From assembly GCA_019689635.1 (NCBI GenBank), contig JADGHB010000022.1:1-40717 (forward strand): a DNA stretch of 40,717 bases, written 5' to 3'. The notes beneath the pieces are model-generated. The model was not told the origin of the DNA. It was given only the letters and a program-made list of their open reading frames with translations, and searched no databases. How positions within the stretch are numbered: position 1 is the stretch's first letter; each line of letters opens with the position of its first letter. Positions 1-40,717 of this stretch are shown here, one piece after another. The stretch is from Nevskia sp. (GTDB taxonomy: Bacteria > Pseudomonadota > Gammaproteobacteria > Nevskiales > Nevskiaceae). Made by a program: the position numbers and the translations under genes.

Positions 1-465
1 CCGCAGCGTGGGCACGCAGGCGTAGGTCATGGTCAGCGGGCAGCTCGTGCCCTGGTCGGCCTGGTTGTGCAGATAGGCCAGCGCCATGCGCGCGACGTGC
101 GCCCCCGGCGTCTGGTCCTGGCGCCAGGCGAAGTTGGGAACGCCGTGCACGAAGGCCAGCTCCATCAGCCGGTGATAAGCGGGATGGAACTCCACCTCGT
201 CGCAGCGATGGCCGTAACGGTCGAAGGCGCGCAACTTGGGTTTGTTCTCGTTGGCGAGCCGGCCCAGTTCCATCATCTCGCCTCCGCTGAGCCTGGCGTA
301 GGCCGCGATCTCGGCTTGCGCCCAGCCGCCGCCTTCGCGCGTCACCGCTTCGCGCAGCGGCGCGTCGGTGCCCCAGGGATCGTAGGGCACGAGCTCCGGC
401 GGCTGGTTTTCGACGCGGTGGGTAACGAAGCGTTCGGCCAGCGGGCGGTGTTCAGGAGCGTTCAT
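1..465 (-). CDS. aidB: AidB-like acyl-CoA dehydrogenase, N-terminal part (gene continues beyond the left edge)
   Basis: The minus-strand frame from an ATG at 465 stays open to base 1, giving 155 codons. The N-terminal text matches what I recall of E. coli AidB, an FAD flavoprotein of the acyl-CoA dehydrogenase fold made in the adaptive response to alkylation: EAVTREGGGW, then MELGRLANENKPKL, FHPAYHRLMELAF and SCPLTMTYACVPTL occur in the same order and spacing. A GAGGA ribosome-binding site lies about 8 nt before the ATG. It starts 10 nt after the stop of the YqhA-like gene, so the two are probably co-transcribed. The FAD-binding and DNA-binding parts lie outside the window. AidB's exact role (protecting DNA or destroying alkylating agents) is unsettled. 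Other acyl-CoA dehydrogenases share the fold, but the N-terminus is AidB-specific. Confidence 0.85.
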   Translation of the reverse strand, partial: MNAPEHRPLAERFVTHRVENQPPELVPYDPWGTDAPLREAVTREGGGWAQAEIAAYARLSGGEMMELGRLANENKPKLRAFDRYGHRCDEVEFHPAYHRLMELAFVHGVPNFAWRQDQTPGAHVARMALAYLHNQADQGTSCPLTMTYACVPTLR

Positions 466-475
466 GGCGTGTTCC

Positions 476-985
476 TCAGGAGGTCTGTCCTCGATGCTCG
501 GCGAAGGCGATCTTGTCCACGAACGCGAGGATCAGCGCCGAAAGCACGAAGGCCAGATGAACGGCAGTCAAGGTAAGAATACGCTGCACATCGAGCGTTC
601 CGTGCGCGAGATAGTTCTTGAGCAGATGGATGGCGGAGATCGCGACCAGCGAAGCCGCCACCTTGAGCTTGATCGTGCCCGGATCGTACTTGCCAAGCCA
701 GCTCGGCTTTTCCATGTCCGCCACGCGGTCGATGCGCGAAACCATGGTCTCGTAGCCAGAAAGCGCGACCATCACCAACAGATTGCCGACCAGAACCAGA
801 TCGATCAGCGACAGCGCCGATAGCACCAGCTCGGCCTCGGTCACTTCGAAAAGCTGGACTACCAGATGCCAGAGCTCGACCCCGGCCTTGATCGCAAAGG
901 CAAGCAGCAGCACAACCAAAACCAGGTACAGCGGCACCAGCAACCAGCGGCTGCCGAGCATGAACCCTTCGAGATATCGTTCCAT
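476..985 (-). CDS. yqhA: YqhA-family (UPF0114) inner-membrane protein
   Basis: 169 residues, close to the 164 of E. coli YqhA, and similar along the whole length: an N-terminal MERYLEGFMLGSRWLLVPLY, a central SLIDLVLVGNLLVMVALSGYE, WLGKYDPGTIKLKVAASLVAISAIHLLK and a C-terminal HLAFVLSALILAFVDK. Four hydrophobic stretches (about residues 12-35, 52-77, 105-125 and 138-160) predict a polytopic inner-membrane protein. The molecular function of UPF0114 is not established to my knowledge. It lies directly upstream of aidB with 10 nt between them and probably drives its expression, a pairing that suggests stress-linked expression but does not prove a shared function. Confidence 0.88.
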   Translation of the reverse strand: MERYLEGFMLGSRWLLVPLYLVLVVLLLAFAIKAGVELWHLVVQLFEVTEAELVLSALSLIDLVLVGNLLVMVALSGYETMVSRIDRVADMEKPSWLGKYDPGTIKLKVAASLVAISAIHLLKNYLAHGTLDVQRILTLTAVHLAFVLSALILAFVDKIAFAEHRGQTS

Positions 986-1051
986 GGCGCGTGGCAGAGG
1001 AAGACAGGCCGATCAGTTTAGCGGCAAGACTCGCGGCGCAAGAGCGTCTGC

Positions 1052-1070
1052 GGCTGGCGGCCCCCCAGCC
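1052..1070. other. Short GC-rich hairpin between yqhA and the esterase gene
   Basis: A 6-bp perfect stem (GGCTGG at 1052-1057, CCAGCC at 1065-1070) with a 7-nt loop lies 51 bp beyond... the 3' end side of the esterase gene, in the 135-bp gap upstream of yqhA. It has no T-tract on either strand, so a terminator role is weak. Nothing else is evident in this gap. Confidence 0.2.
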
Positions 1071-1120
1071 TAACACCGACCGTCGGAAATTGCGCTTGTC
1101 AGCGATGCAAGGCGATGCTT

Positions 1121-2632
1121 TCAATAAGATCCCGAAAGATTGCCGTAGGTCGCGGTCGCCGAATCGTAAACGCCGCCCGTGGTCGCGATCGCCCCATTGC
1201 GCCGCGCGAACTCGAACAGGAAGTCGTACACCTGCGCCGTGAGGCTGAAATCGAATCGCGAGCCGCCGTTCTGGTGCAAGCCGTGGTCCACTTGGTAAAT
1301 CTGCAGCGCCGCCGGCGAGTTGGCGAAGTCGTAATGACGGATCTGGGTGAAAAAGCCCACGGCAGTATCCATCTCGGTCGCTGCGCCGGCACCGGAATCG
1401 GTCAGGTATCGACGCCAGAACGCTTGATCGTCCGGGGAGGAAATCACGTCACCGAGGCTGGGACTGTTGACGGTGAACACGCCGCCGCTCACATCCAGCG
1501 CGGTTCCGTAGGGTATGGTGTCATCGCCGGATACGGGCGCGTAAGGACAGGCCGGCAGGTTCGGATAACGCGGATCGCTGGGGTTGTAAGGGTTGCAATT
1601 GGCGTAGAACTTCTGACCTTTGGAGTTCGGCGTGGGGAAGCCGTAGCCCACGAAAATCGCCAGGGGCGCGATCGTGCTGCCGGCGCGCGGGCATTGTTCC
1701 ATGCCGTTGGCGCCGGTGTAGAGGTTGTTCGCCATCGAGGACACCAGCACGGCGAACGCAGCGACCTGGCCGAGTTCGGGGTAACTGGCATTGTCGAGAT
1801 TGCACAGCAGGCGGTGGGTCATGACCCCGCCGTTGGACATGCCGGCGACATACACACGGCCGGCATCGACGGCGGTTTCGCGCGACTTGACCTCGGCGAT
1901 CAGCGCGTCGATGAAACCCACGTCGTCGCGCTTGGGCTGGTTCGGATCGGGCGCATCGTACTGCCCCGGTGACGGCGTGCGGCCGTCTTCCCAGCTATTG
2001 CCGCCGCCATCGAAATCCGGAATCCCGTTGGGATAGACGACGTAAAACGGCCCTGCCGAAGTCGGGCGCGAATATTGCGCCAGCGTCGCGCCGCATTCCT
2101 GGCCGCTGCTGTTGACGAAGCCGGTGGAAGAAGTACCGCCCAAGCCGAAGGCCGCCGCGCCCTTGGCAGCATATTGGCAGATCGCCGTGTTCTCGGCCCA
2201 GAAGAGCGGCTGCTGGGTGCTGCGCCCGTCGGCGAGCTGCGCAAATTGCAACAGGGAAAACATCTGATCGGCTGTCTGGGTTCCGCCATGCAGATAGACC
2301 AGCATCGGATAACGCCCCACCAAGGGCAGCGTCGTGACCGGCTTGTACACGTAGGCGGTACGCGTGAGCGTGGGATAGGTCGAGGGCACCAGCCGCGTCT
2401 CGGTGAAGGTATAGAGATAGACCGTTCCGCGCAGCGCCGGCGGCCAGTAGGTGTTGCACCAGTTGGGACTCTGGCCCGTCACCGTCGGACAGTCGGACAC
2501 CGACACCGCCTGGCGGCTCACGAAGGCGAAGCTGGAAGTGGGGGGATCGGCAACACTACCGCTGCCGTTGCTGCACGCGCAAAGGAGGCACGCGCACAAG
2601 CCTATCGATCCCAATAAGGTACCGTTTCTCAT
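1121..2632 (-). CDS. Secreted lipoprotein esterase of the PHB-depolymerase/feruloyl-esterase (LpqC-like) type
   Basis: An alpha/beta hydrolase of 503 residues from the ATG at 2632, chosen because AAGGAGA precedes it by about 7 nt; in-frame starts further upstream lack a site. A lipoprotein signal precedes the lipobox LCAC (Cys20), so the mature enzyme is probably lipid-anchored in the envelope. The oxyanion motif YLHGG is near residue 115, DDVGFIDALI near 237, and the nucleophile elbow GMSNGG has Ser266; an HG-rich segment DHGLHQNGG near the C-terminus probably carries the catalytic His. This set is typical of extracellular polyhydroxybutyrate depolymerases and feruloyl esterases, here with inserted Cys-containing loops that make it longer than usual. 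The real substrate cannot be read from sequence. It is a single gene, divergent from mfd, and by eye lower in GC than mfd. Confidence 0.8.
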   Translation of the reverse strand: MRNGTLLGSIGLCACLLCACSNGSGSVADPPTSSFAFVSRQAVSVSDCPTVTGQSPNWCNTYWPPALRGTVYLYTFTETRLVPSTYPTLTRTAYVYKPVTTLPLVGRYPMLVYLHGGTQTADQMFSLLQFAQLADGRSTQQPLFWAENTAICQYAAKGAAAFGLGGTSSTGFVNSSGQECGATLAQYSRPTSAGPFYVVYPNGIPDFDGGGNSWEDGRTPSPGQYDAPDPNQPKRDDVGFIDALIAEVKSRETAVDAGRVYVAGMSNGGVMTHRLLCNLDNASYPELGQVAAFAVLVSSMANNLYTGANGMEQCPRAGSTIAPLAIFVGYGFPTPNSKGQKFYANCNPYNPSDPRYPNLPACPYAPVSGDDTIPYGTALDVSGGVFTVNSPSLGDVISSPDDQAFWRRYLTDSGAGAATEMDTAVGFFTQIRHYDFANSPAALQIYQVDHGLHQNGGSRFDFSLTAQVYDFLFEFARRNGAIATTGGVYDSATATYGNLSGSY

Positions 2633-2815
2633 TGATTGGTCTCCTTCCATAGAGCCCGGTCGCAACGAACCGCTGCGTTTAAAACGTCCGACGTATCGTA
2701 TATTACGGCCTATCGGTAAACACCGAATCGAAGGTCGATTCCGCCCGGTTCACGACCTGTTGGCACGCGCTAGTCTCGGGCGCGATAATCCGCAGCCGTT
2801 TCCGCCCTTCGCTCC
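2633..2815. promoter_or_regulatory. Divergent intergenic region between the esterase gene and mfd
   Basis: 183 bp that must hold both promoters. An AT-rich stretch at about 2678-2706 contains TATATT (2699-2704) on the plus strand and TAATAT on the minus strand, plausible -10 elements, but I find no convincing -35 partner at 16-18 bp for either direction. No operator dyad or terminator is evident. Confidence 0.3.
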
Positions 2816-5800
2816 GTGTCCGACTCCGCCCTGCCCGCACTCGCGCCGCGGCGTGCCGCCGGCGATCTTTTGAGCCTGCCCACACCCGCGCTGCCCACAC
2901 CTGGCACGCGCGTGCGCTGGTGCGGACTGCCCGGCGCGGCGCAGGCGCTGGCGATCGCGGAAACCGCCCTGCGCCACGGCGGGCTGGTCGTCGTTGCCGC
3001 CGCCAACGAGCAGCACGCCGATCGGCTGGAGCAGGAGTTGCGCTTCTTCCTCGGTGGCCGGCTGCCGCTGACGCACTTCGCCGATCCGGAAACCCTGCCC
3101 TACGATCCATTCTCGCCGCACCAGGAAATCCTTTCCCGGCGCCTGGCCGCGCTGTACCGTCTGCCGCGGCAGGAGCGCGGCGTGCTGATCGCCACTGTCG
3201 GCACGCTGCTGGAACGTCTGCCGCCGCGCGCCTGGCTGGAGAGCCGCGCCTTGCTGCTGCGCGTCGGCGAGCGGCTGGATCCGCAAGCGTTCCGCGCGCG
3301 CCTGGTCGCCGCCGGCTATCAGAGCGTGTCGGAAGTGCAGGCGCAGGGGGAATTCGCGGTGCGCGGCGCGCTGATCGACCTGTTTCCCATGGGGGCCGAG
3401 GCGGCTTACCGCCTGGACCTGTTCGACGAAGCGGTGGAAAACATCCGCGTGTTCGACCCGGAAACCCAGCGTTCCACCGAAAAAGTGCCTGAGGTGCGGC
3501 TGTTGCCGGCGCGCGAGTTCCCGACCGACAAGGACGGCATCGAAACATTCCGCCGCCGCTATCGCGCATACTTCCCCGGCGACCCCGCGCGCTCGCGCAT
3601 CTACTCCGAGGTCAGCAGGGGCCTGTTGCCCGGCGGCATCGAAGCCTGGCTGCCGCTGTTCTTCGAGGAGCACGCCACGGCGAGCTTGTTCGACTATCTG
3701 CCGGCGCACAGTCTGCTGGTCGAAGCCGACCCGCTGGCGGACGCGCTCGCTGCGGAATGGAAACAGATCGAGGAGCGCTACCAGCGGTATTCGGGGAATC
3801 TCGAGCGACCGCTGATGAAGCCCGCCGATCTGTTTTTCGCTCCCGCCGCCGCCGCCGAACGCCTGCAGGCCTATCCGCGGATCGAACTCCAGTCCCTGCC
3901 GGCTGCGGCACAGGACGGCGCTTTCGATTTCGGCGTGGTCGCCCTGCCCGCCGGCGGCGACGCGGCGAAAAATCTGCTCGCGGAAACGCGCGACCGCGTG
4001 CTGTTCGTCGCCGAGTCGCCCGGGCGGCGCGAAGCGCTGCTCGATTGGCTCAAGCCGCTGGGTCTTCAGGCGCGATCGCTCGCGGGCTGGCCGGAGTTCC
4101 TCGCCGACGGCAAACGGTTCGGCATCGCGCTCGGCCCCTTGCAGGAAGGTCTGCGCCTGCCGGACGGCAGGTCGCTGATCGCCGAAGCGCAGATCTTCGG
4201 CCGCCACGCGCCCGCCTCCGTCGGCCGCCGCCCGCGCGTGCGCGACCCGGAAACCATCCTGCGCGACCTCACCGATCTGCAACCGGGCACGCCGGTGGTG
4301 CACGTGCTGCACGGCGTGGGCCGCTACCAGGGTCTGAGCCGGCTCGAGGCCGGCGGCGTGGAAGCCGAGTATCTGGTGCTGGAATACGCCGGCGGCGACA
4401 AGCTCTACGTGCCGGTGGCCGCGCTGCACCAGGTGCACCGCTACACCGGCGCCGAGCCCGAAGCCGCGCCGCTGCACGCGCTCGGCTCGGACCGCTGGGC
4501 CAAGGCGCGGGCGCGAGCGCGCGAGCGCGCCGCCGACGTGGCCGCCGAACTGCTCTCGATCCAGGCGCGGCGCGCGTCGAAACCCGCGCTGCGCTTGCGC
4601 GCCGATCCGCACGACTACGCGCGCTTCTGCGCAGGCTTCCCCTTCGAGACCACGCCGGATCAGCAGAAGGCGATCGATGCCGTGCTCGCCGATCTCGATT
4701 CCGAAAAACCCATGGACCGCGTGGTGTGCGGCGACGTCGGCTTCGGCAAGACCGAAGTCGCGCTGCGCGCCGCTTTCGTCGCCGCGCGCGCCGGAAAACA
4801 GGTGTGCGTGCTGGCGCCGACCACGCTGCTGGTGCAGCAGCACGAGAAGAACTTTCAGGACCGCTTCGCCCAATACCAGGAAACCGGGCCGGCATTCGCC
4901 GGCCGGCCGATCCGCGTCGCGGGTCTGTCCCGGCTGCGTGGCGGCAAGGAACAGACCGCGTTGCTCGAACAGTTGCGCGAGGGCGGGATCGACATCGTCA
5001 TCGGCACCCACCGCCTGCTGCAGGACGACGTGCGTTTCAAGGATTTGGGCCTGGTGATCGTCGATGAGGAACATCGCTTCGGCGTGCGCCACAAGGAAAA
5101 GCTCAAGAACCTGCGCGCCGAAGTGCACCTGCTGACCCTCACCGCCACGCCCATCCCGCGCACCCTCAACATGAGCCTGGCCGGGCTGCGCGAGTTGTCG
5201 ATCATCGCCACGCCACCCGAAACGCGCCTGTCCATCCGCACCTTCGTCTCCGAGTGGGACAACGCCCTGGTTTACGAAGCCTGCCTGCGCGAGCTGCGCC
5301 GTGGCGGACAGGTTTACGTGGTGCACAACGAAGTGCGCGACATCGAGCGCTTCGCCAGCGAGCTGCAGAAACTGGTCCCCGAAGGCCGCGTGCGCTACGC
5401 CCACGGCCAGATGCGCAGCCGCGAGCTGGAGCAAGTCATGCTGGACTTCTACCACGCGCGCTTCAACATCCTGGTGTGCACCACCATCATCGAGTCCGGC
5501 ATCGACGTGCCCAGCGCCAACACCATGCTCATCGACCGCGCCGACACTTTCGGGCTGGCCCAGCTCCACCAGTTGCGCGGCCGCGTCGGCCGCAGCCACC
5601 ACCGCGCCTACGCCTACCTGTTCGTGCCGAGCCGGCGCGCGCTGTCGCCCGAGGCCGCCCGGCGTCTGGAGGCGATCGAGCAGCTCGACGAACTGGGCTG
5701 CGGGTTCACGCTCGCCACCCACGATCTGGAGATCCGCGGCGCCGGCGAGCTGCTGGGCGAGCGCCAGTCCGGCCAGATCGAGGAAGTCGGCTTCACGCTC

Positions 5801-6313
5801 TACGCCGAGCTGCTGGCCAACGCGGTGCGCGCACTGCGATCGGGCCAGCTCGACGACCGCCCCTTCGGGCAGGCCGCCTGCGAAGTGGACCTCGGCGTGT
5901 CCGCCCTGATTCCGGAAACCTATGTCCCCGACGTCCACACGCGGCTGGTGCTTTATAAACGCCTGGCCGAGACGCGCAGCGACGAGGAACTGGCCGAGCT
6001 CAAGGTGGAGATGATCGACCGTTTCGGCCCGCTGCCGCCGCAAACCGAGCGGCTGTTCGAGAACACCCGTCTGCGCCAGCGCGGCGAAGCCCTGGGCGTG
6101 GTCAAGATCCGCGCCGGCGCCCAGTCCGCCACCCTGGATTTCGATGCGCGTCCGCGCATCGAGCCGGTGAAGCTCATCAAGCTGATCCAGTCCCAGCCCA
6201 AGGTCTATCGCCTCGAAGGCGAAAAGAAGCTGCACGTCAACTCACCGGATTTCGCGCGGGCCGAACGACGCGCCCCACTGCTGGGCGAACTGCTCGCGCG
6301 GCTCGCCGCGTAA
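2816..6313 (+). CDS. mfd: Transcription-repair coupling factor Mfd
   Basis: 1165 residues (E. coli 1148). Mfd recognises RNA polymerase stalled at DNA damage, pushes it off by ATP-driven translocation and recruits UvrA. Visible in order: the UvrB-like N-terminal region (about 1-450); the RNA-polymerase-interacting CarD-like domain (about 493-550, HVLHGVGRYQGL through VPVAALHQVHRY); the superfamily 2 helicase core with Walker A GDVGFGKT (639-646), DEEH (750-753) and TATPIPRT; the second RecA domain with VCTTIIESGIDVPSANT and QLRGRVGRS; and the C-terminal TRCF domain that masks UvrA binding. The GTG at 2816 is the likely start since the homology begins shortly after it, but no clear ribosome-binding site precedes it, so the start may shift slightly. 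It lies 27 bp before mobA. Confidence 0.97.
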   Translation: MSDSALPALAPRRAAGDLLSLPTPALPTPGTRVRWCGLPGAAQALAIAETALRHGGLVVVAAANEQHADRLEQELRFFLGGRLPLTHFADPETLPYDPFSPHQEILSRRLAALYRLPRQERGVLIATVGTLLERLPPRAWLESRALLLRVGERLDPQAFRARLVAAGYQSVSEVQAQGEFAVRGALIDLFPMGAEAAYRLDLFDEAVENIRVFDPETQRSTEKVPEVRLLPAREFPTDKDGIETFRRRYRAYFPGDPARSRIYSEVSRGLLPGGIEAWLPLFFEEHATASLFDYLPAHSLLVEADPLADALAAEWKQIEERYQRYSGNLERPLMKPADLFFAPAAAAERLQAYPRIELQSLPAAAQDGAFDFGVVALPAGGDAAKNLLAETRDRVLFVAESPGRREALLDWLKPLGLQARSLAGWPEFLADGKRFGIALGPLQEGLRLPDGRSLIAEAQIFGRHAPASVGRRPRVRDPETILRDLTDLQPGTPVVHVLHGVGRYQGLSRLEAGGVEAEYLVLEYAGGDKLYVPVAALHQVHRYTGAEPEAAPLHALGSDRWAKARARARERAADVAAELLSIQARRASKPALRLRADPHDYARFCAGFPFETTPDQQKAIDAVLADLDSEKPMDRVVCGDVGFGKTEVALRAAFVAARAGKQVCVLAPTTLLVQQHEKNFQDRFAQYQETGPAFAGRPIRVAGLSRLRGGKEQTALLEQLREGGIDIVIGTHRLLQDDVRFKDLGLVIVDEEHRFGVRHKEKLKNLRAEVHLLTLTATPIPRTLNMSLAGLRELSIIATPPETRLSIRTFVSEWDNALVYEACLRELRRGGQVYVVHNEVRDIERFASELQKLVPEGRVRYAHGQMRSRELEQVMLDFYHARFNILVCTTIIESGIDVPSANTMLIDRADTFGLAQLHQLRGRVGRSHHRAYAYLFVPSRRALSPEAARRLEAIEQLDELGCGFTLATHDLEIRGAGELLGERQSGQIEEVGFTLYAELLANAVRALRSGQLDDRPFGQAACEVDLGVSALIPETYVPDVHTRLVLYKRLAETRSDEELAELKVEMIDRFGPLPPQTERLFENTRLRQRGEALGVVKIRAGAQSATLDFDARPRIEPVKLIKLIQSQPKVYRLEGEKKLHVNSPDFARAERRAPLLGELLARLAA

Positions 6314-6340
6314 ACTCCGAGCGACGGAGGCGACGCGGAC

Positions 6341-6943
6341 ATGGAACCCATCACCGGCATCGTGCTGTGCGGCGGGGAGGCGAAGCGGCTTTCCGGCGAG
6401 GAGAAGCCGCTCAAGCCGCTACTCGGCCGGCCGCTGATCGAGCGCCTGTGCCTGCGCCTGCGGCCGCAGGTCGCGGAGCTGATGATCGTCGCCAATCGCG
6501 CACAGGCCGACTATGCCCGGTACGCCGACCGCGTGGTGGACGACGGGGCGCATCGCGGCCGCGGTCCGCTGGCCGGCATCGCCGCGGGGCTCGCGGTGGC
6601 GCGCCACGCATGGGTCCTGTGCGTGACCGGCGACGCGCCGCTCATTCCGGAAAACCTGGCGCAGGCGCTGACCGAAGCCCGCCAGCGAGAACGAGCCGAG
6701 GTCGCGATCGTGGACGACGGCGCCGGCCGCCAGCCGCTGTTCTGCCTGCTGCCGCGCAAGCTGCTGCCGGATCTGCGTGCGTATCTGGATGCGGGCGGCA
6801 CTGCGCCGCGCGAATGGTTGTCGCGCCATCGCCTGGCCCTGGCCGACTACCGTCACTGGCCGCGCTGGGCTTGGAGCGCCAATACGCCGGAGGAATGGGC
6901 CGCCGCGGAGGCCGAGCTCGGGAAACGGGAGAGCGCCGCATGA
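6341..6943 (+). CDS. mobA: Molybdenum cofactor guanylyltransferase MobA
   Basis: 200 residues, as usual for MobA, which joins GMP from GTP to Mo-molybdopterin to make the guanine-dinucleotide cofactor used by bis-MGD enzymes such as NasA in this window. The N-terminal nucleotide-binding loop reads LCGGEAKRLSGEEKPLKPL (residues 9-27), a variant of the family's LAGG-x3-RM-GG-x-DK pattern that keeps the Gly pair, Arg and Lys; GRGPLAGI (about 73-80) and VTGDAPLIP (about 94-102, with the metal-binding Asp) are also typical. GGAGG lies 10 nt before the ATG. Its TGA overlaps the moeA ATG (ATGA), implying translational coupling. MobA plus MoeA directly before the nitrate genes suggests joint supply of cofactor for nitrate reductase. 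Confidence 0.92.
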   Translation: MEPITGIVLCGGEAKRLSGEEKPLKPLLGRPLIERLCLRLRPQVAELMIVANRAQADYARYADRVVDDGAHRGRGPLAGIAAGLAVARHAWVLCVTGDAPLIPENLAQALTEARQRERAEVAIVDDGAGRQPLFCLLPRKLLPDLRAYLDAGGTAPREWLSRHRLALADYRHWPRWAWSANTPEEWAAAEAELGKRESAA

Positions 6944-8154
6944 TCCCGCTGGGCGAGGCATTGGCGGCGTATGCAAAACATCTTCGGGCGCTGCCCGCCG
7001 AACGGATTCCCCTGACGGACGCGCTCGGCCGCGTGCTGGCCGAACCGCTCGCCGCCGCCTGCGACCTGCCGCGCTTCGACCAGAGCGCGATGGACGGCTA
7101 CGCCCTGCGCGCCGCCGACGTGGCCGCGGCGCGCGCGGACGCGCCGCTGCGCCTGCCGATCGCGCTCACGCTCACCGCCGGCGCGCAGCGCGGACGCCCG
7201 TCACTGCCCACCGGTTGCGCCGCGCGCATCCTCACCGGCGCGGGGCTACCGCAAGGCGCCGACACCGTCATTCCCCAGGAGAAAGCACGCCGCGAGGGCG
7301 ACGTCCTGGTGTTCGATGCACCTTGGCCGGCGCGCCGCAACATCCGCTGGCAGGGCGAGGAGCTACGCGCCGGCAGCCCGCTGGCCGACCGCGGTCAGAG
7401 GATCACGCCGGGCCTGCTCGCCGCGCTGGTCAACGGCGGAATCACGAGTCTGGCTGCGGTGCGGCGGCCGCGCCTGCGCGTCCTCGTCACCGGCGACGAA
7501 GTGCGCCCCGTCGGCAGCGTCCTCGAGCCGGGCGAGATTCCCGACAGCAACGGCCCCTTGATCCGCAGCCTGCTCGCGCGCTGGGGGCACGCAGCGCCGG
7601 CCGTGGAATACCTTCCCGACCGCGAACGCGAGCTGTGCGCGGCGCTGGCGCGCGCGCTGGACGAAAGCGACCTGGTCATCACCAGCGGCGGCGCCTCGGT
7701 CGGCGACCGCGATTATTTGCCGGCGACGGCCGAAACCCTCGGCGTACGGCGGGTGTTCTGGCAGGTGGCGCAGAAACCGGGCAAGCCGCTGTATTTCGGC
7801 ATGCGCGGCGCTACCGCGCTGTTCGCGCTGCCGGGCAATCCCGGCGCGGTACTGATCGGCATGCTGCTCCACGTGCGCCGCGCCCTGGACCTCCTCGAAG
7901 GCGTGACCGATCCGCAACCGCATTGGTCGAGTGGCGTCCTGGCGCAAAACGCCGCGCGCGACACGCGGCGCGACTGCCTGCTGCGCATGCGGCTGCACTG
8001 GGAAGACGGTACTGCGCAACTGATCCCCCTGCCCGGCCAGGATTCCCACATGCTCGGCAACCTCGCGCGGGCCGATGCGCTGGTCTGGCTGCCGCGCGGC
8101 GAGGCGCCCGCCGCCGCGGGCAGCGTGCTGCGCTGGCTGCCGCTGCCGGAATAG
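6940..8154 (+). CDS. moeA: Molybdopterin molybdenumtransferase MoeA
   Basis: 404 residues (E. coli MoeA 411). MoeA inserts molybdate into adenylylated molybdopterin, the last step of common Moco synthesis. Landmarks: the N-terminal MoeA hallmark DLPRFDQSAMDGYALRAAD (about 46-64), LPTGCAARILTGAGLPQGADTVIPQE (about 88-113), then the MPT-binding MogA-like domain with VLVTGDEV, PGEIPDSNG and TSGGASVGDRDY, QVAQKPGKPLYFG and ALPGNPGAV, and a small C-terminal beta domain. The start ATG at 6940 overlaps the mobA stop by 4 nt. A longer open frame exists upstream in this frame but overlaps mobA and has no MoeA content. The next gene, nasT, is preceded by its own sigma-54-type promoter. Confidence 0.95.
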   Translation: MIPLGEALAAYAKHLRALPAERIPLTDALGRVLAEPLAAACDLPRFDQSAMDGYALRAADVAAARADAPLRLPIALTLTAGAQRGRPSLPTGCAARILTGAGLPQGADTVIPQEKARREGDVLVFDAPWPARRNIRWQGEELRAGSPLADRGQRITPGLLAALVNGGITSLAAVRRPRLRVLVTGDEVRPVGSVLEPGEIPDSNGPLIRSLLARWGHAAPAVEYLPDRERELCAALARALDESDLVITSGGASVGDRDYLPATAETLGVRRVFWQVAQKPGKPLYFGMRGATALFALPGNPGAVLIGMLLHVRRALDLLEGVTDPQPHWSSGVLAQNAARDTRRDCLLRMRLHWEDGTAQLIPLPGQDSHMLGNLARADALVWLPRGEAPAAAGSVLRWLPLPE

Positions 8155-8176
8155 ACCGCGACGCGCCGCTTTTGCC

Positions 8177-8192
8177 TGGCGCGGAAATTGCA
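8177..8192 (+). promoter_or_regulatory. Sigma-54 (RpoN) promoter for nasT-nasS
   Basis: TGGCGCG (8177-8183), four bases, TTGCA (8188-8192). Against the RpoN consensus TGGCACG-N4-TTGCW there is one mismatch, and the invariant GG and GC are 10 bases apart. Transcription would start near 8203. It sits in the moeA-nasT gap, on the right strand. I found no convincing NtrC site within the preceding 150 bp, which is moeA coding sequence, so the activator site is unidentified. Confidence 0.6.
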
Positions 8193-8306
8193 AAGTCGCT
8201 CTATCGAGAGCTGCTTTTGCCGATGGACCATGAGACGTCGCGCATCACCCCATTCAACCGCAGTGGACCCGTGGCTGCGGCGACTCGCGACACTGCTCGC
8301 GCCTTT

Positions 8307-8888
8307 ATGAGCCTGCGCATCCTGCTGATCGACTGCGACGCCGAGCGCGCGCGCCTCGTCGAAGAAGGCCTCGCCGGCCTGGACTGCGAGCTGTTGCACC
8401 GGCGCAGCGCGGCCGAGGCCTTCGCCGAGCTCGACGCGCTACGCCCGGACATCGTCATCATCGACACCGACGCACCGGATCGGGACCTGCTGGAACAAAT
8501 CGGTGCGCTGCGCGCGCAGGCGCGGCCCATCGTGATGTTCGTGGACCAGAGCGACGAGGACGCCAGCCTGCGCGCGATCGAAGCCGGTGTGTCCGCCTAC
8601 GTCGTCAACGGACTGTCGCCGGCGCGCGTGCGCCCGATCCTGGACGTGGCCGTGGCGCGCTTCCGTTACATCGAAGCCTTGCGCAGCGAACTGGCGCGCT
8701 CGCGCGCCGATTTGGCCGAGCGCAAGCTCATCGAACGCGCCAAGGGCCTGCTCATGGAGCGGCGCGGCCTGTCCGAGGAACAGGCATTCGCCGCGCTGCG
8801 CCGCCAGGCCATGAACGAAGGTCTGCGCCTGGTCGAGGTCGCGCGTCGCGTGTTGTCGGTGGCGGAATTGCTGGACCGGGTGCCGTGA
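8307..8888 (+). CDS. nasT: NasT: ANTAR-domain RNA-binding antiterminator for nitrate assimilation
   Basis: 193 residues: a response-regulator-like receiver domain (about 1-120) and an ANTAR RNA-binding domain (about 128-190, AERKLIERAKGLLMERRGLSEEQAF). In the NasST system, NasS holds NasT without nitrate; with nitrate NasT is freed and binds paired hairpins in the target leader to stop termination. Asp53 in VIIDTD aligns with the phosphoacceptor, but MFVDQSDED and SAYVVNGL, where the usual receiver Lys and Thr are missing, are typical of NasT, which is controlled by NasS binding rather than phosphorylation. Start: ATG 8307 puts LRILLIDCD at the N-terminus as in homologues but has no clear ribosome site; ATG 8223, 28 codons earlier, is the alternative. 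Its stop overlaps the nasS GTG (GTGA). Its likely target lies at 10303-10378. Confidence 0.9.
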   Translation: MSLRILLIDCDAERARLVEEGLAGLDCELLHRRSAAEAFAELDALRPDIVIIDTDAPDRDLLEQIGALRAQARPIVMFVDQSDEDASLRAIEAGVSAYVVNGLSPARVRPILDVAVARFRYIEALRSELARSRADLAERKLIERAKGLLMERRGLSEEQAFAALRRQAMNEGLRLVEVARRVLSVAELLDRVP

Positions 8889-10099
8889 TCAAACGCGCGC
8901 TGCGCAGCCTGATCTTCGGCGACGAGCGGCGTGCCACGCCGCGCGTCTCGTACTTTCCCGCCGAGCGCGTCAATTCCAAACTCGAATCCCCGCGCGTGGC
9001 GCTGGGCTTCGTGCCGCTGACCGACGCCGCGCCCCTGATCGTGGCCGCGGAGCGTGGCTATTTCGCCGCAGAAGGCCTGGCCGTCGAACTGTGGCGCGAG
9101 ACCTCCTGGGCTTCGATCCGCGACAAGCTCGCCGCCGGCGCGCTGGACGGCGCCCAAACGCTCGCGCCGCTGCCGCTGGCCATGCACCTGGGCCTGACGC
9201 CCGCGCGCACGCCGATGTGCGTGCCGCTGCTGCTGGACCGCAACGGCAACGCGTTCACCGTCTCGCGCAGCCTGTACCGGCGCATGCAGATCCTGGCGCC
9301 GGAGGAGGCCGGCGTACGCAGCCGTAGCGGTCACGCGCTGCGCGCCGCCGCGCGCGAAGCGCTCGCCGCGGGACGCCCCTTGCGCTTCGCCACCGTGTTC
9401 CCGCACTCGACGCACACCTATCTGCTGCGCCATTGGCTGGATCGTTACCAGGTGCCGGCGCAAGCGATCGAACTCAGCGTGGTGCCGCCGCCGCTGATGG
9501 TCGAACAGCTCGCCGCCGGCCGCATCGACGGTTTCATCGTCGGCGCCCCGTGGCACACGCTCGCCGTCCAGAGCGGCCTCGGCCGCATCGTCGCGGCGAG
9601 CACCGACATCCTGCCCGGGCATCCGGAGAAAGCCTTCGCCGTCCGGCGCAGTTTCGCCGTCTCCTATCCGCGCACGCTACTGGCGCTGACGCGCGCGCTG
9701 CTGCGCGCCTGCCTCTGGCTCGACGACCCCGAGCATCGCGCCGCTGCCGCCGGCCTGATCTCGGCGCGCCGCTACGTCCATGCGCCGATCGAATGCCTGC
9801 GCATCGGCCTGGAAGACCGGCTGCTGGCCGCCACCGGCGAAACGCCGCAGGTCTGCGCCGGCTTTCACGTCTTCCATCGCGGCGGCGCCAACTGCCCCGA
9901 TCCGCGCGAGGTGTCCTGGTACTTGCGCGAGATGATGCGCTGGGGCGAGATCGATGCGGCGCTGGATGCCGAACGCCTGGCCGCGGACGTCTTCCGTCCT
10001 TCACTCTATTTCACGGCCCTGCGCACGCTGAACTCGCCGCAGTCGCGCTTCGCAGATGTCCGCAGCTCCGAGGCCTTGCTGCCTCGGCCGGCGGCTTGA
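8885..10099 (+). CDS. nasS: NasS: cytoplasmic nitrate sensor, NrtA/CmpA-like
   Basis: 404 residues resembling nitrate-binding proteins of ABC transporters (NrtA/CmpA), but without a signal peptide, as expected of the cytoplasmic sensor NasS. Typical segments: VALGFVPLTDAAPLIVAAERGYFAAEGL (about 39-66), SWASIRDKLAAGALDGAQTLAPLPLAMHLG (about 74-103), a long central lobe with RIDGFIVGAPWH, and the C-terminal FHVFHRGGANCPDPREVSWYLREMMRWG. NasS binds nitrate or nitrite and then releases NasT. The GTG start at 8885 is inside the nasT stop, so the two partners are translationally coupled. There are no permease or ATPase genes for an Nrt transporter nearby, which supports sensor rather than transporter function. 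The order nasT-nasS is as I recall for Paracoccus. Confidence 0.88.
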   Translation: MIKRALRSLIFGDERRATPRVSYFPAERVNSKLESPRVALGFVPLTDAAPLIVAAERGYFAAEGLAVELWRETSWASIRDKLAAGALDGAQTLAPLPLAMHLGLTPARTPMCVPLLLDRNGNAFTVSRSLYRRMQILAPEEAGVRSRSGHALRAAAREALAAGRPLRFATVFPHSTHTYLLRHWLDRYQVPAQAIELSVVPPPLMVEQLAAGRIDGFIVGAPWHTLAVQSGLGRIVAASTDILPGHPEKAFAVRRSFAVSYPRTLLALTRALLRACLWLDDPEHRAAAAGLISARRYVHAPIECLRIGLEDRLLAATGETPQVCAGFHVFHRGGANCPDPREVSWYLREMMRWGEIDAALDAERLAADVFRPSLYFTALRTLNSPQSRFADVRSSEALLPRPAA

Positions 10100-10115
10100 G
10101 GATCTCTATCAGGAC

Positions 10116-10130
10116 GTACCAGTTCGGTGG
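10116..10130 (+). promoter_or_regulatory. Possible NtrC site 2 (distal), nirB promoter
   Basis: GTACC-N5-GGTGG, two mismatches to GCACY-N5-RGTGC. Its centre is at about -140 from the predicted sigma-54 start and 33 bp (three helical turns) from the proximal site, the same geometry as the paired strong NtrC sites of enteric glnAp2 (about -140 and -108). Weak alone; the spacing is the main argument. Confidence 0.4.
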
Positions 10131-10148
10131 TCAGTCTCGGTGCGCGTC

Positions 10149-10163
10149 GCGCCACAACGGTGC
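10149..10163 (+). promoter_or_regulatory. Probable NtrC site 1 (proximal), nirB promoter
   Basis: GCGCC-ACAAC-GGTGC, one mismatch to GCACY-N5-RGTGC; the dyad extends to TCGCGCC/GGTGCGA. Its centre is about -107 from the predicted start of the sigma-54 promoter at 10237, the usual distance for an NtrC enhancer. Confidence 0.55.
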
Positions 10164-10236
10164 GACGGGATCTCGTCCAAGGCCGCCGCGCGCTTCACAA
10201 GCCTGCGAGAACTGCGGAGAAACCGTTTCGCACGGC

Positions 10237-10252
10237 TGGCACGGCGATTGCT
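10237..10252 (+). promoter_or_regulatory. Sigma-54 (RpoN) promoter of the nirB operon
   Basis: TGGCACG-GCGA-TTGCT is a perfect match to the RpoN consensus TGGCACG-N4-TTGCW, with GG (10238-10239) and GC (10250-10251) 10 bases apart. Predicted start at about 10263 gives a leader of about 184 nt before the nirB GTG, containing the ANTAR hairpins and the terminator. It lies in the nasS-nirB gap on the coding strand. Confidence 0.85.
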
Positions 10253-10302
10253 CTTTGAAATAGGAGCACGGCGTCCCGAAGCCAGGGAGCACGTGCCAGA
10301 AA

Positions 10303-10318
10303 GCCGCAAAGGCGCGGT
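10303..10318 (+). promoter_or_regulatory. ANTAR hairpin P1
   Basis: Stem CCGC (10304-10307) with GCGG (10314-10317), plus a G-U pair at 10303/10318, closing the hexaloop AAAGGC. Loop base 1 is A and base 4 is G, the two conserved loop bases of ANTAR RNA targets. Confidence 0.82.
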
Positions 10319-10326
10319 AAGAAACT

Positions 10327-10344
10327 GCGGACAACGGCGTCCGT
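10327..10344 (+). promoter_or_regulatory. ANTAR hairpin P2 (antiterminator)
   Basis: Stem CGGAC... (10328-10332) with GTCCG (10339-10343), plus a G-U pair at 10327/10344, closing the hexaloop AACGGC, again A1 and G4. Its 3' half overlaps the 5' arm of the terminator. Confidence 0.85.
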
Positions 10345-10378
10345 TCACGGGTTCATCGCCCGGAGCGGCGCCTTTTTT
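10336..10378 (+). terminator. Intrinsic terminator in the nirB leader (regulated)
   Basis: GGCGTC (10336-10341) pairs with GGCGCC (10367-10372) through five Watson-Crick pairs and one G-U pair; an inner stem CGGG/CCCG (10348-10351 and 10359-10362) extends it. Six T residues (10373-10378) follow at once. It ends about 70 bp before the nirB start, inside its leader, so it would stop transcription before the operon unless P2 forms. Confidence 0.85.
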
Positions 10379-10446
10379 ATGCGCGAGTGTTTTATGCAAA
10401 CCGAGAAAAAATCGATGACGGGGCAAACGATGATTGGAGCGGGACC

Positions 10447-12987
10447 GTGAGCGCGCGACGCCTGGTGCTCGTCGGTCACGGCATGGTCGGCCAGCGCTTC
10501 CTGGAAAACATCGCGCAGGCCAAAGACCGGTTCGCAGTCACGGTGCTGTGCGAGGAGCCCCGCCCGGCCTACGACCGCGTCAACCTCACTTCGTATTTCA
10601 GCGGCAAGGACGCGCAGGCGCTGTCATTGGTCCCGGAAGGCTTCTTCGCGCGCACCGGCTTCGAGCTGCGCCTCGGCGAAGGCGCGGCCGCGATCGACCG
10701 CAGCGCGCGCACGGTGACGACCACGCGCGGCGCAGTGCTGCCCTACGACGTGCTGGTCCTGGCCACCGGCTCCTCGCCCTTCGTGCCCCCGGTGCCGGGA
10801 CGCGAACGCGAACATTGCTACGTTTATCGCACGATCGAGGATCTGGACGCGATCAAGGCCGCGGCCAACGTCTCCAAGATCGGCACGGTGGTCGGCGGCG
10901 GCCTGCTCGGTCTGGAAGCGGCCAAGGCGCTCAAGGATCTGGGCCTCGAAACCCACGTCGTGGAATTCGCGCCGCGCCTGATGGCGGTGCAACTCGACGA
11001 GTTCGGCGGCCGCCTGCTGCGCAAGAAGATCGAGGCACTGGGGGTGCGCGTCCATCTGTCCAGGAACACCACGCGCATCGCGGCGGGCGAAAGCGCGCGC
11101 CACCGCATGCTGTTTGCCGACGGCGAGCATCTGGAAACCGACGTCATCGTGTTCTCCGCCGGCATCCGGCCGCGCGACGAACTGGCGCGCGCGGCGGGCC
11201 TCGCCCTCGGCCCGCGCGGCGGCATCGCCATCGACGGCGCCTGCCGCACCAGCGATCCGGCGATCTACGCCATCGGCGAATGCGCGGCCTGGCACGGAAC
11301 CATCTTCGGCCTAGTGGCGCCGGGCTACGACATGGCGCGCGTCGCGGCCCAGCAATTGCTGGAAGCGCCGGCCGAATTCGCCGGCGCCGACCTGAGCACC
11401 AAGCTCAAGCTCCTGGGCGTGGAAGTGGCTTCCATCGGCGATGCCCACGGCAATACGCCCGGCGCGCTGTCCTATTTCTTCAGCGACGAGCGTGCCGGCC
11501 ATTACAAGAAGCTGGTGACGAGTGCCGACGGCAAGCGCCTTTTGGGCGCGGTGCTGGTCGGCGATGCCGGCGATTACGGCACGCTGCTGGCCATGGTGCA
11601 GAACGGTCTGCCGCTGCCCGCGCAGCCCGAAACGCTGATTCTGCCGGCGCACGAAGGCAGCAAGACGCAAGGTCTGGGCAGTGAGCTGCTGCCGGCCGGC
11701 GCCACGATCTGCTCCTGCAACAACGTATGCAAGGGCGCGCTGTGCGCGGCGATCGAGGCTGGCGCCACGACGCTGGGCGCGCTCAAGAAATCGACCAAGG
11801 CCTCCACCTCCTGCGGCGGCTGCGCCACGCTGGTCAAGCAGATCCTCGACGCCGAGCTGCGCCGCCGCGGCGTGGTGGTCACCAACCACCTGTGCGAGCA
11901 CTTCCCCCACACGCGCCAGGAGCTGTTCCATCTGGTGCGCCTCGGCGGTCTGAAAACCTTCGACGAAGTGCTGGTCAAGCATGGCCGCGGCCTGGGCTGC
12001 GACATCTGCAAGCCGGCGGTGGCTTCCATCCTCGCCGCCTGCTGGAACGAGTTCGTGCTCGCACCCAAGCACGCCTCGATCCAGGACACCAACGACTACT
12101 ACCTCGCCAACCTGCAGAAGGACGGCACCTACTCGGTAGTCCCGCGCGTGCCCGGCGGCGAGATCACGCCAGAGAAACTCATCGTGCTGGGCAAGGTGGC
12201 GCAGCGCTTCGGTCTTTACACCAAGATCACCGGCGGCCAGCGCATCGACCTGTTCGGCGCGCGCCTCGAGCAGCTTCCGTTGATCTGGAAGGACCTCATC
12301 GCCGCCGGCTTCGAGTCCGGCCACGCCTACGGCAAGGCGGTGCGCACGGTCAAGTCCTGCGTCGGTTCCACCTGGTGCCGCTACGGCGTGCAGGACTCGG
12401 TGGGCCTGGCGATCAAGCTCGAGCAGCGCTACCGCGGCATCCGCAGCCCGCACAAGCTCAAGCTCGGCGTGTCCGGCTGCACGCGCGAGTGCGCCGAGGC
12501 CCAGGGCAAGGACGTGGGCGTCATCGCCACCGAAAAAGGCTGGAACCTCTACGTGTGCGGCAACGGCGGCATGCGCCCGCGCCATGCCGACCTGCTGGCC
12601 GCGGATCTCGATGAAGCCACCCTGGTGCGCTACATCGACCGTTTCCTGATGTTCTACATCCGCACCGCCGACCGTCTGCAGCGCACCAGCGTGTGGCTGG
12701 AGAACCTGGAAGGCGGCATCGACTACGTGCGCCAGGTGGTCTGCGAGGACCGCCTGGGCATCGCCGCCGAACTGGAGGCCGAGATGCAAAAACTGGTGGA
12801 CAGCTACGAATGCGAGTGGAAGAAGGCGCTGAGCAACCCCGAGACGCTCAAACGCTTCCGTCACTTCGTCAACACGCCGGCGGCGGATCCCAGCATCCGG
12901 TTCGTCACCGAGCGCGGCCAGATCCGGCCGGCGCAGCGGCAGGAAAAAGACGCGCCGGCCGCTGCCGCCGCGGAGCTCGTGTCATGA
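10447..12987 (+). CDS. nirB: Assimilatory nitrite reductase [NAD(P)H], large subunit NirB
   Basis: 846 residues from GTG 10447 (E. coli NirB 847). NirB reduces nitrite to ammonium with NAD(P)H. N-terminal FAD/NAD domains begin RRLVLVGHGMVGQRF, with GTVVGGGLLGLEAAKAL for the second dinucleotide site. A BFD-like [2Fe-2S] region starts with C422-S-C424 and C428, and a second Cys-pair segment follows. The sulfite/nitrite reductase half has the siroheme-[4Fe-4S] ligands C638, C644, C678 and C682 (SCVGSTWCRYG and GVSGCTREC). An open frame extends upstream to 10387, but that start would lie 9 nt after the terminator T-run with no room for a ribosome site; GTG 10447 has TGGAG upstream and fits the family. 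Its stop overlaps the nirD ATG. First gene under the leader at 10263-10446. Confidence 0.97.
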   Translation: MSARRLVLVGHGMVGQRFLENIAQAKDRFAVTVLCEEPRPAYDRVNLTSYFSGKDAQALSLVPEGFFARTGFELRLGEGAAAIDRSARTVTTTRGAVLPYDVLVLATGSSPFVPPVPGREREHCYVYRTIEDLDAIKAAANVSKIGTVVGGGLLGLEAAKALKDLGLETHVVEFAPRLMAVQLDEFGGRLLRKKIEALGVRVHLSRNTTRIAAGESARHRMLFADGEHLETDVIVFSAGIRPRDELARAAGLALGPRGGIAIDGACRTSDPAIYAIGECAAWHGTIFGLVAPGYDMARVAAQQLLEAPAEFAGADLSTKLKLLGVEVASIGDAHGNTPGALSYFFSDERAGHYKKLVTSADGKRLLGAVLVGDAGDYGTLLAMVQNGLPLPAQPETLILPAHEGSKTQGLGSELLPAGATICSCNNVCKGALCAAIEAGATTLGALKKSTKASTSCGGCATLVKQILDAELRRRGVVVTNHLCEHFPHTRQELFHLVRLGGLKTFDEVLVKHGRGLGCDICKPAVASILAACWNEFVLAPKHASIQDTNDYYLANLQKDGTYSVVPRVPGGEITPEKLIVLGKVAQRFGLYTKITGGQRIDLFGARLEQLPLIWKDLIAAGFESGHAYGKAVRTVKSCVGSTWCRYGVQDSVGLAIKLEQRYRGIRSPHKLKLGVSGCTRECAEAQGKDVGVIATEKGWNLYVCGNGGMRPRHADLLAADLDEATLVRYIDRFLMFYIRTADRLQRTSVWLENLEGGIDYVRQVVCEDRLGIAAELEAEMQKLVDSYECEWKKALSNPETLKRFRHFVNTPAADPSIRFVTERGQIRPAQRQEKDAPAAAAAELVS

Positions 12988-13352
12988 CCGCGGGCGTGCG
13001 CTGGAGCTACGTCTGCCGCCTGGCCGACATCGTGCCCAACACCGGCGTGGCGGCCAAGATCGGCACCGAGCAGGTCGCGGTGTTCCGCGTCGTGGACGCC
13101 CAAAGCGGCGCCGAGCAGGTGTACGCGATCGGCAACCGCGATCCCAAGTCCGGTGCGATGGTCATGGCACGCGGTCTGATCGGCGACGTGCAAGGCGAAC
13201 CGGTGGTTGCCGCGCCCGTTTACAAACAGCACCACGCCTTGCGCGATGGACGCTGTCTGGAAGATCCCGCGCTCGCCGTGCCGGTGTATCCGGTGCGTGT
13301 GTTCGAAGGCATGGTGCTGGTGCGCAATCTGCCGCAGAGCGAAAACCCATGA
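12984..13352 (+). CDS. nirD: Nitrite reductase small subunit NirD
   Basis: 122 residues (E. coli 108) with a Rieske-like fold. NirD is the small partner of NirB. The sequence runs WSYVCRLADIVPNTGVAAKIG, then QVAVFRV, VYAIGNRDPKSGAMVMARGLIGD, VVAAPVYKQHHALRDGRCLEDP and VPVYPVRVFEGMVLV, the normal NirD series. As usual in NirD there is no Cys-His pair for a Rieske cluster: the CDS has only two cysteines, near residues 11 and 92. The ATG at 12984 overlaps the nirB stop (ATGA), and its own stop overlaps the next start at 13349. Confident call. Confidence 0.93.
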   Translation: MTAGVRWSYVCRLADIVPNTGVAAKIGTEQVAVFRVVDAQSGAEQVYAIGNRDPKSGAMVMARGLIGDVQGEPVVAAPVYKQHHALRDGRCLEDPALAVPVYPVRVFEGMVLVRNLPQSENP

Positions 13353-14581
13353 GCGCGCATCGACCCCGGCTCGTGGTGGTCGGCAACGGCATGGCCGGCG
13401 CGCGCTTCCTCGAAGAGCTGCTGCGCCTGGCGCCGGAGCGCTACGAACTCGCGGTCTTCGGCGCAGAGGCGGCCGGCAATTACAACCGCATCTTGCTCTC
13501 GCCCGTGCTCAGCGGCGAAAAACAAGCGGCCGACATCATCACCCATCCGCCGGCGTGGTATGCCAGGCACGGCATCGCGCTGTACGCCGACGATCCGGTG
13601 ATCGCCATCGACCGCAGCGCGCGCCTCGTCACCACGCTCGGCGGCCGCAGCGAGCACTACGACCATCTCGTCCTCGCCACCGGTTCGCGGCCGTTCCTGC
13701 CGCCGATCCAGGGCCTGGATCTGCCCGGTGTGCAATGCTTCCGCACGCTGGCGGACGTAGGGGCCATGATCGAGGCCGCCCGGAGCCACCGGCGTGCGGT
13801 GGTGATCGGCGGCGGCCTGCTCGGGCTGGAGGCGGCCCACGGACTGATCCGCCGAGGCATGGACGTGACCCTGATCCATCTGTGCCCGGTGCTGATGGAA
13901 CGGCAGCTCGACGCCCACGCCGCCAGCCTGCTGCAGCGCAGCCTGGAGACGCGCGGCTTGCGCCTGATCCTGCCGGCACAGACCCAGGCCCTGCTTGGCG
14001 ATACGCGGGTGCGCGCGGTGCGCCTCACCGACGGGCGCGAGCTCCCGGCGGACCTGGTGGTGATCGCCGCCGGCATCGTGCCCGAGACGCAGCTCGCGCG
14101 CGCCGCGGGCCTCGCTTGCGAGCGCGGCGTGATCGTCGATGACGTTTTGCTCACCTCCGATCCCGCGATTTCCGCCATCGGCGAATGCGCCCAGCACCGC
14201 AAGCAATGCTACGGGCTGGTGGCACCGCTCTATCAGCAGGCGCGCGTGTGCGCCGCACGGCTCGCCGGCGACGCCGGCGCGCGCTACGCGGGCTCGGTGG
14301 TTTCGACCAAGCTCAAGGTGACCGGCATCGAGGTGTTTTCCGCCGGCGAGTTCAACGGGGGCGAAGGCTGCCAGACCATCGTGCTGCGCGACCCGCGCCG
14401 CGGCATCTACAAAAAGTTGGTGCTGCGCGAACAGCGTCTGGTCGGCGCCGTCCTGTACGGCGACATCCGCGACGGCGCCTGGTACGCGCGCCTCATGCAG
14501 TCGGGCGAAAACCTGCAGCGCATGCGTTCGCGCCTGGTGTTCGGCCAGCGCTACGCCGAGGCCAAGGCAGAGGCGGCGTGA
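13349..14581 (+). CDS. FAD/NAD(P)-dependent oxidoreductase, probable electron-transfer subunit of assimilatory nitrate reductase
   Basis: 410 residues, related to the N-terminal flavoprotein half of NirB and to NasB/NasC reductases. FAD site RLVVVGNGMAGARFLEEL (about 7-24), a NAD(P) site RAVVIGGGLLGLEAAHGL (about 149-166), ATGSRPFLPP and the second FAD contact AISAIGECAQH (about 272-282), then STKLKVTGIEVFSAGEF, a segment shared with NirB. Unlike NirB it has no siroheme domain and no Cys-rich BFD domain. NasA next door carries a C-terminal BFD-like [2Fe-2S] domain, so the likely path is NAD(P)H to this FAD, to NasA's cluster, to molybdenum. Four-base overlaps tie it to nirD before and nasA after. 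The name varies between organisms (nasB, nasC), so no symbol is given. Confidence 0.88.
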   Translation: MSAHRPRLVVVGNGMAGARFLEELLRLAPERYELAVFGAEAAGNYNRILLSPVLSGEKQAADIITHPPAWYARHGIALYADDPVIAIDRSARLVTTLGGRSEHYDHLVLATGSRPFLPPIQGLDLPGVQCFRTLADVGAMIEAARSHRRAVVIGGGLLGLEAAHGLIRRGMDVTLIHLCPVLMERQLDAHAASLLQRSLETRGLRLILPAQTQALLGDTRVRAVRLTDGRELPADLVVIAAGIVPETQLARAAGLACERGVIVDDVLLTSDPAISAIGECAQHRKQCYGLVAPLYQQARVCAARLAGDAGARYAGSVVSTKLKVTGIEVFSAGEFNGGEGCQTIVLRDPRRGIYKKLVLREQRLVGAVLYGDIRDGAWYARLMQSGENLQRMRSRLVFGQRYAEAKAEAA

Positions 14582-17331
14582 GCGCAACGCTTCGATCCGT
14601 CGTGCGAACCACCTGTCCCTATTGCGGCGTGGGCTGCGGCCTGGTCGCGGAAGCGCGCGACGGCCAAGCCGTGCGCATCGCCGGCGATCCGGAGCATCCC
14701 GCCAACCGGGGGCGGCTGTGCGTCAAAGGCGCGGCCTTGCCGGAAACCCTGGGTCTGGAAGGACGTCTCCTCCATCCGATCCTGCGCACGCGCACCCACG
14801 GCGAACGACGGGTGGGCTGGGATGAGGCCCTGGATTTCGTCGCCAAGGGCTTCCTCCACGCACTCGCCGAGCACGGCCCCGAATCCGTCGCCTTCTACGT
14901 CTCCGGCCAGCTCCTCACCGAGGACTACTACGTCGCCAACAAGCTGATGAAGGGCTATTTCGGCGCGGCCAACATCGACACCAACTCGCGCCTGTGCATG
15001 TCCTCGGCGGTGGCCGGTCACGTGCGCGCCTTCGGCGAGGACGTGGTGCCGGTGGCTTACGAGGATCTGGAACGCGCCGAGCTGATCGTGCTCGTCGGTT
15101 CCAACACCGCCTGGTGTCATCCGGTGCTGTTCCAGCGCATCGCCGCCGCCAAGCGCGAGCGTCCGGAACTGCAAGTGGTGGTGATCGATCCGCGCCGCAC
15201 CGCGACGGTGGAAATCGCCGACCTGCATCTGCCGATCAGGCCCGGCACGGACGTGATGCTGTTCAATGGCCTGTTGTCGTGGCTCCACCAGCACGGCGTC
15301 GCCGATACCGCTTTCCTGGCCGCGCACACCACGGGCCTGGAGGCCGCGCTTGCCGTCGCCGAGCAAAGCGCGGGCAGCCTCGCCCACGTGGCACGTCACT
15401 GCGGGATCGGCGAGGAAAGCCTGCGCCGCTTTTACGCGCTTTTTGCGCGCAGCGAAAAAGCGATCACCGCCTTCTCGATGGGCGTGAACCAGTCCACCCG
15501 CGGCACGGACAAGGTCAACGCCATCATCAACTGCCATCTGCTCACCGGCCGCATCGGCAAACCCGGCGCCGGGCCGTTCTCCTTGACCGGCCAGCCCAAT
15601 GCCATGGGCGGCCGCGAAGTCGGCGGGCTGGCCAACCAGCTCGCCGCGCATCTGCGCCTGGACGACCCCGCCCACCGCGCGCTGGTCCAGACGTTTTGGA
15701 ACAGCCCGCGCATCGCGCAGCGGCCCGGGCTCAAGGCGGTGGAGCTGTTCGAGGCGGTGCACGCCGGACGGATCAAGGTGCTGTGGGTCATGGCCACCAA
15801 TCCGGTCGTGAGCCTGCCGGATGCCGATCGCGTGCGCGCCGCACTGGCACGGTGTCCGCTGGTGGTGGTCTCGGAAGTGGTCCGCGACACGGACACCGCG
15901 CGTCTGGCGCACGTGCTGCTGCCCGCCGCAGGCTGGGGCGAGCGCGACGGCACGGTGACCAACTCCGAACGGCGCATCTCGCGTCAGCGACCGTTCCTGC
16001 CGCTGCCCGGCGAGGCGCGGCCGGACTGGTGGATCGTCAGCCGCCTCGCCCAGCGCATGGGCTTCGATTCCGCGTTCGCCTACTCGAACGCGTACGAGAT
16101 TTTCCTGGAACACGCGCGGCTGTCCGCTTACCGCAACGGACACGGTCCGGGCGAAGTGTTCCGCCATTTCAACCTCGGCGCGCTCGCCGCCCTCACGCGC
16201 GACCAATACGACCGGCTCGAACCGATCCGCTGGCCCTGCCCCGCCGTCGGGCAAGGCCATGAGCCTTTCGCCGCAGGCCATTACGCCCACGCCGACGGAC
16301 GCGCACGTCTGGTTGCCGTGTGGCCGCATGCGCCGGCGCATGCCACCGACGACGATTACCCGCTGGTGCTCAACAGCGGCCGCGTGCGCGACCAGTGGCA
16401 CACCATGACGCGCACCGGAAAATCCCCGCGCCTGGCCCAGCACACGGCCGAGCCTTACGTGGAAATCCATCCGCACGACGCGCTGCTCTGGGGAGTGCGC
16501 GCCGGCGGCCTGGCGCGCGTGTCCACCCGCTGGGGCGCGGCGGTGCTGCGGGTGGCGGTGAGCGCCGACATCGCGCGCCGGCAGTTGTTCGTGCCGATCC
16601 ACTGGAACGGCGAGACCGCCTCGGACGCGCGGATCGGCGCGCTGGTCAATCCCGCCGTGGATCCGATCTCCGGAGAACCGGAGTTCAAGCACACCCCCGC
16701 CCGTATCGAACCGTTCTTCGTGGACTGGTACGGCTTCGTCCTCGCCCGCCGTCCCCTGGCGGCTTTCGCTCCACGGGCCGTCGCCGATGCCGGACTCGTG
16801 TGGTGGACGAAGGTGCAGGGCGAAGACTGTCTGCGCTACGAGATCGCTGGCCGCGGCGCCCCTCCGGACTGGAGCGGCTGGGCGCAGGCGCTGCTCGGCG
16901 TCGGCCTCGAAGGCGAATGGCTGGAAGTCAGCGACGCCGCTGAGGGCCTGTATCGCGCGGCCTGGATCGAGGACGCTCGACCGCGCGGCAGCCTGTACCT
17001 CGCGCCGCGTCCGGAAGATCTGCCGCCGCGCGCCTTCCCCGCCGCGCTGTTCGCCCAGCAACGGCTCGCCGAACATGAGCGCATCGCTCTGCTCGCCGGC
17101 CGGCCGACCGAAGGGCCGGCGGACGCCGGGCCCATCGTGTGCGCCTGCTTCGGCGTGGGCCGCAAAACCATCTTGGGCGCGGTGCGAGAGGGCTGCAACA
17201 GCGTCGAGGCGCTGGGCGCCCGGCTCCAGTGCGGCACCAACTGCGGCTCGTGCATTCCCGAACTCAAGGCGCTGCTCGTCACGCAGCGCGCGCTCCATCT
17301 CTCCTCCCTCGCCACCGAAGGAACGCCATGA
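14578..17331 (+). CDS. nasA: Assimilatory nitrate reductase catalytic subunit NasA
   Basis: 917 residues from GTG 14578, which overlaps the previous stop. It reduces nitrate to nitrite in the cytoplasm on a Mo-bis-MGD centre. The [4Fe-4S] ligands are C13, C16, C20 (CPYCGVGC) and the Cys in LCVKG near residue 48. Molybdopterin oxidoreductase segments follow: NTNSRLCMSSAVAGH with the cysteine region typical of Nas/Nap enzymes, MGVNQSTRGTDKVNAIINCHLLTGRIGKPGAGPFSLTGQPNAMGGREVGG, and the dinucleotide-binding C-terminal domain with LNSGRVRDQWHTMTRTGKSPRL. The last 65 residues hold a BFD-like [2Fe-2S] domain (C855, C857, then CGTNCGSC), which accepts electrons. The long frame upstream of 14578 overlaps the reductase gene and is not real. 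No Tat signal, as expected. Confidence 0.96.
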   Translation: MSATLRSVVRTTCPYCGVGCGLVAEARDGQAVRIAGDPEHPANRGRLCVKGAALPETLGLEGRLLHPILRTRTHGERRVGWDEALDFVAKGFLHALAEHGPESVAFYVSGQLLTEDYYVANKLMKGYFGAANIDTNSRLCMSSAVAGHVRAFGEDVVPVAYEDLERAELIVLVGSNTAWCHPVLFQRIAAAKRERPELQVVVIDPRRTATVEIADLHLPIRPGTDVMLFNGLLSWLHQHGVADTAFLAAHTTGLEAALAVAEQSAGSLAHVARHCGIGEESLRRFYALFARSEKAITAFSMGVNQSTRGTDKVNAIINCHLLTGRIGKPGAGPFSLTGQPNAMGGREVGGLANQLAAHLRLDDPAHRALVQTFWNSPRIAQRPGLKAVELFEAVHAGRIKVLWVMATNPVVSLPDADRVRAALARCPLVVVSEVVRDTDTARLAHVLLPAAGWGERDGTVTNSERRISRQRPFLPLPGEARPDWWIVSRLAQRMGFDSAFAYSNAYEIFLEHARLSAYRNGHGPGEVFRHFNLGALAALTRDQYDRLEPIRWPCPAVGQGHEPFAAGHYAHADGRARLVAVWPHAPAHATDDDYPLVLNSGRVRDQWHTMTRTGKSPRLAQHTAEPYVEIHPHDALLWGVRAGGLARVSTRWGAAVLRVAVSADIARRQLFVPIHWNGETASDARIGALVNPAVDPISGEPEFKHTPARIEPFFVDWYGFVLARRPLAAFAPRAVADAGLVWWTKVQGEDCLRYEIAGRGAPPDWSGWAQALLGVGLEGEWLEVSDAAEGLYRAAWIEDARPRGSLYLAPRPEDLPPRAFPAALFAQQRLAEHERIALLAGRPTEGPADAGPIVCACFGVGRKTILGAVREGCNSVEALGARLQCGTNCGSCIPELKALLVTQRALHLSSLATEGTP

Positions 17332-18707
17332 AGAACATCCTGCAATCGCTCGCTTCCGGCAACTGGCGCGCTTTGCTTGCCTGTTTTCTGTATTTCGACA
17401 CCGGCTTCACCGTGTGGGTGATGTTGGGGCCGCTGGCGCCCTTCATCGCCAAAGACCTGAGCCTGTCCCCTGCGCAGCAGGGTTTTCTGGTCGCGGTGCC
17501 GGTGCTGTCGGCCGCGATCCTGCGCGTGCCCTTCGGTAACGCTTTTCAGTCTTATGACGGCAAGCGCCTGGCGCTGATGGGCATCGTGCTGTCGGCGATT
17601 CCCTCGTTCCTGCTCCTGCTGCCGTTTGCGCCTTCGTACCTGACGCTGCTGGTGCTGGGCGTGTTCCTGGGCGTGGGCGGGGCGAGCTTCGCCGTGGCCT
17701 TGCCGATGGCCGGCAGTAACTATCCGCCCAAAGTGCAGGGTCTGGTGCTGGGACTGGCGGCGGCCGGCAACATCGGCGCAGTACTCGACGGCTTTCTGTT
17801 CCCCACGCTGGCCGTCCATCACGGCTGGCAGCACGCCACCCTCGCAGCGCTGCCGCTCCTGGCGCTCACCGCAGCGGCCGTGATCTTGTGGGCCAAGGAT
17901 CTCAGCCCGAAAGCCGGCAGCAGCGCACAGGCGATCGCGGGTTTTCTGGTCGTGCTCGCCGGTCTCGTCGGACTGGTGCTGCTGGTGGAAGCCGGCGTGT
18001 TCGGAGGCGGCAAAGCGGGGCTACTGTTGCTGCCGCCGATCGGCGCGTTGCTGACGATCACCCTGCTGCCGCAGCGTTACCGCGCCGTACTGGCCGAGCG
18101 CGATACCTGGGTGATCATGCTGGTGTACAGCATCACTTTCGGCGGCTTTGTCGGCATGTCGTCCTATGTCAGCACACTGCTGACCACGCAGTACCAGGTG
18201 TCGAAAGTGGACGCCGGTCTGTTGATGGCGGCGTTTGCCTTCACGGGCGCCATCCTGCGGCCAGTGGGCGGCTTCCTCGCCGATCGCGTCACCGGCGTGC
18301 GCGCACTGCTGATCCTGCTGGCGCTGATCTCCCTGCTCGATTTCGGCTTCGCCGGCATCATGCCGCCGCTGGCCGGCGGCGTGGCGCTGTTGTTCGCCCT
18401 GTACGTCTGCTTCGGCCTCGGCAACGGTGCCACCTTTCAGCTCGTGCCGCACCGCTGGACGGGCAAGACCGGACTCATGACCGGCATCATCGGCGCGGCT
18501 GGCGGCATCGGCGGTTTCTATCTGCCGGTCATCATGGGCCTGGCCAAGGAGGGCACCGGAAGCTACCAGACCGGATTCGCCACGTTCGGCGTGATCGCGG
18601 CCGTCGCCCTGGGCTTGGTCGCCCTGCTGCGCCGGCAATGGCTGGAATGGGCCACGCTGGGCCGTCTGCCCATCGAAGTCAGGAGCGGCGAAGCCGTGGA
18701 GTCCTGA
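17328..18707 (+). CDS. narK: Nitrate/nitrite transporter of the NNP family (MFS)
   Basis: 459 residues with twelve predicted membrane spans. Family marks: LACFLYFDTGFTVWVMLGPL in span 1, an Arg in span 2 (ILRVPFGNAFQ) and one in span 8 (GAILRPVGGFLADR) that align with the paired substrate-binding arginines of NarK, FAVALPMAGSNYPPKVQGLVLGLAAAGNIG (span 5 region, nitrate signature) and GAAGGIGGFYLP (span 11 region). Among NNP proteins it resembles the short assimilatory type. It most likely imports nitrate for NasA; nitrite movement is also possible. The ATG overlaps the nasA stop. Last member of the overlapping chain; the porin gene starts 80 bp further on. Confidence 0.93.
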   Translation: MKNILQSLASGNWRALLACFLYFDTGFTVWVMLGPLAPFIAKDLSLSPAQQGFLVAVPVLSAAILRVPFGNAFQSYDGKRLALMGIVLSAIPSFLLLLPFAPSYLTLLVLGVFLGVGGASFAVALPMAGSNYPPKVQGLVLGLAAAGNIGAVLDGFLFPTLAVHHGWQHATLAALPLLALTAAAVILWAKDLSPKAGSSAQAIAGFLVVLAGLVGLVLLVEAGVFGGGKAGLLLLPPIGALLTITLLPQRYRAVLAERDTWVIMLVYSITFGGFVGMSSYVSTLLTTQYQVSKVDAGLLMAAFAFTGAILRPVGGFLADRVTGVRALLILLALISLLDFGFAGIMPPLAGGVALLFALYVCFGLGNGATFQLVPHRWTGKTGLMTGIIGAAGGIGGFYLPVIMGLAKEGTGSYQTGFATFGVIAAVALGLVALLRRQWLEWATLGRLPIEVRSGEAVES

Positions 18708-18729
18708 GTCCCAGAAATGCTCGGCCGGA

Positions 18730-18745
18730 ATCCGAACGCTCGGAT
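18730..18745 (+). other. Hairpin with ANTAR-like loop in the narK-porin gap
   Basis: ATCCG (18730-18734) pairs with CGGAT (18741-18745) around AACGCT, which has A at loop position 1 and G at 4 as in ANTAR targets. The loop could also close by one A-T pair to a tetraloop. T5 follows 15 nt later with no terminator stem next to it, and I find no partner P1 hairpin. A chance match is quite possible. Confidence 0.25.
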
Positions 18746-18787
18746 CCGAAATCTGCGCTCTTTTTAATGCATCTTGGAGGTCCGGCA

Positions 18788-20068
18788 GTGAAGTCATGCT
18801 TTCGTGCATCGATGGTGCTGATCCTACTTACCGCAATGTGTCCTGCGTGGGCGCTCGAATCCCTAGATGCCTTGCCCGACGCTTTGGCCCATGGCAGCCC
18901 CCAACTCGACGTCAGATTGCGCTACGAAAACGTCCGCCAGGGAAGCATTCCCGAACATGCCCAAGCTACGACCGTCCGCGCTCGTCTGGGCTACCTGACC
19001 CATGCGTGGAACGGTTTTTCCATGATGCTCGAATACCAGGGGACTACCGCGATCGGCGACGACCAGTTCAACAGCACTCTCAACGGTCGTACACAATATC
19101 CCGTGGTCGCGGACCCCAGCGTGAGCGAAGTCGATCAGTTTTGGATTGCCTATGCCGGATTGCCGAAAACCGTGATCCGTTACGGTCGGCAACGCCTCGT
19201 GTACGACGACGCGCGCTTCGTCGGAGATGTGGGATTTCGCCAGAACCTACAGACCTACGACGGTTTGACCGTGACCGGCGCATGGCTTCCCGGCCTGCAG
19301 GTGGATTATGCGTTGCTGAGCAATGTGGATAGTTTCCGGTTTTTTCCGATCGCCGGAGTCAACACCAAGAACATTGATCTGCACGCCTCGCAATTATTTC
19401 ACCTTTCCTACGCTTGGGCGCCTTGGCTGAAAACCACTGGTTATCTCTATCTCCTCAACTTCGCTTACGATGCGCCGCTGCCTCCCGCGCCGGGAGCGCA
19501 GTTCAACGATCCGCGCCGCGACACGGCGACCTACGGAGGCTTTCTCGCAGGATCGCATGCTTTGGGGCCGCTCGCGCTCGGCTACCATCTGGAATTCGCG
19601 CGCCAGCGTCCCTATGCGAGTTCTCCGGCCGAAGTGCACGCCGATTATTATCGCGCCGAACTCACGGCCAGCGTTTGGCGGATTCAGGGTCTTTTGGGCT
19701 ACGAACAACTCGGCGGAGACGGTCACTACGCTTTTCAAACCCCGCTGGCGACCCTGCACGCATTCCAGGGATGGGCGGACCAGTTTCTGGTCACGCCTGC
19801 AAACGGCATCGAGGATTTTTATGTCAGTCTCGGCGGGCGTTGGGCGCGAATGGATGCGCTTTTGACCTGGCACGATTTCAACCCTCAGCATGTCCCTGCA
19901 GTCCACTACGGATCGGAAATCGATGGTCAGGTCCAAAGACCGATCGGACGGAGGTTCGTGGCCGGCATAACCTATGCCCACTACTACGCGGATCACTTCC
20001 CTGCCACGACGACGGGCACGATCTTTGGTTCCACTAAACTCTGGGCGTGGCTGCAATTCAAGATATAA
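18788..20068 (+). CDS. Outer-membrane beta-barrel porin, alginate-export (AlgE-like) family
   Basis: 426 residues from GTG 18788, chosen because GGAGG lies 7 nt before it and the signal peptide then begins with Lys: MKSCFRASMVLILLTAMCPAWA, with cleavage predicted after residue 22 or so (AWA/LES). The mature part shows alternating beta-barrel strands: LDVRLRYENVRQ, TTVRARLGYLTH, FSMMLEYQG, TVIRYGRQRLVYDDARFVGDVGFRQNLQTYDGL, and the terminal TKLWAWLQFKI ending in an aromatic/hydrophobic strand. This pattern is that of proteins annotated as alginate export family, whose substrates are mostly unknown. Here it follows narK, so it may pass nitrate or another small solute; this is inference. By eye the gene is lower in GC than its neighbours. 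apbE overlaps its 3' end by 22 bp. Confidence 0.78.
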   Translation: MKSCFRASMVLILLTAMCPAWALESLDALPDALAHGSPQLDVRLRYENVRQGSIPEHAQATTVRARLGYLTHAWNGFSMMLEYQGTTAIGDDQFNSTLNGRTQYPVVADPSVSEVDQFWIAYAGLPKTVIRYGRQRLVYDDARFVGDVGFRQNLQTYDGLTVTGAWLPGLQVDYALLSNVDSFRFFPIAGVNTKNIDLHASQLFHLSYAWAPWLKTTGYLYLLNFAYDAPLPPAPGAQFNDPRRDTATYGGFLAGSHALGPLALGYHLEFARQRPYASSPAEVHADYYRAELTASVWRIQGLLGYEQLGGDGHYAFQTPLATLHAFQGWADQFLVTPANGIEDFYVSLGGRWARMDALLTWHDFNPQHVPAVHYGSEIDGQVQRPIGRRFVAGITYAHYYADHFPATTTGTIFGSTKLWAWLQFKI

Positions 20069-21039
20069 GCCTTGCCCGGTTTCGCTTTCCGGCGATGGGC
20101 ACGCTGGTCAGCGTGACGCTGGCCCTCGAACACGAGCGCCAGCACGACGCCGCCGACGCCGCGGTGCTGGCAATCCAGCGCGAGCTCGAAAGCTTCGGCC
20201 GCGAGGGCTGGGCCTGGGGAAGCGGCGCGCTCGGCCTGTTCAATCGCCGGCTCGCCGAAGGGGGCGCGGCGGAAATCCCGCCCGCGCTGCGATCCCTGTT
20301 CGTGCGCGCCTGGGAAATCCACCGGATCAGCGGCGGTCTCTACGAGCCGCGCATCGCCCGGCTGGTGGAACTCTGGGGTTTCCACGACCTCGAGCATCCG
20401 CGCGGTACGCCGCCGTCCCGCGACGAGATCGAGGTCTTACTCGCCGCGCTGCGGGCAGCGCCCGCCTACGACGGCGGCGCCCGTTACGGCCCCGCGCCGG
20501 GTGTCGGCTGGGATCTCGGCGGCATCGCCAAGGGCTGGATCGTGGACGCCATACTGGCGCGTCTGCGCGAACTCGGCTTCGCCGACGCCTGTGTGGACGC
20601 GGGCGGCAATCTCGCCGTGCGCGGGCGCGCGGGCGGCAAACCCTGGCGCATCGGCATTCGCGATCCGCGCGCGAGCGCTGGCGCGCCGCCACTGCTGGCC
20701 GCGCTCGAGGTTCGCGACGAGGCGGTGAACACCCACGCCGACGACCAGCGCTACTTCGAACACCAGGGCAAGCGCTACGCCCACCTGCTCGACCCGCGCC
20801 GCGGCGAGCCGGCGCAAGGCCTGCGCTCGCTGACGGTCGTGGACGCCGACGGCACGCTGGCCGAAGCCGGCGGCGCCGCGCTGTTCGTCGCTGGGCGCGA
20901 GCATTGGCCGGCCCTCGCGAGGCGGCTGAATCTCGCCCAGGTCCTGGCCGTGGACGCGCAAGGCAAGGCGCAGGCCACCGCCGCGCTGGCCGCCCGGCTC
21001 GCGTTGCGCGCGGATCTGCGCCTGGAAATCGTGCCCTGA
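20047..21039 (+). CDS. apbE: ApbE-family FAD:protein FMN transferase with an atypical active site
   Basis: 330 residues. ApbE proteins move FMN from FAD to a Thr or Ser of a target protein. Fold marks: FRFPAMGTLVSV (12-23), WDLGGIAKGWIVD (155-167), DAGGN (184-188), HLLDP (246-250). Three usual features are altered: the (S/T)-S-G turn before the substrate site reads NTHADDQRYF (228-237); the metal-binding Asp of ADAL-x-TA is Glu273; and the metal-binding Thr four residues later is Ala277. So activity is uncertain. I see no FMN-binding-domain target with a DGxxT motif in the window. The GTG start at 20047 is needed to include FRFPAMGT; ATG 20095 would cut it. It overlaps the porin gene by 22 bp and probably belongs to the same transcript. 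Convergent with ogt, 11 bp away. Confidence 0.8.
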   Translation: MAAIQDISLARFRFPAMGTLVSVTLALEHERQHDAADAAVLAIQRELESFGREGWAWGSGALGLFNRRLAEGGAAEIPPALRSLFVRAWEIHRISGGLYEPRIARLVELWGFHDLEHPRGTPPSRDEIEVLLAALRAAPAYDGGARYGPAPGVGWDLGGIAKGWIVDAILARLRELGFADACVDAGGNLAVRGRAGGKPWRIGIRDPRASAGAPPLLAALEVRDEAVNTHADDQRYFEHQGKRYAHLLDPRRGEPAQGLRSLTVVDADGTLAEAGGAALFVAGREHWPALARRLNLAQVLAVDAQGKAQATAALAARLALRADLRLEIVP

Positions 21040-21050
21040 GCGAACCGGCC

Positions 21051-21563
21051 TCAGCTCACAAGCGCGCCTTCGTGGCGCAGCAGCCATCGTTTGCGTTCGA
21101 GACCGCCGCCGTAGCCGGTGAGCGAGCCGTCCGCGCCGATCACGCGGTGGCAGGGCACCACGATGGCCAGGGGGTTGCGGCCGTTGGCCAGGCCCACCGC
21201 GCGACTGGCGCCGGGGCGGCCGATGCGCCGCGCCAGCTCGCCGTAGCTGATCGTCGTGCCGTAGGGAATCGCTCGCAGTTCGCGCCACACGTGCAACTGG
21301 AACAGGCTGCCGCGCGGCGCGAGCGGTAGCTCGAACGCGCGCCGCCGGCCGGCGAAGTATTCGTCGAGCTGCGCGCGCGCCGCGTCGAAGCGTGCCGGAT
21401 CGCGCCGCCAGCCCGCTCGCGCTGCTTCATCGACTTCGTGCGGCGGGAATCGCACGGCGCGCAAGGCGCGCGCGTCGCCCACCAGCAGCAAGACCCCCAC
21501 GGGGCTGTCGTGCGTGCACCAATAAAACGTTTCCGTTTCTGTCATGCCGTTCGCTGGTTCCAT
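21051..21563 (-). CDS. ogt: Methylated-DNA--protein-cysteine methyltransferase Ogt
   Basis: 170 residues from ATG 21563, which has GGAG about 7 nt upstream; the open frame extends further but into unrelated Arg-rich text. Ogt transfers the alkyl group from O6-alkylguanine to its own cysteine in a single-use reaction. The active-site motif is VPCHRVIG with Cys138; the helix-turn-helix with the Arg finger reads [31 protein letters not shown]. The N-terminal domain (1-80) has TPVG-like [11 protein letters not shown]. It begins 2 nt after the stop of the Ada-AlkA gene, so the two alkylation-repair genes form one unit. The start is well supported. Confidence 0.95.
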
Positions 21564-21565
21564 TT

Positions 21566-23029
21566 TCAAGCTCCGTTCGACCGCGGTCCGTCGTCCTGCC
21601 ACAAGTGCATCGCCGCGTAAGCGCGCCACGGCCGCCAGGCTTCCGCCTGGGCCCGCGCGTCCTGCGCCTTGCGCAAGCCCAGCGCGCGCAACACGCCCAG
21701 ATCGGAAGCCGGAAACGCGTCGGCGTCGCGCAGCGCGCGCATCGCCACGTACTGTGCGGTCCACTCGCCGATGCCGGGCAAGGCCATGAGGCCGGCCAGG
21801 GTTTCCTGGCGCGGCGCGTCGGGCGCCAGCCGCAGACGACCTTCGGCGGTCACGCGGGCCAGTGCGCGCACGGTGTGCGCCTGCGCGCGGCGCAGGCCAA
21901 GCGCGGCGATGCGCTGCGGCTTGTCTTCGGCGATACGCTCGGCGCGCGGTCCAGTGCGGGTGATCGCGGGAAACGGCGTCCGCAGCGGATCGCCGTAGCG
22001 CTGCGCGAAGCGCCCGAACAAGGTCGTGGCCGCGCGCACGCTGATGCGCTGACCCAGCACCGCGCGCAGCGCCAGCTCGAAGCCGTCGCAGGCCCCCGGC
22101 ACGCGCAGTCCCGGGCGCCGCGCCACCGCCCCGCGCAGCCGGACGTCGGCGCCCAGATGTTCACGGATCGCCTGCGGATTGGCATCGAGATCGAACAGTG
22201 CACGCAGTCGCACCAGCAGCACGGGCAGTACCGGCAGCAGGCTCTCGGCGACCGTCACGCGCAGCGCGGCTTCGTGCGCGATCGGCTCCGCCACGATCCA
22301 TCCGCGTCGATCGCCCAGGTGCAGGCCACGCAGGTAGCGGTGGCCCTCCCGCGCTTCGACACCGTCCGCGCCGCGGCCGACGAGAAACGCGATCAGCGCG
22401 TCCCAGTCAAGCGGCGGACGATAAGCGAGCTTGAGCGCGAGCGTCGCGCCCTTGGGCTCCGTGAGGCGCCGACGCAACTGCGAGGGACTCAGGCGGTAGC
22501 GCGTGCGGAACAGGTGATTGAAACGGCGCAGGCTGGAAAAGCCGCTGGCATAGGCCACGTCCGCGACCTTGAGCGGCGTGTCGGTGAGCAAGCGCTTGGC
22601 CAGCAGCAGGCGCTGAGTCTGGGCGAGCTGCACCGGCGCGACGCCGTACTCGCGCGCCACCGCGCGGCGCAGGTGGCGGCTGCTGACGCCCAGCTCGCGC
22701 GCCAGTTCTTCCAAGCCGCCGTCGTTCAGGGCGCCGGCTTCGATGCGCGCCAGCACCGCGGCCGCGATGCGGCTGCCGGCGTCCACCGGCGCCGCACCGG
22801 GCGCCAGCTCGGGCCGGCAGCGCAGGCAGGGGCGATAACCGGCGCGCTCCGCGGCGGCCGCCGAGCGGAAGAAGTCACAGCGCTCCCGGCGCGGCGTGCG
22901 CGCCGGGCAGATCGGACGGCAATAGATGCCGGTGGTGGACACGCCGACGAAGAAGCGGCCGTCGAAGCGCGCGTCGCGCGCGCACAGCGCCCGGTAGCAG
23001 AGGTCCAGATCGAGAGCCGGTGATTCCAT
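21566..23029 (-). CDS. alkA: Ada-AlkA fusion: methyl-sensing transcription regulator joined to 3-methyladenine DNA glycosylase II
   Basis: 487 residues in three parts. Residues 1-80 are the Ada zinc/methyl-acceptor domain: [21 protein letters not shown] and [11 protein letters not shown] carry the four cysteines, the first being the phosphotriester methyl acceptor in Ada. Residues about 85-185 are an AraC-type helix-turn-helix ([39 protein letters not shown]). Residues about 195-487 are the AlkA glycosylase with a helix-hairpin-helix [17 protein letters not shown] followed by the catalytic-Asp segment FPASDLGVL. It probably senses methylated DNA backbone, activates repair genes and removes 3-alkyladenine. 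E. coli Ada has its methyltransferase fused; here that role is in ogt next door. The mobile element at 23116 lies 87 bp upstream of its start. Confidence 0.93.
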
Positions 23030-23115
23030 GCCCGGCAGTTTACTCGCCGGATCGCGCCGGGCTCGCCGTTTTCGGACATGGCAGCAGTGACGCTCACGGC
23101 ACGGCGGCGGGCGCG

Positions 23116-23136
23116 TTAACCCGCATCCGTCATGAG
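23116..23136 (+). repeat. Left terminal inverted repeat of the MITE-like element
   Basis: Begins TTAACCCGCATCCGTCA; pairs with 23350-23370 with a single mismatch at 23133. Confidence 0.85.
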
Positions 23137-23190
23137 GGGATCGAGCGCTGACCGTCGCTCGAGGCGGTCGCCGGCGCCGGGCTGGAACGA

Positions 23191-23213
23191 AACCGATGGT
23201 GGTTCCATCGGTT
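23191..23213. repeat. Perfect 9-bp hairpin inside the element
   Basis: AACCGATGG and CCATCGGTT flank TGGTT. No T-tract follows. It is part of the nested secondary structure of the element. Confidence 0.8.
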
Positions 23214-23260
23214 GAGTGAAGCCCAAGCCGGCGGCCCCGCAGACAGGCCAGCGCCGATCA

Positions 23261-23346
23261 GCCCGAAAATCCGGGGAACGGGTTGTCCCAGAGTGGAACT
23301 GCCAGCCAGCGCAGATTCCATCAAGCTCAGCCTCGGATTTTCGGGC
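23261..23346. repeat. Nested 13-bp inverted repeat pair inside the element
   Basis: GCCCGAAAATCCG at 23261-23273 and its exact complement CGGATTTTCGGGC at 23334-23346, 60 bp apart. The right copy overlaps the ygfX coding end. Confidence 0.85.
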
Positions 23347-23794
23347 GACCTCGTGACGGATGCGGGTTAAGCAGCCGCGCGCGCAGACGCCGCAGAGCGT
23401 CCGGTTCCAGTTCGTCGCCGAGCAGCGCGCGGCTGCGCCGCGAGCCGTTTTCCAGGCGAAAGTTCAGCACGATCATCCAGGACTGCACCACGCTGCCCGG
23501 CAGCAGCCGGGCGTCCTGCCGCGCGCCGCGCGCGTCCTCCACGCGCCAGCGACCCTGCGGATCGAGCATCAGCCGCACCAGCGCGCGCGGGCCGTAGCCG
23601 AACACCGGATGGCGGCGCAGGTTGATCCACGACAAGGCGTACAGCGCCGCCAGCGTCAGGCCCGCCCAGCGCGGCGGCTGCGCCAGCAGCGTCAGCAGGA
23701 TCGCGCCCGCGTGCAGCGCGAACAACCCGCGCAGCGCGCGCGACGACGGCCGCAGGTGCAGGTCAAGCGTGACGTCGAACGCGCTCGAGGACAT
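23327..23794 (-). CDS. ygfX: YgfX (CptA) family membrane protein with an element-derived C-terminus
   Basis: 155 residues. YgfX proteins are short inner-membrane proteins next to sdhE; in E. coli YgfX (CptA) has been described as a toxin acting on FtsZ and MreB, though its role in sdh context is debated. Visible: a charged N-terminal strand FDVTLDLHLRPSSRAL, a hydrophobic hairpin (about 22-56: ALHAGAILLTLLAQPPRWAGLTLAALYALSWI), then a soluble beta-rich tail with VRLMLDPQGRWRVEDA, LLPGSVVQSWMIVLNFRLENG and RALLGDELEPDALRRLRARL, as in the family. The family part ends at about residue 142; residues 143-155 (NPHPSRGRPKIRG) and the stop come from the mobile element. The gene overlaps sdhE by 32 bp. 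Confidence 0.8.
   Translation of the reverse strand: MSSSAFDVTLDLHLRPSSRALRGLFALHAGAILLTLLAQPPRWAGLTLAALYALSWINLRRHPVFGYGPRALVRLMLDPQGRWRVEDARGARQDARLLPGSVVQSWMIVLNFRLENGSRRSRALLGDELEPDALRRLRARLLNPHPSRGRPKIRG
23350..23370 (-). repeat. Right terminal inverted repeat of the MITE-like element
   Basis: Ends TGACGGATGCGGGTTAA on the plus strand; complement of 23116-23136 with one mismatch. Read on the minus strand it encodes the start of the foreign tail of ygfX. Confidence 0.85.
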
Positions 23795-24005
23795 CGCGGA
23801 ACTCCGCCGGCACCGGCGCCTGTTCCAGCACCCAGGCCCACAGCTCCGGGTCCTCGCGCTCCAGCAGGCGCGCGAACGCGGCGCGCTCCGCCTCCGGCGC
23901 GCGGTCGTAGTGGATCTGCAGGTAGCGCTCGAGCAGCACGTCCAGCTCCTTCATGCCGCGGCGGCAGTGCCAGCGCAAGCGGGATTTGTCAGGGACGCTG
24001 CTCAT
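23763..24005 (-). CDS. sdhE: SdhE (YgfY) FAD assembly factor
   Basis: 80 residues, the usual SdhE size, with the hallmark RGMKELD at 16-22 (Gly17 is the key position of the RGxxE motif). SdhE binds SdhA and promotes covalent attachment of FAD. The remainder, LLERYLQIHYDRAPEAERAAFARLLEREDPELWAWVL, follows the family helical bundle. It lies 62 bp after sdhB in the same direction and overlaps ygfX, as is common in gammaproteobacteria. Confident call. Confidence 0.95.
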   Translation of the reverse strand: MSSVPDKSRLRWHCRRGMKELDVLLERYLQIHYDRAPEAERAAFARLLEREDPELWAWVLEQAPVPAEFRDVLERVRRHA

Positions 24006-24067
24006 TCGTCACCCCGCGACCGACCGGCATCGAACGCTCGAGCTTGCGCGCCGGCGCCTTTCGAAAA

Positions 24068-24853
24068 CTACCCTCGCCGCTCCATCAGCATCTTCTTCGT
24101 TTCCGCGATGGCCTTGGCTGGATTGAGCCCTTTCGGACAGGTGCGCGTGCAGTTCAGGATGGTGTGGCAGCGGTAGAGTTTGAACGGATCTTCCAGCGCG
24201 TCGAGACGCTCGCCGGTCGCCTCGTCGCGCGAGTCCACCAGCCAGCGGTAGGCCTGCAGCAGGATGGCGGGGCCGAGGTAGCGGTCGCTATTCCACCAGT
24301 AGCTCGGGCAGGCGGTGGAACAGCAGGCGCACAGGATGCATTCGTAGAGTCCGTCGAGCTTGGCGCGGTCCTCTTCGCTCTGCAGGCGCTCGCGGGTCGG
24401 CGGCGGGGTGTCGGTCTTGAGCCAGGGCTCGATGGAGGCGTACTGGGCGTAGAAGTGGGTGAGGTCGGGCACCAGGTCCTTGACCACCGGCATGTGGGGC
24501 AGCGGGTAGATCTTGATCTCGCCTTTCACCTCGTCGCAGGGCTTGGTGCAGGCCAGCGTGTTGGTGCCGTCGATGTTCATCGCGCACGAGCCGCAGATGC
24601 CTTCGCGGCACGAGCGGCGGAAAGTGAGCGTGGCGTCGATCTCGTTTTTGATCTTGATCAGCGCGTCGAGCACCATCGGCCCGCAGGCGTCCATGTCCAC
24701 TTCGTAGGTGTCGATGCGCGGATTGGCCTGGGTGTCCGGATCGTAACGATAGACGCGGAACACGCGCACGTTCTTGGCGCCGGCGGGCGCCGGGTAATGC
24801 TTGCCGGCGGCGCGGTCGATCTTGGAGTTCTTGGGCAGTCGGATCTGGGCCAT
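24068..24853 (-). CDS. sdhB: Succinate dehydrogenase iron-sulfur subunit SdhB
   Basis: 261 residues (E. coli 238, with an extra N-terminal stretch here). It carries electrons from SdhA to quinone. [2Fe-2S] ligands C82, C87, C90 and C102; [4Fe-4S] ligands C172, C175, C178 and C239; [3Fe-4S] ligands C182, C229 and C235. [19 protein letters not shown] carries the quinone-site region. The start lies 15 nt after the sdhA stop. It is transcribed from the sdhAF4/sdhC side, with sdhE downstream. Confidence 0.97.
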
Positions 24854-24868
24854 GGCGGGCTCCGTGGG

Positions 24869-26662
24869 TCAATACACTCGCTTTTGCGGCGGGATCGTCT
24901 CGACGTCGTCGTCGAGGGTGTTCAGGTGCACCGGGCGGTAGCCGAGCTTGACTTCGGTCTCGCCGCTGCGCCAGGCCAGGGTGTGCTTCAGCCAGTGGGC
25001 ATCGTCGCGTTCCGGATAGTCCTCGCGCGCATGGGCGCCGCGCGACTCCTTGCGGTTCTGCGCCGAGACGATCGTCACCAGTGCCTGGCCGAGCAGGTTG
25101 TCCAGCTCCAGCGTCTCCATCAGATCGGAGTTCCAGATCAACGAGGAATCGGACACGCGCACGTCGCGGAAGGATTCGATGTCCTTTTTGAGTCGCGCCA
25201 CGCCTTCGTCCAGCGACTGCTGAGTGCGGAACACCGCGGCGTGGTTCTGCATGGTGCGCTGCATGTCCAGGCGCACCTGCGCGGTCGGCCGCGAGCCGTT
25301 CTTGGCGTGGCGCAGCCGGTCGAAGCGCGCCAGCGATTTTTCCTCCGCATCCTTGGCGATCGGCTTGTGCTTGGCGCCGGGCTTGAGCAACTGCGCACAG
25401 CGCAGCGCCGCCGCGCGTCCGAACACGACCAGGTCCAGCAGCGAATTGGACCCGAGGCGGTTGGCGCCGTGCACCGACACGCAGGCCGCCTCGCCCACCG
25501 CCATCAGGCCGGGCACCACGGTGTCGGTCCGGCCGTCGGTGCAGATCACCGCTTCGCCGTGGAGATTGGTAGGAATGCCGCCCATGTTGTAGTGCACCGT
25601 GGGCAACACGGGGATCGGCTCCTTGGTCACGTCCACGCCGGCGAAGATCTTGGCCGTCTCGGAAATGCCGGGCAGACGCTTGTGCAGCACCTCCGGCCCG
25701 AGGTGTTCGAGATGGAGATGGATGTGATCCTTTTCCGGCCCCACACCTCGGCCTTCGCGAATCTCGATGGTCATCGCGCGACTCACGACGTCGCGCGAAG
25801 CCAGGTCCTTGCGGTTGGGCGCATAGCGCTCCATGAAGCGCTCGCCCTTGGAATTGGTGAGATAGCCGCCCTCGCCGCGCGCGCCCTCGGTGATCAGACA
25901 GCCGGCACCGTAGATTCCCGTGGGATGGAACTGCACGAACTCCATGTCCTGCAGCGGCAGTCCGGCGCGCAGCACCATGCCGCCGCCGTCGCCGGTCTGG
26001 GTGTGGGCGCCGGTGCAGGAATAGTAGGCGCGGCCGTAGCCGCCGGTGGCGAGGATGGTGGTCTGGGCGCGAAACCGGTGGATCTGGCCCGTGGCCAGCT
26101 CCCAGGCGAGCACGCCGTGCACGCTGCCGTCGGTGTCGGTGAGCAGATCGAGCGCGAAGTATTCGATGAAGAACTCGGCGCGCGCCTTCAGCGCCTGCTG
26201 ATACATGGCGTGCAGCATGGCGTGGCCGGTGCGGTCGGCCGCGGCGCAGGTGCGCTGCGCGGTGCCTTCGCCGTAGTGGATGGTCATGCCGCCGAAGGGA
26301 CGCTGGTAGATCTTGCCCTCCGGCGTGCGCGAGAACGGCACACCCCAGTGCTCGAGTTCGATGACCGCGGGAATCGCCTCGCGACACATGTACTGGATGG
26401 CGTCCTGATCGCCCAGCCAGTCGGAGCCCTTGACCGTGTCGTACATGTGCCAGCGCCAGTCGTCCTCGCCCATGTTGGCGAGCGCCGCGGAGATGCCGCC
26501 CTGCGCGGCGACCGTGTGACTGCGCGTGGGAAAAACCTTGGTCAGGCAAGCGGTCTTGAGTCCCGCCTGCGCCAGACCGACGACCGCGCGCAGGCCGGCG
26601 CCGCCGGCGCCGACCACGATGACGTCGTACTCGTGGTGAACGATCGGGTAGGCGGCGGACAT
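24869..26662 (-). CDS. sdhA: Succinate dehydrogenase flavoprotein subunit SdhA
   Basis: 597 residues from ATG 26662, one base after the sdhD stop; an ATG five codons earlier overlaps sdhD and is less likely. It oxidises succinate to fumarate in the TCA cycle. FAD site [14 protein letters not shown] (13-26); the covalent-FAD His is His49 in [10 protein letters not shown]; capping-domain and active-site segments include [23 protein letters not shown] (with the substrate His and the proton-relay Arg), [13 protein letters not shown] and [21 protein letters not shown]. The length matches E. coli (588). SdhE and SdhAF4, both encoded in this operon, are predicted assembly factors for this subunit. 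Confidence 0.97.
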
Positions 26663-26663
26663 G

Positions 26664-27047
26664 TCAGGCGACTCCAAAGGCGAGCTTGAGCACGGCGAAC
26701 ACGCTGCCGACGCCGAGCGCGAAGTGAGCGAATTTTTCCAGGATGACGCCGCCGAACCTGAGCGCCTCGTTGGCGACGTAGTCCTCGATCACCACCTGCA
26801 CACCCAGCGCCGAGTGCCAGAACAAGGCGATCAGCCACAGCGCGAGCGCGATGGCGGCGTAGGGGTTGTGCATCCAGGCGACCAGCGTGGCGTAATCGGC
26901 CACGCGATAGCGCGCGACGCTGAACACGAACCACAGCGACAGCGGGATCAAGGCCAGCGCGGTGAGGCGCTGCAGCCACCAGTGGCCCACGCCGTCCTTG
27001 GCCGAGCCCAGCCCACGCGCTTGCGACAGCGGGGAGCGCAGTTTCAT
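26664..27047 (-). CDS. sdhD: Succinate dehydrogenase membrane anchor SdhD
   Basis: 127 residues with three predicted spans (about 28-48, 55-78, 98-122). The early segment [23 protein letters not shown] is typical. [15 protein letters not shown] near residues 77-91 contains His78, corresponding to the conserved His region of SdhD, and Tyr90, matching the quinone-site Tyr83 of E. coli. The start at 27047 has GGAG 8-9 nt upstream; a longer open frame runs through sdhC in another frame and is not coding. One base separates its stop from the sdhA ATG. Confidence 0.92.
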
Positions 27048-27067
27048 GTCGTGACTCCGGCAGAATT

Positions 27068-27466
27068 TCAGAGCGCGGCGACCGTCCACACGGCGGCGGT
27101 GAGCAGCAGCGAGACGCCGACCACGATCCAGCCGCCGCGATAAACGTTTTTCAGCTCGAATGCCCAGCCGGCATCCCACACCAGATGACGGATGCCGTTG
27201 CACAAGTGGTACATCAGCGCCCAGCTCCAGCCGAGCAGCAGCACCAGGCCCAGCGGGCCGCGCGCGCAGGTTTCGAAGCGCGCATACGCTTGCGGTCCGG
27301 CCGCGGCCGACAACAGCCAGGCCGCGAGGAACACGCTGCCCAGCGCCAGGGCCAGGCCGGTGAGGCGATGAAGAAAGGAAAGAACCGAGGTGAGCTGGAA
27401 CCGGTAATACTGGCCCAGCATGAAGGGCGACAGCGGCCGCGCGGCGGCCTTCGGCTCGGTAGCCAT
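27068..27466 (-). CDS. sdhC: Succinate dehydrogenase cytochrome b556 subunit SdhC
   Basis: 132 residues with three membrane spans (about 30-52, 70-92, 107-130). RPLSPFMLGQYYRFQLTSVLSFLHRLTGLAL (10-40) has the Ser/Arg positions of the quinone pocket; YHLCNGIRHLVWD (86-98) contains His87, the likely heme b ligand (E. coli His84), and His94. The ribosome-binding site GGAAGGAG directly abuts a strong hairpin at 27480-27516. It is the second gene of the operon after the DUF1674 gene. Confidence 0.95.
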   Translation of the reverse strand: MATEPKAAARPLSPFMLGQYYRFQLTSVLSFLHRLTGLALALGSVFLAAWLLSAAAGPQAYARFETCARGPLGLVLLLGWSWALMYHLCNGIRHLVWDAGWAFELKNVYRGGWIVVGVSLLLTAAVWTVAAL

Positions 27467-27479
27467 AGTGTTCTCCTTC

Positions 27480-27516
27480 CGCTCGCGGCACCGACACTCA
27501 CCGGTGCCCGCGAGCG
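27480..27516 (-). promoter_or_regulatory. Strong hairpin touching the sdhC ribosome-binding site
   Basis: 14 base pairs (27480-27493 with 27502-27516) with a single bulged C at 27508 and an 8-nt loop. On the sdh strand the stem ends at the first G of GGAAGGAG. There is no T-run, so it is not an ordinary terminator. It may guard mRNA ends after processing or tune sdhC translation. Confidence 0.6.
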
Positions 27517-27540
27517 ACTCTCCGGTCAGGGCAAGAGTCC

Positions 27541-27726
27541 CTAGAAATCGATGCAGCGGCCGTCTTTCTCCCAGTCGCCATAGCGGGTCGGCTCGGTGCC
27601 GTCCGGGCGTCCGCCGATTTCGGGTGGCATCGGGGCTCGTGCCGACCCCTCTTCTTCCGCTCGCCGCCGCTCAGGTGCGGGGCGCGGCTCGGCGGAGGAA
27701 GCAAAGTCTTCGGGAACGGGGATCAT
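27541..27726 (-). CDS. DUF1674 / SdhAF4-type succinate dehydrogenase assembly factor
   Basis: 61 residues. The C-terminal block PEIGGRPDGTEPTRYGDWEKDGRCIDF is the signature of DUF1674, the family of mitochondrial SDHAF4, which binds flavinylated SdhA before it joins SdhB. The N-terminal 30 residues are charged and low-complexity, as usual. As the first gene before sdhC, with 74 bp between them, it fits an assembly role. The combination with SdhE at the other end of the operon gives two SdhA assembly factors in one transcript. Small gene, easily missed; the C-terminal match is strong. Confidence 0.88.
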   Translation of the reverse strand: MIPVPEDFASSAEPRPAPERRRAEEEGSARAPMPPEIGGRPDGTEPTRYGDWEKDGRCIDF

Positions 27727-27766
27727 GGCGGCTGCCTGTGATTAGTGTGACAAAATTCGCCTCGAC
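27727..27766. promoter_or_regulatory. Short divergent gap between the sdh operon and ygfZ
   Basis: Only 40 bp separate the two start codons, so promoters must overlap or lie partly in the genes. The AT-rich core TGTGATTAGTGTGACA is present. It is not a symmetric CRP or FNR site. Confidence 0.3.
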
Positions 27767-28828
27767 ATGGCAATCGTCGAAACTCAAGACACCGCCGCCG
27801 AGCACGGCGGCTATGACTGGTTCAACGCGCCTTCTCTGCGCAGGCAGGCGAATCACGGCTGCGATTTTGGAGACCCTGCGGCGGAAGCCGTGGCCGCGCT
27901 CGACGGCACGGTGCGCGTTCCGCTGTGCGCCCTGGGGACCCTGCGCGTGAGCGGTGCGGACGCGCAAGATTTTTTACAGAACCAGTTGAGCAGCGACCTG
28001 CGCCGGCTCACGCCCGAACGCGCGCAACTGTCCAGCTACAACAGTCCCAAGGGCCGCGTGCTGGCGGTGCTCACCCTACTGCGCGACGCAGACGATGTGC
28101 TCCTGGAGCTGCCGCGCGAGATTCTCGCGGACACCCTCCAGCGCCTGCGCCGTTACGTGCTGCGCGCGAAAGTGAAACTCGAGGACGCCTGCGCGGCCCT
28201 GCCCGCGCTGGGACTGGCCGGCGCGCAGGCGCCGGCGCTGCTCGCCCAGGCCCGGCTGCCCGCGCCGTGCGAGTCGCTGGACTGCGCACGGAGCGGCGAT
28301 CTGCTGGTCCTGCGCCGGCCGGGCGCGATCCCGCGCTACAGTCTGCATGGCCCGGCCGGGCGCCTGGCATCGCTGTGGTCGCAGTGGTCCGACGCCGCGC
28401 AGCCCGCCGGCGATCAAGCCTGGCGGCTGCTGGACATCGAGGCCGGCGTGCCGGCGGTGTACGCCGCCACGAGCGAGCATTTCGTGCCGCAGATGCTGGC
28501 GCTCGACCGACTGGGCGCGATCAGCTTCGACAAAGGCTGCTATCCCGGCCAGGAGATCGTCGCGCGGGTGCACTACCTCGGCCAGCTCAAGCGCGGCTTG
28601 TTCAAGGCCTACAGCGAATCCGCCGCGCCGCCCGGCGCTGCCGTGTACCACGCCGGCGAACCGCAAGCCGCGGGTGAAGTGGTCGACTGCGCGCGCCACC
28701 CGCGGCGCGGTCACGCAGTGCTGCTGGTCTTGCCGCTGGACTTGCCGCTGGATGCGGCGTTGTCTCTGCAGCGGCCGGATGGCGCGCCATTATCCGACCT
28801 CACCGCATCCATGCCGCCGCAAGGCTGA
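27767..28828 (+). CDS. ygfZ: YgfZ, folate-binding Fe-S cluster protein (GcvT-like)
   Basis: 353 residues (E. coli 326). YgfZ supports the repair or assembly of certain [4Fe-4S] enzymes and tRNA thiomethylation by MiaB. The signature K-G-C-Y-x-G-Q-E is KGCYPGQE (256-263) with the functional Cys258. GcvT-like text includes VSGADAQDFLQNQLSSDLRRL, AQLSSYNSPKGRVLAVLTLLR and DIEAGVPAVYAATSEHFVPQML. The first 30 residues are extra and may mean that a later start is used. It is divergent from the sdh operon, which encodes Fe-S and flavin proteins, a sensible pairing. Confident family call. Confidence 0.95.
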   Translation: MAIVETQDTAAEHGGYDWFNAPSLRRQANHGCDFGDPAAEAVAALDGTVRVPLCALGTLRVSGADAQDFLQNQLSSDLRRLTPERAQLSSYNSPKGRVLAVLTLLRDADDVLLELPREILADTLQRLRRYVLRAKVKLEDACAALPALGLAGAQAPALLAQARLPAPCESLDCARSGDLLVLRRPGAIPRYSLHGPAGRLASLWSQWSDAAQPAGDQAWRLLDIEAGVPAVYAATSEHFVPQMLALDRLGAISFDKGCYPGQEIVARVHYLGQLKRGLFKAYSESAAPPGAAVYHAGEPQAAGEVVDCARHPRRGHAVLLVLPLDLPLDAALSLQRPDGAPLSDLTASMPPQG

Positions 28829-28882
28829 CGATTCCCGAAGATCCACCCAAGCAGGGCTGAAACCTCATCGCCCGGTTGCGGA

Positions 28883-28922
28883 TCGACCTCTGGATCGAAA
28901 AACCCCGTTCGCGGGAGGTCGA
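28883..28922 (+). other. Hairpin with UUCG tetraloop between ygfZ and sbp
   Basis: TCGACCTC (28883-28890) pairs with GAGGTCGA (28915-28922). Inside, CCG-TTCG-CGG (28905-28914) forms a tetraloop stem, leaving a 14-nt one-sided internal loop (28891-28904). No T-run follows. It could end ygfZ transcripts or belong to another RNA; purpose unknown. Confidence 0.45.
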
Positions 28923-28940
28923 GGGCAAGGTGCCGCCGGC

Positions 28941-29000
28941 TAAAGATAAATAAGTAATATCAAAACAACCACTAATCGCTTTTAATTCTATAGCGGTTTT
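28941..29000 (+). promoter_or_regulatory. AT-rich promoter region of the sulfate operon (possible CysB region)
   Basis: About 60 bp of AT-rich sequence stands out sharply from its GC-rich surroundings just before sbp. TATAGC (28989-28994) is a possible -10; the -35 position (CAACCA at 28966-28971) is poor, as in activator-dependent promoters. In sulfate operons of proteobacteria CysB binds AT-rich DNA at this place. No defined CysB motif can be proven by eye. Confidence 0.5.
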
Positions 29001-29038
29001 GCGATCCTGCCGGCCCCTTCGATCTCACGGGAGCCGAC

Positions 29039-30025
29039 ATGAAAAGTTTCGCACTGCTTGCGGTGGCGCTCGCCGCCTCGTCCGCAGCGTTCGCCGATGC
29101 GCACTTGCTGAACGTCTCGTATGACCCCACGCGCGAGCTCTACCAGCAACTGAACCCGTTGTTCGCCGCCGACTGGCAGAAACGCACCGGTTCCGCCGTG
29201 ATGATCGACGTCTCCAACGGCGGCTCGGGCAAGCAAGCGCGGGCCATTCTCGACGGACTCGAAGCCGACGTCGCCACGCTGGGCATCGCCTCGGACATCG
29301 ACGCGCTCGCCGAGCAAGGCAAGTTGTTGCCCCGCGATTGGCAAAAGCGCCTGCCGCAGGACAGCGCGCCGTACACCTCGACCATCGTCTTCGTCGTGCG
29401 CAAGGGCAATCCCAAAGCCATTCACGACTGGCCGGACCTCCTGCAGTCCGGGATTCAAGTGGTGACGCCCAATCCCAAAACCTCCGCCGGCGGACGCTGG
29501 GCCTTCCTCGCCGCCTATCTGCAAGCGCTGCACGCAAGCGGCGGGGACGCGAACAAGGCCCGCGACTACGTCGCGCGGCTGTACCGCGCAGTGCCGGTGC
29601 TGGATTCCGGAGCCCGCGGTTCGACCACGACCTTCGCCCGCGGCATCGGCGACGTGCTGCTGGCCTGGGAGAACGAAGCCCATCTGATCCTCAAGGAATT
29701 CGGTGCCGAGCGCTTCGAGATCGTCGTGCCCAAGGTGTCCGTGCTCGCCCAACCGCCGGTGGCCGTCGTGGACAAATACGCCCAAAAGCACGGCAACGAA
29801 AAGCTCGCCGAGGCTTACCTGCGCTGGCTGTACAGCCCGGAAGCCCAGGAAGTCATCGCGGCCAATTTCTATCGCCCGACCGACCCGGCCGTGGCCGCGC
29901 GCCATGCGAGCGAATTTCCGCCCGTGGAACGCTTGAACGTGAGCGCGCTCGGCGGCATCGCCAAGGTGCAGAAGGATTTCTTCGGCGATGGCGGCCTCTT
30001 CGACCAGATCTACGCCAACAAATAA
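29039..30025 (+). CDS. sbp: Periplasmic sulfate-binding protein Sbp
   Basis: 328 residues (E. coli Sbp 329). The signal peptide MKSFALLAVALAASSAAFA is followed by the mature start DAHLLNVSYDPTRELY. Sulfate-pocket segments: NVSYDPTRELYQQLNPLFA, SNGGSGKQARAILDGLEADVATLGIASDIDAL (Ser-Gly contacts), TPNPKTSAGGRWAFLAAY and DSGARGSTTTFARGIGDVLLAWENEAHL. It captures sulfate, or thiosulfate, and delivers it to CysT-CysW-CysA encoded downstream. The genes between it and cysT (porin, molbindin, amidotransferase) are on the same strand with small gaps. Translation signals: GGGAG about 6 nt before the ATG. Confidence 0.96.
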   Translation: MKSFALLAVALAASSAAFADAHLLNVSYDPTRELYQQLNPLFAADWQKRTGSAVMIDVSNGGSGKQARAILDGLEADVATLGIASDIDALAEQGKLLPRDWQKRLPQDSAPYTSTIVFVVRKGNPKAIHDWPDLLQSGIQVVTPNPKTSAGGRWAFLAAYLQALHASGGDANKARDYVARLYRAVPVLDSGARGSTTTFARGIGDVLLAWENEAHLILKEFGAERFEIVVPKVSVLAQPPVAVVDKYAQKHGNEKLAEAYLRWLYSPEAQEVIAANFYRPTDPAVAARHASEFPPVERLNVSALGGIAKVQKDFFGDGGLFDQIYANK

Positions 30026-30052
30026 CGCCACTTCTTTTTAAGGGATATCGAC

Positions 30053-31459
30053 ATGCACATCACGCACCGCGCACGCCGCCGCCTTCCGGGTTTACTGCTC
30101 GCGTTCGGTTTCCTCCTGCCGCTCGCCGCGCCGGCGTCCGATTCCACTCCCGACACCCTGGATCTCGATCGACGTTTGAAGGTGGTGGAACGCACGCTCG
30201 AAATCCAGCGCGAGGACGACGCGGCCAAGGCCAGGAGCGCGTCCCAGGTGAGCGCCTCGGAAAAAGGCCTGTCCATCAAGGCGGCCAATGGCGCCTATGC
30301 GCTCGACATCGGCGCCCTGGCCCAGATCGACGCTCGTTTTTACATCGATCAAGCGGGGGTGAGCGACGCGTTCCTGCTGCGCCGTCTGCGTCCCGTCATC
30401 CTCAAAGGGTCGTTCGGAGATTGGGTCGCTTTCAACTTCTCGCCAGAGTTCGCAACGGGCAGCGGCGTGAGCGGCGACGGTTCGACCGCGAGCATCGCCG
30501 ACGCCTATCTGGACTTGAAGTTCTCGCCGGCTGCGACGCTACGCGCGGGCCGTCAGAAAACGCCCGTGGGGCTGGAACAACTGCAATCCGACGCCCTCAT
30601 CGGTTTCACCGAGCGCGGCTACACGAGCGAACTGGTGCCCAATCGGGACCTCGGGGCCGTGCTGCAGGGCGTCGTGCTGAAACAAACCTTGAGCTATGCC
30701 CTGGGCTTGTTCGGCGGCGCGCCCGACGGACGGGATTTGAACCGCATCAACGCCGACAACCGCTTCGAAATCGCCGCGCGCCTGTTTGCCGAGCCCTTCA
30801 AGAACGACTACGGCTTGTGGCGCGGGCTGGGCTACGGCCTGGGCGGAAGTTACGAGAACGCGCTGACCGCGTCACCGAGCAACGTCAACGATGCCCTGCC
30901 CCGTTACCGCTCCCCTGGCCAGCAGATCTTCTTCCAGTACGTCAACGGCGGTGCGCCCAACAACACCGTGCTGGCCGACGGCCGTCACTGGCGGCTGGCG
31001 CCGCAACTTTACTACTACAACGGTCCCTTCGGTTTGCTCGGGGAATACGCCGTTTCGCGGCAAAAAGTCGTGCTCAACGGTACCCATGCCGAGTTCGGTC
31101 ATCAGGCCTGGCTCGTGCGCGCGAGCTACGTGCTCACCGGCGAGGACGTCAGCTACGCCGCACCGATCAAGCCGCGCCGTCCGTTCTCGCTCGGCGGCGA
31201 GGGCTGGGGCGCATTTTCGGTGGATGCCCGCCTGGAGGCCTTCGCTGCCGATCCCAAGGCGTTCGACCTCAATTTCGCCGATCTCGGCAAATCGGCCAAG
31301 AACGCGCGCAGCGCGGGCGTGGCCTTGAACTGGTATTTGACCAGCAACCTCAAACTCGCCGCCGATTACGAGCTCACGCGCTTCGACGGCGGGGCCGCTG
31401 CCGGCAAGGATCGGCCCAACGAGCAAGCGGTGTTCTCGCGGCTGCAACTGGCGTTTTGA
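30053..31459 (+). CDS. OprP/OprO-type outer-membrane anion porin
   Basis: 468 residues: signal peptide to about residue 28 (APA/SDS), a short coiled-coil-like segment LDLDRRLKVVERTLEIQRED (36-55), then a 16-strand-like barrel ending in VFSRLQLAF with terminal Phe. Family text of the phosphate-selective porins O and P: ALAQIDARFYIDQ, FLLRRLRPVILKGSFGDWVAFNFSPEFA, DAYLDLKFSPAATLRAGRQKTPVGLEQLQS, GLFGGAPDG. Pseudomonas OprP passes phosphate by a ladder of arginines; this copy sits between sbp and the cys permease genes, so sulfate is the likelier substrate (inference). AAGGGA precedes the ATG. 19 bp separate it from the molbindin gene. No sign of truncation. Confidence 0.85.
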   Translation: MHITHRARRRLPGLLLAFGFLLPLAAPASDSTPDTLDLDRRLKVVERTLEIQREDDAAKARSASQVSASEKGLSIKAANGAYALDIGALAQIDARFYIDQAGVSDAFLLRRLRPVILKGSFGDWVAFNFSPEFATGSGVSGDGSTASIADAYLDLKFSPAATLRAGRQKTPVGLEQLQSDALIGFTERGYTSELVPNRDLGAVLQGVVLKQTLSYALGLFGGAPDGRDLNRINADNRFEIAARLFAEPFKNDYGLWRGLGYGLGGSYENALTASPSNVNDALPRYRSPGQQIFFQYVNGGAPNNTVLADGRHWRLAPQLYYYNGPFGLLGEYAVSRQKVVLNGTHAEFGHQAWLVRASYVLTGEDVSYAAPIKPRRPFSLGGEGWGAFSVDARLEAFAADPKAFDLNFADLGKSAKNARSAGVALNWYLTSNLKLAADYELTRFDGGAAAGKDRPNEQAVFSRLQLAF

Positions 31460-31478
31460 GGTACGGGAGCGGCCGATC

Positions 31479-31700
31479 ATGAGCATCGTCGCGGTGAACA
31501 CGCGCAACCAGCTACGGGGCACGATCATCGCCGTCCATCGCGGGCCGGTGGTCAGCGAAGTGGAAATCGAAACCGGCGCCGGGCTCGTCTCGGCGCTGGT
31601 GACCACGAGCTCGGTGGAGCGCCTGGCCTTGCGCGAGGGCGATGCGGCGCTGGCCTTGTTCAAGGCCGCCGACGTGCTCATTGCGAAACTCGACCGCTGA
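31479..31700 (+). CDS. Single-domain molbindin (TOBE/Mop) protein
   Basis: 73 residues, one full Mop-type TOBE domain: NTRNQLRGTIIAVHRGPVVSEVEIETGAGLVSALVTTSSVERLALREGDAALALFKAADVLIA. Such small molbindins form hexamers that bind molybdate, and sometimes tungstate or sulfate-like oxyanions, in the cytoplasm. Its place inside a sulfate uptake operon is noteworthy: molybdate and sulfate are chemically alike and compete for uptake, and this organism needs molybdenum for NasA and MobA/MoeA-made cofactor. It may bind stray molybdate entering with sulfate; this is inference. It lies 19 bp after the porin and 15 bp before the amidotransferase gene. Confidence 0.85.
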   Translation: MSIVAVNTRNQLRGTIIAVHRGPVVSEVEIETGAGLVSALVTTSSVERLALREGDAALALFKAADVLIAKLDR

Positions 31701-31715
31701 GGAGCGCACGAGCCG

Positions 31716-32336
31716 ATGTGCCTGATCATTTACAAACCCGCCGGTCTGTCGATCCCGACCGAACTGATCGAGGCCGCCGCGCACTTCAACCGCGACGGCT
31801 GGGGCTTGATGGGCCACATCCAGACGCAAGGCTGCCTGTGCGAGCGCCACGAGCGGGTCGATCCGCAGGCGATCCTGCGGCGGCTGCACGTGCTGGAGCA
31901 AGCCGAGTTGTGCCTGCACCTGCGGCTGCGGACGCGCGGCAGCCGCGGGCTGGACGAGGCACAGCCTTTCAAGATCACCGATCGCTACTGGCTCATGCAC
32001 AACGGCACCTTGCGTTTGCCGCCGCAGCCCGGCCACTCGGACAGCCGCCTGCTCGCGGAGCGGATCCTGCGCCCGCTGTTCGCCGCCTGGCCGGAGCTGC
32101 CGATCCAGGCGGCGTTCGTCGCGCTGGTCGAAGCAGGGCTGGGCCCCGAAAACAAAGTCGTGCTGTTCGATGCCGAATGGCGGCGCTTCCATTTCTTCAA
32201 CTATCGGTATGGCGCGGAGTTCGAGGGCCTGTGGCTGTCGAGCACCCGCTGGATCGACCGCCGGCGCCTGGCCCTGGCGCACGCGCCGCAGCCCCAGGCG
32301 CAGAGTTATCCCATCGCAGAGCTGGAGTTCGTATGA
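31716..32336 (+). CDS. Class II glutamine amidotransferase-like (Ntn hydrolase) protein of unknown substrate
   Basis: 206 residues beginning MCLIIYKPAG. After removal of Met, Cys2 would be the N-terminal nucleophile of the Ntn fold. Further family marks: HFNRDGWGLMGH (23-34), HLRLRTRGSRGLDEAQPF (68-85), YWLMHNGTL (91-99, with the HNG motif) and HSDSRLLAERI (107-117). This is a stand-alone glutaminase-type domain with no synthetase partner. The family is common in phages and bacteria but largely uncharacterised. Its stop overlaps the cysT ATG (ATGA), which ties it tightly to the sulfate permease. Neither the ammonia acceptor nor a link to sulfate is known; it could also be a peptidase-like Ntn hydrolase. 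I am sure of the family, not of the job. Confidence 0.8.
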   Translation: MCLIIYKPAGLSIPTELIEAAAHFNRDGWGLMGHIQTQGCLCERHERVDPQAILRRLHVLEQAELCLHLRLRTRGSRGLDEAQPFKITDRYWLMHNGTLRLPPQPGHSDSRLLAERILRPLFAAWPELPIQAAFVALVEAGLGPENKVVLFDAEWRRFHFFNYRYGAEFEGLWLSSTRWIDRRRLALAHAPQPQAQSYPIAELEFV

Positions 32337-33181
32337 ACGCGGCGACACACTCGCGGGATTCCTCGATCAATCGGGTGCTGCCGGGCTTCGGTTTGAGCAT
32401 GGCCTTCACGCTGAGCTATCTCAGCCTGCTGGTGCTCATTCCCTTGGCCGGCGTGTTCGCGAAAGCCGCCGGACTGGGCTTGAGCGGGCTATGGCACGAG
32501 TTGTCCGAGCCCCGCGTGCTCGCCGCTCTGCGGCTCAGTTTCGGCGGCGCTTTGCTGGCGGCGGCGGTCAACCTCGTCTTTGGACCGATCGTCGCCTGGG
32601 TCTTCGTGCGATATCGGTTCTTCGGCAAACGGCTGTGGCATGCGATGGTCGATCTGCCGTTCGCACTGCCGACCGCGGTCGCCGGCATCGCCTTGTCGGC
32701 GCTCTACGGACCACAAGGCTGGCTGGGTCAACCGCTGAATGCCCTGGGAATCAAGGTGGCCTATACCCCGCTCGGCGTATTCGTGGCCATGGTGTTCATC
32801 GGCCTGCCGTTCCTGGTCCGCACGCTGGAGCCGGCGCTCGAACACGCCGAACGCACGCTCGAAGAAGCCGCCGCCACGCTGGGCGCCAATCGCTGGCAAA
32901 CCATCACCCGCGTCATCCTGCCGGCCGTGACGCCCGCCTTGCTCAGCGGCGCGGCGATGGCCTTCGCGCGCGCGGTGGGCGAGTACGGTTCCATCATCTT
33001 CATCGCCGGCAACCTGCCCGGCCTGTCCGAGATCGCGCCGCTGCTGATCATGATCCGCCTCGAAGAGTACGACTACGCCGGCGCCACGGCCATCGCCGCG
33101 GTGATGCTCGTCGCCTCTTGCGCGATCCTGGCCGCGCTCAACGCGCTGCAATTCCGCGCCCGGCGCACGGGTGCGCCATGA
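32333..33181 (+). CDS. cysT: Sulfate ABC transporter permease CysT (CysU)
   Basis: 282 residues (E. coli CysU 277) with six predicted spans. [28 protein letters not shown] opens the protein as in CysT. The coupling-helix EAA motif reads [30 protein letters not shown], followed by [20 protein letters not shown], a CysT hallmark. It forms the membrane channel with CysW for sulfate and thiosulfate. The ATG is inside the stop of the amidotransferase gene, and its own stop overlaps the cysW ATG. Inner membrane. Confident. Confidence 0.95.
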
Positions 33182-34056
33182 GCACCCGCACGCTCGAAGC
33201 GCCGCCCTTGGCGCAAACCAACGCCGCCATCGACGAACCGCGCTGGGTGCGCCATCTGCTGATGGCCGTCGCGCTGTCGTTTTTGGCGATATTCCTGCTG
33301 TTGCCCCTGGGGCAAGTCCTGTTCTCGGCCTTCGCCAAAGGAGCCGGCGCCTGGTGGGCCGCGGTGACCGCCCCCGACTCGCGCGCGGCGATCTGCATGA
33401 GTTTGCTCGTCACATCGCTGGCCGTGGCGGCCAATACGCTGTTCGGCCTGTGCGCGGCGTGGGCGATCGCCTATTTTCATTTTCCCGGCAAACGCTGGCT
33501 CGTGACCTTGATCGATCTGCCGTTTTCGGTATCGCCGGTGATCGCCGGGCTGATTTTCATCTTGATCTTCGGCGCGCGCGGCTGGGCCGGGCCGTGGCTG
33601 AGCGAGCACGGCATCCGGATCGTCTTCGCCTGGCCCGGCATGGTACTGGCGACTACGTTCGTCACCTTTCCCTTCGTGGCGCGCACGCTGATTCCCCTGC
33701 TCCAGCAGAAAGGGTCTCAACACGAGGAAGCCGCGCTGACCCTCGGCGCCTCGGGCTGGCGGATGTTCTGGCAGGTCAGCCTGCCCAAAATGCGCTGGGC
33801 CTTGCTGTACGGCGTGCTGTTGTGCAACGCGCGCGCCATGGGCGAGTTCGGTGCGGTGAGCGTGGTCTCCGGTCATATCCGCGGGCGCACCAACACCATG
33901 CCGCTGCAAGTGGAGCTGTTCTACAACGATTACCAATTCGAAGCCGCTTTTGCGCTCGCCTCGTTGCTGGCCGCCTTGGCCTTGTTGACCATGGGCCTGA
34001 AAGCCTTCCTCGAATGGCGCCTGCGCGACGAGCTCGCGGCAACCCGAGGACACTGA
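33178..34056 (+). CDS. cysW: Sulfate ABC transporter permease CysW
   Basis: 292 residues (E. coli CysW 291), six predicted spans. CysW marks: [51 protein letters not shown], the EAA loop [83 protein letters not shown] (the last part is strongly CysW-specific). Partner of CysT. The start at 33178 overlaps the cysT stop; longer open frames upstream are out-of-gene readings. Two bases separate its stop from the cysA GTG. Confidence 0.95.
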
Positions 34057-34058
34057 AC

Positions 34059-35195
34059 GTGGACATTCGCATCGAAGGACTCAGCCGACGCTTCGGCTCG
34101 GTGGCGGCGCTCGAGCGCATCGACTTGCACATCGCCCGCGGCGAGCTGGTCGCCTTGCTGGGCCCTTCCGGCTCGGGCAAAACCACGCTGTTGCGCGCGA
34201 TCGCCGGCCTGGAGCCGGCGGACGAAGGCCGCATTCTTTTCGGCGCGCTCGACGCCACGCGCTTGCCGGTGCGCGAACGCCAGGTGGGATTCGTCTTCCA
34301 GCACTACGCTTTGTTCGAACACATGACGGTGCTGGACAACGTCACCTTCGGATTGCGGGTCAAGCCGCGCCGCTGGCGACCGGGGCGCGCGGAAATCGAG
34401 CGACGCGCACGCGAACTGCTGGTGCGCGTGCAACTGGAAGGGCTGGAACGGCGTTATCCGAACCAGCTCTCCGGCGGACAGCGTCAGCGCGTGGCGCTGG
34501 CGCGCGCGCTGGCGATCGAGCCGCGCGTGTTGCTGCTCGACGAACCCTTCGGCGCGCTCGACGCCAAGGTGCGCAAGGAACTGCGCGGCTGGTTGCGCGG
34601 TTTGCAGCGCACCACCGGTTACACCACGGTTTTCGTGACGCACGATCACGAAGAAGCGCTGGAGCTGGCGGATCGCGTGGTGATCCTCAACCGCGGCCGC
34701 ATCGAGCAGCTCGGCCCGGTAGCCGAGGTTTACGAATGTCCCGCCAACCCTTTCGTCTTCGAATTCCTCGGCAGCGCCAACGTCCTGCCGGCCGTCGCGC
34801 GCGGCCGCGAACTCTGGCTGCCCGGCGCCGAGCACCCGCTGACGGGCGACCAGATCTTCCCCGGCGGCGAGGTGGCGGTCTATGTCCGCCCTGGCGACGT
34901 ACGCCTTGCCGGTGCGGATCCCGCCGCAATCCCCGCCCGCGTGATCGACCTCCAGCGTACCGGCCCGCGGGTCACGGCGCAGGCCGAGCTGTCGGACGGA
35001 ACGCGGTTGTTTATGGAATTGCCGCACTTGCATCATGACGTCTCTCAGCTAAGCGTGGGTGCGGCGGTGCGCTTGCGCCTGTTGCAGTTTCGCGCCTATT
35101 CGCGCGCGGACGCTCAACGGCCGGGCGCTGGCCGTCCGGACTCTCGGCAACCAGGGGCCGCCCCTTCCGGTCAAGGACGGATCGCCGCTCGCTGA
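34059..35195 (+). CDS. cysA: Sulfate/thiosulfate ABC transporter ATPase CysA
   Basis: 378 residues from GTG 34059, with GAGG about 8 nt upstream (E. coli CysA 365). Walker A GPSGSGKT (35-42), the signature LSGGQRQR (137-144), Walker B LLLDEP with Asp161-Glu162 and the switch His in VTHDHEEA. The C-terminal domain carries the CysA-type regulatory/TOBE fold, with [13 protein letters not shown] and [13 protein letters not shown]. It powers sulfate entry through CysT-CysW. The last 30 residues ([20 protein letters not shown]...) are a low-complexity tail. It is the last gene of the operon and faces the AraC-type gene across a hairpin at 35229-35252. Confidence 0.95.
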
Positions 35196-35228
35196 GCGGC
35201 GCAGCGCGGCGCAAGATCGTGGCGCTTC

Positions 35229-35252
35229 CCTGAAGCAAAGCTTTTGCTCAGG
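35229..35252. terminator. Possible bidirectional terminator hairpin, cysA/araC junction
   Basis: CCTG-A-AGCAAA (35229-35239) pairs with TTTGCT-CAGG (35243-35252): ten pairs, one bulged A and a 3-nt loop, between two convergent genes (the right arm overlaps the araC stop). No T-tract follows on either strand, so this is a weak terminator call. Confidence 0.35.
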
Positions 35253-36225
35253 CCCGCGGTCTCATGGCGCCGTGGGCCACGCGCTCGCGCCAGGTCGCCG
35301 GCGGCACGCCGAAAGCGCGCTTGAATGCACGCTGAAACGCCGCTGGCGAGTCGTATCCGACTTCGTCGGCGACGCGATCCAAGGTCCAGCCTCGCTCGTG
35401 CAGGTGGCGCGCAGCGAGCTGCATGCGCAGCCGCGTCAGATAGCGCATGGGCGGCTCGCCCAAGACCTCGCGGAACCGCGCCGCCAGGCTGGAGCGCGAA
35501 CTGCCGACCGTGTTCGCGAGCGCTTCGACCGACCACGGTCGGGTCGGTGCGCCATGCAGGATGTGCAGCGCACGGCCGACCAAGGGATCGCGCAGACCCG
35601 CGAACCAGCCGGTGGCCTCTTGAGGCAGCGATTGGATGTGCAGACGCAGGGCTTCCATGAACAGCAACTCGGTGAGGCGCACGCGCAGGCTTTGTGCGCC
35701 AGGCCGGTCTTCCAGCGCTTCGGACGCGGCGTAGTTCACCAGGGCGTCGATGCGCTCGCCGAGGGCGACACTGAAAACGGCCGGGAGCGAAACGAACAGC
35801 GGCTCGAAGGCGCGGCAGTCGCAGCCGAGAAAACCGCACAACAGGCTGATCGCAGGCCGCGCCCCCGTTTGGATACGGACGCGGCGCAGGTCCAGCAAGG
35901 AGCGGCCGCCGAGCGCCTGCGCCATCGGGACACAGGGACGACCGCGAGCGTCGCCGAGCTGATGCGCATCGCCACGCGCCAGCACCACCGCGTTGCCGGC
36001 CGGGACGCGGAACCAGTCGTGCGCCCCCTGGCGGAACCAGCACTCGCCGTGAAGCACGACGTGGAATGCGATGACATGGCTGGTCCCGGCCGGCAGGACC
36101 GGAGCGAGCTGGCACGGCCTCGGATCGCTGGCGATCCCCCACGACCCGACGAGGTCGGCCCGGAACAACAGGGCGCCGGTCAGACGCACCATCGCCAGCG
36201 CATCGGAAAGAACGTCCGCGGCCAT
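35248..36225 (-). CDS. AraC-family transcription regulator with a cupin-type sensor domain
   Basis: 325 residues from ATG 36225, chosen because GGGAGG precedes it by 4 nt and the cupin domain begins right after it; the open frame reaches further upstream without recognisable content. The N-terminal part (about 1-185) matches the cupin of AraC regulators: DVLSDALAMVRLTGALLFRADLVGSWGI, FHVVLHGECWFR and VPAGNAVVLARGDAHQLGD. The C-terminal HTH (about 222-318) contains WSVEALANTVGSSRSSLAARFREVLGEPPMRYLTRLRMQLAARHLHERGWTLDRVADEVGYDSPAAFQRAFKRAFGVPPATWR. The ligand is unknown. It lies divergent to mddA and convergent with cysA; regulation of mddA or of itself is plausible, not shown. Confidence 0.9.
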   Translation of the reverse strand: MAADVLSDALAMVRLTGALLFRADLVGSWGIASDPRPCQLAPVLPAGTSHVIAFHVVLHGECWFRQGAHDWFRVPAGNAVVLARGDAHQLGDARGRPCVPMAQALGGRSLLDLRRVRIQTGARPAISLLCGFLGCDCRAFEPLFVSLPAVFSVALGERIDALVNYAASEALEDRPGAQSLRVRLTELLFMEALRLHIQSLPQEATGWFAGLRDPLVGRALHILHGAPTRPWSVEALANTVGSSRSSLAARFREVLGEPPMRYLTRLRMQLAARHLHERGWTLDRVADEVGYDSPAAFQRAFKRAFGVPPATWRERVAHGAMRPRA

Positions 36226-36344
36226 GATCCCTCCCACGGTCACAAAGCCGGCGTTTGAAGCATGCGCGGCGGAGTATAGGGCATTGTACCCGCGTGCCGA
36301 GCCGCGAAAACTAGGGCTTATTAACTCGAACGGAGAGGCCAAGG
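36226..36344. promoter_or_regulatory. Divergent araC/mddA promoter region
   Basis: On the minus strand TACAAT (36283-36288) and TATACT (36273-36278) are good -10 candidates for the araC-type gene but lack a good -35. On the plus strand TTGTAC (36284-36289) with AAAACT (36307-36312) at 17 bp is a fair mddA promoter. The two promoters would overlap. No clear dyad operator is seen. Confidence 0.35.
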
Positions 36345-37106
36345 ATGCGCGCACTGATACTGCTCTACGGCATCGGCTGTTACGTCGTATTCTTCCTGAC
36401 GTTTTTGTATGCCATCGGTTTCGTCGGCGATTTGCCGCTGCCGAAAACCATCGACCGCCCGGCAATCGCCGCAGCCACCGGCTGGCAGGCATGGATCATC
36501 GACCTGGTCTTGCTCGGAATTTTTGCCGTGCAACACAGCGGCATGGCGCGGCGCGGCTTCAAGATCTGGCTGACGCGCTGGCTGCCGACCGCGGCGGAGC
36601 GCAGCACTTACGTCCTGCTGTCGAGCCTGGCGCTGATCCTGCTGTACTGGCAATGGCGACCGCTGGCCGGCACCGTCTGGAACGCTCCGGCTGGCTGGAG
36701 CGTCGGAGTGCTGTGGGGGCTGTTCGCGCTCGGCTGGCTGCTGGTGCTGAGCGGCACGTTCGTCATCAATCACTTCGACCTGTTCGGCCTGCGCCAGGTC
36801 TGGCTCTATGCAAGAGGCCGCAAATACGCGCCGCCAGAGTTCAAGGAAGGGCTTTACTATCGTCTGGTCCGGCATCCGCTGATGCTCGGCTTCCTCATCG
36901 CCTTCTGGGCGACGCCGAAGATGAGCGTCGGCCATCTGCTGTTCTCCGTGGCCACCACCGGCTACATCCTGCTCGCCTTGCAACTGGAAGAGCGCGACCT
37001 GCTCGCTGCCCACGGCGAGAGTTACCGCGAATATCAGCGTCGGGTCCCCATGCTGTGCCCCTGGCCTCGTCCGCGCGGTGCGGTGGCCAAACGCGCCCGC
37101 ACATAG
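36345..37106 (+). CDS. mddA: Probable methanethiol S-methyltransferase MddA (NnrU-like membrane methyltransferase)
   Basis: 253 residues with about five hydrophobic spans. It resembles the isoprenylcysteine-methyltransferase/NnrU superfamily and, closest by memory, MddA, which methylates methanethiol to dimethyl sulfide with S-adenosylmethionine. Typical stretches: LILLYGIGCYVVFFLTFLYAIGFVGDL, FAVQHSGMARRGFKIWLTRWLP, INHFDLFGLRQVWLYARG, EGLYYRLVRHPLMLGFLIAFWATPKMSVGHLLFS and LEERDLLAAHGESYREYQRRVPML (SAM-site His-Pro and Glu-Glu-Arg). The ribosome site GGAGAGG precedes the ATG. Sulfur context (sulfate operon next door) agrees with the call. NnrU itself, of unknown role in denitrification, is the alternative. 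Confidence 0.72.
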   Translation: MRALILLYGIGCYVVFFLTFLYAIGFVGDLPLPKTIDRPAIAAATGWQAWIIDLVLLGIFAVQHSGMARRGFKIWLTRWLPTAAERSTYVLLSSLALILLYWQWRPLAGTVWNAPAGWSVGVLWGLFALGWLLVLSGTFVINHFDLFGLRQVWLYARGRKYAPPEFKEGLYYRLVRHPLMLGFLIAFWATPKMSVGHLLFSVATTGYILLALQLEERDLLAAHGESYREYQRRVPMLCPWPRPRGAVAKRART

Positions 37107-37143
37107 CCCTGAAAAGACTCTGAGGCCTGGCAGGCCAGGAACG
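37107..37143. other. Short convergent gap mddA/lysS with a small hairpin
   Basis: CCTGG (37126-37130) and CCAGG (37135-37139) form a 5-bp stem with a 4-nt loop between the two stop codons. No T-tract. At most a weak shared end signal. Confidence 0.25.
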
Positions 37144-38643
37144 CTAAGACTCCGGCCTCATCGCGGGAAAGAGCAAAACGTCGCGGATGCTCGGCGAGTC
37201 GGTGAGCAACATCACCAGCCGGTCGATGCCCAGCCCCACGCCGGCGGTCGGCGGCATGCCGTATTCCAGCGCGCGGACGTAGTCCGCGTCGTACACCATT
37301 GCTTCTTCGTCCCCGGCCGCCTTGGCCGCGGCCTGGGCGCGGAAACGCGCCGCCTGATCCTCGGGATCGTTGAGCTCGGAAAAACCATTGGCCAGCTCGC
37401 GGCCACCGATGAACAACTCGAAACGGTCGCTGACCTCCGGATCGGCGTCCTTGCGTCGCGCCAGCGGCGAGACTTCGGTGGGATATTCGGTGATGAAGGT
37501 GGGCTGGATCAGCGTGCCCTCGACGGTCTTCTCGAAGATCTCGGTCAGCAGCTTGCCCGCGCCCATCTCGGGCGTCACCAGCACGCCGCGGGCGTGGGCG
37601 GCGGCGGCTAGATAGGCGCGGTCGCGCAAGCGCGTGCGGTCCAGCTCGGGATTGCGCTGCGCCACCGCTTCGGCCAGCGACAGACGCACGAAAGGCTGCG
37701 CCAGGTCGATCGCCTGGCCCTGGTAGCTCAATGCGGTCTTACCCACGGCCGCCAGCGCGCAATCGCGCAACATCGTTTCCACCAGGGCCATCGCGTCCTG
37801 ATAATCGGCGTAGGCCTGGTAGAACTCCAGCATGGTGAACTCGGGGTTGTGACGGGTGCTCAATCCTTCGTTGCGGAAGTTGCGGTTGAGCTCGTATACG
37901 CGCTCGAACCCACCGACCACCAGGCGCTTGAGATACAGCTCCGGCGCGATGCGCAGATAAAGATCCCGGTCGAGCGCGTTGTGGTGCGTGACGAAGGGTC
38001 GCGCCGCCGCCCCGCCGGCGATGGGCTGGAGCATGGGCGTTTCGACCTCGATGAAGCCCAGGCTGTCGAGGAACTGGCGCAAAAAGCGCACCGCGGCGGC
38101 GCGCACCTCGAACACCCGCCGCGCCTCGGGATTGACGATCAGATCGAGATACCGCTGGCGGTAGCGCGTCTCGGTGTCGGTCAGTCCGGCCCATTTCTCC
38201 GGTAGCGGGCGCAGCGACTTGGCCAGCAACTCGAGCCTTGAGACCTTGAGCGAGAGCTCGCCGGTCTTGGTCTTCATCACCGTACCTTGACAGCCGAGCA
38301 GATCGCCCACGTCCCAGGACTTGAACGCCTCGTAGGTCGCCTCGCCCAGCGCGTCGTGCTGCACGAAGAGCTGGATCGCGCCGGACATGTCCTGCAGCCG
38401 TCCGAAGCTGGCCTTGCCCATCACCCGTTTGGCCATCAGCCGGCCGGCCAGCGCGAACGTCCGCGACTCCTGGGCCAGAGCGGCGGCGTCGCGCGGGCCG
38501 TAGAGCCCGTGCAGCTCGGCGGCCAGCGTGTCGCGGCGGAAGTGGTTGGGATAAGCGCGGCCGGTGGCGCGTAGTCGGGCCAGCTTCTCGCGCCGGTGCG
38601 CGATCAGATAATTCTCGTCCTGCGGCTGATGCTCTTCGGTCAT
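37144..38643 (-). CDS. lysS: Lysyl-tRNA synthetase, class II
   Basis: 499 residues from ATG 38643 (E. coli LysS 505). It charges tRNA-Lys. The N-terminal OB fold (about 55-165) precedes the catalytic core; class II motif 2 is [51 protein letters not shown], and motif 3 is [32 protein letters not shown] at the extreme C-terminus. [18 protein letters not shown] is also strictly lysyl-type. The start is taken at MTEEHQPQ because MT-E-x-Q-x-D-E-N is the normal LysS opening; seven more residues are possible. It lies 80 bp downstream of prfB in the same direction, the usual prfB-lysS pair. Confidence 0.97.
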
Positions 38644-38723
38644 CGATGATCGGTCGGGTCGCAAGGGCGCAAGCCGCGACCCGCATTGAGGGTGGGTAAA
38701 GTCTGTCGCGGCGGACGCCGTTC

Positions 38724-39819
38724 CTACAAGCCCTGTTTCAGGCTCGCTTCAAGAAAAGGATCGAGGTAACCGTCCAGCACTTTCTGCGTGTCGGCGATTT
38801 CCACGCCGGTACGCAGATCCTTGATGCGCGACTGGTCGAGCACATAGGAGCGGATCTGATGTCCCCACTCGATGTCGCTCTTGGATTCCTCGATCTTGCG
38901 CTGCTCGGCCTGGCGCTTTTCCAGCTCGCGCTCGTACAGCTTGGCGCGCAGCATCTTCATCGCGCGATCGCGGTTCTTGTGCTGGCTGCGCTCGGTCTGG
39001 CAGGCGACGACGATCCCGCTCGGAAGATGCGTGATGCGGATCGCCGACTCGGTCTTGTTGACGTGCTGGCCGCCGGCGCCGCTGGAGCGGTAGGTGTCGA
39101 TCTTGAGCTCGGCCGGGTTGATGTCGATGTCGATGTCGTCGTCCACTTCCGGGGACACGAACACGCCGGCGAACGAGGTATGACGGCGGTTGCCCGCGTC
39201 GAAGGGCGACTTGCGCACCAGACGGTGCACGCCGATCTCGGTGCGCAACCAGCCGTAAGCGTACGGGCCCTGCACATAGATCGAGGCGCTCTTGATGCCG
39301 GCGACTTCGCCGTCGGAACGCTCCAGGAGTTCGGTCTTGAACCCGTGGGCGTCCGCCCAGCGTAGATACATGCGCAGCAGCATCTCCGCCCAGTCCTGCG
39401 CCTCGGTGCCGCCGGAGCCCGCCTGGATGTCGAGATAGGCATTGGCCGCATCCATCGGGCCGGCGAACATGCGCTTGAACTCCAGCTCCTCGGCCAGCCG
39501 TGCCTGCGCGGCGACTTCGCGCGCGACCTCCGCCACGATCGCGTCGTCGCCTTCGGCGGCTGCCAGCTCGAGCAATTCCTCGCAGTCGTGGAGCGCGCGT
39601 TCGGCCCGCTGCAGAGGCTCCAGCACCGCTTCGAGCTGGGCACGCTCGCGGCCCAGGCTCTGGGCGCGTGACGGATCGTTCCAGATGCCGGGCTGCTCCA
39701 GCTCCGCATTGACCTCGGCCAGCCGCTCGCGCTTGCCCTGGTAGTCAAAGATAGCCCCGCAGCGCGTCGAAACGCGCACGCAGGGCCGTGATCTCGCTTC
39801 TGATCGGGTTGATTTCCAT
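38724..39819 (-). CDS. prfB: Peptide chain release factor 2, made by programmed +1 frameshift
   Basis: RF2 recognises UGA and UAA stops and triggers peptide release. The coding sequence starts at ATG 39819 ([20 protein letters not shown]...), reads 24 codons to CTT (39750-39748), meets an in-frame TGA (39747-39745) and continues in the +1 frame from GAC (39746-39744) to 38724: 364 residues in all (E. coli 365). The stop-recognition motif SPF is at 204-206 and the catalytic GGQ at 249-251 ([11 protein letters not shown]). A single uninterrupted frame from 39827 misreads the first 24 codons. TATACT at 39850-39845 is a good -10 but its -35 is poor. Upstream of lysS, same operon. Confidence 0.97.
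39744..39757 (-). promoter_or_regulatory. prfB autoregulatory +1 frameshift site
   Basis: On the minus strand GGGGCTATCTTTGAC: slippery CTT followed by TGA and C, the weakest stop context, with a GGGG stimulator where E. coli has AGGGGG. When RF2 is scarce, ribosomes slip +1 and make more RF2. Confidence 0.93.
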
Positions 39820-39873
39820 GGCGACAAGACTTGTGCGGACGCGCAGTATAGAGGCTCCGGCCGTTGCGCGCAG

Positions 39874-39902
39874 TTGTGCCGCCGTACGAGCGCATGTTAA
39901 AT
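39874..39902 (+). promoter_or_regulatory. Sigma-70 type promoter for the OmpA-like gene
   Basis: TTGTGC (39874-39879), 17 bp, TTAAAT (39897-39902), in the 165-bp divergent gap with prfB. It gives a leader of about 75 nt before the ATG at 39985. Match is fair, not strong. Confidence 0.45.
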
Positions 39903-39984
39903 ATGATGACCAAGGCTGCCGCCCAGCGAGCGCGGCCCGCTAAAAACATTCTCCGCAGAACCTGAGGAGCGCAAGGGGAGCCGC

Positions 39985-40717
39985 ATGAACAGTGTCCGTC
40001 ACGGGTTGGGATTCGGCCTGGCCGCTGCCGTCGTCGTGCTGAGCACCAGCGCCGCGGCACAAGTCGATACCAGCGATCGCCGTTTCTATATCTCGCCGAT
40101 GTTCACTTACACGCTCGCCGACCAGGCGCGCGGAACCGACGATGGCCTCGGTGGCACCATCGCGGTCGGCAAGCGGCTGACCAAGGGCCTGGATCTCGAG
40201 GTGCTCGGTTTCTATAGCCAGTACGACACCAAGCAGGACGAGTTCAGCTCGCTCGGCCCGCAGCCGAACAGCGCACGACTGTACGGCGGCGGTCTCGGGG
40301 CCAACATCCTGCTGTTCCCCTCCTCCGCGAGCTTTCTCAACGGCCTGTATCTGCACGCCGACGTGATGCGCGGCCAGGGGCTCAACCAGCCGGGCAAGAT
40401 TCGCGATTATTCCAGCACGATCTTCGATGCCGGTTTCGGCTACGACCTGCCGCTCAACATCACCTTGGGCGGCCTGTTCGCGCCGGGCATGGCTTTGCGC
40501 CTGGAAGCGCTGTATCGCAACGACGGCCACGGCCGCGGCGAGATCGGCACCAACTTCAACGGCGATCAGAAGTACTTCACCGAGGCCGCGTTCAACGTCG
40601 GTCTGCGTATCCCCCTGGGCGGCCGCGTTTCGCCGCCCGCCACGCCGCCGCCGGAACAGCCGCCGCAGGTGGTGCCGGTCGAGCAGCCCGCACCTCCGCC
40701 TGCGCCGCCCCCGCCCC
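39985..40717 (+). CDS. Outer-membrane beta-barrel protein, OmpA-like, N-terminal part (runs off the right edge)
   Basis: 244 codons are visible. AAGGGGAG precedes the ATG. The signal peptide MNSVRHGLGFGLAAAVVVLS ends near STSAAA, with cleavage predicted before QVD. The next 190 residues are beta-barrel-like strands (RFYISPMFTYTLAD, LGGTIAVGKRLTKGLDLEVLGFYSQY, FDAGFGYDLPLNITLGG, ALRLEALYRND, FTEAAFNVGLRIPLGG), then a Pro-rich linker begins (SPPATPPPEQPPQ... PAPPPAPPPP). Barrel plus Pro-rich linker is the layout of OmpA proteins, whose peptidoglycan-binding domain would lie beyond the window. I cannot see that domain, so OmpA-like is inferred. The start is well supported by its ribosome site. 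Confidence 0.82.
   Translation, partial: MNSVRHGLGFGLAAAVVVLSTSAAAQVDTSDRRFYISPMFTYTLADQARGTDDGLGGTIAVGKRLTKGLDLEVLGFYSQYDTKQDEFSSLGPQPNSARLYGGGLGANILLFPSSASFLNGLYLHADVMRGQGLNQPGKIRDYSSTIFDAGFGYDLPLNITLGGLFAPGMALRLEALYRNDGHGRGEIGTNFNGDQKYFTEAAFNVGLRIPLGGRVSPPATPPPEQPPQVVPVEQPAPPPAPPPP

Follow-up and report, generated by a model that had tools for sequence, protein, structure and literature searches.

The leader of nirB in Nevskia sp. is very probably a sigma54-driven, NasT-controlled antitermination leader. In the window, by which we mean the whole 40,717-nucleotide stretch of DNA analyzed, the switch is positioned between nasS and nirB (Table 1). Our reading is based on the anatomy of the leader, the mutual exclusion of its hairpins in folding, its conservation among relatives, its association with a promoter, the presence of a single ANTAR gene in the genome, and the conservation of RNA-contact residues in the regulator. 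We regard the leader as a clear and well-conserved case of a known type of RNA switch and not as a new kind of system.

Table 1. Features of the nasT-nasS-nirB region, in window coordinates
Feature	Position	Strand	Description
nasT	8307-8888	+	receiver-like domain and ANTAR RNA-binding domain; Pfam ANTAR 3e-19 in its ORF
nasS	8885-10099	+	nitrate/nitrite-binding partner, NMT1_2 / NrtA-like; Pfam NMT1_2 5.8e-74; 4-base overlap with nasT
possible NtrC site	10149-10163	+	GCGCC-N5-GGTGC; one mismatch to GCACC-N5-GGTGC; weak
putative sigma54 (-24/-12) promoter	10237-10252	+	TGGCACGGCGATTGCT; 11/11 positions of consensus; start expected near 10263
stable 5' hairpin of the predicted leader	10266-10296	+	-16.6 kcal/mol; heptaloop GAAGCCA, not an ANTAR hexaloop
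P1	10303-10318	+	5-bp stem, hexaloop AAAGGC, C-G closing pair, GCCGC[AAAGGC]GCGGT, outermost pair G-U
linker P1 to P2	10319-10326	+	8 nt
P2, antiterminator hairpin	10327-10344	+	6-bp stem, hexaloop AACGGC, core GGACAACGGCGTCC, GCGGAC[AACGGC]GTCCGT, outermost pair G-U
intrinsic terminator stem	10336-10372	+	-25.3 kcal/mol; 10336-10344 common to P2
T6 tract of terminator	10373-10378	+	read from sequence
nirB, nitrite reductase large subunit	10447-12987	+	GTG start; NCBIfam nitri_red_nirB 1130.2 bits, cut-off 578.35

An earlier note on this DNA had described P1 and P2 as a pair of ANTAR hairpins, and its coordinates, its loops, the presence of A1 and G4 in both loops, and the 8-nt spacing agree with the sequence base for base. 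The nine bases that it had assigned both to P2 and to the terminator, 10336-10344, do lie in both, and the T6 tract is present. A C-G pair closes both hexaloops. The leader thus has the two hexaloop hairpins, with A1 and G4 in each loop, by which ANTAR dual-hexaloop RNAs are recognized, and its linker falls within the limits of 5-12 nt for eut leaders and 2-25 nt for a survey of Actinobacteria. To call this switch geometry unusually clear, as had been done, is fair as wording, although it is the standard geometry. The stable 5' hairpin was considered as an alternative P1 and ruled out because its loop is a heptaloop without A1 and G4. By eye, the nine bases ACGGCGTCC occur twice in the leader, at 10268-10276 within the 5' hairpin and at 10334-10342 across the loop and 3' strand of P2, a duplication that may be a coincidence.

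Folding of the leader from its predicted start upholds the proposal that P2 and the terminator are mutually exclusive. When the transcript ends at 10344, P1 and P2 together are the minimum-energy structure, with mean pair probabilities of 0.77 and 0.82, respectively; once the RNA reaches 10372, the terminator is formed and the probability of P2 is 0.00, as it still is at 10378. Forcing P1 and P2 upon the leader to 10378 costs approximately 10 kcal/mol, and a bound protein would therefore be needed to maintain them. In these predicted folds, P1 is less steady than the earlier picture had implied. Its mean probability is 0.98 for a transcript ending at 10326, 0.00 at 10338, and, after the value at 10344 given above, 0.11 at 10360 and 0.04 at 10378, where an alternative pairing of 10314-10318 with 10324-10328 beats it by 1.9 kcal/mol. 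With more flanking sequence, the minimum-energy fold of 10260-10390 retains P1.

The 5' hairpin and the alternative pairing raise the question of whether the ANTAR leader carries a further layer of control, for example an anti-antiterminator. The hairpin is indeed stable (-16.6 kcal/mol), and the alternative to P1 is the favored form in the full leader, but the energy gap between the two pairings is small, and we consider an additional layer of this kind unlikely. As for the antitermination switch itself, a search under the same rule recovered it in full from none of 20,000 dinucleotide shuffles of the nasS-nirB region (10100-10447), and a scan of the same kind found no second switch site on either strand of the window.

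Upstream of the leader lies a putative sigma54 promoter, TGGCACGGCGATTGCT, which did not appear in the earlier finding. Scored against the sigma54 consensus, which has 11 positions, it is a complete match, and it would place the transcript start near 10263. The pairing of promoter and switch recurs among relatives: a sigma54 match of at least 9/11 lies within 220 nt upstream of all 48 elements in a curated set, versus 95 of 1920 random positions and 1 of 48 reversed regions examined as a control, although the 48 are not independent of one another because several genomes resemble near-duplicates. This curated set comprises the 57 rows of a P2-terminator scan, minus 10 that were dropped by eye, plus a second site of the same genome, C17, and it includes the window site. 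The dropped rows were judged to be spurious or to represent the same element in another register, and they were removed before promoters were examined; 46 of the 48 promoter counts are fresh, those at the window site and at C17 having been noticed before counting. The genome contains rpoN and a clear ntrC (724.6 bits, cut-off 558.6). The NtrC consensus is GCACC-N5-GGTGC, and sequences within one mismatch of it occur six times across the window, including the weak candidate listed in Table 1. In the available portion of a survey of sigma54 regulation, 66 sigma54 promoters are predicted for genes of the ANTAR-protein group, NasT included (PMC12316311).

The promoter also bears on a plainer explanation, namely that the hairpin at 10336-10378 is merely the end-of-operon terminator of nasTS and that P1 and P2 are incidental. 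Such a terminator, 237 nt after the nasS stop codon, would end nasTS transcripts, but a perfect sigma54 promoter directed at nirB stands between nasS and the terminator. Furthermore, when only 10263-10335 was shuffled and the real terminator was kept, 1 of 20,000 shuffles gave the switch, and the same order of parts precedes both the C17 operon, whose upstream ORF is something other than nasS, and Paraburkholderia nirB. With these observations, we judge the explanation highly improbable. It is scarcely credible that NasT acts on translation here instead of through the terminator: some ANTAR RNAs are predicted to work in this manner in the part of the source at hand (PMC3369931), but P2 shares bases with a strong T6 terminator, and 102 nt separate the end of P2 from the nirB start codon.

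The genes around the leader fit with NasT-controlled antitermination. As had been stated, nasT lies upstream of the leader with nasS between them. The GTG start of nirB at 10447 is in the frame of ORF 10387, and nirB is followed by genes for a Rieske-type NirD, an FAD oxidoreductase, a molybdopterin oxidoreductase, and an MFS transporter. Across the 2.81-Mb genome, which is 98.5% complete, nasT is the single match to the ANTAR domain. PDB matches of NasT include the antiterminator 1s8n, the ANTAR response regulator 6wsh/6ww6, and NasR 4akk, and we take 6wsh/6ww6 to be EutV because its residue numbering fits that of PMC8934654. The text available from that paper names 11 EutV residues as RNA contacts, of which 8 are identical in NasT, where the numbering is that of EutV minus 3. 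The other three are K147, Y164, and R175, replaced by R, F, and G, respectively; the first two changes are conservative, and R175 is lost. By analogy with its family, NasS would bind both its ligand and NasT. Among 17 genomes of the same genus (G001-G017), two lack a match to NasS and no match in the others exceeds 47% identity; because of this low identity, the nas cluster of Nevskia sp. may be divergent or acquired.

To test the leader site against models of related elements, we used two from which the site itself was left out: R1, made from 15 relatives with no member from the same genome, and R2, made from 23 sequences that include the C17 site and seven from beta-proteobacteria. Within the window, both models place the leader site first (R1, 17.7 bits, E 0.0029; R2, E 0.0025). 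Genome-wide, it ranks fourth with R1 (E 0.20, 150 of 1774 candidates scored) and second with R2 (E 0.17, 150 of 1997 candidates scored). The two-hairpin covariance model is weak by itself for the window site, and the case therefore rests on the model combined with terminator, promoter, and genetic context. Five other R1 matches in the genome (C40, C11, C16, C29, and C79) lack a T5 tract in the 70 nt downstream, and nowhere in the 120 nt upstream of them does a sigma54 score exceed 7/11. An Rfam search of the window gave no family at its cut-off; for the leader, with E values up to 10 admitted, it gave only chrB-b (E 1.7) and narK (E 4.2, 10238-10277), both far below their cut-offs.

The best R1 site of the genome is C17:621-657, with an E value of 9.0e-7 among the 150 of 1774 candidates scored. 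This site has its own sigma54 promoter (10/11) and its own terminator, and it precedes genes for a DUF3034 protein, a bacterial globin, and a PepSY-type (PepSY_TM) membrane protein. The locus (L080, G000:C17, 560-700, with downstream sequence to 4058) thus gives the genome a second ANTAR RNA, stronger than the one before nirB. With a single ANTAR gene found, the nirB leader and the C17 leader are probably both regulated by NasT. The presence of the globin leads us to guess that the C17 operon helps the cell to withstand nitrite or nitric oxide.

Conservation was assessed in 61 genomes, representing Nevskia sp. itself, its genus, its family, and its order, of which 45 have an ANTAR gene. In 41 loci, consisting of 40 regions from relatives and the window, a scan for two hairpins plus a terminator returned 19 rows versus 1 in reversed sequence, and a scan for P2 with an overlapping terminator returned 57 versus 4. 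The pattern GGACANNGNNGTCC-N15-45-T5, which was designed after both sites of the Nevskia sp. genome had been seen, occurs at two places in that 2.8-Mb genome, before nirB and before the DUF3034-globin operon. It is present in 30 of the 61 genomes, compared with 10 matches of a backward control pattern across all 61, and 29 of the 45 genomes that have an ANTAR gene contain it versus 1 of the 16 that do not (G003, 84% complete).

A search of genomic contigs with NasS confirmed no relative. A search with NirB extended the comparison to 80 named loci, the closest being from a Nevskiaceae and a Panacagrimonas MAG at 74-75%, followed by beta-proteobacteria. Three of these have less than 250 nt of upstream DNA; among the other 77, a P2 hairpin with terminator lies within 700 nt of nirB in 24 (one of which, L152, seems spurious and was retained in all counts) versus 2 in reversed sequence, and 53 have no such leader within that distance. 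When entire loci were scanned for promoter, P2, and terminator together, 61 sites were found in 53 of the 80 nirB loci versus 1 reversed, and thus many loci hold the element further upstream of nirB; the remaining 27 have none anywhere in the locus. With the window and C17 counted in, the same scan of all 122 loci gave 111 sites in 86 loci versus 1 reversed. Because the loci were chosen for nasT-nasS or nirB, these rates are not valid for genomes at large, and because of the near-duplicate genomes the 111 elements are not independent. The first recognized gene within 450 nt downstream is nirB for 26 of them, nasS-like for 16, DUF3034 for 11 (C17 included), a porin for 8, narK for 5, and nasT for 2, with 43 unassigned.

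Among these 111 elements, the 14-base P2 core of the window, GGACAACGGCGTCC, is exact in 50, the window included. A P1 hairpin of at least 5 bp with A1 and G4 is present in 91, where it was taken to be the candidate with the most pairs, a rule that can select a chance hairpin; a C-G pair closes P1 in 87 of the 91 and A occupies loop position 2 in 86, and neither feature was selected for. In related leaders, the P2-terminator design is kept together with its sigma54 promoter, and P1 accompanies it in most elements, but 20 of the 111 have promoter, P2, and terminator without a P1 of at least 5 bp bearing A1 and G4. Elements lacking a recognizable P1 include L043, L046, L047, L050, L051, L058, L063, and L064. 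P2 has no two-sided change in alignment A2, and so there is no covariation in it there. Pairing counts from alignment A1 lean toward structure because its 15 short-linker sites were selected for pairing and for A1 and G4.

The spacing of the two hairpins differs among relatives. Measured from loop to loop in the 91 elements with P1, the distance is 10-19 nt in 24 (19 nt in the window) and at least 25 nt in 67, with a peak of 31 elements at 50-54 nt. Two sets of long-gap sites were chosen by similarity, with helices predicted from the same alignments. In the first, A6, nine leaders (eight from Cupriavidus and one from Ralstonia; L106, L118, L126, L127, L130, L137, L146, L147, and L148) have a predicted 11-bp helix in the gap, with two-sided change in 7 pairs. 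For the whole Cupriavidus/Ralstonia structure, none of 500 shuffles attained the covariation score, and 30 of the 500 attained the number of two-sided pairs. In the second, A7, 13 leaders (12 from Paraburkholderia and one named Burkholderia sp.; for example L102, L107, and L113) have a predicted 8-bp gap helix, with two-sided change in only 2 pairs. The 55 gaps with a loop-to-loop distance of at least 45 nt have a mean folding energy of -12.8 kcal/mol versus -8.9 for shuffled sequence, and the stability of the gap is reached by at most 2 of 50 simple shuffles in just 25 of the 55.

On balance, we somewhat favor the view that there are two interchangeable geometries of ANTAR RNA, a direct one with a short linker, as in the window, and a bridged one, in which approximately 40 nt separate P1 from P2 and form a spacer helix (with clear covariation in Cupriavidus/Ralstonia), and that the regulator tolerates a distance excluded by published EutV work and searches. 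Many beta-proteobacterial relatives have the long spacing. As far as the accessible text of the sources extends, linkers in eut leaders are 5-12 nt long and induction was impaired at 14 nt (PMC3369931), EutV ceased to act after a 20-nt extension (PMC8934654), and the survey of Actinobacteria accepted linkers of 2-25 nt (PMC8164766). The bridged form stands before nirB in Paraburkholderia and approximately 1.4 kb upstream of nirB in Cupriavidus, Ralstonia, and Burkholderia, and both forms follow sigma54 promoters in the sampled loci. Among the titles and abstract openings listed by literature searches, none mentions a spacer helix for an ANTAR RNA, although this negative is weak. The spacing variant may be new.

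Our findings can be placed beside several characterized systems, compared here on the portions of the cited papers that were available. The closest is the NalA leader of Pseudomonas nirBD (PMC12830290), which we liken to the Nevskia sp. leader by description and not by sequence. Transcription of NalA starts at a sigma54 promoter and involves phosphorylated NtrC; nitrate or nitrite releases NasT from NasS, and the freed NasT opens the leader. Common to both leaders would be the gene controlled, a sigma54 promoter with NtrC, antitermination by NasT, and a leader hairpin that stops transcription. The sequence of Nevskia sp. contains both the nasS-nasT adjacency and the pre-leader sigma54 promoter of the NalA type, and it differs from NalA in that nasTS is directly upstream of the leader.

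The eut leaders of Enterococcus faecalis, which respond to EutV, share the two A1/G4 hexaloop hairpins, the overlap of P2 and terminator, and the short linker (PMC3369931, PMC8934654), whereas the partner protein in Nevskia sp. is NasS and not the EutW kinase, and Tyr164 and Arg175 of EutV are Phe and Gly in NasT. In Paracoccus denitrificans, nasTS is directly upstream of a hairpin-containing nasA leader of approximately 200 bp, and NasT binds the leader RNA (PMC3795266, PMC5424462); that leader differs in controlling nasABGHC, and the available text of the two papers names no sigma54 promoter for nasA. The nasF leader of Klebsiella oxytoca is likewise a nitrate-responsive ANTAR antitermination leader with two A1/G4 hexaloop hairpins (PMC3369931), but its NasR is a sensor and regulator in one protein, unlike the two separate proteins of Nevskia sp. 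In Bradyrhizobium, NasT hairpins were predicted before narK and bjgb without NasT-dependent activation of these genes, as described in the part of the report at hand (PMC6759348), and this result counts against an easy inference of NasT control.

Bringing these observations together, published work on NasS-NasT and on NalA suggests that NasT binds the nirB leader and that nitrate controls it, and we further infer the start site and activation by NtrC. When nitrogen is limiting, sigma54 RNA polymerase would initiate near 10263, presumably together with NtrC. Without nitrate, NasS would hold NasT, the terminator at 10336-10378 would form, and transcription would end before nirB; transcripts reading through from nasTS would end at this terminator as well. 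In the presence of nitrate or nitrite, NasS would release NasT, which would bind the loops of the nascent RNA in order, P1 before P2, and thereby keep 10336-10344 within P2. The terminator would be blocked by the P2 hairpin that NasT holds, and the nirB operon would be transcribed.

The nirB leader may thus serve as a compact two-signal gate, in which nitrogen shortage would be read at the promoter and nitrate at the RNA. In the sampled leaders, the sigma54 promoter and the ANTAR switch occur together. The finding in the window also suggests that the DUF3034-globin-PepSY operon answers to the same regulator as nirB. Finally, the spacing between P1 and P2 is perhaps wider in this family of leaders than published work describes, which makes the manner in which one dimer serves two hairpins a testable question.
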